Shown here: positions 1 through 64,000 of the stretch, one piece after another | Position numbering within the stretch: the first letter of the stretch is position 1 | Layout of the letters: every line of letters starts with the position of its first letter | From: an alpha proteobacterium HIMB59 | GTDB lineage: Bacteria > Pseudomonadota > Alphaproteobacteria > HIMB59 | DNA: 64,000 bases | Direction: 5' to 3' | Assembly (NCBI GenBank): GCA_000299115.1 | Contig: CP003801.1 | Coordinates: 558,001 to 622,000 of the forward strand | Made by a program: the position numbers and the translations under genes | The notes under the pieces: generated by a model | Database searches by the model: none | What the model saw: only the letters and a program-made list of their open reading frames with translations | What the model was told of the DNA's origin: nothing

Positions 1-1
1 T

Positions 2-415
2 CCTTTCTTACCTTTATTCAAAAAAGGAGAAACAAAATTTCAGCCAATTTATGTTAATGATTTATCTTTAATGATTTTCAACTTAATCAATAATTTCGAT
101 AATTATAAAAATCAAAATATATCAGCAGTGGGGCAGGAGGTTTTTACTTTTAAAGAAATTCTATCTCATATATTTAATTCTCTTCAAAAAAAGGAAAGAT
201 TTATAAACATCCCATCTTTTTTTGCAATTATCCAAGGTAAAATTATGGAAAAGCTCCCAAAACCACTTTTTACATATGATCAGTATGTTACTCTATCTCA
301 CCATAGCATAGATGAGAATGGCGCAACAAAGGTTTCTAAAATTATTGAAAAAGATTTATCTAATATGAAATTAGTAACAGCTCAGTATTTAAAAAAATTT
401 ATTGATAGAGTTTAA
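2..415 (+). CDS. NDUFA9-like NAD(P)-binding protein, 3' end only
   Basis: The frame is open from the window edge, so the true start lies upstream. Translation before the first internal ATG (position 71) gives KFQPIYVNDLS, which resembles the conserved stretch of short-chain epimerase-like proteins related to the complex I accessory subunit NDUFA9. The remainder (GQEVFTFKEIL, then a helical tail) fits the C-terminal substrate-side part of that family. The Rossmann nucleotide-binding N-terminus is outside the window, so the cofactor cannot be judged. The stop codon overlaps the stop of uppP on the other strand in a shared TTAA. Family membership is moderately supported; a role in complex I assembly or quinone metabolism is known for relatives and only inferred here. 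Confidence 0.65.
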   Translation, partial: PFLPLFKKGETKFQPIYVNDLSLMIFNLINNFDNYKNQNISAVGQEVFTFKEILSHIFNSLQKKERFINIPSFFAIIQGKIMEKLPKPLFTYDQYVTLSHHSIDENGATKVSKIIEKDLSNMKLVTAQYLKKFIDRV

Positions 416-1167
416 CTCAATAAAAATAAAATTATTAAGCCGAAAATTAAGCGATATATTACAAAAGGTTTAAAACCAATATCATTAATGTAACTTATAA
501 AAAGTCTAAGCGTTAAATAAGCAAAAATAAAAGTGAATATAAAAATAATCAAAAGATTAAAATCAAACTGTATTGTATCGATATCTCTTATATTAGATAA
601 AAAAGAAATAAGAATTATTGGCATACCCAAATAAAGACTCATTACTGAGGAGTTTTTTCTATTTTCCCCCATTAATCTAAAAGCAATAATGCAACTACCT
701 GATCTGCTGAATCCGGGTAAAAAAGCAAGACATTGGAAGAAGCCGGCCAGCAAAAATTTTATTTTTTTGTCAGATATTTTGATTACTTGGAAAACTTTTA
801 AATCTGATAGGTAGAGCAATATTCCGCCTAAAATTGATGTATAGCCAATTATTTGAAAGCTAAAAAAATTTATATCGAACAATATAAGTAATGCACCAAC
901 TACTACTGCTGGAATTGTAGCTAGAGTTATTGGAATAACATTTAATTTGATATTATTAAATTCAAGATGATTTTGCCTGTACAGGTAAAATACTAATGCC
1001 AATAATGAGGAGAAATGGGCAGTAGTTTCATACAAGTAATTTCTTGAGTCACCTTTACTATACAAAAGTTCAAGTAAATTCAGATGGCCACTTGAGCTAA
1101 TAGGGATAAACTCTGTGACTCCCTGAATGATCGAGTAGAAAATATAAAAAAGGTAATCAATAGTCAT
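412..1167 (-). CDS. uppP: Undecaprenyl-diphosphatase UppP (BacA)
   Basis: Inner-membrane enzyme that dephosphorylates undecaprenyl diphosphate to recycle the lipid carrier for peptidoglycan and surface polysaccharides. Both family signatures are visible: GVTEFIPISSSGHL near residues 16-29 and PGFSRSGS near residue 150. These hold the glutamate, serines and arginine of the active site. The rest is a series of hydrophobic helices. At 251 residues it is slightly shorter than typical. It starts at ATG and is divergent from gltD across a 95-bp gap. It converges on the NDUFA9-like gene with overlapping stops. Confidence 0.93.
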   Translation of the reverse strand: MTIDYLFYIFYSIIQGVTEFIPISSSGHLNLLELLYSKGDSRNYLYETTAHFSSLLALVFYLYRQNHLEFNNIKLNVIPITLATIPAVVVGALLILFDINFFSFQIIGYTSILGGILLYLSDLKVFQVIKISDKKIKFLLAGFFQCLAFLPGFSRSGSCIIAFRLMGENRKNSSVMSLYLGMPIILISFLSNIRDIDTIQFDFNLLIIFIFTFIFAYLTLRLFISYINDIGFKPFVIYRLIFGLIILFLLS

Positions 1168-1262
1168 AAATTATTATCAAATAAATATTTACATAATTTT
1201 AAATAACAATTATAAATTCATTTCTTTTTGAATGTATCTTTAAAAAGTAATAATTTATTATC

Positions 1263-2678
1263 ATGTTAGAGTTTCATAAAAAAAATCAACAGAATCCTGA
1301 TAAAGCAGAACCTGAAAAGAGAATAAAGGATTTCCAAGAAATATACAGACAGTTTGACCAAAACACATCTGTAGAACAATCATCTAGATGTTCACAATGT
1401 GGTGTCCCTTTCTGTCAAATCCACTGCCCTTTAAATAATAATATTCCTGATTGGTTAAGATACATAGCTGAAGGTAGATTAAAAGAAGCCTATGAAATTT
1501 CATCTTCAACTAATGCTTTCCCTGAAGTTTGCGGGAGAGTTTGCCCACAAGACAGATTATGTGAAGGAAATTGTGTCGTTGAGCAAGCTGGTTTTGGTGC
1601 AATTACAATCGGCAATCTTGAAAAATATTTAACTGAAGTAGCTTGGGAAAATGGCTGGATTCAAAAAATTAATTCCTCAAGTCATAATAACCAGAAAATT
1701 GCGATTATTGGCTCAGGCCCTGCCGGTATGGCAGCAGCGTCTTACTTAGTTAAACAAGGTTATCAAGTTGATGTTTTTGAAAAAAATGATCGAGCTGGCG
1801 GCTTGATGATTTATGGAATCCCTAATTTTAAATTGGACAAAAGTGTTGTAGAGAGAAGAACCGAATGGCTATCTGAGAGTGGGGTTAAATTTCATTTAAA
1901 GAAAGAAGTAGGAAAACACATATCCTTTCAAGAACTTGAAAAAGATTATGATGCAATACTTGTTGCCACTGGTGTTTATAAAGCAAGACAATTAGATATT
2001 GAGACTAAGAATATCGAAAATTCTCTTCCTGCTCTTGATTTTTTAATTGAAAGTAACAGAGTTGGTTTAGGAGATACTCCATCTAAAAATAAATTTTTAG
2101 ATGCAAAAGATAAACACGTTGTTGTAATTGGCGGAGGCGATACTGCTATGGATTGTGTTAGAACAGCTATCCGACAAAAAGCAAAAGAAGTAACATGCCT
2201 TTATAGAAGAAATAAAGAAAACATGCCCGGGTCTGCGAGAGAAGTTTTAAATGCTGAACAAGAAGGAGTAAAATTTAACTGGCTCTCTGTTCCATCTAAA
2301 ATCATCTCACAAGATAAATCTGCATCTAGTTTGGCATACAAAGTAGCAGCTTTAGGAGAGGCTGATGAGACTGGGAGACGTAAACCAATTGACACTGGTG
2401 TTGAAAAACAAATTAAAAGCGATCTTATCATTCAAGCTCTTGGATTTGAACCAGAGGATCTTAACCAACACTTTGGTACAGATTTAGAGGTAACTAGCTG
2501 GAATACGATTAAAATAGACTTCAAAAAATTCCAAACAAGCAACCCGAAAGTATTTGCGGCTGGCGATATTGTCAGAGGAGCGTCTCTTGTAGTATGGGCC
2601 ATACATGATGGTAGAGAAGTCGCTAAATCTATACATCAATTTTTAGAAAATAATCTAGTCAAAAAGAAAGCATCCTAA
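1263..2678 (+). CDS. gltD: Glutamate synthase small subunit
   Basis: Beta subunit of NADPH-dependent GOGAT; takes electrons from NADPH through FAD and iron-sulfur clusters to the large subunit for glutamate synthesis. The N-terminus has cysteines at 43, 46, 51 and 55 (C-x2-C-x4-C-x3-C) and a second set in CGRVCPQDRLCEGNC, the usual 4Fe-4S ligands. Two dinucleotide folds follow: GSGPAGM near residue 150 for FAD and GGGDTAMD near residue 290 for NADPH. The length of 471 residues is normal. The stop overlaps the gltB start as TAATG, so the two subunits are probably translationally coupled. Confidence 0.96.
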   Translation: MLEFHKKNQQNPDKAEPEKRIKDFQEIYRQFDQNTSVEQSSRCSQCGVPFCQIHCPLNNNIPDWLRYIAEGRLKEAYEISSSTNAFPEVCGRVCPQDRLCEGNCVVEQAGFGAITIGNLEKYLTEVAWENGWIQKINSSSHNNQKIAIIGSGPAGMAAASYLVKQGYQVDVFEKNDRAGGLMIYGIPNFKLDKSVVERRTEWLSESGVKFHLKKEVGKHISFQELEKDYDAILVATGVYKARQLDIETKNIENSLPALDFLIESNRVGLGDTPSKNKFLDAKDKHVVVIGGGDTAMDCVRTAIRQKAKEVTCLYRRNKENMPGSAREVLNAEQEGVKFNWLSVPSKIISQDKSASSLAYKVAALGEADETGRRKPIDTGVEKQIKSDLIIQALGFEPEDLNQHFGTDLEVTSWNTIKIDFKKFQTSNPKVFAAGDIVRGASLVVWAIHDGREVAKSIHQFLENNLVKKKAS

Positions 2679-5600
2679 TGAGTCAAGAAATAAAAGATTT
2701 CATCAAAAATAGAGAACTTCTCAAAAAGAACCATATTTACAAAGATAGCTATGAACATGACAACTGTGGCGTTGGATTAGTTGCGGCTATCAATGGTGAA
2801 TCGAGAAGAGATATTGTTGAAAAAGGTGTGGAGGCTCTAAAGGCAGTTTTTCATCGAGGTGCTGTTGATGCTGATGGTAAAACTGGAGATGGTGCAGGTA
2901 TTATGCTTGAAGTCTCACACTCTTTTTTTAGTAAACAAGTAACCAAAACTGGCCATTTAGCAGAACAAGATAACTTACTTGGTGTTGGAATGATATTTCT
3001 TCCTAAAAGAGATTTTGGAGCCCAAGAAAAGTGTCGAGCAATAGTTGAATATGAAATCATAAAAGCAGGAATGAGTTTGTATGGATGGAGACAGGTACCA
3101 GTCAATACAGAAATCATTGGTGAAAAAGCAAACTTTACTAAACCAGAAATTGAACAGATAATTTTTACGCCAAAAGACTCCCACGAAAATATCGAAAAGA
3201 GACTCTATTTAACTAGAAGACGAATTGAAAATAAAATCAAGGCATTAAATATAAACGACTTTTATATTTGTTCCTTGTCAACTGAAACCATTGTCTACAA
3301 GGGAATGTTTCTAGCAGAGCAGTTATCTGAGTTCTATCCTGATCTTTTAGACCCTGACTTCAAATCAAAATTTGCTATCTATCATCAACGATATTCAACT
3401 AACACTTTTCCTACTTGGTCTTTAGCGCAACCATTTAGAGTATTAGCTCATAACGGAGAAATTAATACGCTTAAAGGTAATATCAATTGGATGAGCGCCC
3501 ATGAACCAAGAATCACTCACCCCTTTTTCAATGAGAGAATTAATGATCTTAAACCTATCTTGGACTCTGATGCTTCTGACTCAGCTTCTTTAGATGCTGC
3601 GTTTGAACTTTTGGTCCAAACTGATCGTGATCTACCTATGGCTAAATCAATGATTATCCCAGAAGCATGGTCTAATCGTCCTGATATGTCTGAAGAATTA
3701 AAAAATATGTATGCTTATTGTAATGCAGTAATAGAACCCTGGGATGGTCCAGCTGCAGTTTGTGGCAATTTTGGTGACTGGATAATTTCTGGAATGGATA
3801 GAAATGGCCTTAGACCCCTTAGATATATTTTAACTAATGATGGTTTGTTGATCTCAGGCTCTGAAGTAGGGATGATAAATATCGAAGAAAAAGATATTTT
3901 GAAAAAAGGTCGTGTTGGTCCCGGAGAACTAGTAGCGATCAATTATAAAGAGAAAAAATTTTATGAGAGCTTGGAGCTTAAAAATATTCTCAGTAATCGA
4001 CAAGACTTCTCAGAATGGAATAAAAAAACAATACAACTGGATGCAATTCTAGCTTCTGAAGAAATTGACCAACCTAAACTAGAAACAAACTCCTTTTTTT
4101 ATCAGCAGGCAAAATCTTTCAATCTATCCTTAGAAATATTGGATTTAATTTTAGATCCAATGGTAAAAACAGGCCAGGAAGCTACTGGTTCAATGGGAGA
4201 TGATGCGCCTTTAAGTGTGCTTACAGAAAGATATCGAGGATTACATAGTTTTTTCAAACAAAATTTTAGCCAAGTTACTAACCCGCCGATCGATAGTTTA
4301 AGAGAGCAGGTAGTAATGAGTTTAAAAACTCGTTTAGGAAATTTAGGTAATATTGTTGAGGAAGACTCAGAACAATGCAATCTGGTGCTTCTTGAAAGCC
4401 CCGTTCTTCTTAATCATGAACTCTCAACACTTCAAAATCATCTAAACCAATATACTACAGAAATTGATTGTACTTATGATATCAATTCTAAAACTGATTT
4501 TTTAATTGAAATTCAACGTGTTTGTGCTGAAGCTGAGCAGGCTGTAAGGTCTGGTTCCCAACATTTAATCATCACAGATAAAAATATATCTAAAGACAGA
4601 ATAGCGTTACCAATGATATTAGCGACTAGCGCTGTTCACAGTTACTTAGTTAAAAATAATCTTAGAACATTTACATCGTTAAATGTTTCTTCTCTTGAAT
4701 GTCTAGATGTTCATTACTTCGCTGTTTTAATCGGAGTGGGAGCAACAACTGTAAATGCGTCTTTAATTGAAAATCTAGTTAGTGATAGGCTGAATAAAAA
4801 TATCTATCAGAATATCTCTTATTCTACTCTTTTAAAAAATTATAAAAAAGCAATTGAAAAGGGTCTTCGAAAAATTATTAGTAAAATGGGAATTTCAATT
4901 ATTAGCTCTTATCGCGGAGGTAAAAATTTTGAAATTATTGGCTTAAGTAGAAGTATGGTCGAGAGCTTTTTCCCTGGAATGTCATCTAGAATTTCTGGTA
5001 TAGGACTTGACGGGTTAGAAAAGAGAGTTCGTCGCCAACATCAATCAGCCTTTCAATCTGATAATGTCGTTTTAGATATTGGTGGTGAATTTAGATTTAG
5101 AGCAAACAATGAATTACACGCTTATGAGGGAGTTTCCATACATATGTTACAAGAAGCTGTAACAAGGGACTCTTATAACTTGTACAAGAATTATGCTCAA
5201 AGAATTTACAATATGAAACCAATACATATTAGAGATCTTCTTCAATTTAATGAATCACAAAAACCTCTTAAGTTAGATCACGTTCAAAGTATTTCAGAAA
5301 TTAGAAAAAGTTTCGTATCTCCTGGCATCTCTCTTGGTGCCTTGAGTCCAGAGGCTCATGAAACACTCGCAATCGCTATGAATAGAATTGGTTCTAAATC
5401 AGATAGTGGCGAAGGAGGAGAAGACTCGGCTAGATACTCAAAATTAGAAAATGGAGACAACCCAAGTTCATCTATCAAACAAGTAGCTAGTGGAAGGTTT
5501 GGAGTTACAGCTGAATATCTAAATAATTGTAGTGAAATTGAGATTAAAATTGCCCAAGGAGCAAAACCAGGAGAGGGTGGTCAACTACCAGGTTTTAAAG

Positions 5601-7189
5601 TAACGGATCTTATTGCTCGCCTTAGACATAGCACGAAGGGCGTCACACTTATCAGTCCCCCTCCACACCATGACATATACTCAATTGAGGATTTGGCCCA
5701 GCTTATTTACGACCTAAAACAAATTAATCCCAACGCTAAGGTGTGTGTGAAGTTAGTTGCCCAGTCAGGTATTGGTACTGTTGCAGCAGGCGTAGCAAAA
5801 GCTAAAGCAGATGTAATTTTAGTTTCAGGCCACTCTGGTGGAACTGGAGCAAGTCCACAATCAAGCATTAAGTATGCAGGACTACCATGGGAGTTGGGCA
5901 TTAGTGAAGTTCATCAAATTCTCTCATTAAATGGATTAAGAGATAAAGTAATTTTAAGAACTGATGGCGGAATTAAAACAGGTAGAGACATAGTTAAGGC
6001 AGCTATTTTAGGTGCAGAAGAGTATGGTATTGGAACCGCCTCTTTGGTTGCTATGGGCTGTATTATGGTTCGACAATGTCATTCTAATACTTGCCCAGTA
6101 GGTGTTTGTACACAAGATGAAAAACTGAGAGAAAAATTTGGAGGTACTCCAGAAAAAGTTATTAATCTTTTTTCTTTTGTTGCTGAAGAAGTAAGAGAAA
6201 TTTTAGCTTCTTTAGGTTATACCTCTCTTAAAGATGTAATTGGCAAAACAGAATTACTATCTCAAGCGCACTATGGTTCAAGTGATTTAGACAACCTAGA
6301 TCTTAATCCTATTCTTACAAAAATTGATGATGGTAAGATTTATGACTATCACTTAGAAAAGTTTAGAAATGAAGTTCCCAAAACTCTTGATGATTTATTT
6401 GAAAAAGATGGAAAGCAATTTATTGAATCGGGTCAAAAAATTGAATTAACTTATAATATTCAAAATACCCTGAGAACCATAGGAACGAAAATCTCTTCTT
6501 TCATCACAAGAAATTATGGAATGAATAATTTATCTGATGATCACGTTACTTTAAAATTAAGAGGCTCTGCAGGACAATCTTTAGGGGCATTTGCTGTTAA
6601 AGGTTTAACTTTAAGAGTTTTTGGTGATGCTAATGATTATGTTGGAAAAGGTCTTTCTGGTGGAAAAATTATTGTTCAACCAAGAAGTTCATTTACTCAA
6701 CCAAGCCATGAAAATGTCATAATTGGAAACGTAACTTTGTACGGCGCTACTGCTGGAACTCTTTATGCAGCTGGTCAAGCTGGCGATAGATTTTGTGTTA
6801 GAAACTCAGGAGCCTTGGCTGTTGTTGAGGGTTGTGGAGCTAATGGATGTGAGTACATGACTGGTGGAAGTGCGATCATATTAGGAAGTATTGGAGATAA
6901 TTTTGGCGCTGGTATGACTGGAGGTTCAGCTTTCATTTATTCAGAACAAACAAACCTATTAGATATGATGAATAAAGAAAATATAGATACTTATCAAGTT
7001 ATGGATGATAATTGGAAAAACTATCTATTTAAAATTTTAGTTGATTTCAATAAACAAACAAAGTCTAAGAGAGCAGCTTTCATTATTGAAAACTTCGATC
7101 AAGAAATTTCTAGGTTTGTTCATGTTGTTCCAGATGAGGTAATCGATAAACTGAGTTTTCCTGTACAAGAAACGCATAAGATTGCTTAA
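2678..7189 (+). CDS. gltB: Glutamate synthase large subunit
   Basis: Alpha subunit of GOGAT (1503 residues, normal size). It hydrolyses glutamine and transfers the ammonia to 2-oxoglutarate. The order is class II glutamine amidotransferase, central domain, FMN-binding synthase barrel, then the GXGXG beta-helix. The nucleophile is Cys30 in DNCGVGLVA, preceded by a 29-residue propeptide that is normally removed. The 3Fe-4S cysteines lie in CIMVRQCHSNTCPVGVC. The C-terminal glycine-rich helix repeats (GNVTLYGATAG, GCGANGCEYMTGG) are present. It is paired with gltD upstream and is the main ammonia-assimilation route visible here. Confidence 0.97.
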   Translation: MSQEIKDFIKNRELLKKNHIYKDSYEHDNCGVGLVAAINGESRRDIVEKGVEALKAVFHRGAVDADGKTGDGAGIMLEVSHSFFSKQVTKTGHLAEQDNLLGVGMIFLPKRDFGAQEKCRAIVEYEIIKAGMSLYGWRQVPVNTEIIGEKANFTKPEIEQIIFTPKDSHENIEKRLYLTRRRIENKIKALNINDFYICSLSTETIVYKGMFLAEQLSEFYPDLLDPDFKSKFAIYHQRYSTNTFPTWSLAQPFRVLAHNGEINTLKGNINWMSAHEPRITHPFFNERINDLKPILDSDASDSASLDAAFELLVQTDRDLPMAKSMIIPEAWSNRPDMSEELKNMYAYCNAVIEPWDGPAAVCGNFGDWIISGMDRNGLRPLRYILTNDGLLISGSEVGMINIEEKDILKKGRVGPGELVAINYKEKKFYESLELKNILSNRQDFSEWNKKTIQLDAILASEEIDQPKLETNSFFYQQAKSFNLSLEILDLILDPMVKTGQEATGSMGDDAPLSVLTERYRGLHSFFKQNFSQVTNPPIDSLREQVVMSLKTRLGNLGNIVEEDSEQCNLVLLESPVLLNHELSTLQNHLNQYTTEIDCTYDINSKTDFLIEIQRVCAEAEQAVRSGSQHLIITDKNISKDRIALPMILATSAVHSYLVKNNLRTFTSLNVSSLECLDVHYFAVLIGVGATTVNASLIENLVSDRLNKNIYQNISYSTLLKNYKKAIEKGLRKIISKMGISIISSYRGGKNFEIIGLSRSMVESFFPGMSSRISGIGLDGLEKRVRRQHQSAFQSDNVVLDIGGEFRFRANNELHAYEGVSIHMLQEAVTRDSYNLYKNYAQRIYNMKPIHIRDLLQFNESQKPLKLDHVQSISEIRKSFVSPGISLGALSPEAHETLAIAMNRIGSKSDSGEGGEDSARYSKLENGDNPSSSIKQVASGRFGVTAEYLNNCSEIEIKIAQGAKPGEGGQLPGFKVTDLIARLRHSTKGVTLISPPPHHDIYSIEDLAQLIYDLKQINPNAKVCVKLVAQSGIGTVAAGVAKAKADVILVSGHSGGTGASPQSSIKYAGLPWELGISEVHQILSLNGLRDKVILRTDGGIKTGRDIVKAAILGAEEYGIGTASLVAMGCIMVRQCHSNTCPVGVCTQDEKLREKFGGTPEKVINLFSFVAEEVREILASLGYTSLKDVIGKTELLSQAHYGSSDLDNLDLNPILTKIDDGKIYDYHLEKFRNEVPKTLDDLFEKDGKQFIESGQKIELTYNIQNTLRTIGTKISSFITRNYGMNNLSDDHVTLKLRGSAGQSLGAFAVKGLTLRVFGDANDYVGKGLSGGKIIVQPRSSFTQPSHENVIIGNVTLYGATAGTLYAAGQAGDRFCVRNSGALAVVEGCGANGCEYMTGGSAIILGSIGDNFGAGMTGGSAFIYSEQTNLLDMMNKENIDTYQVMDDNWKNYLFKILVDFNKQTKSKRAAFIIENFDQEISRFVHVVPDEVIDKLSFPVQETHKIA

Positions 7190-7911
7190 ATATAAATAGA
7201 AATATTCCTCAAACTTAAAGAGTCGGACATACTATGATCAGCATTTTTAATGGTCACATTTATCAGCTTTGGAAATTTCTTGCTTTTATAAAAACGATCA
7301 TTGTAATTGTGTGGAACGGTTAAATCTTCACTGCCGTGAAATAAGATTACTTCTCCCTTGTAAATTTTATTTAAATTTTTAATCAAATAACCTTCACTAT
7401 TTAAAAATAAATTAGGTGAATACTTATATACGAAATCATCAGCTACTTTTTTTTCAACTATTTGATTTGATTTAATTTGTTTTTTTTCTTTCGTAGATAA
7501 TTCTTTCCATAGTAAATCAACTGTGAAATCTGGAGCTGGTGCAATTCCAATAAGTTTTTTTACTTTGGTTGGATAATAAAGCGCGTATAGCATAGCAACC
7601 CATCCGCCCATGCTACTTCCAATCAAAATTGGATTTTCAATTTTTAAATAGTTTAAAAGATCTTTTAAGTTTTTAAACCAATCCCCAATCCCAAAATTCA
7701 CAAACTCTCCATTTGATTTGCCATGACCTTGAAAATCAAAACATAGAAATGATATTTTTTTTCTTCGGCAGTAATTATTGAAATATTTGGACTTTTTCCC
7801 ATTCATATCAGACAACAAACCATGAATAAATACGAGACTTTTTTTGCTTCTTTTGTAATATCTATAAGCTATTTTGGTATTGCCTTTTAAAAAGTAATTT
7901 AATTTTGACAC
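7186..7911 (-). CDS. Alpha/beta hydrolase
   Basis: A 241-residue serine hydrolase of the alpha/beta fold. The oxyanion motif is FIHGLLSD, the nucleophile elbow is GSSMGG, the acid is probably in HGSEDLTVP, and the catalytic histidine is in NADHSM. There is no signal peptide, so it is cytoplasmic. It resembles ABHD10-type or dienelactone-hydrolase-like thioesterases, but the substrate cannot be read from sequence. The start is GTG at 7911, overlapping the TTG start of the divergent glycosyltransferase by 7 bp. The stop shares a TTAA with the gltB stop. Confidence 0.8.
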   Translation of the reverse strand: MSKLNYFLKGNTKIAYRYYKRSKKSLVFIHGLLSDMNGKKSKYFNNYCRRKKISFLCFDFQGHGKSNGEFVNFGIGDWFKNLKDLLNYLKIENPILIGSSMGGWVAMLYALYYPTKVKKLIGIAPAPDFTVDLLWKELSTKEKKQIKSNQIVEKKVADDFVYKYSPNLFLNSEGYLIKNLNKIYKGEVILFHGSEDLTVPHNYNDRFYKSKKFPKLINVTIKNADHSMSDSLSLRNISIYI

Positions 7912-8999
7912 TTCAAAAGAATATAAAAAAGCTTGTATGTTTACAAATTATTCCTTCTATGGGTATCGGGGGAGTTGAGACAGGTGTTAGAAATATTGCA
8001 GAATATTTACATAAAAAAAAGATAAGTAATTATATTTTATGTGAAACTTCAAAGAAAAATTTGAAAAGTGACAATCTAGACATTATTTACCTTAAAAATT
8101 TAAGTTTCAAAAATCCTCTTCACCAAAAACAGATCAAAATATTTCTAAAAAATCTAATTGAACAAAAAAAAATTAATTTAGTTCATATTTCCTCAAGAGC
8201 ACCTGCTTTTTTTCTCATTAAATTTTTAAAAAAACTTGATGTCAAGATAGTTACAAGTATTCACAATAAGTACAATTCAGAAAATATTTTGAAAAGTTGG
8301 TACAATAATCATTTATTGCGAGGTGATCACATCATTTTCAATTCTTATTTTGTTCGTGATAGCTATGAAAGTTTACTCCTGCCTCAGATGAGTTCATCAG
8401 TAATAAGCAGAGGAATAGACATAGCTCAATTTAAATCAAAAAAAACTTCTGATAAAAAGAAAAATTATCTTTTTGTTCCTTCGCGTATATCTAATTGGAA
8501 AGGCCATGATCTATTGTTGGATTATTTTGTACAATTCCCCAAAAAATATAAAGAAAAATATAAATTATTGTTTATTTCATCTCATAGTTCAAATGATGAA
8601 ATCAAAGTAGACAGAATTATTAAAAAAAATGGTTTAAGTAATAATATAGAATTTATTGAGCCTACTCTGGATATAAAAAAAATATATGAACTAAGTTCTT
8701 TAGTAATTAATATTTCTATTAGGCCTGAAGGCTTTGGAAGAACAATATCAGAAGCTTTATCTATGTCTTGCCCTGTTATAGCCCCCAATATGGGTGGCAC
8801 AAAAGAGCAACTTGAAAACTTTAATTCCAAACTTTTATTTGATATCAGCAGCTTTAAATCATTTTTTAAAGCTTTGGAATATGCACTTCATAATCATAAA
8901 GGAGTTTCAAAAAATGCAAGAAACTTTGTTAAAGAAAATTATAGCGCAGATTTAATGTGTAAAAATACATTAAAGATTTATCAAAATTTAATTAATTGA
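7905..8999 (+). CDS. Glycosyltransferase family 4
   Basis: A 364-residue GT-B fold glycosyltransferase. The N-terminal acceptor domain opens with a glycine-rich loop (MGIGGVETG). The C-terminal nucleotide-sugar domain has the GT4 E-x7-E style motif in RPEGFGRTISEAL followed by PVIAPNMGG. It probably adds a sugar to lipopolysaccharide or another surface glycan, since a GT9 gene follows at once with a TGATG overlap. The start is TTG at 7905; no upstream ATG is available, and the next in-frame ATG falls inside the conserved glycine loop. Acceptor and sugar are unknown. Confidence 0.85.
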   Translation: MTLQKNIKKLVCLQIIPSMGIGGVETGVRNIAEYLHKKKISNYILCETSKKNLKSDNLDIIYLKNLSFKNPLHQKQIKIFLKNLIEQKKINLVHISSRAPAFFLIKFLKKLDVKIVTSIHNKYNSENILKSWYNNHLLRGDHIIFNSYFVRDSYESLLLPQMSSSVISRGIDIAQFKSKKTSDKKKNYLFVPSRISNWKGHDLLLDYFVQFPKKYKEKYKLLFISSHSSNDEIKVDRIIKKNGLSNNIEFIEPTLDIKKIYELSSLVINISIRPEGFGRTISEALSMSCPVIAPNMGGTKEQLENFNSKLLFDISSFKSFFKALEYALHNHKGVSKNARNFVKENYSADLMCKNTLKIYQNLIN

Positions 9000-9916
9000 T
9001 GAATATTCTTGTAATTAAACACGGTTCTTTGGGAGATATCTTTCTTTCGATAGGTGCCATTCAAAGTATTAGACAACATTATCCAGATGCAAGGTTGTTT
9101 CTTTTAACACAATCAAATTATAAAAATATTCTAAATAAGTTTCCCGAAGTTGATACAATCTTGGAAGATAATAGGGACCATATTATTTTATCTATTTCAA
9201 AGATATTAGGATTTGTTAACAAGCATCAAATAAACTTAATTATTGATTTACAAAATTCTTCGAGAACTCAGTTTTATAATTTTTTTATTAAGTATTTTAC
9301 AAAAGCTAAAATTTTGTCATCAAGAAAATTTTCAACATATGCTTACAATCAAAAACCTCTTGGCATTCAACACATTACAGAAAATCATAAAGATCAATTA
9401 AGCAAAATTGGAATTAATGCATATCAAATTTCTAATTTAAATTGGATGATAAAAGAAAATAACATTAATGAAAAAAAGCCCTATGTAATTTTTATACCTG
9501 GTGCTTCTAAAACAGGAGACTATAAAAGGTGGCCGATTAATAATTATGGGATAATAGCTAACTATTTAGCTGACAAGAATTATGACATTTATCTCACTGG
9601 ATCTAAACTTGATGAGGATATAATTAATGAAATTATAAAAATATGCCCAACTGCAAAAAATAAGATCGAAGAGTCAAAAATTGATGATTTTTATGATTTA
9701 TGTCTTAATTCAAGTTTAATTATATCTAATGATACTGGACCAGCTCACATTGCTGGTTTAACTAATCAACACTTAATATGGTTAGCAAATGATAATAAAA
9801 TTTCATTTTCTTGCCATCCTTTAGGTAAAAATGTTCATAGAATTAAATCAAAAAGTGTTAAAGATATTCATCCTAATCAAGTTATTCAAAAAATTGATTA
9901 CATATTAAATATTTAG
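8999..9916 (+). CDS. Glycosyltransferase family 9 (heptosyltransferase-like)
   Basis: Related to ADP-heptose:LPS heptosyltransferases, which build the LPS inner core at the cytoplasmic face of the inner membrane. Family marks are ILVIKHGSLGDI at the N-terminus, the central FIPGASKTGDYKRWP strand-loop and the donor-site SNDTGPAHIAG. I choose ATG at 8999, which overlaps the preceding TGA stop, over an in-frame TTG one codon earlier. It probably shares a transcript with the GT4 gene. The real sugar may not be heptose, because no heptose synthesis genes are in view. Confidence 0.85.
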   Translation: MNILVIKHGSLGDIFLSIGAIQSIRQHYPDARLFLLTQSNYKNILNKFPEVDTILEDNRDHIILSISKILGFVNKHQINLIIDLQNSSRTQFYNFFIKYFTKAKILSSRKFSTYAYNQKPLGIQHITENHKDQLSKIGINAYQISNLNWMIKENNINEKKPYVIFIPGASKTGDYKRWPINNYGIIANYLADKNYDIYLTGSKLDEDIINEIIKICPTAKNKIEESKIDDFYDLCLNSSLIISNDTGPAHIAGLTNQHLIWLANDNKISFSCHPLGKNVHRIKSKSVKDIHPNQVIQKIDYILNI

Positions 9917-10025
9917 TATTTACAATTTGCCAGTGTTTGCTAATAATCCCTTAATGAAATTTAAAACAACCACAAAAGGTTCAACTTTTTGTTAATTTTC
10001 CCTTTGCCTTTCTCCCAATAATATT

Positions 10026-10571
10026 TTGAATAGACCTTTTAATAAAAATAATAACTTTCGTGGTAAAAGAGATCTTCACAGAATAAATAACTTTATCTCT
10101 GCTGCTGAAGTTAGAGTAATTCTCGATGATGGCGAGCAGTTGGGTGTTATGACAAAAAATGAAGCAATTGATATCGCAAAAGGAAGAGGCTTAGATTTAG
10201 TTGAAATTGCGCCAAACAACAAACCTCCAGTTTGTAAAATAGTTGATTATGGAAAGTTTAAATACCAAGAACAAAAAAAGAAAAATGAAGCTAAAAAAAA
10301 GCAAAAAGTAATTGAAACAAAAGAGCTCAAAATAAGACCAGGCACCGGTGAACACGATTATCAAGTTAAAATTAAAAATGCACAAAAGTTTTTAAAAGAG
10401 GGCAATAGAGTTAAGTTTAGCCTTCGTTTTAAGGGTAGAGAAATGGAACACTCGAATTTAGGTATCGATATGCTAAAAAGAGTAAAGAATGACCTGGAAG
10501 AGTATATCAGAGTAGAAATGGAACCTAAAATTGAGGGAAGACAAGCCTTCCTTGTTGTTGCGCCAAAATAG
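10026..10571 (+). CDS. infC: Translation initiation factor IF-3
   Basis: 181-residue IF-3, which binds the 30S subunit and checks the initiator tRNA-start codon pairing. The N-domain (INNFISAAEVRVILDDGEQLGV), the lysine-rich linker helix and the C-domain (IRPGTGEHDYQVK, KFSLRFKGRE) are all present. No ATG is available: the start is TTG at 10026, with ATT immediately before it in frame at 10023, and no clear Shine-Dalgarno sequence upstream. IF-3 genes commonly use rare start codons for autoregulation, so either codon is plausible. It heads the rpmI-rplT-pheS-pheT-lepA block. Confidence 0.95.
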   Translation: MNRPFNKNNNFRGKRDLHRINNFISAAEVRVILDDGEQLGVMTKNEAIDIAKGRGLDLVEIAPNNKPPVCKIVDYGKFKYQEQKKKNEAKKKQKVIETKELKIRPGTGEHDYQVKIKNAQKFLKEGNRVKFSLRFKGREMEHSNLGIDMLKRVKNDLEEYIRVEMEPKIEGRQAFLVVAPK

Positions 10572-10588
10572 AATTAATGTTATAAAAC

Positions 10589-10625
10589 GCCCTTGATTGG
10601 TTGAAGAGGCTAAAGGGTATGCCTC
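10589..10625 (+). promoter_or_regulatory. Possible pseudoknot leader upstream of rpmI
   Basis: In the infC-rpmI gap, GAGGC (10606-10610) can pair with GCCTC (10621-10625). The hairpin loop contains AAGGG (10613-10617), which is complementary to CCCTT at 10590-10594, extendable by a G-U pair. The order of strands is that of an H-type pseudoknot ending about 35 nt before the rpmI Shine-Dalgarno. In Escherichia coli, L20 represses rpmI-rplT through a pseudoknot in the equivalent place. Function here is inference from position and pairing alone. Confidence 0.4.
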
Positions 10626-10664
10626 AAGACTTTAGAAAATAAAAAACTTACTTAAGGAGATAAA

Positions 10665-10865
10665 ATGCCCAAATTAAAAACCAAAAGTAGCGTTAAAAAA
10701 CGCTTTAAAACTTCCTCTACCGGAAAACTTGTCGTGGGTAATGTAGGTAAAAGACACGGAATGTCTAAACGTACTAACTCATTTATTAGAAGCTCAAAGG
10801 GAACAAGAGTTTTATCAAAATCTGCATCGATTATTGTTGAGTCAATGATGCCGTATGGAAAATAA
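10665..10865 (+). CDS. rpmI: 50S ribosomal protein L35
   Basis: 66-residue basic protein with the typical L35 opening ([14 protein letters not shown]) and a C-terminal helix. A good Shine-Dalgarno (AAGGAG) precedes the ATG. It sits 19 bp before rplT, and regulation by L20 through the leader structure is likely by analogy. Confidence 0.96.
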
Positions 10866-10884
10866 TTAGGAGAGGATTTAAAAA

Positions 10885-11244
10885 ATGCCAAGAGTTAAAA
10901 GAGGCGTAACAGCCAGAGCAAAACATAAAAAAGTTTTCGAATTTACAAAAGGCCACCGTGGGCGTCGTAAAAATGTTTATCGTGTAGCAACACAAAGCAT
11001 GGATAAAGCGCTTCAATATGCTTATCGCGACCGTAGAAATAAAAAAAGAGATTTTCGTGGGCTATGGATACAAAGAATCAATGCTGGTGTTCGTGAGTAT
11101 GGTTTAACCTACGCTAAGTTTATCGATGGACTGAAAAAAGCTAATATTGAGATTAACAGAAAAATATTATCAGAAATTGCTTTTCATGAGCCTGCACAAT
11201 TTAAGTCAATAGTCGAAAAAGCGAAATCAACTTTAGCTAGCTAA
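10885..11244 (+). CDS. rplT: 50S ribosomal protein L20
   Basis: 119-residue L20 with the long basic N-terminal helix ([16 protein letters not shown]) and the folded C-terminal domain ([15 protein letters not shown]). L20 is an early assembly protein of the large subunit and in many bacteria also a translational repressor of rpmI-rplT. It lies between rpmI and pheS, the classical order. Confidence 0.97.
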
Positions 11245-11252
11245 ATTAAACA

Positions 11253-12302
11253 ATGGACATTAATCAAGTCCTAAAAGATGCTTCAAAAGAAATAGAGCTA
11301 GCAAATTCGCAAGCAGATATACAGAACTTAAAAGTATCGTACCTAGGTAAAAAAGGAAAAATTACTGAGCTTCTTAAATCTTTAAAGGATTTATCCTTAG
11401 AAGAAAAAAAAACTATAGGAGCTCAGATTAATTCAATAAGAGATAAAGTAGATACTCTAATAAAAGAAAAATTATTAGAAATTAAAACAAATGAAATAAA
11501 CTCTAAACTCTTAAATGAATCAATTGATATTTCTTTTCCTCCACCAACTAGTTTAGACTCAAAAGTTCATCCAATTTCAAAAACATTTGATGAAGTTATT
11601 CATATATTCGGATCTATGGGATATTCTGTTGCTGAAGGACCTGATATAGAAACTGACTTTTATAATTTTTCAGCATTAAATATTCCTGAAGATCATCCCG
11701 CTCGTGAAATGCAGGACACTTTCTACATAGAAGATCAAGACGAAGAAAACAAACCTTTTGTCTTAAGAACTCATACTAGTCCAGTTCAAATTAGAACAAT
11801 GCTAAGTCAGGAACCTCCTATTAAAATTATAGCTCCAGGTAGAACTTATCGTTGTGACTCAGATGCTACTCACTCACCCATGTTCCATCAAGTTGAGGGA
11901 TTGTTTATTAGTAAAACTGCCAATATGAGCGACTTAAAAGGAACATTAATTGAGTTTTGCAAACAGTTTTTTGAAGTTCAGGATTTAAAAGTTCGATTTA
12001 GACCCAGCTATTTTCCTTTTACAGAACCATCAGCAGAAATGGATATAGCATACCACGTTAAAAACAATTCTTTACATATTGGAGAAGGTGACAAGTGGTT
12101 GGAGATATTAGGGTGTGGAATGGTCAACCCTGTAGTTTTGGAAAATTGTAAGATCGATAATTCAATATATCAAGGCTTTGCATTTGGTATGGGCCTAGAT
12201 AGGATTACTATGTTAAAGCATGGTTTGACTGATATAAGAGCTTTCTTTAATGGCAATCTTAATTGGATAAACCAAAATGGTTTTGGATTAGGAGACTATT
12301 AA
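11253..12302 (+). CDS. pheS: Phenylalanyl-tRNA synthetase alpha subunit
   Basis: 349 residues, normal length. It has an N-terminal coiled coil (residues 1 to about 90) that binds tRNA, then the class II catalytic core with PDIETDFYNFSALNIPEDHPARE, motif 2 around YRCDSDATHSPMFHQVEG and motif 3 GFAFGMGLDRITML. It forms an alpha2-beta2 enzyme with PheT. There is no clear Shine-Dalgarno sequence. The stop overlaps the pheT start as TAATG. Confidence 0.97.
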   Translation: MDINQVLKDASKEIELANSQADIQNLKVSYLGKKGKITELLKSLKDLSLEEKKTIGAQINSIRDKVDTLIKEKLLEIKTNEINSKLLNESIDISFPPPTSLDSKVHPISKTFDEVIHIFGSMGYSVAEGPDIETDFYNFSALNIPEDHPAREMQDTFYIEDQDEENKPFVLRTHTSPVQIRTMLSQEPPIKIIAPGRTYRCDSDATHSPMFHQVEGLFISKTANMSDLKGTLIEFCKQFFEVQDLKVRFRPSYFPFTEPSAEMDIAYHVKNNSLHIGEGDKWLEILGCGMVNPVVLENCKIDNSIYQGFAFGMGLDRITMLKHGLTDIRAFFNGNLNWINQNGFGLGDY

Positions 12303-14695
12303 TGAAATTTAGTTACTCTTGGCTCCTTGATCATTTAGATACTAAGTTATCTCCATCAGAAATAGCTGAAACACTGACTAATATCGGTTTGGAGTTAGAG
12401 AGCTTAACTGATTACAGTTCTTATGCTCAATTTGTAGTAGCAACAATAGTTGATTTTAAAAAACACCCTAATGCAGATCGATTAAATATTTGCACTGTGG
12501 AAAATGGACAAAAAACTTTTCAAGTAATATGTGGCGCTCCTAATGTTAAAAAAGGAATGAAAGGAATATTTGCTGCTGATGGAATGTATATTCCAGGCAC
12601 AGATATAACATTAAAAAAAGGTAAAATTCGTGGTGAAGTGTCCGAAGGTATGCTCTTATCTGAAAGAGAGTTAAAACTTAGTGATAATCATGAAGGAATT
12701 ATCGAAGTACACGGCGACCTACCTAATGGAACTGATGCAGTTACCGCTTTAGATCTAAACGATCCTATTTTTGAAATTGGAGTTACACCTAATCGAGGGG
12801 ATTGTCTGAGCGTTAGAGGTATAGCAAGAGATTTAACAGCGAAAGGTGTAGGTACACTCAAACCTTTAAATATAAAGAAAGCAACAAGTGAAAAATTTGA
12901 AAGCCCTATTTCTTGGTCAATTCAAAATGATGGAAATAGCTGTTCATTTGTAGTGAGCAGATACTACAAAGATATTAAAAATTCAGTTTCACCAGAATGG
13001 TTGCAAAAAAAATTGTTAAGCATTGGTCTTAGGCCTATTAATGCTCTTGTTGATATTACTAATTTTATAACTATGGACTTGGGCAGACCGCTTCATGTAT
13101 TTGATGCCGATAAAATTGGAAATCAATTAAATATGAGGTTATCTAATGATCAAGAAAAGTTATTAGCATTAGATAATAAAGAATATTTATTAAATGATAC
13201 TACTACTGTTATTGCTGATGATAAAAACACATTAGCTATTGCTGGAATTATTGGAGGAAATGATAGTGGTTGCACTCTTGAAACTAAAAATGTTTTTTTA
13301 GAGGTGGCAGTATTTAATCCTTCTATGGTAGCAAAGACTGGAAGAAAGCTCGGAATAAATTCTGATGCAAGATATCGTTTTGAAAGGGGATTGGATTTAG
13401 AAATGGTTAATGAGGGTCTAGATTATGCCACAAGTCTGATTCAAGATATTTGTGGGGGTTCATTTAGTAAAAAGACTCACGCAGGAGACTTAGATTTAAA
13501 CAAGAAAACTATTTCATATAAATCAGACACCTTTGAAAAGGTTATTGGAATAGAACTATCTAAAAAAGATCAAGTTAAGATTTTAAATAATCTGTTTTTT
13601 GAAACAAAAGAAAATACAGATGGGATCTGCAAAGTAACCATTCCATCGTGGAGAAATGATATCAATAAAAACATAGATCTTATTGAGGAGATAATCCGAA
13701 TTCATGGTTATGATAAAATAAAAACTAATAACCCTTTATCTACATCCGATGAGCAAAAAAGCATTACAAGCTCATCAATCAATAAAAAATATACAGTTAT
13801 CAAAAAATTAAAAAAATCCCTTATATCTAACCATTTTGATGAAATTATAACTTTCTCTTTTCAATCCGTTCAGGCTCATGAAATTTTAAAAGGTGATCCA
13901 TCGTTAAAAATCTCTAATTCCATAAGTGAAGATCATGCATTTATGAGAAGTTCTATGCTGTTTAATCATCTAGAGTCTTTAGAGAATAATCGCAAAAAAG
14001 GACACAATAAACTCTCTGTATTTGAGATTGGACCAATTTACAATCATTCAAAATCCCAAGAAAACATTCTTTTTGCACTTACATCAAATATAAAAAACCA
14101 AAACAAGTATTATGAAGAAGATAACTTAGATTATTATTATTTAACTAAAATCGTCTCAAAAATTCTAGGAACTGTAAATTTTGATATCAGGCAGTTTAAT
14201 ATTACTAGGTCTGAAAGTAATATTTTTCACCCTGGTCAATCTGCAGAGTTACATATGGGAAAAAAAATAATTGCCCGATACGGTAAGATACACCCATTAA
14301 TTTTAGAGGATTTTCCAAAACTATCTAATGCCTGTGGTATTGAATTATATTTTGAAAATCTTCCAATTGATTCCATGTTTAGAAGAAATAAAAACTTTAA
14401 ACAAGAATCCAATTTCCAACACAGCGAAAAAGACTTCTCATTTATTTTTAATATAGATCAAAATCTTTATGAGGTTTATAGATTTGTCTTAGGAATAGAT
14501 AAAAAACTAATTCAAAAATTAGAATTTTTTGATGAATATTTATCCAGTGAGATTGGTTCAGATAAAAAGAGCATTACCTTTAAAGTTACAATTCAATCCC
14601 TTGAAAAAACTTTAGACGAAAAAGACTTAGAACAAATTCACCAAAATATTATTGATAAAGTATCAAATAAATTTGACGCAAATATAAGATCTTAA
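12302..14695 (+). CDS. pheT: Phenylalanyl-tRNA synthetase beta subunit
   Basis: I start at ATG 12302 (MKFSYSWL), the conserved beginning, although the frame is open further upstream inside pheS. This gives 797 residues. The order is N-terminal tRNA-binding OB domain (about residues 40-150, with [12 protein letters not shown]), B3/B4 editing domain, B5, the catalytic-like core (RRNKN... YRFVLGID region) and a C-terminal anticodon-binding FDX-ACB domain ending in [18 protein letters not shown]. Translation is probably coupled to pheS and to lepA, which overlaps its stop as TAATG. Confidence 0.96.
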
Positions 14696-16494
14696 TGGAA
14701 ATTTCTAAAATTAGAAATTTTTCGATCGTAGCACATATCGATCATGGAAAATCTACTTTAGCAGATAGAATTATTGAGATATGCGGAGGTATGGATGAAA
14801 GAACTAAAAAAGATCAAGTTCTTGACTCTATGGATATTGAAAGAGAGCGTGGGATTACAATTAAAGCGCAAACAGTACGATTAAACTACAAACACACTGA
14901 CGGAAATTTATATCAGTTAAATATTCTTGATACACCTGGACACGTTGATTTTTCATATGAAGTTTCTAGATCTTTATCTGCTTGCGAAGGATCTTTACTT
15001 GTAGTTGATAGTACTCAAGGAGTTGAAGCACAAACTTTGGCTAATGCATATCAAGCCATTGATGCAAATCATGAAATACTCCCTGTTTTAAACAAAGCTG
15101 ACCTTCCGGCATCAGAACCTGAACGAGTTAAAGAAGATATTGAACAGACCATAGGAATAGATGCTTCCGAAGCTCATTTGGTTTCTGCTAAAACAGGACT
15201 AGGCGTGAAAGAATTAATTGAAGAGATTATCTCTAAACTCCCTTCACCATCCACAGAAGGTCAAGATTTAAAGGCTCTATTGGTCGACAGTTGGTATGAT
15301 AATTATTTAGGCGTCACTGTTCTCGTTAGAATCTTAGATGGTGAAATGAAAAAAGGAATGAAGGTAAAATTTTTATCTAATGGTCAACAATATAATATAG
15401 ATCGAATAGGATATTTTACTCCAGAGATTAACTATTGTGATTCTCTCAAAGCTGGTGAGATAGGTTTTATTAACGCTAGTATCAAATCAGTAGCTGATTG
15501 TAAAGTAGGCGATACTATAGCAGAGCTTAATAATAATACAGTTAAGCCATTGCCTGGGTTTAAACCCTCATTACCTGTTGTTTTTTGCGGGATCTACCCA
15601 GTTGATACTTCAGATTATGAACATTTAAAAGAAAGTTTTGAGAAACTCGCTTTAAATGACTCAAGTTTTACTTATGAGAATGAGACGAGCGCAGCTCTTG
15701 GTTATGGATTTCGATGCGGATGTCTTGGGCTCCTTCACCTTGAAGTCATTACTGAGAGACTAAGAAGAGAATTTGATTTAGATCTTATTACCACAGCTCC
15801 AGGTGTTGTTTATAAAATTATTGATAGAAACAAACATGAAAAAATAATTAGAAATCCCTCTGAACTTCCTGATCCTGCAGAAATAGATAAAATATTAGAA
15901 CCTTGGGTAAGATCTACAATTATAGTCCCTCAAGATTATTTAGGAACAGTAATAAATCTATGTATTGAAAAAAGAGGGAAGCAAAAAAATCTCAATATAC
16001 AAAATAACAGAGCTATTTTAGAAATGGAACTTCCTTTAAATGAAATCGTTATCGACTTTTATGATAAATTAAAATCTTATTCGAAAGGATATGCTAGTTT
16101 TGATTATCAAGTTTATGATTACTTTGAAGGTGATCTTGTGAAACTTAATATTTTAGTCAATTCTGAAACTGTTGATGCTTTTTCTAACATAGTTCATAAG
16201 ACTAGAGCAGAAACCATTGGTAGAAGAATTTGTAATAAATTAAAAGATCTCATACCTAGACAGAATTTTCAAATACCTATCCAAGCAGCAATTTATGGAA
16301 AAATCATCGCAAGGGAGACTATTAAGGCTTTTAGAAAAGATGTTACAGCTAAACTATATGGGGGAGATGTAAGTAGAAAGAAAAAGCTTCTTGAGAAACA
16401 AAAAAAAGGTAAGAAGAGAATGAAGCAATTTGGTAGTGTAGAAATACCACAAACTGCCTTTTTTGAAGCTTTGAAAATCGGTGATGGAGAGTAA
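14695..16494 (+). CDS. lepA: Elongation factor 4 (LepA)
   Basis: 599-residue translational GTPase that acts on ribosomes in an unusual translocation state or during 30S maturation. GTPase motifs are in order: AHIDHGKST (G1), the RERGITI switch, DTPGHVDF (G3), NKADLP (G4) and SAKTG (G5). Domain II, the EF-G-like domains III and V and the LepA-specific lysine-rich C-terminal domain follow ([20 protein letters not shown]). The position at the end of the pheST block suggests co-transcription. Confidence 0.97.
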
Positions 16495-16499
16495 AAAAA

Positions 16500-17321
16500 T
16501 TGGTTTTAAAAAAGATTGAGAGAAAAATTAGTTATTTACTCAAAAGAATAACTGAATATCCCTTACAACCTCTCAATGATAAGCTTAATAATAGCGATAC
16601 ATCTATATATACAATTCCTAAAAATGTTTATCAAACATGGGAAAACAATTTATTTGGAAAAACTCACTTTAAAGAATTAGTTAAGTTTAGAAATCTAAAT
16701 AGCAATTATAATTTTTTTATTTTTGACAAAGATAAGAGAGACCAATACATGGAGCAGCATTGGAGTAAAAATGATATTTATGAAGTTTATAAAAAAGCGA
16801 GGTTTGGACAAATAAAAGCTGATATTTTTAGATATTGTATTTTATATGAAAGGGGTGGCTTTTATTTTGATATTAGTAAAGGTTGTAATGTTTGTTTAGA
16901 TGAATTATATAATTCGAGCTCAGAGGCTGTAATTTCAAATGAGCCTATTGAATGTATAATACCTCCCGATCAATCAATTTTTAGTAATCTAAAATATCCA
17001 TGGAATAATTTTTTACAATGGGGTCTTGGGTTTAAAAAAAATCACGCACTTTTAAAAATGGTCATAGAAGCCATTTCTAAAGATCATCATTATTATGTGA
17101 ACACTCCATTCCATAAACCAAAAACAGCAGTTTTAAGTTTATCTGCAACCGGACAGTTTACAAAAATTGTTCGAGAATATTTTAAGATTTATGGTTTTGA
17201 TAAAGTGGAGCAGGTTGGTGTCTATTTCAATAAACATGGGATTTTTTCAATGAAAGGCTCTAGAGTTAGACATCATCTAGTTAAAGAGTACGCCGATATC
17301 AGAGATGATCACGTTCTATAG
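16500..17321 (+). CDS. GT32-like glycosyltransferase (OCH1/capsular family)
   Basis: A 273-residue protein with the marks of the DXD-type glycosyltransferase family 32: IPKNVYQTWENN near the start, a central ADIFRYCILYERGGFYFDIS, and a polar C-terminus. In the family the last stretch normally ends in an Asp-x-Asp that binds metal and nucleotide sugar; here it reads D-I-S, so the second Asp is replaced. There is no membrane segment. The start is TTG at 16500, five bases after the lepA stop. It converges on a GT9 gene with a 6-bp overlap. It probably acts on a surface glycan; donor unknown. Confidence 0.7.
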   Translation: MVLKKIERKISYLLKRITEYPLQPLNDKLNNSDTSIYTIPKNVYQTWENNLFGKTHFKELVKFRNLNSNYNFFIFDKDKRDQYMEQHWSKNDIYEVYKKARFGQIKADIFRYCILYERGGFYFDISKGCNVCLDELYNSSSEAVISNEPIECIIPPDQSIFSNLKYPWNNFLQWGLGFKKNHALLKMVIEAISKDHHYYVNTPFHKPKTAVLSLSATGQFTKIVREYFKIYGFDKVEQVGVYFNKHGIFSMKGSRVRHHLVKEYADIRDDHVL

Positions 17322-18239
17322 GTAATCTTTCTTTATAATTTCTATTACTCTTTCAGTTGTTATTTTATCCATAGCAAGATCATCATGATAAACCTCATCC
17401 ATCCCTGGTGGTAAAATTGGAAAAATATTAGAATTATACATAGAGTCATTAGATGGTGTGTCGCCATATAAACAGTATGTTCTTAAACCTAAGCACGCAG
17501 AAACGTGCATAAACCCTGTATCATTGCCAAGGAAAATTTCACACTTAGATATCTCCTCGATACATTGCTCTACATTAAAATCCTCCATATTAATAAAGTT
17601 AATAAAAGCTAATTGAGAAATTATTTTTTCTGAAATGTGCCTTTCACCTTTTCCACCAGCTAATATAAATTTTTCAAACCTAAGTTTTTTTAATTCTTGA
17701 ATAATTTCAATAAAATTTTCTAATGGCCACCTTTTATTATCACCACTTGCACCTATCCCTATCACGACGCTATTACTATATTTTTCTTTAGGAGGGGGAT
17801 AAAAAATTTTACCAGAAAAGTTTTTTATTTTTATATTCAACCACTTTTCATTTGCAATTATTGATCTTTGGATCATATCTTCTTTTTTTTTAAAAATACC
17901 ATAATAGAAATAATCTTTTACACCCGTGATTTTTGAAAAAAATAAATATTTCAAATATTTTGGACCGTACTGATAAGAATAAACTTTAGAAAATTTTTCA
18001 TTTTTAAATAATCTATAAAGAGATAGTAAGCTTCTTTTTTTTTTATTTTCATCAATAAATATTATTTTACTTATAAATGGGTCATATTTTAAAACTTGTT
18101 CTGCTTTAGTATTTTGTTTTGTTAATAAATAAATTTTATAACCTTTATTCTGTTCTGCTATTTCATGGCATCTAGGGAGAAACATACATAAATCACCTAG
18201 GCCAGGCCTCAGCTGAATAATTAGAATTTTTTTATTCAT
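17316..18239 (-). CDS. Glycosyltransferase family 9 protein
   Basis: A 307-residue GT-B protein of the heptosyltransferase family. The N-terminus has ILIIQLRPGLGDLCM, a middle strand is GIGASGDNKRWP, and the donor motif is GNDTGFMHVSACLG. It overlaps the upstream FkbM-like gene by 8 bp, so the two probably form a small operon that modifies a surface polysaccharide. It is distinct from the GT9 gene at 8999. Specificity is unknown. Confidence 0.83.
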   Translation of the reverse strand: MNKKILIIQLRPGLGDLCMFLPRCHEIAEQNKGYKIYLLTKQNTKAEQVLKYDPFISKIIFIDENKKKRSLLSLYRLFKNEKFSKVYSYQYGPKYLKYLFFSKITGVKDYFYYGIFKKKEDMIQRSIIANEKWLNIKIKNFSGKIFYPPPKEKYSNSVVIGIGASGDNKRWPLENFIEIIQELKKLRFEKFILAGGKGERHISEKIISQLAFINFINMEDFNVEQCIEEISKCEIFLGNDTGFMHVSACLGLRTYCLYGDTPSNDSMYNSNIFPILPPGMDEVYHDDLAMDKITTERVIEIIKKDYL

Positions 18240-18984
18240 AAAAATTTAATTTTATTTCTTTATTTCTTGCCCTATTAGGACTATCAAGTTTATGGGGTAA
18301 GCCAGTAAACTTTTTGATTGGAATAGGATCTTTTGAAAAAGAAATTTCTAGAGTGTTTGGGATTTTATATTCTGTATTATCATCATAATTATTCGCATGA
18401 ATATGGACCAATTTTAAATTAAATTTTTTTATAAAAGATATTATTTTTTCGTAGTTTTTATTGCATTCATGAAATTCAATAGCTAATCCTATTATTTTTT
18501 CTTGATACTGGATTAAATCGTTTAAAATTTCATATTCACTTCCTTCAATATCTATTTTAAAAAATAAATTATTTTTACTTTTGCATAAATTTAAAACATC
18601 TAAAAAAGTGATTGAATTTTCTAAACTCTTGCTAATGTATTTTGTAATTAAATTATTCTCGTTAAAAAATTGATGAAATGTTTTTTTAATTATTTTAAAT
18701 TTAATGTATCTAATAAAAGATAACCTTTTAAGTTTTTCGTATGCTATTTTTTCATTTTTCTTCCAAAATTTCTCATCAATCGATCCATCAAAAGCAAGAA
18801 AATTAATATTCTTGTATTTGATAAAATCTTTTTCAAAGTCCCAGTTAGTAGAAATTCCAAAACTAATAAGAAACTCTGCGTTTTCTAAAGAGGAGTTTTC
18901 GATTAGATAACCCCCATCATGCTTACTGCCAATTCGACTTAATGAGTAATTAAAATCAGGTTTAAATATTTTTGGTAATTTCAT
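18232..18984 (-). CDS. FkbM-family methyltransferase-like protein
   Basis: A 250-residue protein with the FkbM signature FFKIDIEGSEYEIL near residues 138-151 and an acidic strand EFHECN after it. The usual glycine-rich SAM-binding loop is not obvious (FLISFGISTNWDFE in its place), so the N-terminal half is divergent. FkbM relatives O-methylate sugars or other hydroxyls, which fits the neighbouring glycosyltransferases. It starts at ATG and overlaps the GT9 gene by 8 bp. Confidence 0.65.
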   Translation of the reverse strand: MKLPKIFKPDFNYSLSRIGSKHDGGYLIENSSLENAEFLISFGISTNWDFEKDFIKYKNINFLAFDGSIDEKFWKKNEKIAYEKLKRLSFIRYIKFKIIKKTFHQFFNENNLITKYISKSLENSITFLDVLNLCKSKNNLFFKIDIEGSEYEILNDLIQYQEKIIGLAIEFHECNKNYEKIISFIKKFNLKLVHIHANNYDDNTEYKIPNTLEISFSKDPIPIKKFTGLPHKLDSPNRARNKEIKLNFYE

Positions 18985-19046
18985 CTATTAAAAATAAATT
19001 ATTTTATATTTTAATATTTTAACATATAAAGATTATTCTTTATTTG

Positions 19047-19136
19047 GGAGAGATGGCCGAGTGGTTTAAGGCGCACGCCTGGAACGCGTGTATAGGGGAA
19101 ACTCTATCGTGGGTTCGAATCCCACTCTCTCCGCCA
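19047..19136 (+). tRNA. tRNA-Ser (anticodon GGA)
   Basis: Perfect 7-bp acceptor stem GGAGAGA/TCTCTCC, a D arm, an anticodon stem CACGC/GCGTG with loop CTGGAAC (anticodon GGA, reading UCC and UCU), a long class II variable arm as expected for serine, and the T arm GTGGGTTCGAATCCCAC. Discriminator G and CCA are encoded. It lies between two minus-strand FkbM-type genes in the glycan patch. No integrase or duplicated 3' end was seen nearby. Confidence 0.97.
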
Positions 19137-19158
19137 TAATATTAATATTAATATTAAT
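19137..19158. repeat. Short TAATAT direct repeat
   Basis: Three full copies and a partial copy of TAATAT follow the tRNA CCA end directly. The minus-strand FkbM gene takes its stop codon from inside the repeat. It is probably low-complexity AT sequence; it could vary in copy number without affecting either gene. Confidence 0.6.
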
Positions 19159-19981
19159 TTTTATTATTTCTTTTGGTGAATATAGTATTTCCTCTTGTTT
19201 TTACTAAAACTTTATAATCCCTATTCTTAAATAAATTAAATAAATCTATTTTCCATTTTGATGTATTTGAATGCTCAATGATTATCAATTTTGGCAATTC
19301 ATCTTGCTTTGATTTTTTAATAAAATCTTCTAAGGCTTTGTCTTCATATCCTTCAACATCAATTTTGATTGCATCAATATTTTTAATTTTTCTTTCAATT
19401 ACAAAATCATAAAGATTAATAACTTGAATATTTATTAAATTAGTATTTTTACTTTCTTGATAAAATGAACTATTACCAAAGTTATTTCTATCCTCAAAAA
19501 TATGTTTTAACTCTTTTTTTAACCCTAATGCACTTGGTATTACTTCAATTTTTTTTTCTAAACCATTTAATTCAATATTAAATTTTAATTTATCAATTGT
19601 TTGTGGAATGGGTTCAAATGAGTATATTTTTTTGAAACCAAAATTAGCAGCGCTTATAGAGTAATATCCTATATTCGCGCCTATATCGATAAAAATTGAA
19701 TTTTCACTTTTTTTTAAAGTCTCTAAACAGTTCAATTCTTCTTTATCTATTATTCTTGAACTAACTATCATTTTGCTATCGGTAGAGTTTAGCAATGGAT
19801 ACAAACAAAATGATTTACCATTGTATTTAAAAAATATTTTTTCTTTTCCAATAATAATTTTTAAAATATTAAATAAAATTTTTTTAAATATGGATCTTCC
19901 AAATCCTACTAATTTCAGTCCTTTTATAAAAAAAAGAGTTAATTGAATTTTTAAATTATTTTTGAAAGTTTTATTATTCAT
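19154..19981 (-). CDS. FkbM-family methyltransferase
   Basis: 275 residues. The SAM-binding core is clear: FIDIGANIGYYSISAANFG, then YSFEPIPQTIDKLKFNIELN, and the FkbM motif IKIDVEGYEDKALEDF. The first 60 residues are basic and hydrophobic but not a convincing signal peptide. It probably O-methylates a sugar of a surface glycan, since glycosyltransferases flank it. It is monocistronic, facing the tRNA. Confidence 0.85.
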   Translation of the reverse strand: MNNKTFKNNLKIQLTLFFIKGLKLVGFGRSIFKKILFNILKIIIGKEKIFFKYNGKSFCLYPLLNSTDSKMIVSSRIIDKEELNCLETLKKSENSIFIDIGANIGYYSISAANFGFKKIYSFEPIPQTIDKLKFNIELNGLEKKIEVIPSALGLKKELKHIFEDRNNFGNSSFYQESKNTNLINIQVINLYDFVIERKIKNIDAIKIDVEGYEDKALEDFIKKSKQDELPKLIIIEHSNTSKWKIDLFNLFKNRDYKVLVKTRGNTIFTKRNNKN

Positions 19982-20035
19982 AGTATTTTTTATTCTTGCA
20001 ATATATTGTAAAAAATACTGAATAACTAAATCTTT

Positions 20036-20932
20036 ATGAAAAATTTAATTGTAAGCTCTGCTGACTTAAAATACTCACACTTACTTATAGAGTTATACAA
20101 TTCACTTAAAACTAGCATAAATGACAAGTATGATTTTGCTATTTTAGATTGTGGCCTAAGTGCTGAAATTATTAATTTTTTTACTAATAATCATATCAAA
20201 ATTGTTAAACCTGATTGGGAATTTGATGTACCTAACTATAAAATTCGTGGACGAGAAAATTTAAAGATTCAATTTTCTCGATTTTATTTAGACAAGTATT
20301 TCCCAGGATATGAAAATTATATCTGGCTTGACTCTGACACTTGGATAAATTGTCAAGATACATTCGATTTATACCTTAAAGGAGCAGACATAAGTGGTTT
20401 CTCAATAACTCCACAGGTTGATAGAGCTTATCCTAGGTTAATTGACATAAAATGGCTAATAGGCGGTATACCCAAAAAAATAAATACCATTAATTTTAAA
20501 AATATTTCTAAAAGTGTTTCTCTAAAATTAGCAAAGAAATATGCAGGTAATTTTACACTCAACGCTGGATGCTTTGCATATAATATTAAGTTTGATGGAC
20601 TGAGTCGTCTTCGATCTAATTTAAGTCTTGCTTCAAAAAAAGGAAGAATATTTGGAAGTGACCAGGTAGCATTAGCACTTACACTTTTTAATGATGGTGT
20701 ACATTTTGAACTTCTGCCTTCGTACTGTAATTGGTTATGTGTTACAAAAATTCCAAAATATTCAAATGACATGAAATGTTTCGTTGAACCATATCTTCCT
20801 AATCACAAAATAGGGGTAATGCATTTAGCCGGAATGGACATGGATAGAAAAGAAAAACTTATAAACCATAAAGTTCAATTAGTTGAGGGTGGGGAAAGTA
20901 ATATGTCTCTTAGATATTTAGAAAAAAAATAA
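20036..20932 (+). CDS. GT-A-type glycosyltransferase-like protein
   Basis: 298 residues, opening with IVSSADLKYSHLLIELYNSL, a nucleotide-sugar-binding start seen in GT8-like proteins. The sequence IWLDSDTW at about residues 98-105 is a good Asp-x-Asp metal/nucleotide site. A later FGSDQVALALTL matches the second acidic element common in such enzymes. No membrane segment is seen. The family could not be named with certainty. It is alone on its strand and ends 4 bp before the rmuC stop. Confidence 0.65.
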   Translation: MKNLIVSSADLKYSHLLIELYNSLKTSINDKYDFAILDCGLSAEIINFFTNNHIKIVKPDWEFDVPNYKIRGRENLKIQFSRFYLDKYFPGYENYIWLDSDTWINCQDTFDLYLKGADISGFSITPQVDRAYPRLIDIKWLIGGIPKKINTINFKNISKSVSLKLAKKYAGNFTLNAGCFAYNIKFDGLSRLRSNLSLASKKGRIFGSDQVALALTLFNDGVHFELLPSYCNWLCVTKIPKYSNDMKCFVEPYLPNHKIGVMHLAGMDMDRKEKLINHKVQLVEGGESNMSLRYLEKK

Positions 20933-20936
20933 CCAA

Positions 20937-21896
20937 TTATTTTGAGTCTATTTTAATTTTATTTTCAGCTCCTAACTCCCTCATTTTATTTGCTTTATTG
21001 TATAAACTTTGATTGCCATCTTTTATAAATTTTTTAGTATCCTCAATGTTTTTCATTGATTTATCTAAATTTTTTGAAGTTTCATTCATTAGATTAATAG
21101 TTTTTGCTATTTGATCAATCATGCTCCCTGCTATCTTGGCTATTTCTTTTGAATTTTTATTTTGATTTTCTATTTTCCATATACTCTCAACAAGCTTCAT
21201 ACACATTACAAGTGTAGATGGACCCACAATTATAATTTGTTTTTGTTGGGCATATTGCAAAATTGAAGAGTCATATTTTTGAGCATGAACTATTGCAAAT
21301 TCGTGAGGCATGAACATAAAAATGTAATTTGGAGAATTTATATTTAATAATTTAGAATAATTTTTTTTACTTAAAACGTTAATATGATTTCTGATTGCTA
21401 AAATAAAGTTCTTCATTTGTCCTTCTTTATTTTCATTATTCTTAGCATTTTGAAAGTCATACCAATCTCTCATTGGAACTTTAGAGTCTATGATTAAATT
21501 TCTTTTTTCTGGTAAAAATACAACTATATCAGGTCTAAATGTTTGCCCATCTTCATCTTGATCAGTATATTGAGATTGATAATCTCTATTTTTAGTCATA
21601 CCACAATCTTGAAGAATATTTTCTAAAATTACCTCGCCCATTTGACCCATATCTGAAATATTTGAGGTCATTGCATTTGTCATTTTTTTTGTTAAATCTC
21701 CAATTTCATCAATCTTTGAATTGACGTAACCACTTTGTTCAATAGTTTTATAAAGAAGTGAATTTAATTGCTTTTCAATTTTTTCAAAATCTTGAGGTTC
21801 TTGCAAATAACTTTTTTTTGAAGATTTAAAAAATAAGGCTATCAAAATAATGAATATTAGTATTAGAAGGATGATAACTATATGTTCAAATGTCAT
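20937..21896 (-). CDS. rmuC: RmuC-family DNA recombination protein
   Basis: 319 residues with one N-terminal membrane helix (about residues 5-24), a coiled-coil stretch, then the RmuC nuclease-like core: GQMGEVILENIL, RPDIVVFLPEKRNLIIDSKVP and PNYIFMFMPHEFA. The D and D-x-K residues match the PD-(D/E)XK-like active site of the family. A C-terminal coiled coil follows. RmuC limits DNA inversions at short repeats in E. coli. It is somewhat short for the family. It lies downstream of ribA and a small unknown gene on the same strand. Confidence 0.9.
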   Translation of the reverse strand: MTFEHIVIILLILIFIILIALFFKSSKKSYLQEPQDFEKIEKQLNSLLYKTIEQSGYVNSKIDEIGDLTKKMTNAMTSNISDMGQMGEVILENILQDCGMTKNRDYQSQYTDQDEDGQTFRPDIVVFLPEKRNLIIDSKVPMRDWYDFQNAKNNENKEGQMKNFILAIRNHINVLSKKNYSKLLNINSPNYIFMFMPHEFAIVHAQKYDSSILQYAQQKQIIIVGPSTLVMCMKLVESIWKIENQNKNSKEIAKIAGSMIDQIAKTINLMNETSKNLDKSMKNIEDTKKFIKDGNQSLYNKANKMRELGAENKIKIDSK

Positions 21897-21940
21897 AATT
21901 TTACTGTTAACTTAACAAAGGTGAAAATTAATAAAAAGTT

Positions 21941-22300
21941 TTAAATTTTACTTAAGCTCTCTTTAGCTTTTTCCTTCAATTTAAATATTATCTCACTATC
22001 AAAGATTTTTTGATCAACTAATTGATTATAATAATGCTGTAATTCTAAGGATATTTTTTCCAATTTTATTAATTCATGAGGATATTTATTTTTGAGATAC
22101 TGAATCTCGTTTTCAAAATCTTTTATTGCTGATTTAAAGTGCTTATCTGCAAAAGTTTCAAACTTATTTTTAAAATTACTAATATTGAATTCAATATCAA
22201 TTTTAGACTCCAAATCATAATAAACTAGATGAAAGTAATCAAAAATTTGATCACATAAGTCATCTAACTTCTTGAATTTAAAATTGAGAGCAATATTCAC
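21941..22300 (-). CDS. Hypothetical coiled-coil protein
   Basis: 119 residues, not recognised. The sequence is rich in Lys, Glu, Asp and aromatic residues and predicts as mostly helical with coiled-coil character. There is no signal peptide, cysteine pair or catalytic motif. The start is GTG at 22300, 32 bp after the ribA stop, and the gene ends 44 bp before rmuC begins. The compact spacing supports a real gene rather than a chance frame. Function unknown. Confidence 0.55.
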   Translation of the reverse strand: MNIALNFKFKKLDDLCDQIFDYFHLVYYDLESKIDIEFNISNFKNKFETFADKHFKSAIKDFENEIQYLKNKYPHELIKLEKISLELQHYYNQLVDQKIFDSEIIFKLKEKAKESLSKI

Positions 22301-22332
22301 CTTTAAAATCTACATTAGGATGATTTAGATTG

Positions 22333-23361
22333 TCAAAGATTTAATAAGTGTTTTCCAATTAATTTTTTAGTAATTAAATATTTTTTATTAAATTGATTAA
22401 CCCCAGGTTTTATTTTGATTATTTTTTCAACATTTATTTTATTGTTATTTAAATATTCAATTTTTTCAGGATTATTAGTAATTAATTTACATTTTTTAAT
22501 TTTAAAAAATTTTAATATTTTTACTGCAGTTCTATAGTCTCTTTCATCTCCACTAAATCCTAATATGTTATCTGCTTGATAGGTATCCCATCCATTTTCT
22601 TGAATATTATAACTGATTATCTTATTATGGATTCCCAAACCTCTTCCTTCTTGATTTAAGTAAATTAGTATGCTCATTCCTTCGTTATTACTCATAAATT
22701 CAATTGCTGACTCTAATTGATATCCACAATCACATTTCTGACTCCCCATTAGATCTCCAGTTAAACAAGATGAATGAATTCTTACAACTGGATTAGTAGA
22801 TTTTTTATTTTTATTAAAAATTAAGGCATAGTGTGTATTTTTTAAAATTAGATCATCAAATAAAACTATTTGGACGTTTTTATTCTTTTTTAGAGGCAAG
22901 GATGTCGAGTCTTTATAGGTAATTTTTGATTTATTAAGTGAACTTTTGATCTTTGATAAATTAAAACTAAATTTTAGTTTATATGGTTTTTTTTTTAAGA
23001 AAATTGGGAATGGCAAAATATTCAGTTTTTTAAATATTGATAAAATTTTTTTTTCAGCTGAATTTAATTTTGAGTTTCTTTTTATATCAACATAATTAGA
23101 AATTTTTCCATTACTTAAAAGATCATTTATTTTTTTTGGTTTTTTTATTATTGGGAATTTTAAAAATTGCTCAGATGTTTTAATATTTATTCCATGGTAT
23201 TTTAACAATAGAACAGGTAGGACTATTAAAGAACCTAACAACATTTTACTATGTTTAACAAAATTCTCATCTGAAGTTGAAAATGTATAATAGAGATTAT
23301 TAAAATTTACAATTTCGCCATAGTCTAACTCTATATGTAGTCTATTAAGATCGTCACTCAT
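22333..23361 (-). CDS. ribA: GTP cyclohydrolase II with extra N-terminal domain
   Basis: Catalyses the first step of riboflavin synthesis from GTP. The C-terminal half (about 160-342) is a full GCH II: zinc ligands Cys199, Cys210 and Cys212 (C-x10-C-x-C), RIHSSCLTGDLMGSQ, the active loop QEGRGLGIHNKI, then GFSGDERDY and LITNNPEKIEYL. Residues 1-150 are not the RibB (DHBP synthase) domain found in bifunctional proteins; they lack its acidic motif and look like the degenerate N-terminal region found in some alphaproteobacterial RibA proteins. It starts with ATG and leads the small minus-strand group with rmuC. Confidence 0.9.
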   Translation of the reverse strand: MSDDLNRLHIELDYGEIVNFNNLYYTFSTSDENFVKHSKMLLGSLIVLPVLLLKYHGINIKTSEQFLKFPIIKKPKKINDLLSNGKISNYVDIKRNSKLNSAEKKILSIFKKLNILPFPIFLKKKPYKLKFSFNLSKIKSSLNKSKITYKDSTSLPLKKNKNVQIVLFDDLILKNTHYALIFNKNKKSTNPVVRIHSSCLTGDLMGSQKCDCGYQLESAIEFMSNNEGMSILIYLNQEGRGLGIHNKIISYNIQENGWDTYQADNILGFSGDERDYRTAVKILKFFKIKKCKLITNNPEKIEYLNNNKINVEKIIKIKPGVNQFNKKYLITKKLIGKHLLNL

Positions 23362-23401
23362 TGGGAGAGTTAATTTATTTATTTAATGAGGTTAAAACAA
23401 T

Positions 23402-23431
23402 AAAAAAAGCCCAGCATATAGCTGGGCTTTT
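23402..23431 (-). terminator. Rho-independent terminator of the methylamine gene run
   Basis: An 11-bp perfect stem (23405-23415 with 23421-23431) containing GCCCAGC/GCTGGGC and a 5-nt loop. Read on the minus strand it is followed by a run of T residues. It lies just after the stop of the DmdA-like gene and before ribA, and is the clearest intrinsic terminator on the minus strand. Confidence 0.88.
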
Positions 23432-23446
23432 GAGAACAATTATGGT

Positions 23447-24751
23447 TTAAAATGCAGAGTCTCTACCTTGGGACTTTGCGATTTCCCTGGCATTTGGGTT
23501 AACAGATGGTCTGAAAGGCATTTCTACTATTTCACCATCAACCGGTTGACCTGGGGTATCGCAATATTCATCTGGTAAATGGAATTTAAATTTATTACCA
23601 ACATCTCTTTTTTCATAAGGCACATAACCCATTGCGATATTTGTCTGAAGTTCCGGTGAGTACCATGGTGAGGTTAAATAACCTATTGGTGTATTGCCAT
23701 CTTCTGAGACTAGCCAGAAATCAGGCGCATACTCTTCAATTTTCTTTCCACCTAATACGAATCCAACCAACTGATTGCTATATGGTTTTTCACCAGCTTC
23801 AATTTTTGCTCTCATAGCCTCTAAAGCCTCTTTGCCTATATAGTCCGCAGTCTTTTTTCTTGGAACTTGATAACCAAGATTACATTGAAAAGGATATGTT
23901 TCAGCATCAAGATCTTGTCCCCAAGATAAAATACCAGCAGCAATTCTTCTATGGTGAGCAGGGGCGATAACCATAAGGTTATGTTTTTTTCCTGCCTCAA
24001 GAACAGCATTCCACATATCATCAGCATACTTTGTTGCATCTTTCAAATATATCTCATAGCCTTTTTCACCAGTAAAACCAGTTTGTGAAATAATACAATC
24101 TCTTCCACCAACCTTTGCTTCCATCAGTCCGTAATAAGGAATATCCCTGACAGCATCTCCAACTAAGTCAGCCATAAGATCAACAGACTTTGGACCCTGA
24201 ATTTGAACAGGACAAACATCTATCTCATCAATAGTAACATTGAAACTTTTGTCATGATTTACACCTTGTAAAAAAAACATAATGTCAGAGTCTGAAAGAG
24301 AAAACCAAAATTCATCTTCCGCAACCCTTAATAAAATTGGATCATTAAGAACTCCGCCTTTGCTATTACACAAAATAACATACTTACCGTGCATGACTTC
24401 GATTCTTGATGCATCTCTTGTAATTACATAATTTGTAAATTTTAAAGCATCTGGTCCTTTAACTCTGATTTGTCTTTCAACAGCAACATTCCACATAGTA
24501 ACGTGATTAACTAATGCATCATATTCAACCATTGCACCACCATCTTCAGGTTTTACATAACCTCTTGGATGATACATACGATTATAAACTGTACATCTCC
24601 AGCAACCAGCCTCGACGGCTAAATGCCAGTATGGTGATTTTCTAACTCTTGTAGAGATCAACATCTGTTGTGGAGTCGGTCCAGATTGTCTTAGATTGTA
24701 GGGGACTAGTCTATCAGACTGATCCACAGTACTTGGATGTGTTAGCTTCAT
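23447..24751 (-). CDS. DmdA-like tetrahydrofolate-dependent demethylase (GcvT family)
   Basis: 434-residue aminomethyltransferase-fold protein. Stretches such as VTMWNVAVERQIRVKGPDAL, GGVLNDPILLRVAEDEFWFSLSDSDI, VCPVQIQGPKSVDLM and SQTGFTGEKGYEIYL match the folate-binding GcvT/DmdA group, closest in style to DMSP demethylase. It is longer than typical DmdA, with an extended N-terminus. A good Shine-Dalgarno precedes the ATG. The gene follows a MetF-like reductase, which could oxidise the methyl-folate produced. The substrate may be DMSP, or, given the dimethylglycine and sarcosine genes, an N-methyl compound such as glycine betaine. Family sure, substrate not. Confidence 0.75.
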   Translation of the reverse strand: MKLTHPSTVDQSDRLVPYNLRQSGPTPQQMLISTRVRKSPYWHLAVEAGCWRCTVYNRMYHPRGYVKPEDGGAMVEYDALVNHVTMWNVAVERQIRVKGPDALKFTNYVITRDASRIEVMHGKYVILCNSKGGVLNDPILLRVAEDEFWFSLSDSDIMFFLQGVNHDKSFNVTIDEIDVCPVQIQGPKSVDLMADLVGDAVRDIPYYGLMEAKVGGRDCIISQTGFTGEKGYEIYLKDATKYADDMWNAVLEAGKKHNLMVIAPAHHRRIAAGILSWGQDLDAETYPFQCNLGYQVPRKKTADYIGKEALEAMRAKIEAGEKPYSNQLVGFVLGGKKIEEYAPDFWLVSEDGNTPIGYLTSPWYSPELQTNIAMGYVPYEKRDVGNKFKFHLPDEYCDTPGQPVDGEIVEMPFRPSVNPNAREIAKSQGRDSAF

Positions 24752-24832
24752 TTACCCTCCTATAAAGCTATTTTTTAGCAATTCCGAAAAATTAATTTTT
24801 TTTATTTTATGATGCAATCATAAAATTCAATC

Positions 24833-25714
24833 TTAGAAGATTTTTTTGTGGAGCTTTAATTTATTATTTTCGAGAGAAAAAGAGCCAGATTGAACTTCAT
24901 TTAGCCATAGGCAGGTCTTCTCAAATCCTCCAAAAGGAAAGCAATGAAAGGACTTTAATGGGCTTAAATTGCTTGCATAATTTGAGAGTTCTAACAACAT
25001 TTCATCATTAGATGTTTTGGTCAATAAATCTGAGACTTTAGTAGAATTCTTCTTTAAAAAATTAAGTGAATTTCCCACTCCACTCATTAATCCAAAATTT
25101 AATAAGGTTTTAAAAGACGCAGGTCCAGGAAATCCTACTCTCACTGGCAGGTTAATATTTTCTTTTTTTAACTTTTCACACCATTCTATAAAGGGTTGAG
25201 CATTAAAGAAAAATTGAGTAACTAATTCCAAATCCAAATTACTACTTTTTGATAATTCAAACTTTTTATTTAAAAATTCATTGATTGTATCTTGGCTTAT
25301 ATCAGGCGACCCCTCTGGATGACCAGCTATTCCAATGTGATGAAACCCAAACTCAGCTAATAAACCAGAATCTAAAATATCCAATGAAGAAGTAATGCTT
25401 CCTTTTTGATCTCCACCTCCACCGATTACTAAAATTTTTGAACTATTGGTTCTCTTACGAACTTCTTTCAAAAAATCTCTCACATGATCTAAATCTTTCA
25501 TCGTGCGAGCGGGAAGATGCACGATAGGTATCAACTTTTGATTAGATACAAACTCTACAGTTTCTAAAATGTCATTTTCAGATGCATCAGGAAGATAAGT
25601 AATATAAATGTGATTTTTTGAGTCTAGAGGTATTGAATTTAATTTAAATCTAACTTTAGGATTTAGTTCAATTGTAAATCCTTGAATTAAAGAAATTATA
25701 TTATCTTTACTCAT
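24833..25714 (-). CDS. Methylenetetrahydrofolate reductase-like protein
   Basis: 293-residue TIM-barrel flavoprotein of the MetF family. Conserved pieces are IVHLPARTM, the glycine-rich ILVIGGGGDQKG, IGIAGHPEGSPDI and LVTQFFFNAQPFIEW. It interconverts 5,10-methylene-THF and 5-methyl-THF using FAD. Placed between a dimethylglycine-dehydrogenase-like enzyme and a DmdA-like demethylase, it probably works in the oxidative direction, feeding methyl groups into C1 oxidation rather than making methionine. It is a divergent family member, so a dedicated catabolic paralog is likely. Confidence 0.85.
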   Translation of the reverse strand: MSKDNIISLIQGFTIELNPKVRFKLNSIPLDSKNHIYITYLPDASENDILETVEFVSNQKLIPIVHLPARTMKDLDHVRDFLKEVRKRTNSSKILVIGGGGDQKGSITSSLDILDSGLLAEFGFHHIGIAGHPEGSPDISQDTINEFLNKKFELSKSSNLDLELVTQFFFNAQPFIEWCEKLKKENINLPVRVGFPGPASFKTLLNFGLMSGVGNSLNFLKKNSTKVSDLLTKTSNDEMLLELSNYASNLSPLKSFHCFPFGGFEKTCLWLNEVQSGSFSLENNKLKLHKKIF

Positions 25715-25733
25715 ATATTTAAGTTACAGAGGA

Positions 25734-28208
25734 TTAAGATTTTAATCTACTATTTTTAGGATCCAAAAGTGGTTCAGTGGTCACTGTCAAAGGATATCTT
25801 TTTCCAAAATATTCTAACTCCAATTTTGTTCCCGTTGAGGATAATTCTGAAGGTAGATATCCATACACAATATGTTTATCAACATAGTATCCATAATTAG
25901 TGCTAGTAACGTAGCCAACTGCTTTTCCATCACTATAAATTGGTTCTGTCCCTAGTGCCATTCCATCAGGGTCTTCTAATATCATGCATGCTAATTTTTT
26001 TTGGATTGGAGCTTCTTTGATTTTTGAAAGTGCTTCTTTACCAATAAAATCAAAGTCTTTTTTAAGTTTAACAGTAAAACCTAATCCAGACTCATATGGG
26101 TTTGTGTTGGTATGGATATCTGTGCCAAGAGATCGATAGCCTTTTTCTAGTCGAAGAGATTCAAAAGCACCAACGCCTGAGCAAATCATATTAAATTCTC
26201 TGGAGGTTTCTCGAAGTTCATCCCATAAGGTAAGACCATATTCTGTTGGGGTATAAATTTCCCAGCCTAATTCACCTATATATGAAATTCGAACAGCAAC
26301 ACAAGGTATATTGCTGATTGAAATTCTTTTGATAGAGAAAAAAGGAAAAGCTTCATTGGATACATCATCGTCATCACATAATTTATCTAAAACATTTCGA
26401 GAATTGGGACCCCATAGACCAATCCCGGCCAAAGCGGAAGTCCAATCAATGATTTGAACACTCCCGTCATCAGGAGCATTTACACGCAACCAATTAATAT
26501 CAATCATACCGTTGCCTGCTCCAGCTAATACCCAGAATTTATCTTCCTCTAATCTGCTGATCGTTAAATCACTTTTTATACCACCGTAAATATTAGATAT
26601 AACACTGTAGACCACTTTCCCAACGGGGACGTTTATATTATTTGTGCAAACCTTTTGTAGAAGATTAAGAGCGCCTTTTCCACTGACCTCAATTTTTACA
26701 AAGCCTGTAATATCAAAAATAGCTCCGGTTTGACGAGTAACTAAATGTTCAGCTGCTTGAATAGGTGACCAATACTTAGCTGCCCAACCAGTTCTATTCG
26801 GAAAGTTTTTTCCTTTGATTAATTCAGCATTAGATTCATACCATTGCGGTCTTTCCCATCCCATCGTTTCAAAGAAATGAGCCTTCTGGCCTTCCAGTCG
26901 ACTATAAAAAGGACTTCGACGTAGAGGTCGAGGTTGTTCCATTTGCTGAAGGGGATGAATAATGTCGTAAACCTCTCGATAATTTTGTTTGCCTCGAGCA
27001 CGTAAATATTTTCTTACATGGTGATGAGGGTGAAAACGATTGATATCACCTTGACGTACATCGAGTTCTGGCTCTCCATTTGCAATCCATTCCGCCATAG
27101 CCTTTCCTACACCTCCTGCATGAGTGATCCATACAGCATTAGCAGTCCATAATCCTTTAATAGAGGTCTCTCCCATAAGAGGATTCCCATCAGTGGTAAA
27201 TGAAAAAATACCATTGATTTTTCTAGTTAATTTTTTTTCAGCAAATTTGGGAAACAACCAATTAGACTCTTGATGAGCTCCGGCAAAGTCATCTGGTCGA
27301 AAATCAACCAATGAAGGCATTTCCTCAGCATCTTCTGGTTTTTTTAATTCTTCTGACTCTAGAATACGTGGTTCATGTCGATAGTTACCAATGACATAAG
27401 TGTCATTCCATTGTCTAAAATATAAACTGTAATCTTGATGTCTCATCAATGCGTGTTCTACTTGGGCCTCCTTATGATCTGCTTGAAACTCTTTCAATTC
27501 ATCAAAAGGTTCAAGCCAAGCCATTTGGTGTTCGCAAGGAACGAGAGGTAAAGAAATATTTGCTAGCCTTCCCATTTTGGGTGCCCAGATGCCGGTAGAT
27601 ACTAGAACAATATCCGCCTCATAATCTCCATGAGGTGTTTCTACTCCTCGAATTTGATTATTAGAAATTTTAAAACCTATCACAGGAGTTTCTCCAATAA
27701 ACTCACCTGCATTTAAATCAGTCACATATTTAGCCATCGCCCGCACGGCTCGTACTGGTGCGGCTAGTCCATCAGTAGGAACATAATATCCACCATGAAT
27801 TTTTTCAGGATCAATAAAAGGACTCATTTTAAGCACTTCATCAGGAGAAATTATTCTGGCATCAGTTAGGCCATAACTATGAGCTATGCCAAGTTTTCGA
27901 TATAAATCTTCATGACGCTCTTTTGTTTTAGAGACTTCAATTCCACCAACAGTATGAAAACATGGCTTTCCTTCAAAAGAAAGGGATCGAAGTAAATCAA
28001 CAGTGTATTGAGCAAACTTACACATCATTCGAGAGGGGTTTGTTTGGAAGACTCCTCCTGGTGCATGGCTTGTTGAACCACCAGTTTCAAATAGGGGACC
28101 CTGGTCTAAAATCACTATATCCTTCCACCCTAGCTGAGCTAAATGATAAGCTGTGCTGGCACCCACAATGCCGCTTCCAACAATAATGATACGAGATTTA
28201 CGTGACAT
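25734..28208 (-). CDS. Dimethylglycine/sarcosine dehydrogenase-like FAD and folate enzyme
   Basis: 824 residues, two-part enzyme. The N-terminal DAO-fold FAD domain has GSGIVGAS at 11-18 and GGSTSHAPGG, with His48 where relatives attach FAD covalently. The C-terminal GcvT-like folate domain (about 470-810) shows TGFVKIEVSGKGAL, GIGLWGPNSRNVL, SYIGELGWEIY and GAFESLRLEKGYRSLGTD. Relatives oxidatively demethylate dimethylglycine or sarcosine, passing formaldehyde to THF as methylene-THF. A very strong Shine-Dalgarno precedes the ATG. Directly after soxG, it fits the dimethylglycine to sarcosine step. Exact substrate inferred. Confidence 0.82.
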   Translation of the reverse strand: MSRKSRIIIVGSGIVGASTAYHLAQLGWKDIVILDQGPLFETGGSTSHAPGGVFQTNPSRMMCKFAQYTVDLLRSLSFEGKPCFHTVGGIEVSKTKERHEDLYRKLGIAHSYGLTDARIISPDEVLKMSPFIDPEKIHGGYYVPTDGLAAPVRAVRAMAKYVTDLNAGEFIGETPVIGFKISNNQIRGVETPHGDYEADIVLVSTGIWAPKMGRLANISLPLVPCEHQMAWLEPFDELKEFQADHKEAQVEHALMRHQDYSLYFRQWNDTYVIGNYRHEPRILESEELKKPEDAEEMPSLVDFRPDDFAGAHQESNWLFPKFAEKKLTRKINGIFSFTTDGNPLMGETSIKGLWTANAVWITHAGGVGKAMAEWIANGEPELDVRQGDINRFHPHHHVRKYLRARGKQNYREVYDIIHPLQQMEQPRPLRRSPFYSRLEGQKAHFFETMGWERPQWYESNAELIKGKNFPNRTGWAAKYWSPIQAAEHLVTRQTGAIFDITGFVKIEVSGKGALNLLQKVCTNNINVPVGKVVYSVISNIYGGIKSDLTISRLEEDKFWVLAGAGNGMIDINWLRVNAPDDGSVQIIDWTSALAGIGLWGPNSRNVLDKLCDDDDVSNEAFPFFSIKRISISNIPCVAVRISYIGELGWEIYTPTEYGLTLWDELRETSREFNMICSGVGAFESLRLEKGYRSLGTDIHTNTNPYESGLGFTVKLKKDFDFIGKEALSKIKEAPIQKKLACMILEDPDGMALGTEPIYSDGKAVGYVTSTNYGYYVDKHIVYGYLPSELSSTGTKLELEYFGKRYPLTVTTEPLLDPKNSRLKS

Positions 28209-28275
28209 TACCCCCTCCTAATATTTACTTAAACTAACCAGTTCCGATTTTTGATGTCAATATGAAAAATGGGAA

Positions 28276-28797
28276 TTAAAAATTAACTGCGTCAATCAAT
28301 CGATCTTCAAAATATTCAGAGAAAGAACGATTGCAGCTTAAAAGTAGATGATTATTCATTTTGTAAAAACTACAGTCAATTCTAGCGATGAGCGTCTGAG
28401 CCGCTGTCATAAGTTTAAAATTTTTTTCTCTAAAATCAAAATGAGTTAGTTTATTCAACATTGAATAAGTATTCTTTCCACTAATTTGGAAAAACACCTG
28501 TGCATCTGAAATATTTGTAGCTAATAAGTCCGAATTTTCATTAATTTCTTGGCAAAAATTTTGAACTTTTAAATCTTCATTTTTACCAAGGAATATCAAG
28601 TTCCATTGATCGAAGGAAAGTTTGGCTAAGATGTGATTATCATCAGACACAACACGTAAATTATCTGATGGAGGTAAGAGTTTTAGTTTTTTATTTAATA
28701 AATTATTAAATTTTGAGTCGCCAGATCCTCTGATAATTACATGGTTAGCAGAAAAAGTCTTAATTTCTACATCATTGGATCGAATGACTTCTCTCAC
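28276..28797 (-). CDS. soxG: Sarcosine oxidase gamma subunit
   Basis: 173-residue accessory subunit of heterotetrameric sarcosine oxidase, with a fold related to the GcvT folate domain. It is weakly conserved, but its position after soxA and motifs such as ISDAQVFFQISGKNTYSML and IARIDCSFYKM fit the family. The GTG start overlaps the soxA stop (GTGA), as expected for coupled subunits. Confidence 0.85.
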   Translation of the reverse strand: MREVIRSNDVEIKTFSANHVIIRGSGDSKFNNLLNKKLKLLPPSDNLRVVSDDNHILAKLSFDQWNLIFLGKNEDLKVQNFCQEINENSDLLATNISDAQVFFQISGKNTYSMLNKLTHFDFREKNFKLMTAAQTLIARIDCSFYKMNNHLLLSCNRSFSEYFEDRLIDAVNF

Positions 28798-31772
28798 GAT
28801 ACTAACCTTTCATTTTTTTCATCGTAGAAAACAGGTTTGACGATTTCTACAGGAATTGTTTTTTGATCGGGAGTAGAGGCAAACGCTTTTGTACCAATTA
28901 AACTGTGACCATCTTTGATTACCGCTAGTCCAAAGGTATGCCCCATTGTTGGGCTATGGTAACTTGAAGTTATGTGACCTAACATAGGAACTGGGGTCTG
29001 AATAGACTCATTTAATAAAATATGCTGACCTTCTTGAATAGAATCTTCTTTGTTCGATGGAAGGATGCCAACTAATTGCTTTCGATCTGGACGAACTGTA
29101 TCAGAACGAGTAAGAGATCTTTTACCCAGAAAATCAGTCTTTGTTTTTCCGATCATCCAATTTAAGCCTAAGTCAATTGGAGTAATCGATCCATCAGTAT
29201 CTTGACCTACAATGATATATCCCTTTTCTGCTCGAAGAAGATGCATGGTTTCAGTACCGTATGGAATTAAACCAAATTCTTTTCCAGCTTCATGAATTTG
29301 TTCCCAAATTTTTATAGCATGGTTTGATGGGACATAAATTTCATATCCCATTTCTCCCGTAAAACTTGCTCGCATAATTCTTATTTGAGTATTTTGAAAT
29401 TCATGAAATTGAAATGTCATAAATGGGAAGGCGTCATTAGAAAAATCAATTTCTGCAAAAACTTTACTCATAATATCTCGAGTTTTAGGGCCACTTATAT
29501 TAAAGGTAGCAAATTGTTCTGTGATTGAATTCATGTAGACATTTAAATTAGGCCATTCTGTTTGAGCGTACTCTTCCATACAACCTAGAACATTAGCTGC
29601 ACCACCAGTCGTTGTGGTGGCTATAAAATGTTCGTCTGAAATTTTACAAATAATTCCATCATCTTTTACCATTCCATCTTCTCCCAGCATCAGGGCATAT
29701 CTAGAAGATCCAGGTTTCATCTTTGTAAAGCTATTGGTATAGATCAAATTCATGAATTTGAGTGCATCTTTTCCTTTAATTTCAATCTTTCCAAGAGTGC
29801 TACCATCTAAAATGCCTGCTGCCTCACGAACAGTTTTACTTTCCCTTTGAACTGCATCATGCATTGTCTCGGATTTTGAAAGTGGGAAATACCAAGGTCT
29901 CTTCCACTGGCCAACATCTTCAAATATGGCGCCGTTTTTAATATGCCATTGATGAATTGGTGACTTTCTCTCTGGGTCATAAAATTCATATGAATTTCTT
30001 CCAGCGATAGCGGCGAAGCTTAGAGGCGCATAAGGCGGTCGGTAAATTGTTGTTCCAACTTCATTTACTTTTTTATCTAATAGATCAGAAACAATCCCAA
30101 GTGCATTAATACTGCTTATTTTTCCTTGGTCGGTTCCCATACTATTAGTTGTAAATCTTTTTAGATGCTCAATACGATCAAAGCCTTCTGAAATCGCTTG
30201 TCTGATATCTTTAGTGGTAACATCATTTTGTAAATCAATAAAAGATTTAGACCACATTGATGTTTTATGAGCAGGTATCTCCCATAATTTTTGGACTTTA
30301 TATTTAGTTGAAATATTTGATTTGATTTTAACTTTGATTTTGTTTGCATTAAATATTTTTAACTTTTGATTAATCTCATTTTCCACTTTTTCTAAATCAA
30401 ACTGGCCACTGGCAGATCCTAATGTGATCGTATTTTGAAATGATTTAGAGGGTTTATATGTAAGATCATTTTCATCCCAGTCTAACAATCCTTTAGATTG
30501 TGTGAATAGATGTACATCTGGATTTATTCCTCCAGAAACACACAAAAATTCTGTAGCAATTTCACTAGTTCCACCTGAACTATCTTGGACAATAATCTTC
30601 TCTAATTTTTTATTGCCATATGCAGCTTTTACTTGAGCATTAGTATATAAAGGAATGTCATGCTTTCTGATTAAATCAAAAAGCTCTGGTTCTATTTGTT
30701 CACCCGATCTAGAGTCAATATATGCTTTAGGCTTAATATTTAACTCAAGTAGTGTTTTCACTAAGCTATTGGTATTTGAATTATTACTAAAAATTACTGG
30801 CTCTTTTGATGGTACCACGCCATATCGACAAACATACTTTTCAAAGGAAGCCCCCAGCATAATCCCAGGGAGATCATTATTTTGAAAAGATAAAAATCGC
30901 TCAATATGACCATTACTTAAAATGACATGTTCGGTTCGAATTTTATGAAGAGTGCTATTAACTTTATCTTCAGCCGGCTTGGACCTCACATACTTATCTT
31001 CAACCGCAACGAGATGGTTGATATAATTATATGTAGTAACAAGTGTGTTTTTTAAAATTTTAATATTTTTAGATTTTTCAATATTTTCAACAGTTTTTTT
31101 AGTCCAATCTTGAGTGTTTTGACCATTGATCTCATTAATTTTTGATGAGTTATTTAATACCCCACCAAGTTGATTATCGCTTTCAATCAACAAAACATCA
31201 AAATCTGTATCTATAAGAGACTCTGCAGCCAACAATCCGTTGATCCCCCCACCTACAATAACAATATCAACGTTATGGTGAAGGTGAGAACTGATCGCTT
31301 TAAATTCTTTTGGAGGCTTTCCAAGGCCTGCAGCCTTTCTAATAACGGGCTCGTAAATTTTTTTCCAAAAACTTTTATGAGGCCCCATAAACGTTTTATA
31401 ATAAAAACCAGCAGAGAAGAGAGGAGAGAATATACTATTGATACTACCGATATCAAAATCAAGAGAGGGCCATCGATTTTGACTTTCTACTTCCATCCCT
31501 TCATAAATTTTTTTGATAGTGGCGCGTGCATTTGGTTCAGAGTATTCACTTATAATTTGTACAAGAGCATTAGGTTCTTCAATACCACAAGTATAAATAC
31601 CTCGGGGACGATGATATTTAAAACTTCTCCCAATTAATTTTACTCCATGACGAAGAAGGGCACTGGCGATCGTGTCCCCTTTATAGCCATGATATTTTTT
31701 TCCATCAAACTTAAAATTTATTTTCTGATGAAAATGAATAAAGGGACTATTTTGATTATTCAACTCTGTCAT
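28794..31772 (-). CDS. soxA: Sarcosine oxidase alpha subunit
   Basis: 992 residues, full length. The N-terminal domain resembles a 2Fe-2S ferredoxin fold (INFKFDGKKYHGYKGDTI and FKYHRPRGIYTCGIEEPNA). A dinucleotide-binding domain follows with IVIVGGGINGLLAAESL near 175, and the last ~390 residues form a GcvT-like folate-binding domain (MLGEDGMVKDDGIICKISDE, ASFTGEMGYEIYVP, LLRAEKGYIIVGQDTDG). The complex oxidises sarcosine to glycine, yielding methylene-THF and hydrogen peroxide. It overlaps soxD and soxG by 4 bp each. Confidence 0.96.
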   Translation of the reverse strand: MTELNNQNSPFIHFHQKINFKFDGKKYHGYKGDTIASALLRHGVKLIGRSFKYHRPRGIYTCGIEEPNALVQIISEYSEPNARATIKKIYEGMEVESQNRWPSLDFDIGSINSIFSPLFSAGFYYKTFMGPHKSFWKKIYEPVIRKAAGLGKPPKEFKAISSHLHHNVDIVIVGGGINGLLAAESLIDTDFDVLLIESDNQLGGVLNNSSKINEINGQNTQDWTKKTVENIEKSKNIKILKNTLVTTYNYINHLVAVEDKYVRSKPAEDKVNSTLHKIRTEHVILSNGHIERFLSFQNNDLPGIMLGASFEKYVCRYGVVPSKEPVIFSNNSNTNSLVKTLLELNIKPKAYIDSRSGEQIEPELFDLIRKHDIPLYTNAQVKAAYGNKKLEKIIVQDSSGGTSEIATEFLCVSGGINPDVHLFTQSKGLLDWDENDLTYKPSKSFQNTITLGSASGQFDLEKVENEINQKLKIFNANKIKVKIKSNISTKYKVQKLWEIPAHKTSMWSKSFIDLQNDVTTKDIRQAISEGFDRIEHLKRFTTNSMGTDQGKISSINALGIVSDLLDKKVNEVGTTIYRPPYAPLSFAAIAGRNSYEFYDPERKSPIHQWHIKNGAIFEDVGQWKRPWYFPLSKSETMHDAVQRESKTVREAAGILDGSTLGKIEIKGKDALKFMNLIYTNSFTKMKPGSSRYALMLGEDGMVKDDGIICKISDEHFIATTTTGGAANVLGCMEEYAQTEWPNLNVYMNSITEQFATFNISGPKTRDIMSKVFAEIDFSNDAFPFMTFQFHEFQNTQIRIMRASFTGEMGYEIYVPSNHAIKIWEQIHEAGKEFGLIPYGTETMHLLRAEKGYIIVGQDTDGSITPIDLGLNWMIGKTKTDFLGKRSLTRSDTVRPDRKQLVGILPSNKEDSIQEGQHILLNESIQTPVPMLGHITSSYHSPTMGHTFGLAVIKDGHSLIGTKAFASTPDQKTIPVEIVKPVFYDEKNERLVS

Positions 31773-32119
31773 TTTTTTACAGTAAAATTTCCAGATCCAA
31801 CATCTGGCTCTCCAGAAGGAGTTTGAATTTTATTTTCAAATTCTTTTAGGGGAGGTTGGGGGTCGTCTAATTTATAAACTTTTAGGATCTCATCAGTTGA
31901 AGTGTCTCGAACACAATTAAACCATTTACGGCATCCATGAGAGTGAACCCATCTTTCGTAAAAAAGTCCTTTGGGATTAGAACGAATAAAAACATATTCG
32001 CCCCATTCTCGATCACTTATTTCCTGTGACCCATCTGGGCGTTTAACGTGAGCTTCACCACCGTTAGAAAATTCAGATTGATCTCGGGGTCCGCAGTAAG
32101 GGCAGTCAATTAATAACAT
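31769..32119 (-). CDS. soxD: Sarcosine oxidase delta subunit
   Basis: 116-residue zinc subunit. Cys6 and Cys9 (IDCPYCGPRD) with His59 and Cys63 (HSHGCRKWF) match the zinc ligands known for this subunit. It lies between soxB and soxA with short spacing and an ATGA overlap with soxA. The slightly extended C-terminus is not conserved. Confidence 0.95.
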   Translation of the reverse strand: MLLIDCPYCGPRDQSEFSNGGEAHVKRPDGSQEISDREWGEYVFIRSNPKGLFYERWVHSHGCRKWFNCVRDTSTDEILKVYKLDDPQPPLKEFENKIQTPSGEPDVGSGNFTVKK

Positions 32120-32125
32120 TGAATT

Positions 32126-33376
32126 TTAATGAGCTACTGCTGCAGCTCCATGTTCATCAACTAATTTACCACTTACAAAACGATCTAAGCTAAATGCTGC
32201 ATTGATTTGATGGGGTTCATTTTTAGCAATTGTATGAGCAAATACATTTGCGCTTCCAGGAGTGGCTTTAAAACCACCCGTACCCCAACCACAGTTGAAA
32301 AACAACCCTTCTACATCGCACTTACTAATTATAGGACTTGCATCAGGACAAATATCAACAATTCCACCCCATTGTCGGAGCATTTTCATTTTTCCAAACA
32401 CAGGGTAAAGCTCAACCATCGCCCGAATAGTTTCCTCAATAATATTAAAACCACCTCGTTGGGTAAAAGAATTATAACTATCTGTACCTGCGCCAATAAC
32501 TAATTCCCCTTTGTCTGACTGACTAACATATGCATGAACAGCTGATGACATCACGACAGTATTAATAATTGGTTTAATAGGCTCTGAGACTAGCGCCTGT
32601 AATGGTTTGCTTTGAAGTGGAAGTCTGATACCTGCTGTTTCTGCTAGGACGCTTGTGTGTCCTGAAGCAACGATACCAATCTTATTTGCTCTGATAAAAC
32701 CTTTGGAAGTTTCGACACCCTCAATTTTTCCATTTTTTGTTCTAATTTGTTTTGCCTCACAATTTTGAATTATATCGACTCCCATTTCATCAGCTCGCAT
32801 AGCAAACCCCCACGCAATAGCATCATGTCGGGCTACTCCTCCACGTGGCTGGAATGAAGCGCCTAAAACAGGATAACGAAGATTATCTGTATTCATGATG
32901 GGAACCATTTTTTGGATCTCTTCTTTTGAGAGCCACTGAGAGTCAATACCATTTAAATTATTAGCGCTAACACGTCTTTTAATTTCTTTGATGTCATGTT
33001 CATTATGGGCCAAATTCATAACACCTCTTTGACTAAACATTACATTGTAGTTGAGTTCTTGAGAGAGATTTTCCCAAAGTTTCAGAGAGTGCTCATACAA
33101 GTGAGCACTATCATCCCATAAATAGTTTGAACGAATTATAGTTGTATTACGACCAGTATTTCCACCACCAAGCCAACCCTTTTCAATAACAGCAATATTC
33201 TTAAGCCCATGTTCTTTTGCTAGATAGTAGGCAGTGCCAAGTCCATGGCCACCGCCGCCAATGATAATTGCATCATAAAACTCTCTAGGTTCAGGGCTAC
33301 GCCACATTTTAGGCCAGTTTTTATGACCAGAAAAAGCGTTTCTAGCGATGCTAAATATGGAATAATTCTTTTTCAC
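32126..33376 (-). CDS. soxB: Sarcosine oxidase beta subunit
   Basis: 416 residues, normal size. DAO-fold flavoprotein with the nucleotide loop GGGGHGLG at about 40-47 and [11 protein letters not shown] near 182-192, where His184 is the probable site of covalent FMN attachment. The subunit binds sarcosine and non-covalent FAD. The C-terminal [16 protein letters not shown] is typical. It is the first sox gene, 28 bp after the 2-oxoglutarate dioxygenase on the minus strand. Confidence 0.96.
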
Positions 33377-33404
33377 GAATGAAAAGTAACAAAAAAATAA
33401 TTAC

Positions 33405-34235
33405 TCAGCTAGTCATTTTCATTGGCGAATTGTCTTTCATATTTCGAAAGATTTTAGGAAATTGCCATTGTAATTCACAGTCAACATTTGGAGCTTCATT
33501 TTTTTCATTCAGATCACTCTGACAAACAGTCCTAATCTCATAACTAAATCTCGTATTTTCAGACTTCTGTTTAGAGGAGCTATGAAGGTGACTTCCCGAA
33601 AAACAAAGTATCTCTCCGGGTTTTATGGTAACTGGCCAAATTGTTAGATTTGCCGGAAGATCTTCCAATAATTCTGGTGCAGAAGGGTAAGAGAAGTCTC
33701 CTTTTTTTCTATTTTCTAGATAAATGTTTAAGTCCCAAGTTCCAGTAGAATTTTTAACAGGCCTATTAAAATATTCAGGAAAAAAAACCATGGTATTCGT
33801 CTCTTCAATTGAACTAATGGGAGCCCACCAATTAATTTGTTGATGAATATTAGTGCCCCATGTATCTCGATGAACGCCTATCCTTGATGCTTCTCGATAT
33901 CCAAATTCATTTTTTGCTGGCGCAACACGAACGACAAACTTATCCCAGTAACTTTCTCCTTGTAAAAAGTTAATAGAGTTTAAAAAATCATAAAAAAGAT
34001 TTTTAAAAATTTCTGTATTTTTTAAGTTTGCAATTAAATCAGTACTAATTTCTTCACAGTTGGAAAGATGATGTAGTTTTTCTAATTGCCCTGAGTAATC
34101 ATTTTCAATTTTTTTTTTGATTTCAGTAATTAGTAGCTCTGTAATTTTAGATTTTTGAAAAACAAATATTTTCCCATTAAAAATATCTTTTTTAAATTGA
34201 GATAAATTTTCTATTTGCGTAATTGGAGTAAACAA
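33405..34235 (-). CDS. Fe(II)/2-oxoglutarate-dependent dioxygenase (phytanoyl-CoA type)
   Basis: 276 residues. His122 and Asp124 (VHRDTWGT) plus a distal histidine at 216 or 218 (SGSHLHSS) form the iron facial triad, and Arg229 (ENTRFSYEIR) is the likely 2-oxoglutarate anchor. The fold resembles the PhyH group. The TTG start follows the pfk stop by one base, so it is tightly coupled upstream and is 28 bp from soxB downstream. An oxidative demethylation or hydroxylation of a methylated amine feeding the sox genes is possible, but the substrate is not readable. Confidence 0.7.
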   Translation of the reverse strand: MFTPITQIENLSQFKKDIFNGKIFVFQKSKITELLITEIKKKIENDYSGQLEKLHHLSNCEEISTDLIANLKNTEIFKNLFYDFLNSINFLQGESYWDKFVVRVAPAKNEFGYREASRIGVHRDTWGTNIHQQINWWAPISSIEETNTMVFFPEYFNRPVKNSTGTWDLNIYLENRKKGDFSYPSAPELLEDLPANLTIWPVTIKPGEILCFSGSHLHSSSKQKSENTRFSYEIRTVCQSDLNEKNEAPNVDCELQWQFPKIFRNMKDNSPMKMTS

Positions 34236-35318
34236 TCAGTCAATATCACCGACATAAACACCCAGTGCTAATGCTGTTTCAATTAGGGGGTCTGTTCGAT
34301 CAACAACTTTATAAGTAGAAATACCTTCTGAAATGGGAACATCAATCACCTTACGGTCTCTCCATGCTACCATACGATCAAATTTACCCTGTGCGAGTAA
34401 ATCAACTGCATACACTCCAAAAGCACTTGCTAATATTCTATCTCTTGGTGTAGGTGGGGCACCTCTTTGAACATGACCTAAAGAAGTTACTCGACATTCA
34501 ATATCTGTATTTTTCATTATTGCTTCAGATAAATAGGTGCCTATTCCACCGAGTCTTTTTTGACCATCAGCAAATTCTACTTCGTATGTTTTGCCATCTT
34601 CAGTTTTGACGGCTTCTGCAACTACTATTAAAGAATGAACAATTCCTCTATTTTTCATTTCTGTTAGCTTATTAACTACGCCCTTAATTGAATAGTTTAG
34701 CTCTGGAATTAATATGACATCAGCTCCACCTGCAATGCCTGCATTAATCGCGATATGTCCAGCATCTCTGCCCATAACCTCTAAAATCATTGTTCTATGA
34801 TGACTGGCTGCAGTTGACTGCAGATTATCCAGGGCCTGGGTAGCTACATTTACTGCGGTGTTAAAACCAATAGAGCTTTCTGTGGCTCCGACATCATTGT
34901 CAATCGTTTTAGGAATGGCGACTATCTTCAAATCACCTCGCTTGGCAATTTCAGTTAAGATCGCCATACTTCCATCACCACCAATAACAATCAAACCTTC
35001 AAGTCCTAGTTCGTGATAACCGTCAATAATTTCTTGGGAGCGATCTTTAAATGAACCGTCAGCCATGGGGAATTTAAATGGATTGCCTTTATTCGTTGTT
35101 CCAAGAAAAGTTCCACCCTGTCTTAAAAGAGCTCCACTAAAAGTTTGATAATCTAAAGGAAGGTAAGCAACTGGTCTTTGCATTAAACCCACCGTACCAT
35201 CTCGAATTCCCAGAACCTCCATCCCATAAGTATTTTTAGCTCTGTAAAAAATGGAGCGTACAGCTGCGTTTAATCCACCGCAATCACCACCACTTGTAAG
35301 TATTCCAATTTTTTTCAT
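34236..35318 (-). CDS. pfkA: 6-phosphofructokinase
   Basis: 360 residues. It phosphorylates fructose 6-phosphate in the Embden-Meyerhof pathway. GILTSGGDCGGLNA, IGGDGSM (113-117), PKTIDND (136-142), the MGRDAGHIA region and LGHVQRGAPPTPRDR are conserved. Gly116 after GGD suggests ATP as donor, whereas Lys137 is the residue of pyrophosphate-dependent enzymes; this combination occurs in the group III or mixed PFKs. It starts directly after the ROK kinase stop and is followed by the dioxygenase after one base. Confidence 0.92.
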   Translation of the reverse strand: MKKIGILTSGGDCGGLNAAVRSIFYRAKNTYGMEVLGIRDGTVGLMQRPVAYLPLDYQTFSGALLRQGGTFLGTTNKGNPFKFPMADGSFKDRSQEIIDGYHELGLEGLIVIGGDGSMAILTEIAKRGDLKIVAIPKTIDNDVGATESSIGFNTAVNVATQALDNLQSTAASHHRTMILEVMGRDAGHIAINAGIAGGADVILIPELNYSIKGVVNKLTEMKNRGIVHSLIVVAEAVKTEDGKTYEVEFADGQKRLGGIGTYLSEAIMKNTDIECRVTSLGHVQRGAPPTPRDRILASAFGVYAVDLLAQGKFDRMVAWRDRKVIDVPISEGISTYKVVDRTDPLIETALALGVYVGDID

Positions 35319-36257
35319 TTAAAACTTATCTGAGTCCCATAACCATGCTGCTCCACGGACACCGCTAGAGTCACCATGAGTATTTCGAAGAACTTTGTTT
35401 CGCACTTTATCACTAAAAGTATATTTTGGAAGAAGTTTTGGAATATTATCATACAGTCTTCCTACGTTAGACATCCCGCCACCCAAGATAATTACATCTG
35501 GATCAACTATGCCTATCATTACTGCAATTAATCTTGCAAATCGATCTTCATATAATTCAAATTCTTTTTTGGCTCTTTCATCTCCATTAGCTTCCAGAGC
35601 GACAATTTCTCGAGTTCTTAAATCTGTTCCATATTTTTGATTAAATATTTTTGTAAAACCAATTCCTGAAATAAATTGTTCTGCACAAAGGGGTCGTTGA
35701 CAGTTACCAACCTGGCATTGAACGTTAAGATCGTATTCTTCTTTTGTTGGGTAGGGTAAGGGTTGATGCCCCCAGTCTCCAGCCACTTGGTTTACTCCCT
35801 CGACAACCTCTTTATTATAAACAAATGATCCTCCAAAACCTGATCCAATGATAATCCCCCAAACAGATTGAAAATTTGCACCTGAACCATCAATAGCTTC
35901 TGATAAAGCAAAACAATTAGCGTCATTCATCATTCTGACTTCTCTGTTTAGAGTATTTTCTAAATCCATTTGGAAAGGTTGGTCATTAATCCATACACAA
36001 TTGGCATTATTTACTAATCCTGTTTCCCGAGATGAAAAACCTGGAATACAAATACCTACAGTATTTTTTGAACCACTATATTGATCAAATTCTTCAACAA
36101 GAGATCTGACTGTATCTAGGCCACTTTGATAATTTTTATCATATGTGGAGCGTTTTCTTAGAACCTCTTTTCCTGTTTGATCCATTAAGATACCTTCAAT
36201 TTTGGTACCCCCGTAATCAATTCCTATTTTGAATTTTTCATTCATATCATTGAACAT
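35319..36257 (-). CDS. ROK-family sugar kinase (fructokinase/glucokinase type)
   Basis: 312 residues. The phosphate loop is GIDYGGTKIEG, the catalytic Asp is in MNDANCFA, then GIIIGSGFGG, and the zinc-type motif appears as VQCQVGNCQRPLCAEQFISG with GDWGHQPL before it. The arrangement resembles Mak-type fructokinases and NAGK-like proteins. A second in-frame ATG at 36245 (MNEKFK) is an equally good start. Immediately followed by phosphofructokinase, it probably supplies hexose 6-phosphate to glycolysis. The exact hexose is not certain. Confidence 0.85.
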   Translation of the reverse strand: MFNDMNEKFKIGIDYGGTKIEGILMDQTGKEVLRKRSTYDKNYQSGLDTVRSLVEEFDQYSGSKNTVGICIPGFSSRETGLVNNANCVWINDQPFQMDLENTLNREVRMMNDANCFALSEAIDGSGANFQSVWGIIIGSGFGGSFVYNKEVVEGVNQVAGDWGHQPLPYPTKEEYDLNVQCQVGNCQRPLCAEQFISGIGFTKIFNQKYGTDLRTREIVALEANGDERAKKEFELYEDRFARLIAVMIGIVDPDVIILGGGMSNVGRLYDNIPKLLPKYTFSDKVRNKVLRNTHGDSSGVRGAAWLWDSDKF

Positions 36258-36343
36258 TTATATCAAAATAAACATTTCTCAAGATCCTTATTGTCATCTC
36301 AAATATTTATCAAATTTTTTTTGAAATAAGGTAAGATTTGCTG

Positions 36344-37351
36344 ATGAAAAAAAATGTCGTTAATTGGGGTATTATAAGTACTGCTAAAATTGGATGGGAA
36401 CATGTCATTCCAGCTATCCAAAAATCAAAAAATAGTAAAGTTTTAGGACTTGCGAGTAGAGATTTAAAAAAAGCTAAATCGCTATGTCAAAAATTAAATA
36501 TTTCTAAAAGTTATGGGTCTTATGAAGAACTCTATCAAGATCCCGATATCGATATTATCTATAATCCACTACCAAATCATTTGCATATCAAAACAAGTTT
36601 AAAAGCTGCATCATATGGAAAACATATTCTTTTAGAAAAACCACTCTCGCTAAAAGCTAAAGATATTGATCCTCTCATTAAATCTGCCCAAAAAAATAAA
36701 GTCATTATTAAAGAGGCTTTCATGGTTCGCCATCACCCTCAATGGCAATGGGTTAAAAAATATATTAAGGATGGAAATATAGGAGCCATTAGCAATATCT
36801 CTACCGTCTTTTCTTACTCAAATAAAGACCCTAATAATATTAGAAATATTTTAAAATATGGTGGGGGGGCTATCTATGATATCGGATGCTATCCCACAGT
36901 TATTTCTCGTTTCCTAACGGATAAGGAACCTAAAAGAGTTGTGGCCACTGCAACAAAAGATAAAAAATTCAAAACAGATATCTTGTCTTCTGTGATGTTA
37001 GACTTTGGTGGGATTTTTTCTTCTTATACAGTCGCCACTCAAAGCAACGTGTCACAACAAGTCATCATTTTAGGAACTAAAAAAACTATAGTTGTGGAAA
37101 ATCCTTTTAATGCCGTTGCTTCAAAGCCTACAACGGTGGTGATTTATAACGGTAAATCAATTTACCGAAAAGAAAATACGGTAAAAACCTTTACTGCAGC
37201 AGATCAATATGAACATCAGGCTACTGCTTTTTCTAATCATTTGATTAAAAAAACTAAAGTTGATTATGACTTAAAAGATGCAAAGAAAAATATGAAAGTT
37301 TTAGATGCTACTTTTAAATCGATCAAAAAAGGATCTTGGGTTAAAGTTTAA
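36344..37351 (+). CDS. Gfo/Idh/MocA-family oxidoreductase
   Basis: 335 residues. N-terminal Rossmann fold (VNWGIISTAKIGWEHVIPAI), the family motif ILLEKPLSLKA with the catalytic-region Lys, and a C-terminal substrate domain with GGGAIYDIGCYP. Such enzymes oxidise or reduce sugars and cyclitols with NAD(P). I use ATG at 36344 rather than an in-frame TTG six bases upstream. The substrate is unknown; neighbours handle pentoses and deoxy sugars. It converges on the SGNH hydrolase gene with an 11-bp overlap. Confidence 0.85.
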   Translation: MKKNVVNWGIISTAKIGWEHVIPAIQKSKNSKVLGLASRDLKKAKSLCQKLNISKSYGSYEELYQDPDIDIIYNPLPNHLHIKTSLKAASYGKHILLEKPLSLKAKDIDPLIKSAQKNKVIIKEAFMVRHHPQWQWVKKYIKDGNIGAISNISTVFSYSNKDPNNIRNILKYGGGAIYDIGCYPTVISRFLTDKEPKRVVATATKDKKFKTDILSSVMLDFGGIFSSYTVATQSNVSQQVIILGTKKTIVVENPFNAVASKPTTVVIYNGKSIYRKENTVKTFTAADQYEHQATAFSNHLIKKTKVDYDLKDAKKNMKVLDATFKSIKKGSWVKV

Positions 37352-38006
37352 TTTTTTGCTCTAAAATTTTTGCTAAGTTTTGACTAAATTTCTGATGCAT
37401 TGGTTTCGACCAATGGATCGGATCTATGTTCGATGACTGACAAAATTGACTAGCATCAATTAGATCTACCCCCATGTGGCTACAGACTTTTTCAAATGAG
37501 TAATAAAGCTGTTTTGATTTGTCTAATCCACCTACCCACTCATCAAAATTAAGCCAAGTAGGATCGTTAGATTTTTCTCCTAGGGCAGGAGGGCAAATGA
37601 TAATTAATTTTGATTTATTTTGATCATGCCAACTTCCTGTTCCAGAGTTGGTTTCAAAAACAATTTGAATTAATTCTTTTATTCCATCTGCTATATTTTC
37701 AGCAGATCTTTGAAACCTGATTTTCAAATCGTTAGTACCTAACAATATTAATACAAAGTCGATAGGCGAGTGAGATAGTAATGATGATTTTAATACTTTG
37801 GCACCATTCAAATGAGTACCATCTTGAAGATCATCAATATTTGTTGTTCTTCCAGGAAGGCAATCCTCTAGAATTTCAATATTGATACCCTTTTGAATTA
37901 ATTCTTGATTTAATAATACTGGCCATCTTTTTTCATATCTGTGGCCATTGTCTTGATCAGTGTAGCCCCAACTATTGGAGTCACCAAAAATTAAAACTCT
38001 TTTCAA
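37341..38006 (-). CDS. SGNH/GDSL-family hydrolase
   Basis: 221 residues with the four family blocks: FGDSNSWG (Ser nucleophile), GRTTN, LLGTNDLK and the catalytic dyad DPIHWS. It resembles arylesterase/acyl-CoA thioesterase-like cytoplasmic members, with no signal peptide. The TTG start overlaps the stop of the aldo/keto reductase (TTGA), so it belongs to the sugar operon upstream. It may remove acetyl or other ester groups from sugars; that is inference. Confidence 0.82.
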   Translation of the reverse strand: MKRVLIFGDSNSWGYTDQDNGHRYEKRWPVLLNQELIQKGINIEILEDCLPGRTTNIDDLQDGTHLNGAKVLKSSLLSHSPIDFVLILLGTNDLKIRFQRSAENIADGIKELIQIVFETNSGTGSWHDQNKSKLIIICPPALGEKSNDPTWLNFDEWVGGLDKSKQLYYSFEKVCSHMGVDLIDASQFCQSSNIDPIHWSKPMHQKFSQNLAKILEQKIKL

Positions 38007-39031
38007 TACGAACTAGATGGAGCCCAGAGGTTGATATTGCCCTCTTTAGCATTTTTATCAATTTTCTTGAGTTCATCTTTAGTGAATTTCAAATTATTTA
38101 ATGCAGCCAAATTATCTTTCAGTTGAGCTACAGAACGTACTCCAATTAAAGCCGATGTTACTGCCTTATTATTTAAAACCCAAGCCAATGCTAATTGAGA
38201 GAGAGATTGACCACGTTTTTTTGCAATTAAATTTAAATTATTAATTATTTTGAGATTATTTTTGGTAATTAAATCTTTACTAAAAGAGCTATTCTCACTA
38301 ACCCTGGTTCCCTTCGGTATCCCTTTTAAATATTTATTTGATAAAAAGCCTTGAGCAAGTGGAGAAAAAGCAATACACCCAACCCCATTTTTAATTAATG
38401 TTTTAGTTAAATCCTTTTCAATCCACCGATTAATCAGGGAGTAGGAAGGTTGATGAATAAATAATTTGATGCCACGGCTTTTTAAAATTTTTATCATTTC
38501 TTTAGTTTTCTTCGCTGAATAAGAAGAAACACCTATATACAAAGCTTTGCCAGATCGATAAATACTCTCAAGCGCATCAGCAGTTTCTTCTAAGGGTGTA
38601 TTAGGATCAAATCTATGAGAATAAAAAATATCAACATAATCGACTTTCATTCTCTTTAAACTTTGATCACAACTAGCAATGACATGTTTTTTAGAACCCC
38701 ATTCTCCATAAGGACCATCCCACATGTCATATCCAGCTTTGGAGGAGATAATCATTTCATCTCGGTACTTTTTAAAATCGCTTTGCATAACTTTACCAAA
38801 GTTCGCTTCAGCACTTCCGTAAGGAGGGCCATAATTGTTGGCTAAATCAAAATGTGTAATACCAGCATCAAAAGAGGCAAAAAGAATTTTTTTGGACTCA
38901 GAGGCCATGCCGTTGCTTCCTCCAAAGTTATGCCAAAGACCAACTGATAAAAGAGGGAGTTTTAATCCACTGCTCCCACAATTTCTATATTGCATATTTT
39001 GATATCGATTTTTTTGTGCTGAATAACTCAT
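38003..39031 (-). CDS. Aldo/keto reductase
   Basis: 342-residue TIM-barrel NADPH-dependent reductase. The tetrad region DAGITHFDLANNYGPPYGSAE has Asp and Tyr, Lys lies in ISSKAGYDMW, and His in IFYSHRFD. The C-terminal NADPH-binding loop is ALIGVRSVAQLKDNL. It resembles the YghZ/Kv-beta-like group, which reduces small sugar aldehydes. It overlaps ribokinase and the SGNH hydrolase by 4 bp at each end, so it is part of one operon. Confidence 0.88.
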   Translation of the reverse strand: MSYSAQKNRYQNMQYRNCGSSGLKLPLLSVGLWHNFGGSNGMASESKKILFASFDAGITHFDLANNYGPPYGSAEANFGKVMQSDFKKYRDEMIISSKAGYDMWDGPYGEWGSKKHVIASCDQSLKRMKVDYVDIFYSHRFDPNTPLEETADALESIYRSGKALYIGVSSYSAKKTKEMIKILKSRGIKLFIHQPSYSLINRWIEKDLTKTLIKNGVGCIAFSPLAQGFLSNKYLKGIPKGTRVSENSSFSKDLITKNNLKIINNLNLIAKKRGQSLSQLALAWVLNNKAVTSALIGVRSVAQLKDNLAALNNLKFTKDELKKIDKNAKEGNINLWAPSSSY

Positions 39032-39945
39032 TGTATATTCTCCTCTATTTCATCAATTGTGGGCATTGAATTTGCTGCACCCTCACGAGTAACTGAAATC
39101 CCAGCAACTAAATTAGCAAACTCAATTGCTTCTTTATAGTTTTTATTCTTAGATAAAGCGACACTAAAAGCACCATTGAAAGCATCACCTGCTCCGGTGG
39201 TATCTACTACAGGAGCAGAAAGCTTTTTCGCGGGTAATAAAAATTCTTCTTCTTGGTTTTTAAAAAAACATCCTTTATCACCTAGTGTTATCAAAATGTT
39301 TTTCACTCCTTTGTCTAATAATACTTTTGCAGCAGATTGACAGTCCTCTTCACTTTCAATTGATTGATTGATAAAAAAACTTGCCTCAGTTTCATTAGGT
39401 GTGAAAAAATCAATATTTTCAAAACAATCATTTGGAAGATTTCTAGCAGGAGCAGGGTTTAAAATAGTAGTGCAACCATTTTCTTTTGCCATCTTAAGGG
39501 CATACATTGTAGCATCAATTGAAGTTTCTAATTGAGTTAGAAATATTTTAGAATTTTTGATAATAGATAAATTATCATCAATGAATTTATGATCTATTGT
39601 TGCGGCAGCTCCTGGAATAACATTAATTGCATTCTCTCCCGTCTTTTGATTGATTAAGATACCAGCAGCTCCAGTATTTAAATTAGGATCAAGAATTACA
39701 GCTTGAGTATTTACTCCAGCTTCTTGATACAGTTTTAATGCCATATCAGCATAATTATCCTTACCTAACTTAGTAACAAAAGAGACATCACCTCCTGCTC
39801 GAGCAGCTGCTATTGCTTGATTAGAGCCTTTACCACCTGGGCCAATTATGTATTTTTTTCCAAGAACCGTTTTTCCTGGGATGGGAATTTCATCTCCAAA
39901 AAAACATAAGTCTGCAACAAAAATACCTAGTATTGAAATACTCAC
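39028..39945 (-). CDS. rbsK: Ribokinase (PfkB family)
   Basis: I start at the GTG at 39945 (SISILGIFVADL), which overlaps the FucU stop as GTGA, rather than an upstream in-frame TTG at 39960; this gives 305 residues. PfkB marks are GGKGSNQAIAAARAGG near the N-terminus, NPAPARNLP and the catalytic DTTGAGDAFNGAF. It phosphorylates ribose or a similar sugar. The mutarotase just upstream supports a ribose- or fucose-like substrate. The length is normal. Confidence 0.88.
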   Translation of the reverse strand: MSISILGIFVADLCFFGDEIPIPGKTVLGKKYIIGPGGKGSNQAIAAARAGGDVSFVTKLGKDNYADMALKLYQEAGVNTQAVILDPNLNTGAAGILINQKTGENAINVIPGAAATIDHKFIDDNLSIIKNSKIFLTQLETSIDATMYALKMAKENGCTTILNPAPARNLPNDCFENIDFFTPNETEASFFINQSIESEEDCQSAAKVLLDKGVKNILITLGDKGCFFKNQEEEFLLPAKKLSAPVVDTTGAGDAFNGAFSVALSKNKNYKEAIEFANLVAGISVTREGAANSMPTIDEIEENIQ

Positions 39946-40400
39946 TGATTCAATAACCAAACAGAGCCATCAGGTTTAACAACCCCTTTGGTGAAAATGA
40001 AACATCCAAAAGGTCTTGTTTCATTGGTAGTAATGATGGCAAATGAATTTTTGGCTTCTTCGTAAAATTTAAATCGCTCAATAGATGAAATCTTCCAATG
40101 ATCTCCAGCAACTTCAGCTGTTGTTTGCATTAATTCTTTGTGAACCTCATTTAGTTCATCGGGATTTCCATCGATTTCCATTCTTTGTATTGGAGATTCA
40201 ATAAAACTATCAAGTGGGAATACCGATAAAATTGCTTTTGCAGCCCTAGCTGCATCTACACCATCTAAACGATGTACTCTAGAATTCATTGAGTAAGCTG
40301 GAAAATTCGAGTCACTTAAAATTAATTTATCACCATGACCCATAGATCTAAGAGTATGAAGAATTTCAGGACTTAAGATGGGATCTATATTAATTAACAT
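39942..40400 (-). CDS. RbsD/FucU-family sugar mutarotase
   Basis: 152 residues. The start MLINIDPILSPEILHTLRSMGHGDKLILSDSNFPAY is typical of FucU, with the catalytic His in MGHGD. C-terminal residues include the family Tyr/Asn region (FAIITTNETRPFGCFIF). It interconverts anomers of L-fucose or ribose before phosphorylation. It overlaps ribokinase and follows a 2-hydroxyacid dehydrogenase. FucU rather than RbsD is my preference from the opening motif. Confidence 0.86.
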   Translation of the reverse strand: MLINIDPILSPEILHTLRSMGHGDKLILSDSNFPAYSMNSRVHRLDGVDAARAAKAILSVFPLDSFIESPIQRMEIDGNPDELNEVHKELMQTTAEVAGDHWKISSIERFKFYEEAKNSFAIITTNETRPFGCFIFTKGVVKPDGSVWLLNQ

Positions 40401-40440
40401 ATAATAATAGAACTAAATAAATTGCTTTAATTCAATCAAA

Positions 40441-41457
40441 TTAATTCACATCAACAGGTTTAGAGCGAAGACTTTTTACAGTTTCCAATTCTGCTTTTCT
40501 ACAGAGTCTTGGTGGTAGTCCTTTGCTTAATAATTGTAAATCTTCAAAAACAATTTCGCCCATTTCATAAAAAACTTCAGTTAAAGCTCCAGCACGATGA
40601 GCAGAAAACAAAATATTTTTTTCTTTTCTTATGGGGTCATTCTTTTTTACTGGTTCTTCAGGAAAAACGTCAGTTGCTACTTTAATATTTTTCTTTCTAA
40701 TAGTTTTAATCAAATCATGAAAATTGATCACACTTGCTCTACTTAAAATGAGTAAACAGGCATTTTCTTTCATTAAATTTAAAAGTTTATGATCAATCAT
40801 ATTTTGATTTTTTGTAGTAATTGTAGCTAAAATATAAATAACATCACAATCCTTGAAAATTTTACTCAAGGAACTGGGGCTTGTGCCCCAATCTGTTAAT
40901 TGTTTTTCAGAAAGCCAAGGATCATATACTAGAAAATTATTTGTATAAGGTTTTAATAATGGATGAAGATTTTTAGCGAGATCACCATATCCAATAAATC
41001 CAATTTGATTATTCTTCAACAAACTACTGCTCTTATTGCCCTCAAGACCATATTTCTCTTGTCCTTTAATGAAGTCTAAGTGCGCTTGGTGAATATCTCT
41101 TTTTAAAGAAAAGGTGAATCCCACCGCCATCTCAGCTACTGTTTGTGCAAAAACTGGCGCTGTTGATAACACATAAATATTGTTAGCAAAACAATACTCA
41201 TAATCCATATTATCCATGAAATTACTTTCAACATTGAATATTGCTTTTAGTTTTTTTGCTTTTACTAAAAGTGAGGAGGGTAAGTCGGGTTGTCCAATAA
41301 TAAAATCTGCTTTATCAATATTTTTTTCATAAAAATTTTGTTTATTTCTATTGGGAACATTAATTAATTGATAATTTTTTTTTAAAAGTTGTAATTTTTT
41401 TGGAGTGAAAATTAATTTCATCTCTCTTGGGTAGGGATCTACAAGAATAGTTTGCAT
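40441..41457 (-). CDS. D-isomer-specific 2-hydroxyacid dehydrogenase
   Basis: 338 residues. The NAD-binding loop IGFIGYGDLAKNL and the catalytic triad Arg (LSRASVINF), Glu (VFPEEPVKKNDP) and His (FSAHRAGAL) are all visible. It reduces a 2-keto acid or oxidises a D-2-hydroxy acid, probably an aldonate-derived or glyoxylate-like product of sugar breakdown. It is the first gene of the minus-strand run with FucU, ribokinase, aldo/keto reductase and SGNH hydrolase. Confidence 0.87.
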   Translation of the reverse strand: MQTILVDPYPREMKLIFTPKKLQLLKKNYQLINVPNRNKQNFYEKNIDKADFIIGQPDLPSSLLVKAKKLKAIFNVESNFMDNMDYEYCFANNIYVLSTAPVFAQTVAEMAVGFTFSLKRDIHQAHLDFIKGQEKYGLEGNKSSSLLKNNQIGFIGYGDLAKNLHPLLKPYTNNFLVYDPWLSEKQLTDWGTSPSSLSKIFKDCDVIYILATITTKNQNMIDHKLLNLMKENACLLILSRASVINFHDLIKTIRKKNIKVATDVFPEEPVKKNDPIRKEKNILFSAHRAGALTEVFYEMGEIVFEDLQLLSKGLPPRLCRKAELETVKSLRSKPVDVN

Positions 41458-41503
41458 TAAAGGATTATACCAATTATTTATTTTTTTGATAATCTATCTT
41501 TAA

Positions 41504-42169
41504 ATGAAAAGGTCTGAAATTAATCAAGCCATCATGGAAGCTAAAAAGATGATGGAAGAATATTTATGGATTCTACCCCAATGGGGATATTGGTCTAAAG
41601 ATGACTATTCAAAACAACCTACCACCTCTCATTATCTAAAAGAACATCAAATGGGTTGGGATGTCACTGATTTTGGTAAAGGAATATTCAATCAACAAGG
41701 AATAACTTTATTTTGTATAAGAAATGGGATTCAAGGAAATACCCAAGATAAACCTTATGCTGAAAAACTTTTATTCATGCAAGAGGGCCAAGAAATACCT
41801 TATCATAGCCATAAAGTAAAATTAGAGGATATCATTAATCGAGGAGGAGGGGATTTAGCCATTGAATTTGTGGAAGTTGATGAACACCTCAAAGAGAAAA
41901 ATAGAAAAATTAATATTTTGGTTGATGGTGTTAAGGTTGAAGTCTTGCCTCATGAGCCCTTAATTTTAAAAAGAGGTCAGAGCGTAACTGTTGAGAGAAA
42001 TATTTATCATAAATTTTATGCAGTAAAGGGTACGGGAATGGTTATGGCAGGTGAAGTTTCCCAAGTAAATGATGATAACAATGATAATTATTTTTTAGAG
42101 CCAGTAGGTCGTTTTACCAAAATAGAAGAAGACGAAGAGCCCATTCATCCCTTGTGGAATGAAGTTTAA
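41504..42169 (+). CDS. D-lyxose isomerase-like cupin
   Basis: 221 residues, matching the D-lyxose ketol-isomerase family. A cupin core has metal ligands in IPYHSHKVKLEDIINRGGG (His, His, Lys/Glu) and a later His in ERNIYHKFYAV. The N-terminal ILPQWGYWS and WDVTDFGKG are also typical. It interconverts lyxose and xylulose, or mannose and fructose. The TAA stop overlaps the start of a PfkB kinase (TAATG), so isomerase and kinase are coupled. Confidence 0.85.
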   Translation: MKRSEINQAIMEAKKMMEEYLWILPQWGYWSKDDYSKQPTTSHYLKEHQMGWDVTDFGKGIFNQQGITLFCIRNGIQGNTQDKPYAEKLLFMQEGQEIPYHSHKVKLEDIINRGGGDLAIEFVEVDEHLKEKNRKINILVDGVKVEVLPHEPLILKRGQSVTVERNIYHKFYAVKGTGMVMAGEVSQVNDDNNDNYFLEPVGRFTKIEEDEEPIHPLWNEV

Positions 42170-43143
42170 TGCCAAAAGGAATAATTGGACTGGGTATGTG
42201 GTGCGTAGACACTACTTACAAAATTAATACATTACCCCAGCGAGGAAAATTAGAACCGATCATTGAGAGTTTCCAATGTGTTGGAGGAGGCCCATCAAAT
42301 GTGCTAACTGATTTACGCTCTCTTGGTTTCAAATATCCGATGATTGCTATGGGTTCAATTGGAGTAGATGAAAATGCAACCTATATCAAAAAACACTGTC
42401 AACAAAATGCTATTGAAACAAAATTCTTAAAATCAACTCATAAGGCCCCTACCTCCCATACTGTATGTATGTTTGAAAAACAACATGAAAGAACATTCTT
42501 GTATTACGCTGGGGCAAATAACTTATTAGATATTCATCATTTTCAAATCCAAAAATTAAAATCTATTCCAAAAATTATGTACGTTGGCTATATTACTCTT
42601 TTAGGTAAGCTTGATAAATTTTCTGGAAAAAATACTCGCCTATCTAAAATTTTAATTGAAGCTAAGAAAAAAGATATCATTACAGTCTTAGATTTAGTTT
42701 CTAACAACGATCCTACTTTTCAAAAAGTAGTAGTAAGCGCACTTCCAAATACAGATTATTTGCTTTTAAATGAAATTGAGGCAGAATTATTATTTAAAAG
42801 ATCAATCATTAATTCAAAAAAAAAATTAAATAAAAAACTTATAACTAATTTATCAAAAAAATTATTTTTGAAAGGAATTAAGAAAGCATTAATTATACAT
42901 CATGCAAAAGAGTCATTATATCTCTCTCGAGATGAAGTCATTCATACAAACTCCCAAACAATAAATAAAAGAAAAATTATTAACTCTGTGGGTGCTGGTG
43001 ATGCTTTTTGTGCAGCATTTATTTATGGAATACATGAATCTTGGGACATAAAGAAAACATTAAAAAAAGCACACGCAGCAGGCAGTACTATGATGAAAGT
43101 GGACTCATCTTCTGGAAATCTTCCTAATATTCAGAAATTATAA
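42169..43143 (+). CDS. PfkB-family carbohydrate kinase
   Basis: 324 residues. The N-terminal sugar-binding motif CVGGGPSNVLTDLRSLGF and the C-terminal catalytic signature NSVGAGDAFCAAF are clear. It is coupled by overlap to the D-lyxose isomerase, so the natural substrate is probably the ketose product. The class I aldolase-like gene that converges on its 3' end could cleave the product. Substrate not known from sequence. Confidence 0.86.
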   Translation: MPKGIIGLGMWCVDTTYKINTLPQRGKLEPIIESFQCVGGGPSNVLTDLRSLGFKYPMIAMGSIGVDENATYIKKHCQQNAIETKFLKSTHKAPTSHTVCMFEKQHERTFLYYAGANNLLDIHHFQIQKLKSIPKIMYVGYITLLGKLDKFSGKNTRLSKILIEAKKKDIITVLDLVSNNDPTFQKVVVSALPNTDYLLLNEIEAELLFKRSIINSKKKLNKKLITNLSKKLFLKGIKKALIIHHAKESLYLSRDEVIHTNSQTINKRKIINSVGAGDAFCAAFIYGIHESWDIKKTLKKAHAAGSTMMKVDSSSGNLPNIQKL

Positions 43144-44130
43144 TTTTAGAATTGGATCAGTGATACGAAGGTCGTTTTTAAGATTTCGATCTGGAGTTAA
43201 TTTTTTCTTAATAAGCTGGTCATGATATATTTTTACTGCCTCTTCTGGCGTTGTATCTCTTTCGACAACATTTCTCATTAATTGAACTAAGCCTATTGGA
43301 TCTTCTGATAAGTTGATTTTTCTGCCAAAAAGCGCAACTTTCGCACCATATTTACTAGCCTTGTATATCAATTCAAAACAATCTCTAGTTGTTCCTTTGC
43401 TTCCACCAAGAATTCCAACAATTAAATTTTCTGGATCGTAACTTGCTAATTCTTCCATAGCTTTTGGTCCGTTATAGGCTATTTTTAAAAATAATGGCCT
43501 TTCTTCTTTTGTTTGGCCAGCAATAGCCTTAATAATACAATCATTAACATAATCACCTAATTCTTGATTGTTCATTCCCACATCTATCGGTGGGTTAAAT
43601 ACTTCAAGAAAATGAGAAAATTTATATTCAAGGGACTCTATTCTAAAATTTCTATATGAGTTCAGCATTGCTAAATCAAAATCTACATTTTTAGAAAATG
43701 TCACAGAAAATAATCCTAGATCAACTAATTTACTTACCCTATCAATTCTTGCAGATCGAAAAGGACGAGGATTGGTAGATCGATAATTACTATTTCTCAT
43801 TAACCAAATATCACTTGTATCATTCATTCTTATAGCAGGGGTCACGGGCGAGCTTTTGAATATTTTTTTTTCTACCAAAGACTCTCCTACAGAAGCTGAC
43901 ATTAACATGATGTCAACTAATTTTGATTTAGTCATAACCTCCATCGCTTTTTTGTAATCTTTAAGCTTTTTAAAGCCTTGAATAATTTTCCCTTGCTTAT
44001 CTCTTTGAGGCCCAGGTGTTGTAATTCCCATAGCTAAATCTCCATCTTTGGCATCAGCTATGATAAAATCCTTTGGTTTGTATTTTTGATTTCTAATTTT
44101 TTGTAATTTTAATATAAGGGATTTTGGCAT
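43138..44130 (-). CDS. Class I aldolase-like TIM-barrel protein
   Basis: 330 residues. Beta-barrel strands carry LFLKIAYNGPKAMEELA, with a Lys where LacD/FbaB-like aldolases form the Schiff base, then LIVGILGGSKGTTRDCFELIYKASKYGAKVALFGRKI and a terminal MRNVVERDTTPEEAVKIYHDQL. This resembles tagatose-bisphosphate or fructose-bisphosphate class I aldolases. The gene is alone on its strand, divergent from xylulokinase and overlapping the kinase stop by 6 bp. It could split a phosphorylated ketose; not certain. Confidence 0.65.
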   Translation of the reverse strand: MPKSLILKLQKIRNQKYKPKDFIIADAKDGDLAMGITTPGPQRDKQGKIIQGFKKLKDYKKAMEVMTKSKLVDIMLMSASVGESLVEKKIFKSSPVTPAIRMNDTSDIWLMRNSNYRSTNPRPFRSARIDRVSKLVDLGLFSVTFSKNVDFDLAMLNSYRNFRIESLEYKFSHFLEVFNPPIDVGMNNQELGDYVNDCIIKAIAGQTKEERPLFLKIAYNGPKAMEELASYDPENLIVGILGGSKGTTRDCFELIYKASKYGAKVALFGRKINLSEDPIGLVQLMRNVVERDTTPEEAVKIYHDQLIKKKLTPDRNLKNDLRITDPILKL

Positions 44131-44199
44131 TGATATAATTTATCACTTTCTTTGATTGTATAAATAGAAAAACCACATGACTTGTATATAATAAATATA

Positions 44200-45651
44200 A
44201 TGTATTTAGGTATAGATTTAGGAACTTCCTCTATGAAATGTTTGCTCATCGGGGAAGAGCAAGAACTTATCAAATCAGTCTCCAGTGATGAAATTCCATT
44301 AACAAGCCTTCATAGTGGATGGTCAGAACAAGATCCAAGACATTGGATTGAGGCACTTAATCAATGCCTGATGAAATTAAAAGCGGATATCAATTTAAAA
44401 CTAATTAAATCCATTTCCTTTTCTGGTCATATGCATGGTGCAACTTGTATTAATAAGAATAACGAGGTTTTAAGACCTTGTATGATGTGGAATGACACGC
44501 GAAGTCATCAAGAGTGTAAAGAAATCATGTCCAATAGTTCAGTGCTGGACATTTCTGGAAACATCGCTATGCCTGGATTTACCGCGCCAAAAGTATTATG
44601 GCTCAAGCATAATGAACAAAAAATTTTTGATCAAATCCATAAAGTTTTATTACCAAAAGATTATTTGAGATTGTATCTCACGGGAGAATATTTTAGCGAC
44701 TTATCAGATGCTGCCGGGACATATTGGTTAGATGTAGGTAAGCGCAAATGGTCATCAGAGTTGCTGGAAGCGAGCTCTATGCAATTAGATCAAATGCCTA
44801 CGTTGTGTGAGGGTACAGAACAAACAGGGATTTTAAAAAAAGAAGTTGCTGACCAATATGGTTTTGATGTTAGCTGTAAAGTTTATGGTGGTGCAGGAGA
44901 TAATGCAGCCGCTGCAGTGGGATTAGGATTACATGAAGAGGGGGATGCATCTCTATCTTTAGGAACATCGGGTGTAATCTTTGGTTCAACAAATAATTTT
45001 TTAAAAAACTATGATGATGCCATACATTCCTTTTGTCATTGTCTACCTAATACCTGGCATTTAATGTCTGTGATGCTTTCTTGTACTTCAAACATAAATT
45101 GGTTTAAGGAAACTTTTGATTCCTCAATTGATGAGATTACAGAAAATTTATCTAAATTTTTGAATGAAAAAAATACAATATCTAACGCTCCATATTTTTT
45201 ACCATACTTAACTGGTGAACGTACTCCTATTAACGATCCTCATGTAAGAGCAAGTTTTCATCAAATGGGCATTGATAGTAATAGGTCATCACTAATTTAC
45301 GCGCTTATAGAGGGAATATCTTTTGGGTTAAATAATAATTATCAAGCACTATCAAAAACCGGAATGAAATTGGAAAATATATATGCAATAGGTGGAGGTT
45401 CCAAGAATGAGTCTTGGCTTAAATTGCTTGCCTCAATTTTAAATCGAAATTTGTCTCTGACTGATGCTTCAGATGCGATGGCTGCCTTTGGAGCTGCCCG
45501 AATTGCTTTTATGGGCTTTAACAATTTAAAACCTAATGAGGCTCTTTCTTCTCCAAAAGTTATCAAGACAATTGAAAAAGACCCCAGTCTTTTTGAGATA
45601 CTTAATGAAAGATTTCAAATTTGGAATAAGTTTTACATAAGAAATGAATAG
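44200..45651 (+). CDS. xylB: Xylulokinase (FGGY family)
   Basis: I choose ATG at 44200 (MYLGIDLGTSSMK) over an in-frame TTG at 44182, as the conserved ATP-loop starts at once; 483 residues. FGGY marks include SFSGHMHGATCIN with the xylulokinase MHG, MMWNDTRS, YGGAGDNAAAAVG with the catalytic Asp, LGTSGVIFG and AIGGGSKNESWLKL. It converts D-xylulose to D-xylulose 5-phosphate for the pentose phosphate pathway. With the lyxose isomerase nearby, it offers a full lyxose or xylose entry route. Confidence 0.87.
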   Translation: MYLGIDLGTSSMKCLLIGEEQELIKSVSSDEIPLTSLHSGWSEQDPRHWIEALNQCLMKLKADINLKLIKSISFSGHMHGATCINKNNEVLRPCMMWNDTRSHQECKEIMSNSSVLDISGNIAMPGFTAPKVLWLKHNEQKIFDQIHKVLLPKDYLRLYLTGEYFSDLSDAAGTYWLDVGKRKWSSELLEASSMQLDQMPTLCEGTEQTGILKKEVADQYGFDVSCKVYGGAGDNAAAAVGLGLHEEGDASLSLGTSGVIFGSTNNFLKNYDDAIHSFCHCLPNTWHLMSVMLSCTSNINWFKETFDSSIDEITENLSKFLNEKNTISNAPYFLPYLTGERTPINDPHVRASFHQMGIDSNRSSLIYALIEGISFGLNNNYQALSKTGMKLENIYAIGGGSKNESWLKLLASILNRNLSLTDASDAMAAFGAARIAFMGFNNLKPNEALSSPKVIKTIEKDPSLFEILNERFQIWNKFYIRNE

Positions 45652-45660
45652 GCTAAATCT

Positions 45661-46293
45661 ATGAAAACTCTTAATTACAACGAGCTGCTATCCATTTTAA
45701 GTTATAATTTAGACCAAAATACCCTTAAAAAACGTTATTTTATTGCTCTTGCAGGCCCCCCAGCATCTGGAAAAAGCACGATATCTGAAAAATTAAATGA
45801 AGACCTAAATATTAAAGGTTTCTCTTCAGACATATTGCAAATGGATGGTTTTCATTTAGATGATGCTATCTTAAGTTCACAAAATCTTCTTCCAAGAAAA
45901 GGTTCACCAGAAACATTTGATGTGATGGGGCTAAAAAGTTTTCTGATCAGACTAGCAAATGAGCCAGAGGTTATTGTCCCGATCTTTGATCGCTCTTTAG
46001 AATTATCTAGATCATCAGCAGTAACAATTTCAGAAAATAAAAAAATTATTATAGTTGAGGGAAATTATCTTTTATTAAATTCTCATCCATGGAATGAATT
46101 AAATAATTATTTTGACTCAAGAGTCATGATTCATTGTGAAGAGTCAGTGCTTGAAAAAAGATTAATAGATAGATGGAAAGGTTTTAATTTAACGCAGGAT
46201 CAAATTAATCAGAAAGTTTATGAAAATGATTTGCCCAATGGGGTGAATGTGATTCAAAATAGCATAGAAGCAGATTACTATTTAGATAATTAA
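45661..46293 (+). CDS. FrcK-like P-loop kinase
   Basis: 210 residues of the uridine kinase/pantothenate kinase-like fold. Walker A is AGPPASGKST, then LQMDGFHLDD, and IIIVEGNYLLL matches the family core. Proteins like this are encoded as frcK beside frcBCA fructose transporters in rhizobia. Here the gene abuts and converges on the FrcA-like ATPase gene, sharing TTAA at the stops, and follows xylulokinase by 9 bp. Substrate unproven; a sugar or nucleoside. Confidence 0.75.
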   Translation: MKTLNYNELLSILSYNLDQNTLKKRYFIALAGPPASGKSTISEKLNEDLNIKGFSSDILQMDGFHLDDAILSSQNLLPRKGSPETFDVMGLKSFLIRLANEPEVIVPIFDRSLELSRSSAVTISENKKIIIVEGNYLLLNSHPWNELNNYFDSRVMIHCEESVLEKRLIDRWKGFNLTQDQINQKVYENDLPNGVNVIQNSIEADYYLDN

Positions 46294-47054
46294 TTTGCTG
46301 GTGGTTGTTTAGCACCAGTCATAAACGCGACAGCATCAGACATCTCATACTTTTTTGGATCAATAACACAAAGTCTTGTCCCTAAACGATGTACGTGAAT
46401 TCTATCTGCTACTTCAAAAACATGAGGCATATTATGAGAAATTAGAATTATAGGAATTCCTCTAGCTCTTACTTCTCCAATTAATTCTAAAACTCTTCGA
46501 CTTTCTTTTACACCTAAAGCTGCAGTTGGTTCATCCATAATTACAACTTTAGTACCAAAAGAGGTAGCACGTGCAACAGCAACACCCTGACGTTGACCAC
46601 CAGACAGAGTTTCGACTAATTGGTTAATATTTTGAATAGTTAACAGCCCTAAGTCAGAGAGTCTTTTTCTGGCCTGATCAGCCATTTCTTTTTTATCAAG
46701 AAATCTTAAAAACTTGCCCATGAAACCTTTTTGTCTAATTTCTCTGCCTAAAAACATATTGTCTGTTATTGATAGAGCTGGAGAAAGAGCTAGGTTTTGG
46801 TAAACAGTCTCAATGCCAAGTGTTCTCGCCTCAATAGGAGATGTAAAAGTTACTTTTTCTCCATCAAGAAGAATTTCCCCACTATCTGGAATTACAGCAC
46901 CACATAATGCTTTGATAAGTGTTGATTTTCCTGCACCGTTATCACCAATAACTCCCAAAACCTCTCCAGGATAAAGCTCTAAATTTGCGTTATCTAGAGC
47001 AACAACTTTTCCATACTTTTTTGATAAATTTTTAGCTACTAAGACGGGTTCCAT
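46290..47054 (-). CDS. Sugar ABC transporter ATPase (FrcA-like)
   Basis: 254 residues, a single nucleotide-binding domain rather than the double RbsA type. Walker A is GDNGAGKST, the signature is ETLSGGQRQGVA, Walker B is VVIMDEPTAAL, and the H-loop lies in ILISHNM. It overlaps the permease gene by one base. Like FrcA it belongs to the carbohydrate uptake group with class I binding proteins. It is the last gene of the operon starting with the split transketolase. Confidence 0.9.
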   Translation of the reverse strand: MEPVLVAKNLSKKYGKVVALDNANLELYPGEVLGVIGDNGAGKSTLIKALCGAVIPDSGEILLDGEKVTFTSPIEARTLGIETVYQNLALSPALSITDNMFLGREIRQKGFMGKFLRFLDKKEMADQARKRLSDLGLLTIQNINQLVETLSGGQRQGVAVARATSFGTKVVIMDEPTAALGVKESRRVLELIGEVRARGIPIILISHNMPHVFEVADRIHVHRLGTRLCVIDPKKYEMSDAVAFMTGAKQPPAN

Positions 47055-48148
47055 TATGTTGAGACCTTTCTAATCCACTGATCAATACCTACGGCTATAA
47101 TAATAAGACACCCTAAGGCAAAACGCTGCCAAAGAACATCAAGTCCAGCTATAGACAAACCTGAACTAAAGACACCCACAATTAGCGCTCCAAAAAGAGA
47201 TCCTATGACAGTGCCTCTGCCTCCAAAAAGAGATGTACCTCCAATCACCACTGCAGTAATGGAGTCTAAGTTTCCTTCATAAAAACTAGTAGGAGAAACT
47301 GAACCAACTCGACCGATAGAAACCCAAGCACCAATAGCAACCACTAAGCCTGCCACAGCATAAATGGAAACTAACATTCGATCAGTTCTTATTCCTGAGA
47401 GTTCAGCAGCATCTTTGTCGTCACCAATTGCATACACGTGTCGACCCCAAGCGGTTTTATTTAATAAAAACCACAAGAATATAAAAATACCAATCATCAG
47501 GAAGGCACCATAAGTAAATACAAAGCCACCTAGGTTTATTCTTTCACCCCAGAAATGAAGTAATGGAGCATTCGTTTCTATATCTGAACTTCGGATGGAT
47601 TGAGATCCTGTAAAAAAGATTACAAGAGCAAAGAAAATATTCCATGTACCAAGAGTTACAATAAATGGAGGTAGTCGAAGTCTTGTTACTAACAAACCGT
47701 TGAAAGCTCCAGTTGCTACTCCTGAAATCATCCCAATTAAAATAGCTGGAAGGGTGGGCATTCCCATTTCAACTGAAAGTTTACCCATGAATACAGAAGC
47801 TAATACCATCATGGCCGCCACACTTAAATCGATACCAGCGGTCAGTATAATAAGTGTTTGAGCTGCGGCTAGGATACCCACGATGGTCACCTGCTGTACA
47901 ATTAACGATAAATTAAATGCTGAGAAGAATTTTCCTCCAGCAATAAACCCAAAGGCAATCACACTTAAAACTAAGATTATGACAGGAACTATAGTTGGGT
48001 TTCCGTGAAGAAAGTGTTGTAATTTTTTAAGGGGAGTTTGTTCTCCTAATTCAAAAGTATGGTGATCTTGATCTTTGTCACCGATATCACCTGAAAATTT
48101 AGGTTGATCTTTTAAATCTTTAGAAATGTCATCAGATATTTTATTCAT
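47054..48148 (-). CDS. Sugar ABC transporter permease (FrcC-like)
   Basis: I start at ATG 48148 with a GGA just upstream; a TTG 12 bases further upstream is possible. About 364 residues with a ~50-residue hydrophilic N-terminus and 9-10 membrane helices. Family motifs are IIVILVLSVIAF, LIILTAGIDLSVAAMMVLAS, LPPFIVTLGTWNIF and VVIGGTSLFGGRGTVIGSLFG. It forms the channel with the ATPase at 46290. Separated from the binding-protein gene by a strong hairpin. Confidence 0.9.
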   Translation of the reverse strand: MNKISDDISKDLKDQPKFSGDIGDKDQDHHTFELGEQTPLKKLQHFLHGNPTIVPVIILVLSVIAFGFIAGGKFFSAFNLSLIVQQVTIVGILAAAQTLIILTAGIDLSVAAMMVLASVFMGKLSVEMGMPTLPAILIGMISGVATGAFNGLLVTRLRLPPFIVTLGTWNIFFALVIFFTGSQSIRSSDIETNAPLLHFWGERINLGGFVFTYGAFLMIGIFIFLWFLLNKTAWGRHVYAIGDDKDAAELSGIRTDRMLVSIYAVAGLVVAIGAWVSIGRVGSVSPTSFYEGNLDSITAVVIGGTSLFGGRGTVIGSLFGALIVGVFSSGLSIAGLDVLWQRFALGCLIIIAVGIDQWIRKVST

Positions 48149-48163
48149 AATGTATTCCAAGAA

Positions 48164-48189
48164 ATCAGGGCAGATAATTCTGCCCTGAT
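48164..48189 (-). promoter_or_regulatory. Hairpin between binding-protein and permease genes
   Basis: A perfect 10-bp stem ATCAGGGCAG/CTGCCCTGAT with a 6-nt loop, in the gap between the binding-protein gene and the permease gene. There is no long T run on the minus strand, so it is more likely an mRNA-stabilising or partial-attenuation structure that keeps the binding protein at higher level than the membrane parts. Known in many binding-protein operons; inferred here. Confidence 0.75.
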
Positions 48190-48211
48190 ATTATTTAATT
48201 TTATTAGAGTA

Positions 48212-49246
48212 TTAACCCCAACATCTGTCCATCCCCTCTTTGACACTGATAGAAGGAACTCCGCTAGCTGCATCGTCAGTAACTAAGTTCACACCAGTAT
48301 TAAAGAAGTCAAGACCTGGAGAGTTTTCTGGCTTAGATCCATCCTCAGCCCAAGCTTTAATCGCCTCAACACCAAGAGAAGCCATTAATAGTGGGTACTG
48401 CTGAGAAGTTGCTCCAATGATACCTCTTTCAACGTCAGCTACACCAGGGCAACCACCGTCAACAGAAGCGATTAGAACGCTACCATCATCTTTACCAATC
48501 GCTTTTAATGCTTCATAAGCACCAACAGCAGCTGGCTCATTGATTGTATATACTACGTTGATGTCCATATCTTTTTGTAGACATTTCTCCATAGCTGTTC
48601 TTCCACCCTCTTCATTACCGTTTGTAGTTTCATTACAAATGATACGTGGGTCATCTTCATCACCCCATCTTGATACATCTTTAGTATCAATTCCGAAGCC
48701 ATTCAAGAAACCTTGGTCTCTAAGAACGCCTACAGATGGTTGACTCTCGTTAAGGTCTAACATAGCAATTTTTGCATTAGCAGCATCCGCTCCTAATTTT
48801 GCAGCAACCCATGCTCCACCTAGTCTACCTGCTTCAAAGTTATCTGTAGCAAAAGTAGAGTCTGCAGCTGTGATAGGCTCAAGAGGTGTATCTAGAGCAA
48901 TCACAAGCAATCCATTGTCTTGTGCGTTCTTTAAAACAGGAACAATCGCCTTAGTGTCAGAAGCAGCAATTAAGATACCTTTTGCACCTGAAGCAATACA
49001 AGTTTCAACAGCTCTCACTTGAGTTTCGTGGTCACCATCAATTTTACCTGCAAAGAATGATAATTTAACACCAAGCTCATTAGCACGAGCTTCAGCACCC
49101 TCTTTCATTTTCACGAAGAAAGGGTTGATGTCAGTTTTAGTTATTAAGCAAGCCTCAACTACATGGCTTCCTGCTTTTGCAGGCATTGTTGCAAAAGTAA
49201 AAGCAACAGCCAATAGTGATGCTAGTACTAGAGATAATTTTCTCAT
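48212..49246 (-). CDS. Sugar ABC transporter substrate-binding protein (FrcB-like)
   Basis: 344 residues. The signal peptide [18 protein letters not shown] is followed by a small-residue cleavage region (AKA). The mature protein is a class I (RbsB-type) periplasmic binding fold: [58 protein letters not shown]. It resembles FrcB of rhizobia, which binds fructose, mannose and ribose, but the ligand here may instead be the sugar used by the split transketolase operon. Strong Shine-Dalgarno (AAGGAGGA). Confidence 0.9.
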
Positions 49247-49312
49247 AGTAATCCTCCTTATATAATCTGGTATACATTAACTCAAATTTGGCTTTACACT
49301 AAACAGAAATTC

Positions 49313-50794
49313 TTATTTTTTTTCTTGATTTGATAAGAAATACTTATCAACTAATTCTTTCCAAGTTTCATAAGATTTTTGAAGGCTTGGATTTTTTTGA
49401 AAGCTATAATTAACACGACTAATCTCATAACTTTTTAGATCATTTAAATCTGATATGTTTTTGTCTTTTTGGATGCCAAAAAGTAATGCACCATATAAGG
49501 ACATCTCCTCTATTTTAGGAACCATGATTTCAATCTCTAAAAGATCTGCAATCATTTGTAGGAATAATTTATTTTTAATCATACCCCCATCTATCACAAG
49601 GTTTTTTAATTTAAAGTTGTTATCTCTTTGTAGGAATTCTAAATAGACGACCATTTGAAATACAACTGACTCAAGAGCTGCCCTAACAAGATGTTTTTTT
49701 GTTGTTGAAGCGTTGATACCTAAAAAAGTAGCACGAGCATCGGCCTTCCAGAATGGTGGACCAAGACCAGTAAAAGCAGGTATCAGATAGACACCTCCAG
49801 TGTCACTAATTTCAAGTGAGAGGTCCTCGCTCTCACTAGCTTTTTGGATTAATTTTAAATTATTTTTTAGCCAAGAAATGGTAGCACCAGCAACAGAGCT
49901 TAAACATTCAAGAGAATAATAATTTTTTTGATTATGGCTAAAGGCGAGTGTAGTAAAAGCATTATTATCTTCCTTAAAATTAGTTCCAATATTTGTTTGA
50001 ATATTAAAACCAGTTCCAGTCGTAATCTTAGTATCTCCAAGATTAAAACATAAGTTAGCAAAGAAGGATGCCTGAGCATCGCCAGCAATCCCAGATATTA
50101 AAATTTCTTTCGAGAAACTATTTTCAAAATTACTATAACCAAAATTACTAGAACTGGGTCTGACTTTAGCCAGATCTAATTGCTCTATATTAAAAATAGA
50201 AAAAAGATCAGGATCCCAAGTGTTATCAATGCAATTAAACAGCAAAGTCCGAGAAGCGTTTGTGGTATCGGTTGCATACTCTTGGCATTTTGTTAGTCGG
50301 TAGAGAAGGTAGGTATCAATAGTTCCAAATAAGATATTTCCCTTTAATAAGCCCTCTTTGATATTCGGTTCATTTTCTAATATCCATTTAAGCTTGCTGG
50401 CTGAAAAGAAAGTATTTGCTTTTAATCCTGTCTTCTGAGTAATTAGCTTCGAATATTCTTTGTTATTCATTATATTTTCACAAATTTTCTCACCTCGAGT
50501 GCATTGCCACACAACAGCATTTCTGACAGGCTTGCCTGTGAATTTGTCAAATAAAGCAAAAGTTTCTCTTTGATTAGTCATACTGATGAATTGAGGTTCA
50601 GGTGATATAGCTGCAGCCTTTTTCATTAACTCAATAAGATTATTATAAATCTCCTCAAGATCATGTTCGACTAGCCCCTTAGACGGGTAGATTTGCTGAT
50701 GTTCTTTTTGAAATTTAGCTTGAATATTTAAGTCATCATCAAAAACAACTAACGTTGTAGATGAAGTGCTTGAGTCTATTGAGATATAACTCAC
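49313..50794 (-). CDS. FGGY-family kinase, glycerol-kinase-like
   Basis: 493 residues. The glycerol kinase style motifs MTNQRETF, VVWQCTRGEKIC, ATDTTNASRTLLFN and YLIPAFTGLGPPFWKADARATFLG are present. The substrate-side Asp lies in IAGDAQASFF, where GlpK has AGDQQ, so a residue that contacts glycerol differs. GTG start overlapping the transketolase stop (GTGA), so it is co-translated with a split transketolase. A pentulose such as D-apulose (AplK-like) is plausible; glycerol is the alternative. Confidence 0.8.
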   Translation of the reverse strand: MSYISIDSSTSSTTLVVFDDDLNIQAKFQKEHQQIYPSKGLVEHDLEEIYNNLIELMKKAAAISPEPQFISMTNQRETFALFDKFTGKPVRNAVVWQCTRGEKICENIMNNKEYSKLITQKTGLKANTFFSASKLKWILENEPNIKEGLLKGNILFGTIDTYLLYRLTKCQEYATDTTNASRTLLFNCIDNTWDPDLFSIFNIEQLDLAKVRPSSSNFGYSNFENSFSKEILISGIAGDAQASFFANLCFNLGDTKITTGTGFNIQTNIGTNFKEDNNAFTTLAFSHNQKNYYSLECLSSVAGATISWLKNNLKLIQKASESEDLSLEISDTGGVYLIPAFTGLGPPFWKADARATFLGINASTTKKHLVRAALESVVFQMVVYLEFLQRDNNFKLKNLVIDGGMIKNKLFLQMIADLLEIEIMVPKIEEMSLYGALLFGIQKDKNISDLNDLKSYEISRVNYSFQKNPSLQKSYETWKELVDKYFLSNQEKK

Positions 50795-51741
50795 TTATTA
50801 TTCAGTAAGTCAAAAACAGTTTTTGAAATTTTTTCAGGACTCATATTATAATGATCTAACACTTCAGATTGGGAGCCATTAATCATGTATTCATCAGGAA
50901 TTCCTAAAATTTGGAAACGAGTATAGATATTGTTTTGAGCAAGTAAGCTAGCACACTGCTCACCCAGTCCACCATAAACACTATGCTCTTCTAAACTAAC
51001 AATTACTTTTGCTTTTTTAGCTTCACTTAAAAAAGTTTTTTGATCAAAAGGTTTGATAGTATGCATACTCATTACAGTTGCATGAATATTATTTTGTTCA
51101 AGAATTTGAGCTGCCAGGTAAGCACGTTGTACAGTTTCTCCCGTAGCAATCAAAAGAACATCCTCACCTTGTCTTGTAATTATCGCTTTTCCTATTTTAA
51201 AAGATACATTATGTGAGTGAACATCCATCATAGGTTTTTTACCAAATCGTATGTAGAGTGGAGTGGGATAATCAACTGCCTGTTTAATAACTTCTGCAGT
51301 TTCAAAATTATCTGAGGGCGCAACAATAGTTAAATTGTTAATACAGCGCAGAACCGCGTAATCATGTATTGAATGATGTGTGGAACCCAATTGTCCATAG
51401 CTAATCCCAGCACTGATTCCAATCAGACAAACGGGATGATTAGAGTAAGCAATATCAGCTTTAATTTGTTCCAGAGAGCGAGCTGTCAAAAAGCTTGCGG
51501 GAGATACAGCAAATACCTTTTTTCCTGAGGCAGCAAGTCCGGCACTCACTCCTACTAAATTTTGTTCAGCTATTCCTACTTCGACTATTTGATCAGGAAG
51601 TTCTTTTCCATAAGGAACAAGTTTTCCAGAACCCCGAGAGTCACTGGTAACCACAGTTATAGAGGAGTTTTTTTTGGCCTCTAGAAGAAGTGTTTCTGCA
51701 AAAACTTCAAGATTAGGCTTGCCGATTTTATTTTCAGACAT
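50791..51741 (-). CDS. Transketolase, C-terminal subunit (split)
   Basis: 316 residues covering the pyrimidine-binding and C-terminal domains: VTSDSRGSGKLVPYG, VEVGIAEQNLVGVSAGLA with the catalytic Glu that activates thiamine, AGISYGQLGSTHHSIHDYAVLR and VVSLEEHSVYGGLGEQ. Overlaps the N-terminal subunit by 8 bp. Together they rebuild one transketolase. Split forms occur in DXS-like housekeeping enzymes, in apulose 4-phosphate transketolase (AptAB) and sulfofructose transketolase (SqwGH). Confidence 0.9.
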   Translation of the reverse strand: MSENKIGKPNLEVFAETLLLEAKKNSSITVVTSDSRGSGKLVPYGKELPDQIVEVGIAEQNLVGVSAGLAASGKKVFAVSPASFLTARSLEQIKADIAYSNHPVCLIGISAGISYGQLGSTHHSIHDYAVLRCINNLTIVAPSDNFETAEVIKQAVDYPTPLYIRFGKKPMMDVHSHNVSFKIGKAIITRQGEDVLLIATGETVQRAYLAAQILEQNNIHATVMSMHTIKPFDQKTFLSEAKKAKVIVSLEEHSVYGGLGEQCASLLAQNNIYTRFQILGIPDEYMINGSQSEVLDHYNMSPEKISKTVFDLLNNK

Positions 51742-52558
51742 TTAGCAACGCCTCATCTAATTCTTTCATAGCCATATTATATTCTGACTCACTTGGTACT
51801 TTGTGATGCCAGGCAATTTGATTTTCGATGAAACTTACACCTGCGCCCTTAATTGTATTGGCAATTATAAGATTGGGCTTACTTTTTTCCCTAGGGATTT
51901 GTTGTAAAATTTCCATCAAAGAGGAAATGTCATTGCCAGGGGTCTCGGTAACACTAAAACCAAAAGATATGAACTTATCTGCAAGTGGCTCGATTGGATT
52001 AACTTCTTCTGTGTTGCCTGTTATCTGTAATTTATTTCTATCTATGATGACAATTAAATTATCTAATTGATATTTTGAAGCTGTAGTTGCTGCTTCCCAT
52101 ATGGATCCTTCAGATAATTCTCCATCTCCCAATAAAGTAAATACGCGAAATTTCTTTTTATCCATTTTTAATCCTAAAGCCATGCCAACAGCCACTGACA
52201 AGCCATGGCCAAGAGCTCCCGTATTATGTTCAACACCAGGAACTTTTCTTGTGGGATGGCCAATAAAATGAGATTGAAATTGATTTAAACTGTTGAGATC
52301 TTTTTGGGAGTAAAACCCACAATCTTGCAAGACAGTATAAAGGGCTTCGACTGAATGACCTTTACTTTGAATAAAGTGGTCACGGTCAAAAGAGGAAAAA
52401 TTTTCAGGAGTAATATCCATGATGTTGTTATAAAGAACGTTGAGAATGTCGATACAGGATAAGCTCCCACCAGTATGCCCAGCACCCGATTGGTAAATTA
52501 TTTCTAAAATTGTCTTTCGATACTCTAATGATTTACGTTCAAGTTCTTTGTATTGCAT
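51734..52558 (-). CDS. Transketolase, N-terminal subunit (split)
   Basis: 274 residues from ATG 52558 (MQYKELERKSLEYRKTILEI); a TTG at 52600 would add a hydrophobic stretch that does not fit the family. It carries the thiamine diphosphate-binding domain: GAGHTGGSLSCIDIL, HNTGALGHGLSVAVGMALG and the metal site LLGDGELSEGSIWEAA with later IDRNKLQITG. It is the first gene of the operon with the C-terminal subunit, FGGY kinase and ABC transporter, and diverges from the isomerase gene. Confidence 0.9.
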   Translation of the reverse strand: MQYKELERKSLEYRKTILEIIYQSGAGHTGGSLSCIDILNVLYNNIMDITPENFSSFDRDHFIQSKGHSVEALYTVLQDCGFYSQKDLNSLNQFQSHFIGHPTRKVPGVEHNTGALGHGLSVAVGMALGLKMDKKKFRVFTLLGDGELSEGSIWEAATTASKYQLDNLIVIIDRNKLQITGNTEEVNPIEPLADKFISFGFSVTETPGNDISSLMEILQQIPREKSKPNLIIANTIKGAGVSFIENQIAWHHKVPSESEYNMAMKELDEALLNV

Positions 52559-52600
52559 ATCTAAAAAAAACAAGAATATGCCCTTTTTAGGGTAGTTCAA

Positions 52601-52614
52601 TTATTATATAATAA
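52601..52614. promoter_or_regulatory. Palindromic divergent promoter element
   Basis: The perfect 14-bp palindrome TTATTATATAATAA lies between the divergent transketolase and isomerase genes. Each strand contains TATAAT, so it could supply -10 boxes in both directions. The -35 regions are weak on both sides, and the sequence is AT-rich, so chance remains possible. Confidence 0.4.
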
Positions 52615-52635
52615 GACATTTGGAGGAGGGCTTAG

Positions 52636-54039
52636 ATGTCTACAACATTAGGTATAATAATAGGTAATCGAGATTTTTTTCCTGATCATTTAATAACTGA
52701 GGCTCGAAATGAGATCTTAAGTATCTTTAAGAATAAAAAGATTAATCCAATCTTATTGGGAGACAATGACACCAAACTGGGCGGGGTTGAGACTTTTTTA
52801 GAGGCTCAAAAATGCGCTAATCTTTTTAAAGCCCATCAAGAGCAAATAGAGGGAATTTTAGTGATTTTGCCTAATTTTGGAGATGAAAAGGGTGTTGCTG
52901 ATACTATTCGATTATCAGGCCTGAATGTCCCTGTTTTAATTCAAGCTACTCCCGATGACTTAGATAAGATGCAACCCTCTAATCGAAGAGATGCTTATTG
53001 TGGAAAAATTTCTGTTTGTAACAACTTATACCAATACGGGATTAAATTCTCTCTTACCCAAAGTCATGTTTTAAGTTTATCGAGCAGTGAATTTGACAAA
53101 GAATTAGATCGATTTATTTCAATTTGTAAGGTTGTCAAAGGAATGCGTCGAGTTCGTATTGGTGCTGTCGGTGCTAGACCTCAAGCATTTAATACAGTCC
53201 GTTATAGTGAGAAAATTTTAGAGCGACATGGTATCAGCGTCACGACCATGGATTTATCTGAAGTATTAGGAAAAGCGAAGGAACTAAAAGATGATAGCAA
53301 GGCAGTCAAAGAGTCTTTGGCTAAAATTACAGGCTACGGGGATACTTCATCCACCCCTTCAGAAAAATTATTACAACTATCCAGACTCGATGCTGTTCTT
53401 AATGAATTTGTAGAAGCAAATAAATTAGACGCAACCGCAATTCAATGTTGGACAAGTATTCAGGAAAATTATGGATGTAATGTTTGTACTTCAATGAGTA
53501 TGATGAGTGAGAATATGTTACCCAGTGCATGTGAAGTAGATGTTACCGGAACACTTACGATGTATGCAATGCAACTAGCCTCTAACAGCCCTAGCGCATT
53601 AGTCGATTGGAATAATAATTATCAGGAAGATGAAGAGAAATGTGTTTTATTTCATTGCGGTAACTGGGCTAAAAGTTTTCTTCCAGATTTAAAAATTAGT
53701 ACCGCTCCAATTTTAGGGAGTGTCTTTGGTGAGGAGAAAACCCATGGGGCCCTCGATGGTAGAACGCCAGCTAGTCCTTTGACTTACGGACGCATTTCTA
53801 CTGATGACAATTTGGGAAAAATTAAATGCTATTTTGGAGAGGGAGAACTAACCGACGATCCTTTAAACACTTTTGGTACTAGAGCCGTTGCAAAAGTCCC
53901 CAATCTGCAAGAATTAATGAAATACGTCTGTAACCATGGATATGAACATCATGTAGTTATGAATGCGTCTAGGACCGCAGACATATTATATGAGTCTTGT
54001 AACAATTATTTAGGTTGGGAGACCCAAATACACACCTGA
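52636..54039 (+). CDS. L-fucose/L-arabinose isomerase-family protein
   Basis: 467 residues. The N-terminal Rossmann-like domain has GIIIGNRDFFPD and ILVILPNFGDEKGVADTIRL. The middle carries RRVRIGAVGARPQAFNTVRYSEK. Metal-ligand regions include CWTSIQENYGCNVCTSMSMMSE (Glu), ACEVDVTGTLTMY and LFHCGNWA, near the positions used by FucI and AraA. It should isomerise an aldose to a ketose. Divergent from the split transketolase/kinase/transporter operon, it could supply the ketose phosphorylated by that kinase. A strong GGAGG precedes the ATG. Confidence 0.75.
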   Translation: MSTTLGIIIGNRDFFPDHLITEARNEILSIFKNKKINPILLGDNDTKLGGVETFLEAQKCANLFKAHQEQIEGILVILPNFGDEKGVADTIRLSGLNVPVLIQATPDDLDKMQPSNRRDAYCGKISVCNNLYQYGIKFSLTQSHVLSLSSSEFDKELDRFISICKVVKGMRRVRIGAVGARPQAFNTVRYSEKILERHGISVTTMDLSEVLGKAKELKDDSKAVKESLAKITGYGDTSSTPSEKLLQLSRLDAVLNEFVEANKLDATAIQCWTSIQENYGCNVCTSMSMMSENMLPSACEVDVTGTLTMYAMQLASNSPSALVDWNNNYQEDEEKCVLFHCGNWAKSFLPDLKISTAPILGSVFGEEKTHGALDGRTPASPLTYGRISTDDNLGKIKCYFGEGELTDDPLNTFGTRAVAKVPNLQELMKYVCNHGYEHHVVMNASRTADILYESCNNYLGWETQIHT

Positions 54040-54191
54040 CTTCAAACTGACTAATCTGTTGATAAGTTTCTAAGGATAGTCAAAATTCACTGAGATGTAT
54101 GACAAATTATCATAGGAAAAATATCAGATATTATTTGGATCGTTGAAATTTTTTTATTATGATCGTTTTGTTATTAATCAAGGAGGAATTT

Positions 54192-55094
54192 ATGAAAAAA
54201 ATAATTCTTACAGTATTAGTATCATTCCTATCCTTATCAGCTTTTGCTGAAAGATATGTAATGGTTACTCACGGTGAGGGTAAAGACCCTTTCTGGCCTG
54301 TTGTGCAAAAAGGTGGTGAAGATGCTGCTAGACACGTAGGTGCAGATTTTGAATATATCTTCAACCCATCAGGTGACATGGGCGATATGGCTAAGTCAAT
54401 TGCTGCTGCTGCAGCTACTCAGCCTGACGGTATGGTAGTTTCTCTACCTGATCCTGAAGCTTTAGGTCAAGCTATTAAAGATGCTGTTGCTGCTGGTATC
54501 CCAGTTGTAACAATGAACTCAGGTCTTGAGTCTTCAGCTTCTTTAGGTGCTCTTATGCACGTTGGTCAGCCTGAATTCTTAGCTGGTCAGTCAGCTGGCG
54601 CAAGAGCTAAAGCAGAAGGTGCTACTAAGGCTCTATGTATGATTCAAGAAGCTTACAACACTGCTCTAACTGATAGATGTGGTGGTTATGCTGAAGCTAT
54701 CCCAACTACTTTAGTTGATAGCTCAAATGACCCAGCTACTATCCCAACAAGAGCAGCTGCTGGTTTACAAGCTAACCCAGATGTTGACGCTGTATTATCT
54801 GTTGGACCACACGTTTGTGTTGGTGTTCAACAGGCTATTGACGAGTTAGGTATGTCTGTACACCACTCTTGCTTTGACTTAAGCCCACCAGTGATGGACT
54901 TAATCAACGAGGGTAAAGTTGCTTTCACAATTGATCAGCAACAGCGTTTACAGGGTTATATGCCTATCATCGTGATGCACTTATACAACAATGGCGCTGG
55001 TCTATTACCAGGTGCTAACATTCCTTCAGGTCCAGGATTTGTTGATAAGTCAAATGCATCATCAGTGGCTGCTTTAGCAGGTATTGATAGATAG
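54192..55094 (+). CDS. Sugar ABC transporter substrate-binding protein
   Basis: I start at ATG 54192 after AGGAGG, not at an upstream frame opening at 54159; 300 residues. Signal peptide MKKIILTVLVSFLSLSAFA. The mature part is a class I sugar-binding protein: GKDPFWPVVQKGGEDAAR, PDGMVVSLPDPEALGQAI, IPVVTMNSGL, TIDQQQRLQGYMPI. It is unusually short for the family. Codons look more regular than neighbours (many GCT, GGT), as expected for a highly expressed gene. Followed by a terminator, then permease and ATPase genes. The ligand may be a cyclitol, given iolG and iolE downstream. Confidence 0.9.
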   Translation: MKKIILTVLVSFLSLSAFAERYVMVTHGEGKDPFWPVVQKGGEDAARHVGADFEYIFNPSGDMGDMAKSIAAAAATQPDGMVVSLPDPEALGQAIKDAVAAGIPVVTMNSGLESSASLGALMHVGQPEFLAGQSAGARAKAEGATKALCMIQEAYNTALTDRCGGYAEAIPTTLVDSSNDPATIPTRAAAGLQANPDVDAVLSVGPHVCVGVQQAIDELGMSVHHSCFDLSPPVMDLINEGKVAFTIDQQQRLQGYMPIIVMHLYNNGAGLLPGANIPSGPGFVDKSNASSVAALAGIDR

Positions 55095-55112
55095 TATTAA
55101 TCTATAAATCGT

Positions 55113-55147
55113 AAAAAGTGGGTAGTTAAACTACCCACTTTTTTTTT
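55113..55147 (+). terminator. Terminator/attenuator between binding protein and permease
   Basis: A 13-bp stem (55113-55125 with 55131-55143) with GTGGGTAG/CTACCCAC core, a 5-nt loop and a T run. It is a good intrinsic terminator. It lies between the binding protein and the permease of one transporter, so it should allow far more of the binding protein transcript than of the permease/ATPase one. Confidence 0.9.
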
Positions 55148-55202
55148 AAAAAAAAATTAATTATTATTTAGTTACAGAACTGAAAAGTTAAAAAATAAAA
55201 TT

Positions 55203-56792
55203 ATGTCCGCAACTTCTACTCCACAAAGACAAGAGTCTGATAGACATCAAAAGAAAACCTGGTTAACACACCTTATTTCAAGACCCGAAGTTGGTCCTAT
55301 CGGTGTGATGCTATTACTCTTTGGAATGTTAGGTTACTTCTCAATTCCTGCAGGAGAAATGTCTTGGAACCCTTTTACTGGTGAAGGATTTAATGCTCTT
55401 GGAATAAGAAACTTTCTACGAGTTATCTCTCAGCTTGGAATAATTGCTATCGGAGCAGGAATGTTGATTATTGCTGGAGAGTTTGATTTATCCATCGGCT
55501 CTATGATTGGTTTTGCTGGAGCATGTATGGCGATGATTTTGAGATGGGGGTTTTCTTTTATTATTCCATATTTTTCCTTTGAAGGCGGATTTCACATTGA
55601 ATTTTATACTTTATTTCATATATCGGATGTCTCTCCGATCCTTGCGATTTTTATTACTTTAATATTCACTCTCTTCTTTGGATGGATTCAAGGAACAATT
55701 GTTGTCAAATCTGGATTGCCTTCTTTCATCGTCACTTTGGGCGGGTTGTTCTTCCTCCGAGGGTTAACGGAAGTATCTCTTCGTTCATTTAACCACCGAC
55801 CAGATCAGGCGAAAGGTGCCACAACGGTTACCGAAATTCCTGATATTAAAAATATTGTTAATGTACCTGGTCACGGTGAGATGGTTAGAGAAAAAGCCAA
55901 AGCCTTACCCGAGGCTGATCTTATTTCCATGGCACAATCTCTTCCTGCAGACACAGTCGCAAAGATTACTGAAAGATTAGAATACACATATCAGCGAGTG
56001 GCAGATGCTAAAACGCAAATATTAATTGATAAAGGAACAAAACCTTTACAAGAGGCCCTAGCAAACGCTCAATCAACTGGAAATGAATATATGGTGGGAA
56101 TGATACAAGAGAAAATAGCTAATTTCCAAATTGATCCTGTGGTTCCCCAGACAGTTACTGAAATTGATATTGCCAAAGTTTACATTGACTCTTTATACTC
56201 AGCACAGCCTGTTGCTAACTTCTTTGGCGGAGACATTTTAGAGCCAATGTTTGATTGGTTATATTTCCCTATTGATTGGAATACAAATAATTTTGGAAAT
56301 CAATTTGCACCTGGGCTTTATTCTTGTGTCATGATTTGGCTTATAATCGCGATTGTTTGTTATATTGTATTAAGTCGTACTCAAGCCGGTAACTGGATTT
56401 ATTCAACTGGTGGTAACTTAAGTGCGGCCAAAGCAAATGGTGTGCCCACAGACAAAGTGAAAGTGGCTTTGTTTATGTTCTCTGCATTTTGTGCAACTGT
56501 TTTTGCAACCTGCCAGGTTTTTGAGGTAAATACAGCAGATGCAGCAAAAGGAAACTTAAAAGAATTAGAAGCGATCGCAGCTGCAGTGATTGGTGGGGTT
56601 GTATTAACCGGGGGTTTTGGAACCATATTGGGTATATGTGTTGGTGCATTTATCTTTGGAATTGCAAAAGAGGCATTTTTCTATATCCCGGGTATTGATG
56701 GATCTTTCTATCGTGTCTTCCTAGGTCTTGTTATTATCGCATCAGCCTTAACTAACGAAAATATTCGAAAACGTATCATAGGTAGCATATAA
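55203..56792 (+). CDS. Sugar ABC transporter permease with large periplasmic insert
   Basis: 529 residues, much longer than the usual ~330-400. Core permease motifs are MLIIAGEFDLSIGSMIGFAG, LPSFIVTLGGLFFLRGL, then GNLSAAKANGVPTDKVKV and AVIGGVVLTGGFGTILG. Between about residues 195 and 345, after the helix ending in GLTE, lies a hydrophilic, helix-rich segment with no membrane character, probably in the periplasm where it could meet the binding protein. The family otherwise fits the RbsC/XylH group. ATPase gene follows after 2 bases. Confidence 0.88.
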   Translation: MSATSTPQRQESDRHQKKTWLTHLISRPEVGPIGVMLLLFGMLGYFSIPAGEMSWNPFTGEGFNALGIRNFLRVISQLGIIAIGAGMLIIAGEFDLSIGSMIGFAGACMAMILRWGFSFIIPYFSFEGGFHIEFYTLFHISDVSPILAIFITLIFTLFFGWIQGTIVVKSGLPSFIVTLGGLFFLRGLTEVSLRSFNHRPDQAKGATTVTEIPDIKNIVNVPGHGEMVREKAKALPEADLISMAQSLPADTVAKITERLEYTYQRVADAKTQILIDKGTKPLQEALANAQSTGNEYMVGMIQEKIANFQIDPVVPQTVTEIDIAKVYIDSLYSAQPVANFFGGDILEPMFDWLYFPIDWNTNNFGNQFAPGLYSCVMIWLIIAIVCYIVLSRTQAGNWIYSTGGNLSAAKANGVPTDKVKVALFMFSAFCATVFATCQVFEVNTADAAKGNLKELEAIAAAVIGGVVLTGGFGTILGICVGAFIFGIAKEAFFYIPGIDGSFYRVFLGLVIIASALTNENIRKRIIGSI

Positions 56793-56794
56793 CC

Positions 56795-57583
56795 ATGTCA
56801 GATAACAAAACACCTTTCATTGAAATTACTGATTTAGTTAAGAAATTTGGTACTTTTACCGCGTTAAACGGAGTCTCTCTTAATGTTTTACCAGGAGAAG
56901 TCCATGCTTTACTTGGTGATAATGGTGCGGGAAAGTCTACATTGATCAAAGTTCTATCTGGTGTGCATCAACCTACATCTGGAACTATCAAAGTTGCAGG
57001 AAATGAAGTGAAGTTTGGATCTCCAAGAGAGGCGACAGCAGCGGGTATTGGTACTGTTTATCAGGATTTGGCACTTAATGCTCTTACCTCAGTTACCAGA
57101 AATTTCTTTTTAGGTAATGAGCTGAAAAAAGGACCAGGCCCTTTAGGTATTTTAGATTTCGATGCTATGAATGAAATAGCTATCGCAGAGATGGGTAAAA
57201 TTGGAATTAATATTTCAGACCCTACTCAATTGGTGGGTACAATGTCAGGTGGACAAAGACAAACCTTAGCTATTGCTCGAGCGATCTATTTTGGTGCGAA
57301 AGTTCTTATTCTGGATGAACCAACTTCTGCGCTTGGTCAAAAACAGCAAATGGAAGTTTTAAAAACTATCAAAAAAGTTCAACAACTCGGAAATATTGCG
57401 ATTATTCTTATTACTCATAATGAAATCCACGCAAGGTTAATTGCAGATCGTTTTACTTTCTTAAGTTTAGGTGAGGTTATTGGCGCAGGTCAATCTTCAG
57501 AATTAGGTGGAGAAGATATTAAACGATTAATGGCGGGTGGTGCTGAAATTGGCGACTTAGCCAAAGAGCTCGAAGCAGTTTAA
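56795..57583 (+). CDS. Sugar ABC transporter ATPase
   Basis: 262 residues, a single nucleotide-binding domain. Walker A GDNGAGKST, signature GTMSGGQRQTLA, Walker B VLILDEPTSAL, switch His in ILITHNE. It energises the permease at 55203. It ends 3 bp from the stop of the convergent HpcH/HpaI aldolase gene. Closely similar in layout to the FrcA-like ATPase at 46290, so the two transporters are probably related. Confidence 0.91.
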   Translation: MSDNKTPFIEITDLVKKFGTFTALNGVSLNVLPGEVHALLGDNGAGKSTLIKVLSGVHQPTSGTIKVAGNEVKFGSPREATAAGIGTVYQDLALNALTSVTRNFFLGNELKKGPGPLGILDFDAMNEIAIAEMGKIGINISDPTQLVGTMSGGQRQTLAIARAIYFGAKVLILDEPTSALGQKQQMEVLKTIKKVQQLGNIAIILITHNEIHARLIADRFTFLSLGEVIGAGQSSELGGEDIKRLMAGGAEIGDLAKELEAV

Positions 57584-57586
57584 GAT

Positions 57587-58408
57587 TTAATAAGAGCTAG
57601 GATTAGTATCTTTTGAAGACTCATCATGTTCTTGATTAGTCAATTCTTTAAATTTTTTGACATGAGCGCCTGCAGCGCCAGCTAGTAGTCTTACGTCATT
57701 TGTAATCGTCACTAAATCAAATCCCCATTCAGCAGCTTGGGCCGCATATTCAGGTGTACCACAATGTAAGCAAGCAACCTTTCCATGATTATGGGCAGTG
57801 CTTAGAATTTTCTTTTTAGCTTCAATCATTTCTGGTTCTTTTCGATCAAAACCAGGAACTAGTTTGCCTTGATTTAAGCCAATTGTTAAATCAGCTGTTC
57901 CAATGTACAAACCATCGAGTCCAGGAGTTGAAGCTATATCATCTAAATTATCAAATGCTTCTTGAGTCTCGATCATTGCTAAACAAAATGTATTCTCATT
58001 AGCTTCATAAAAGTAATTCGAACTGACTGAAAAGTTAGCTCTTGTTGGGCCAAAACTTCTAATACCTATAGGAGGATATTTACAGTCTTGTACTAATTGC
58101 TCGGCTTGTTTTCGATTATTGACCATCGGACAAATAATTCCTAAAGCACCTGCATCCATCACTTTAGAAATCACAGCATGGTCTAGGGATGAAACTCTAC
58201 AAATAGGTGTCACACCACTATGTCGAATACTTTGAATCATGGTCAGTAAATCATTAAACCCAATCATGCCATGTTGATAATCAACCGTTAGGGCGTCATA
58301 GCCTTGTTCTGACATAATTTCAGCAGTAAAAGAATTTGGTATTGATAAAAAACTATTAAGAGCTACTTGTTTTTTTGCCCATTTTGATTTGACTAAATTA
58401 GTTATCAT
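57587..58408 (-). CDS. HpcH/HpaI-family aldolase
   Basis: 273-residue class II TIM-barrel lyase. The pattern is YDALTVDYQHGMIGF, ICRVSSLDHAVISKVMDAGALGIICPMVN, metal ligands in MIETQEAF and LYIGTADLTIGLN. It cleaves a 2-keto-3-deoxy-type acid or related ketoacid into pyruvate or another ketoacid plus an aldehyde. It lies upstream of iolG on the opposite side of a 67-bp gap, so it may act on a breakdown product of the imported sugar or cyclitol. Substrate unknown. Confidence 0.85.
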   Translation of the reverse strand: MITNLVKSKWAKKQVALNSFLSIPNSFTAEIMSEQGYDALTVDYQHGMIGFNDLLTMIQSIRHSGVTPICRVSSLDHAVISKVMDAGALGIICPMVNNRKQAEQLVQDCKYPPIGIRSFGPTRANFSVSSNYFYEANENTFCLAMIETQEAFDNLDDIASTPGLDGLYIGTADLTIGLNQGKLVPGFDRKEPEMIEAKKKILSTAHNHGKVACLHCGTPEYAAQAAEWGFDLVTITNDVRLLAGAAGAHVKKFKELTNQEHDESSKDTNPSSY

Positions 58409-58475
58409 GAAGGATAAAACTAAAGTTAATTTAAGTAATTACAATTATTAATTAATTATTTATTAATGTGTTAAA

Positions 58476-59480
58476 TTAATTAATATTTTCCATTTTCCCA
58501 CTAGCTATAGACTTGAATGCGGTTTCAGCTAATAGAAGTGCTTTTCGACCGTCTTCAAAGTCAACGGTAGGAGAAGTTTTGTTAACAATAGTCTCGACGA
58601 AAGCTGTAATTTCATTCATGTATGCCTCTTGATATCTTTCAATGAAGAAATTCAAATAAGGTTCTTTTTTTTCAACAAATGCTGTGGAGTATTTTTTTAC
58701 TTCATGTGCTTTACGATTATCGCTGATCACCATTCCTTTAGATCCAAAAAGTTCCACTCTCTGGTCATATCCATATGCTGCTGAGCGTGAGTTAATAATG
58801 TTACATTGTTTGCCGGAAGCAGTTTCCATTATCACCATTAATGTATCGCTATCATTTAATTCAGTTTTAATCTTTGGCTCGACAAGAGCATTTGAAATTG
58901 CAAATAATCTAGTGGGCTCTTCACCTAACATGAATCTCGCTAAATCAAAATCGTGAATGGTCATATCTCGAAATTGCCCACCGGATACTTTTAAGTAATC
59001 CCAACTAGGAAGTCCTGGATCACGAGAAGTAATAATACACTGGTGAAGATCTCCAATTTCCCCATTCACTAAAGAATTTTTTGCAGCCAAGTGTCCAGGA
59101 TCAAAACGTCTATTAAAACCTAACTGGATAGGTACTGAATTATTTTTTAATCTTTCCGCACACTCATTTACTTTATTTATATCAAGATCAATTGGCTTTT
59201 CGCATAAGACAGGTTTATTAGCAGCGACTGATTTTTCAATAAATTCAATATGAGTATCTGTAGGGGAAGCAATCAGAATAGCATCAATATCAGCATTTGA
59301 GAAAATTTCACTATCATTTGTTACAGCGGATACGCCTAATTCTGAGGCGACTTTGTTGGCGAATTCCTCATTAATATCATAGACACAGGCTAGTGAAGTC
59401 ATTTCATGCAGGGCGACATTTCGAGCATGCATTTGGCCAATCCTGCCACAACCAAGCACTGCGATATGGATTTTTTTCAT
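58476..59480 (-). CDS. iolG: Inositol 2-dehydrogenase
   Basis: 334-residue Gfo/Idh/MocA oxidoreductase. The opening VLGCGRIGQMHARN, CEKPIDLD with the catalytic Lys, LGFNRRFDPGH, VSGGQFRDMTIHDFDLARF (catalytic Asp and His) and YGYDQRVELFGSKGM fit IolG closely. It oxidises myo-inositol to 2-keto-myo-inositol with NAD. Divergent from iolE, the next enzyme in the pathway, across a 97-bp gap, which probably holds both promoters. Confidence 0.85.
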   Translation of the reverse strand: MKKIHIAVLGCGRIGQMHARNVALHEMTSLACVYDINEEFANKVASELGVSAVTNDSEIFSNADIDAILIASPTDTHIEFIEKSVAANKPVLCEKPIDLDINKVNECAERLKNNSVPIQLGFNRRFDPGHLAAKNSLVNGEIGDLHQCIITSRDPGLPSWDYLKVSGGQFRDMTIHDFDLARFMLGEEPTRLFAISNALVEPKIKTELNDSDTLMVIMETASGKQCNIINSRSAAYGYDQRVELFGSKGMVISDNRKAHEVKKYSTAFVEKKEPYLNFFIERYQEAYMNEITAFVETIVNKTSPTVDFEDGRKALLLAETAFKSIASGKMENIN

Positions 59481-59577
59481 AGAGAAATTTTATAAACTAC
59501 TTTTTTGTTAAAAAAATAAAAAAGTTTTCACAAAATTATTTTTTTAAGTATGATCTCTTCTTCAAAAGGATTTTAAT

Positions 59578-60486
59578 ATGAAAGCTAAACTTGGGATTGC
59601 CCCCATCGCATGGTCTAACGATGACTTACCTGAGCTAGGAGGAGAGACAACACTTGAGACGTGTTTAAGTGAGTCAAAAATTGCTGGCTTTTCTGGAGTT
59701 GAAACAGGAGGGAAATTCCCAAAAACTTCTAGCGAACTCGGACCTATTTTAAAAAAACATGAACTCTATCTAGCTTCCGGCTGGTATTCAGGAACTATCT
59801 TAGACAATGATCTTGAAAAAGAAAAAGATCAAGCACTTGGCCAATTAACTTTATTTAAAGATTTAAACGCACCATGTTTGGTTTATGGAGAGACTGCCGG
59901 AACTATTCAAAATGTCCGTCACGCTCCACTTAATTCTAAAAGAAAAATTCATCCTGAGGATTTTAAGGAATATGGAAAGAAACTCACTGCCTTTGCAGAA
60001 TACTGTGCTGATTTTGGTATGCCTATTTCATTCCATCATCACATGGGTACGGCAATTGAGACAGAAGAAGAACTTGATCTTTTAATGAACCATACAGGTG
60101 AGGCTGTTTATTTACTTTTTGATACTGGTCATATGACCTTTGCTGGTGGGAATTCGATTAATGTTATCAATAAATATGCAAAAAGAATGAACCATTTTCA
60201 TGCAAAAGATATTCGCTCTGAGGTTGTTAATAATTTAGATCGATCTAAAGAAAGTTTTTTAGATGCTGTGCTGAAGGGAGCATTCACTGTTCCTGGCGAT
60301 GGCAGTATTGACTTCAAAGAAGTCGTTAAAACTTTGGCTGAAAATGAATACGAAGGATGGTTTATTGTAGAAGCTGAGCAAGATCCTGCTAAAGCTAACC
60401 CTCTCGAATATGCTAAAATCGGAAATAAAGAGTTAGTTGAATGTTTAAATATGTATGGATATGAAATAGAAGGGTATAAAGAATGA
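59578..60486 (+). CDS. iolE: Inosose dehydratase-like (IolE)
   Basis: 302 residues, TIM-barrel xylose-isomerase-like fold. GIAPIAWSNDDLPELGG, GFSGVETGGKFPK, LASGWYSG and FHHHMGTAIETEEELD with metal His/Glu residues, then FDTGHMTFAGG, match IolE. It dehydrates 2-keto-myo-inositol. It overlaps the following short-chain dehydrogenase gene (ATGA), so they are coupled. Conservation is strong, so the assignment is good, though the exact inosose isomer is not fixed by sequence. Confidence 0.86.
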   Translation: MKAKLGIAPIAWSNDDLPELGGETTLETCLSESKIAGFSGVETGGKFPKTSSELGPILKKHELYLASGWYSGTILDNDLEKEKDQALGQLTLFKDLNAPCLVYGETAGTIQNVRHAPLNSKRKIHPEDFKEYGKKLTAFAEYCADFGMPISFHHHMGTAIETEEELDLLMNHTGEAVYLLFDTGHMTFAGGNSINVINKYAKRMNHFHAKDIRSEVVNNLDRSKESFLDAVLKGAFTVPGDGSIDFKEVVKTLAENEYEGWFIVEAEQDPAKANPLEYAKIGNKELVECLNMYGYEIEGYKE

Positions 60487-61301
60487 ACAAGGTTGAAGGA
60501 AAAGTAGCAATAGTTACTGGTGGCACCCAAGGGCTAGGTAAAGCTATAGCAATAAATTTTGCAAAAGGGGGAGCAAGAGGAATAGTTATTTTGGGTAGAA
60601 ATGAAGATCGTGGAAATGAGGTAGCTAATTCAATTACAAAAGAATTAGGATGCAAGACTTCATTTATCAAAACAGAACTTTCAAATGTAGAAGACTGTCG
60701 ACAAGCTGTTGCCACAACTAAAAAAGAATTTTCTCAGATAGACATTCTAGTTAATGCAGCAGGTATTACGGATAGAGGGAACATCGTTGAAACATCTGAG
60801 GAGTTATTTGATAAAATGATTGGGGTTAATGTAAAAGGTCCTTTTTTTCTGACTCAAGATGTCGTCAAAATTATGATTGAAAAAGAAATTAAAGGTTCCA
60901 TAGTAAACATCGGATCGCAAGCAGCTTTAACTGGCCAGCCTTTTCTGGCATCTTATAGTTTATCTAAAGGAGCACTTGCTACCTTGACTAAGAATACCGC
61001 TTTTGCTTTATTGAAAAACAATATTAGAGTGAATCAACTTAATATTGGATGGATGGCCTCAGATGGAGAACATCAAATTCAAACTAAATTTCATAATGCA
61101 CCAGAAAACTGGCTCGAGGAAGCATCTAAACACCAACCTTTTGGTAGAATATTAGGAACTGATGAAGTTGCCAAAGCTGTCGCCTTCTTAGCTTCTGAAG
61201 ACTCAGGCATGATGACTGGTTCTGTAATTGATTTTGATCAATCTGTAGTTGGCGGGTATCCTTTTTCTCCACCAATGCCAGCAGAAAAAATAAAAATTTA
61301 A
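60483..61301 (+). CDS. Short-chain dehydrogenase/reductase
   Basis: 272 residues of the classical SDR fold. Cofactor loop TGGTQGLGKAIA, structural LVNAAG, catalytic Ser in NIGSQAAL and Tyr-x3-Lys in ASYSLSKGAL. The end (GSVIDFDQSVVGGY) is typical. Coupled to iolE by a 4-bp overlap, it may act on an inositol isomer or later intermediate. Ends 4 bp from the stop of the convergent regulator. Confidence 0.88.
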   Translation: MNKVEGKVAIVTGGTQGLGKAIAINFAKGGARGIVILGRNEDRGNEVANSITKELGCKTSFIKTELSNVEDCRQAVATTKKEFSQIDILVNAAGITDRGNIVETSEELFDKMIGVNVKGPFFLTQDVVKIMIEKEIKGSIVNIGSQAALTGQPFLASYSLSKGALATLTKNTAFALLKNNIRVNQLNIGWMASDGEHQIQTKFHNAPENWLEEASKHQPFGRILGTDEVAKAVAFLASEDSGMMTGSVIDFDQSVVGGYPFSPPMPAEKIKI

Positions 61302-61305
61302 TTTT

Positions 61306-62991
61306 TTAAGACAAATATTTCTGAGCACTTTTTTGACAGTGCTCTAAAGTAGTTCTCAGATCTTTGTTTAAAAATAAATAATCAAATATTTTTTCTCCAA
61401 TCTCTTCAATAATATTTGAATATGTGGGTAATGGGTATCTGGCCCACTCAACAAACTTTTCATCTTTTTCCATTTTATCTATTTCGTTAAATATAGGACT
61501 TAAAGCTTTTACTTCCGGATCGTTTACAACGCTAAACAAAGGAGAAGATAAACTCCCATGCTCAATATAGTATTTGATTATTTCAGGAGAAACAAACTTT
61601 CTAATATTAGACATAATAAATGGAATTTTCTCTTCAGAAATATTTGAGGGAATACCCATAGAAAATCCACCAATTGGAGAAACTTGAAATAATGAGTGCC
61701 CCGCTGGTCTGGGCAGATATCCAGTATTATTATAGGCAGGTGACTTTTTATTTAACTCAAAAAGATGAGCACGACTACTCCAATTGAAAACCATGGCAGA
61801 TTTGCCTTGGCTATAAAATTCCACACATTCATCATTAGATTGAGATGAGATATTACTTGGTGAGTAAGAAATTAATTCTTTAAGCATCTTAGCTGCATTG
61901 AAGGCAGCTTCAGATAAAAAATTTGCCTTCAAAGTGATTTTTTCAGAGTCTAGATCATAAACCTTATCACCTATATATCTCAAGTTAACATAAGGTTTAC
62001 CAAAGTTGGCCATCGCTAAAATGAAACTGGTTGCAAGAGGCTGACCTTTTTTAGCTGGCCATGAAATTGGGCTTTCAATTTCATTGCTATTATTAAGAAT
62101 TTTACATGCGGAGAATAACTCATCAAAATTTACGGGTGGTTTTATTTTATACTTCTTAAATAAATCCTGCCTATAAAATAATAAATCTGGGATAGCCTCT
62201 ATTGGAATCCCAAAAAGTTGCTTTTTGAATGAACTTGAACGTATACCTGAGTAATGAAAGTCATTTAAATTTAAACCTATTTTTTCGACATATTTGTCAA
62301 GGGGAGTTAAACAATCTAAATTTACTAGTTGACCTATCCAGGGGATATTGAAAGCAATAATATCAAATTTAGATTTAGAATTTGATTGAGAGTTTGTAAT
62401 AATTTTATTTAATAGTTTTTTCAAATCACTTTCAATGTTGAGTTCAATTTGACAATCAAAAATGTATTCAAAAAAATCTAAATTTTTTTTTATTACTTTA
62501 AATGTTGGGTTATCATTTGATAGAAATCGAATTTTTTTAAATTTTTTATTTTGATTTGTAATTACAGTTGGTGCAGGAATTATATTTCCTGCAGATAGAG
62601 AAGTTCCAAAATAGAAATTATTATCGACTCCACCAAATCCAAGTTGGGAGGCAAATTCGTTTTTAATGAGTAACAAGTATTCTGTAAATTCTTTAATCAA
62701 ATCCCCACTAGGATGTATTGAAAAAGATTTTCCAGATTTTGTCTTAGATCTCTTAATTAGTTTTTTTTCTTTGATTAATTTATTAACTTTTCTTAAACCT
62801 GTAGCAAAAGGTAACCCTGATACTTGAATAATGCTAGTTGTGGTACATATCTTGTTTTCAAGATGATTTGAAATGACATAGGAAAATATTCTCCAATCAG
62901 CATCAATAGTTTGATTGGAGACAGTTTTGTTGAATAAAATTCTTGTTTTGCTTACAAACTTTAAAAGGGTTGTTATTTCATTTCTATTCAT
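61306..62991 (-). CDS. Winged-helix regulator fused to a MalE-like solute-binding domain
   Basis: 561 residues. Residues about 30-95 form a winged helix-turn-helix (IFSYVISNHL, ICTTTSIIQVSGLPFATGL, then a basic wing KRSKTKSGKSF), MarR/GntR-like. After a helical linker, residues ~150-560 read as a family 1 extracellular solute-binding protein: FDIIAFNIPWIGQL, DLLFYRQDLFKKYKI, YSQGKSAMVFNWSSRAHLF, SPIGGFSMGIP. No signal peptide, so the binding domain must be cytoplasmic and probably senses a sugar. Divergent from a binding-protein gene with a 17-bp palindrome in between. It is the only recognisable transcription factor in the window. Confidence 0.82.
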   Translation of the reverse strand: MNRNEITTLLKFVSKTRILFNKTVSNQTIDADWRIFSYVISNHLENKICTTTSIIQVSGLPFATGLRKVNKLIKEKKLIKRSKTKSGKSFSIHPSGDLIKEFTEYLLLIKNEFASQLGFGGVDNNFYFGTSLSAGNIIPAPTVITNQNKKFKKIRFLSNDNPTFKVIKKNLDFFEYIFDCQIELNIESDLKKLLNKIITNSQSNSKSKFDIIAFNIPWIGQLVNLDCLTPLDKYVEKIGLNLNDFHYSGIRSSSFKKQLFGIPIEAIPDLLFYRQDLFKKYKIKPPVNFDELFSACKILNNSNEIESPISWPAKKGQPLATSFILAMANFGKPYVNLRYIGDKVYDLDSEKITLKANFLSEAAFNAAKMLKELISYSPSNISSQSNDECVEFYSQGKSAMVFNWSSRAHLFELNKKSPAYNNTGYLPRPAGHSLFQVSPIGGFSMGIPSNISEEKIPFIMSNIRKFVSPEIIKYYIEHGSLSSPLFSVVNDPEVKALSPIFNEIDKMEKDEKFVEWARYPLPTYSNIIEEIGEKIFDYLFLNKDLRTTLEHCQKSAQKYLS

Positions 62992-63028
62992 GGTTGAAAA
63001 ATATCTAATTTAACAGCAATTATTTAAA

Positions 63029-63045
63029 ATATTCAATTTGAATAT
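63029..63045. promoter_or_regulatory. 17-bp palindrome, candidate operator
   Basis: ATATTCAATTTGAATAT is a perfect inverted repeat with 8-bp arms around one central base. It lies midway between the fusion regulator (start 62991) and the divergent sugar-binding protein (start 63111). A shorter palindrome TAGATAATCTA sits at 63074-63084. Such a site would suit a dimeric winged-helix protein. Function inferred from position and symmetry. Confidence 0.5.
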
Positions 63046-63110
63046 ATTAGACATTATATCTCTTTTAAAATTATAGATAATCTAACCATTAGGATATAAG
63101 GAGGATATAG

Positions 63111-64000
63111 ATGAACAAACTAATCAAAGTATTAGCTGTTTTGATGTGCTTTTCTTTCGGTTCTGCTAAAGCAGTGGAAATCGTTTCCTTTAATGCAGCG
63201 TCTTCTGAGGCTTATGTGGGAGCGTTCGTAAAAGGAATTAAAGCAACAGCTGAGCAATACGGTTATGACATTACTGTTTTTGAAAATAACTATAACCAAG
63301 CTGAGCAAAACCAACAAGTTGAACAATATCTATCAAGTGGTGCACTCCCAGATGTTTTCATTTGGTGGCCACCTGATGCAGTTGCAGGCTTAGGTTCACT
63401 TAGAAAATTAGCTAAAACTGGTGTCCCAGTTTTAAAGATTAATCAATTACCGAATGAGCAGGATAAAGCATTTATCTTTGGATATGCTGGACCAGACGAT
63501 AGCCTTCGTGCTTATAACGCAGGTGAAATGATGGTTAAAGCAATGAAGATGAAACAAGCTGCAGGCGGTGAAGGTTTCAACGTAATTGCACTGTCATACC
63601 CACACTCTTACGGTGGATATGGTCTTTCTATTAATGCATTCAAACAAGCTATAGCAGGTACAGACCTGAATCTAATCGGAGATATCGGTGAAGGATTTGG
63701 TCAAGCAAATGGTTATAAGGGTGCAGCAAAACTGATCGCAAAAGTTAAAGATCAAGGTATTCATTTTGTATACGGAATGGATGATGCGATCCTAACAGGT
63801 GGTATTAAAGCTCTTGAAGAAGCTGGTTATAACGTCGACTGGTATGCAGGTACAGGTAAAAGTGGTAGCGTAGATAGCGATGCTGTTATTACTGTTGGTA
63901 CTGTATGTAATGGTGATAAGCAGATGATTACTGATGGTAAGCAATTCGGTACTACTCTTCAATCACCTCTTCATGAAGGTCAGTTAGCTATCGCTCTTGT
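63111..64000 (+). CDS. Sugar ABC transporter substrate-binding protein, 5' part
   Basis: Open from ATG 63111 to the window edge, 296 codons seen and no stop. A strong AAGGAGGA precedes the ATG. Signal peptide MNKLIKVLAVLMCFSFGSAKA, then a class I sugar-binding fold: VEIVSFNAASSEAYVGAFVKGIKATAEQYG, LPDVFIWWPPDAVAGL, ALSYPHSYGGYGLSINAFKQAI, VYGMDDAILTGGIKALEEAG. Third such protein in the window. Permease and ATPase genes are expected downstream. Divergent from the winged-helix fusion, which probably controls it. Confidence 0.9.
   Translation, partial: MNKLIKVLAVLMCFSFGSAKAVEIVSFNAASSEAYVGAFVKGIKATAEQYGYDITVFENNYNQAEQNQQVEQYLSSGALPDVFIWWPPDAVAGLGSLRKLAKTGVPVLKINQLPNEQDKAFIFGYAGPDDSLRAYNAGEMMVKAMKMKQAAGGEGFNVIALSYPHSYGGYGLSINAFKQAIAGTDLNLIGDIGEGFGQANGYKGAAKLIAKVKDQGIHFVYGMDDAILTGGIKALEEAGYNVDWYAGTGKSGSVDSDAVITVGTVCNGDKQMITDGKQFGTTLQSPLHEGQLAIAL

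Follow-up and report, generated by a model that had tools for sequence, protein, structure and literature searches.

Can a solute-binding protein of the kind used in sugar transport have become the sensor of a transcription factor inside the cell? The question is raised by the gene at 61306-62991 on the reverse strand of the window, by which we mean the whole stretch of 64,000 nucleotides analyzed here (positions 558001-622000 of a single-contig genome of 1,410,127 bases). A preliminary description of the sequence had proposed that its product joins a winged helix to a full family 1 solute-binding domain. Pfam searches, the alignment of a family profile to the structure 5iai, an AlphaFold model and structural matches to MarR proteins confirm this proposal: domain search and structure prediction found the solute-binding fold as well as the winged helix, and neither part is absent. 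The same description had called the protein the only recognizable transcription factor in 64 kb of sugar genes. The first half of this statement stands for the 35 of 54 listed open reading frames of at least 150 aa that were scanned with Pfam and is limited to these; the second half has to be given up, as glycosyltransferase, translation and one-carbon genes occupy much of the first 34 kb. An open reading frame of 276 aa at 33405-34235 of the window gave no Pfam match at E ≤ 0.001.

Domain architecture and predicted location of the protein

The gene is an open reading frame with an ATG start and a length of 561 aa. Its larger part, residues ~150-561 (61309-62544, reverse strand), is a family-1 solute-binding domain and the probable ligand sensor. 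In Pfam the protein matches SBP_bac_1 (PF01547; E 2e-18, residues 203-451) with 67.9 bits, above the curated cut-off of 26, and SBP_bac_8 with an E-value of 2.6e-15. A profile built from 12 family members aligned at its positions 155-559 with residues 29-420 of PDB entry 5iai (E 1e-57), and because of this span we take the solute-binding domain to be complete over both lobes. Further matches of the family profile were obtained with the trehalose/maltose binding protein 1eu8 (4.3e-44), MalE3 6dtq (2e-35) and the sorbitol binding protein 4rya (8.3e-32); the nearest solved relatives in the PDB are proteins named as sugar or polyol binders.

The winged-helix DNA-binding domain comprises residues 31-116 (62644-62901, reverse strand). 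In the AlphaFold model it consists of helices 31-44, 51-58 and 62-74, strands 78-82 and 90-94 and helix 96-116 (H-H-H-E-E-H), with structural matches to the MarR family over model residues ~15-120. Block means of pLDDT are 80-91 for residues 31-80 and 91-100, 73 for residues 101-110 and 64 for residues 81-90 within the wing hairpin (residues 78-94, 62710-62760, reverse strand). The third helix, residues 62-74 (62770-62808, reverse strand), is the probable recognition helix, a role that it may hold by virtue of the winged-helix fold; P61, A63, T64 and R67 are invariant in a nine-member alignment. In VIA-align the modelled winged helix superimposed on the MepR-DNA complex 4lll with 3.2 Å over 95 residues and a Z-score of 9.8, which exceeds, though not by far, the value of ~8 below which a match may reflect a common arrangement alone. 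Many other MarR proteins match as well, and model and alignments (Z up to 9.8) agree on a MarR topology. Foldseek, run with the whole model, returned a probability of 1.00 for some MarR chains, yet without any E-value ≤ 0.001. The domain had been described as 'MarR/GntR-like'; the winged helix holds, and the model and the MepR alignment narrow the designation to MarR-like alone. No Pfam helix-turn-helix family, the MarR profile included, was found at E ≤ 1 in the window protein. Some relatives gave weak matches below the cut-off to MarR_2, HTH_IclR, HTH_24 and HTH_36, with a best MarR_2 score of 18.3 bits, below the cut-off of 27.

Related winged helices were also seen in other contexts. Four response regulators from other Alphaproteobacteria (L087, L088, L089 and L090) end in one, so the same module is also joined to receiver domains. 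Stand-alone proteins of ~133-146 aa that are akin to the N-terminus of the regulator and have no binding domain are encoded at L032:3813-4247, L033:4400-4840 and L036:1-399, in the first two cases close to a gene whose exported, binding-protein-like product begins with a twin-arginine-like sequence. A site scan of these three neighborhoods found no palindrome or motif.

Hydropathy of the first 50 aa gave no signal-peptide-like start in 12 members from across the regulator family. The best 11-residue values were 0.45-1.51 in these members versus 2.66-3.02 in three exported controls; averaged over 19 residues, the 12 members reached at most 1.36 (the N-termini of L082 and L084 were cut within the open frame for this comparison). 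The absence of a signal peptide, also part of the earlier proposal, is thereby borne out. Because all 12 members lack such a start, the regulator should be located in the cytoplasm, and sequence and prediction place a DNA-binding and a solute-binding domain in a single, putatively cytoplasmic protein.

Distribution and annotation of the family

Of 52 genomes of the genus, 24 encode the complete, uninterrupted fusion, with identities of 61-100%, which excludes a sequencing error that had joined two genes, an objection raised at the outset. Among the same 52 genomes, G016, G026 and G077 carry pieces of the regulator at contig ends, and in G057 the match is to a stand-alone winged helix only. G045 encodes an additional two-domain paralogue of 40% identity (L031:10261-11961), which sits between a CUT2 operon and an SDR-M24-E1 operon and has its own near-copy of the palindrome described below towards the SDR gene. 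A scan of genome contigs yielded 27 loci with 61-91% identity to the window protein.

Two-domain relatives of 20-35% identity come from other Alphaproteobacteria, from Paraburkholderia and, in a single genome, from a different class. With a profile of the N-terminal part, the two-domain protein was found outside the genus in 4 of 385 genomes of a class sample (G265, G302, G369 and G491, with five genes in all; the own genus contributed three more matching genomes) and in 6 of 398 genomes of a phylum sample (G000, G302, G765, G813, G817 and G650, the last from another class). All other matches in both samples cover part of the winged helix only, and the four that were examined are the response regulators mentioned above. 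Among plasmid records the window protein had 45 matches at E ≤ 1e-8, of which 34 span 80% or more of its length; they come from Phaeobacter, Rhizobium, Shinella, Skermanella, Tritonibacter and Paraburkholderia, among others. A scan of viral contigs found no relative. Another family of the same order (G138, L034:3085-3617) has a diverged relative of the regulator that is truncated by the contig end, with a sulfatase-like gene and a gene for an exported family-1 binding protein close by.

Among the matches listed, annotated relatives usually bear the name 'extracellular solute-binding protein', and the one from Paraburkholderia is a 'hypothetical protein'. In NCBIfam, three of four distant members gave one weak match each, far below the cut-off, the fourth gave none and the window protein gave one spurious weak match; going by these five sequences, no NCBIfam model appears to cover the family. 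In a tree of 19 regulators and five exported proteins the regulators fall on one side, but with support of 42/21 and long outgroup branches.

A conserved palindrome between regulator and transporter

The gap 62992-63110, which separates the regulator from a divergent transporter operon, had been named as the place to look for binding of the protein. In 24 aligned clade loci it holds a perfect palindrome, ATATTCAAWTTGAATAT, at window positions 63029-63045. We regard this 17-bp element (ATATTCAATTTGAATAT) as the probable operator, judging from its conservation, and as the new element that the present analysis adds to the gap. Apart from the middle base it is the same in 23 of the 24 loci, L077 alone having one change, and 15 of its 17 columns are invariant versus 17 of 102 in the remaining gap. 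The exact 17-mer is present as a single copy in 24 of 52 genus genomes and its backward control in none; because site and gene are adjacent, this co-occurrence says little by itself, and the weight is carried by the single copy and by the conservation relative to the flanks. Every exact copy lies within ~60 bp of the 5′ end of the regulator gene. G043 is the sole genome with a full-length regulator but without the exact site, and it carries a version with a single change. The conserved palindrome adjoins the gene, and binding by a dimer of the regulator is predicted.

A copy with one mismatch was found 4.8 kb away, at 625827-625843 of the genome, where it starts on the final base of the last permease gene and occupies part of the 77-bp gap before an SDR gene. 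A second site with at most one mismatch is present in 20 of 23 clade loci and is weaker in L074 (three mismatches) and L077 (two). L070 carries an inserted second regulator, and the position of the second site lies beyond the stretch; L031, a longer stretch of the same genome, has a copy between the inserted regulator and the SDR gene. Another one-mismatch copy occurs among unrelated genes at 1143042 of the window's genome. In one clade locus only, an extra one-mismatch copy lies ~1.8 kb past the regulator stop (L073:8470).

The two sites precede different operons. The gene at 63111-64000 (forward strand, continuing to the equivalent of 64154) encodes the RbsB-like substrate-binding protein of the divergent CUT2 transporter, a likely target; its match to Peripla_BP_4 (E 1.6e-23) upholds the earlier statement that the transporter's own binding protein belongs to a different fold class. 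Genes for an ATPase and two permeases then come after it (seen in L102). Behind the second site lies an operon for an SDR protein, an M24 hydrolase, the alpha and beta subunits of a TPP-dependent E1 enzyme, a lipoyl-like protein, an aldehyde dehydrogenase and Gfo/Idh, PfkB, KduI/IolB and class II aldolase proteins. The ATPase, the permeases and the lipoyl protein were named by inspection of the sequence instead of by Pfam. The likely regulon thus reaches beyond the window and would include the catabolic operon besides the transporter.

Related sites and recurring partners in distant loci

A shared form of the site was derived by reading the DNA upstream in ten distant loci and in the paralogue, and the resulting pattern, WTYCANNNTGRAW, was scanned on these and on 11 unread loci. 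In the 11 loci (144,694 bases), for which the pattern had been fixed beforehand, we found 9 matches versus a mean of 1.89 in 100 shuffles (maximum 7), with 0 for the reversed control. The pattern was narrowed to its ATY form, ATYCANNNTGRAT, after the matches in these 11 loci were known; in this form they hold 8 matches versus 0.65 (maximum 3; 0.43 and 2 in 60 earlier shuffles). Five later loci (88,904 bases), fetched once ATYCANNNTGRAT was fixed, gave 4 matches versus 0.43 (maximum 2 of 100; 0.29 and 3 in an earlier run), and the wider WTYCANNNTGRAW gave 8 versus 1.53, with 2 for the reversed control. For the ten first-read loci the numbers are 8 versus 0.97 (maximum 4), or 1.07 (maximum 7) in another shuffle set, and all these shuffle tests overstate the evidence because loci within a lineage are not independent. 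In the annotated records among the 11 loci, 6 of 6 matches are intergenic versus 11.3% of the bases, a count that leaves out two matches in the unannotated records L135 and L137.

Taken together, 15 of the 26 distant loci contain the family-wide form ATYCA-N3-TGRAT exactly, with 20 such matches in all: 5 of the 10 first-read, 7 of the 11 further and 3 of the 5 later ones. Pairs of sites 20-21 bp apart were observed in seven loci, both exact in L082, L085 and L148 and one exact with the other a mismatch off in L131, L134, L151 and L152. Some sites in L085, L139 and L141 lie at neighboring genes and not at the regulator's own promoter.

The preliminary description had asked whether homologues always sit beside ABC sugar operons. 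They usually do: in 19 of the 26 distant loci tblastn aligned the greater part of a CUT2 ATPase. 'Always' is ruled out by loci such as L096, L138 and L139, where the stretch read holds no sugar ABC operon; in L140 an ABC permease was seen at the edge only. In L131, which is truncated where its record stops, a portion of a CUT2 binding protein remains, L098 has a divergent gene for a sugar binding protein and L141 has a CUT1 operon. The M24 gene is found with 57-68% identity in 13 of the 26 loci, accompanied by SDR in 13 of 13 and E1 alpha in 12 of 13. Because they recur jointly in distant loci, regulator, transporter and catabolic set tend to move together.

Proposed mode of action and alternative readings

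What we observe is two domains in one protein, an absent export signal, a conserved fusion, conserved sites and recurring gene partners. On this basis we consider it likely that the window protein is a cytoplasmic one-component regulator that acts through its MarR-like winged helix on the palindrome, senses a sugar or polyol with a captured CUT1-type domain and controls CUT2 and catabolic operons. The winged helix would bind the palindrome (ATATTCAAWTTGAATAT in the clade, ATYCA-N3-TGRAT across the family), presumably as a dimer, and the solute-binding domain would close around a sugar or polyol in the cytoplasm. The ligand could be the substrate that the adjoining CUT2 transporter imports or an early product of this substrate. 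Closure of the domain would alter the arrangement of the winged-helix dimer on the palindrome and so switch DNA binding or contact with RNA polymerase. The regulator would control the divergent CUT2 operon through the site at 63029-63045, and also the SDR-M24-E1 catabolic operon 4.8 kb away. We infer in particular that it is the regulator itself that binds the sites, and the same holds for its dimeric state, its ligand, the switch and the sign of regulation.

With regard to the sign, a classical MarR-type repressor that occupies the palindrome and is released by its ligand is a serious possibility, even if we lean slightly towards an activator. Most characterized MarR proteins are repressors. 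Furthermore, the transporter strand has a single sigma-70-like match (62994-63023), which would set the palindrome over the start site, in the manner of a repressor, although such matches occur at chance level in the promoter scan (3 versus 1.8). The layout at both clade sites, read by eye in AT-rich DNA, resembles that of an activator: a -10-like box begins 30-31 nt beyond the palindrome, with no visible -35 box. For the transporter operon this possible -10 box is GATAAT at 63076-63081 (forward strand), which begins 30 nt past the palindrome, was picked by eye, is absent from the promoter-scan list and recurs in 19 of the 23 other clade loci. The positions of these boxes would put the palindrome ~43-60 bases upstream of the start. 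For the target operons we give activation no more than a slight edge over repression.

The function assigned to the solute-binding domain could also differ. It might serve as a scaffold or protein-contact domain that has lost the binding of small ligands and receives its signal from, for example, a transporter subunit. Modelling did not resolve a pocket (modelled alone with a shallow alignment, the domain has a mean pLDDT of 41, and it is poor in the whole-protein model too). We nevertheless judge such a loss unlikely: both lobes are complete, and clade identity over residues 118-561 is 59-89%. Sensing of a sugar in the cytoplasm remains our preferred interpretation of this domain.

Alternatively, the palindrome could belong to a different regulator of the same genes, with the protein encoded at 61306-62991 acting otherwise. 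The exact site is indeed missing in 11 of the 26 distant loci (L081, L094, L096, L097, L098, L133, L136, L138, L140, L149 and L150). A foreign regulator is nevertheless improbable in view of the exact site that adjoins the regulator gene once per genome in 24 of 52 genus genomes and of the related site that recurs beside distant relatives whose neighbors partly differ. Finally, the database name 'extracellular solute-binding protein' could suggest a normal exported binding protein whose start was misread or whose gene was joined by a sequencing fault. This is hardly conceivable: orthologues and distant relatives conserve the winged helix at the protein level, a hydrophobic start is lacking in all 12 members compared, and 24 of 52 genus genomes carry the fusion intact.

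Relation to known systems and implications

Sensing by a solute-binding domain within a transcription factor is known in principle from SgrR, and what differs here is the type of DNA-binding domain and the family of the binding protein. DsvR of Vibrio cholerae, a relative of SgrR, is described as having an N-terminal HTH and a C-terminal SBP_bac5 domain (PMC13060122). SgrR and DsvR from Gammaproteobacteria resemble the window protein in the order of an N-terminal helix-turn-helix and a C-terminal solute-binding domain; in contrast to them, it has SBP_bac_1/SBP_bac_8, a MarR-like winged helix and CUT2 and catabolic operons as neighbors. Membership in the SgrR family was rejected, as neither SBP_bac_5 nor SgrR_N was found at E ≤ 1 in the window protein with Pfam.

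Btr of Bacillus subtilis combines a sensor domain like an iron-siderophore binding protein with an AraC-type DNA-binding domain; it shares the binding-protein-like sensor, whereas the families are AraC-type and siderophore-type there and MarR-like and sugar-type here. LacI and RbsR use the class I (RbsB-like) fold as a cytoplasmic sugar sensor together with the LacI helix-turn-helix, and thus share sensing by a binding-protein fold but differ from the MalE-like family and winged helix found here. MarR proteins have ~140 aa and bind their ligand within that domain. The regulator resembles them, MepR included, in the winged-helix fold and the palindromic site, and adds a solute-binding domain of ~410 residues. 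The CUT1 binding proteins 5iai, 1eu8 and 4rya have a homologous binding domain but are exported transport components, whereas the regulator has no signal peptide and is fused to a DNA-binding domain. A limited literature search, thin on subscription journals and thus weak evidence, did not find a fusion of a MarR-like winged helix with SBP_bac_1 described.

On balance, we favor the view that the label 'extracellular solute-binding protein' conceals a whole Proteobacterial regulator family. It would go back to a CUT1 binding protein that a MarR-like winged helix captured long ago, use the flytrap as a cytoplasmic sensor, have its own operator code, ATYCA-N3-TGRAT, in places as two sites two helical turns apart, and travel between genomes and plasmids with transporter and catabolic genes. 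It would also be a natural example of a transport protein that has become an intracellular sensor. Annotation of such proteins as exported sugar-binding proteins puts false components into transport predictions and leaves a regulator family missing from predictions of regulation, which matters for a streamlined, small-genome ocean lineage. Transporters for trehalose/maltose and alpha-glucosides are reported for the clade (PMC10308909), and these reports may rest in some measure on such regulators counted as binding proteins. The predicted operator and the compact set of likely targets make binding, ligand and regulon directly testable.

Candidate substrate of the adjoining pathway

The presence of KduI/IolB, PfkB and aldolase genes beside polyol-type dehydrogenases suggests that the substrate may be a polyol or cyclitol. 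The M24 hydrolase of the catabolic operon (L102:7709-8998) is distantly related to the DMSP lyase DddP, with a score of 103.8 bits that is far below the cut-off of 600, and its substrate may reveal the pathway.
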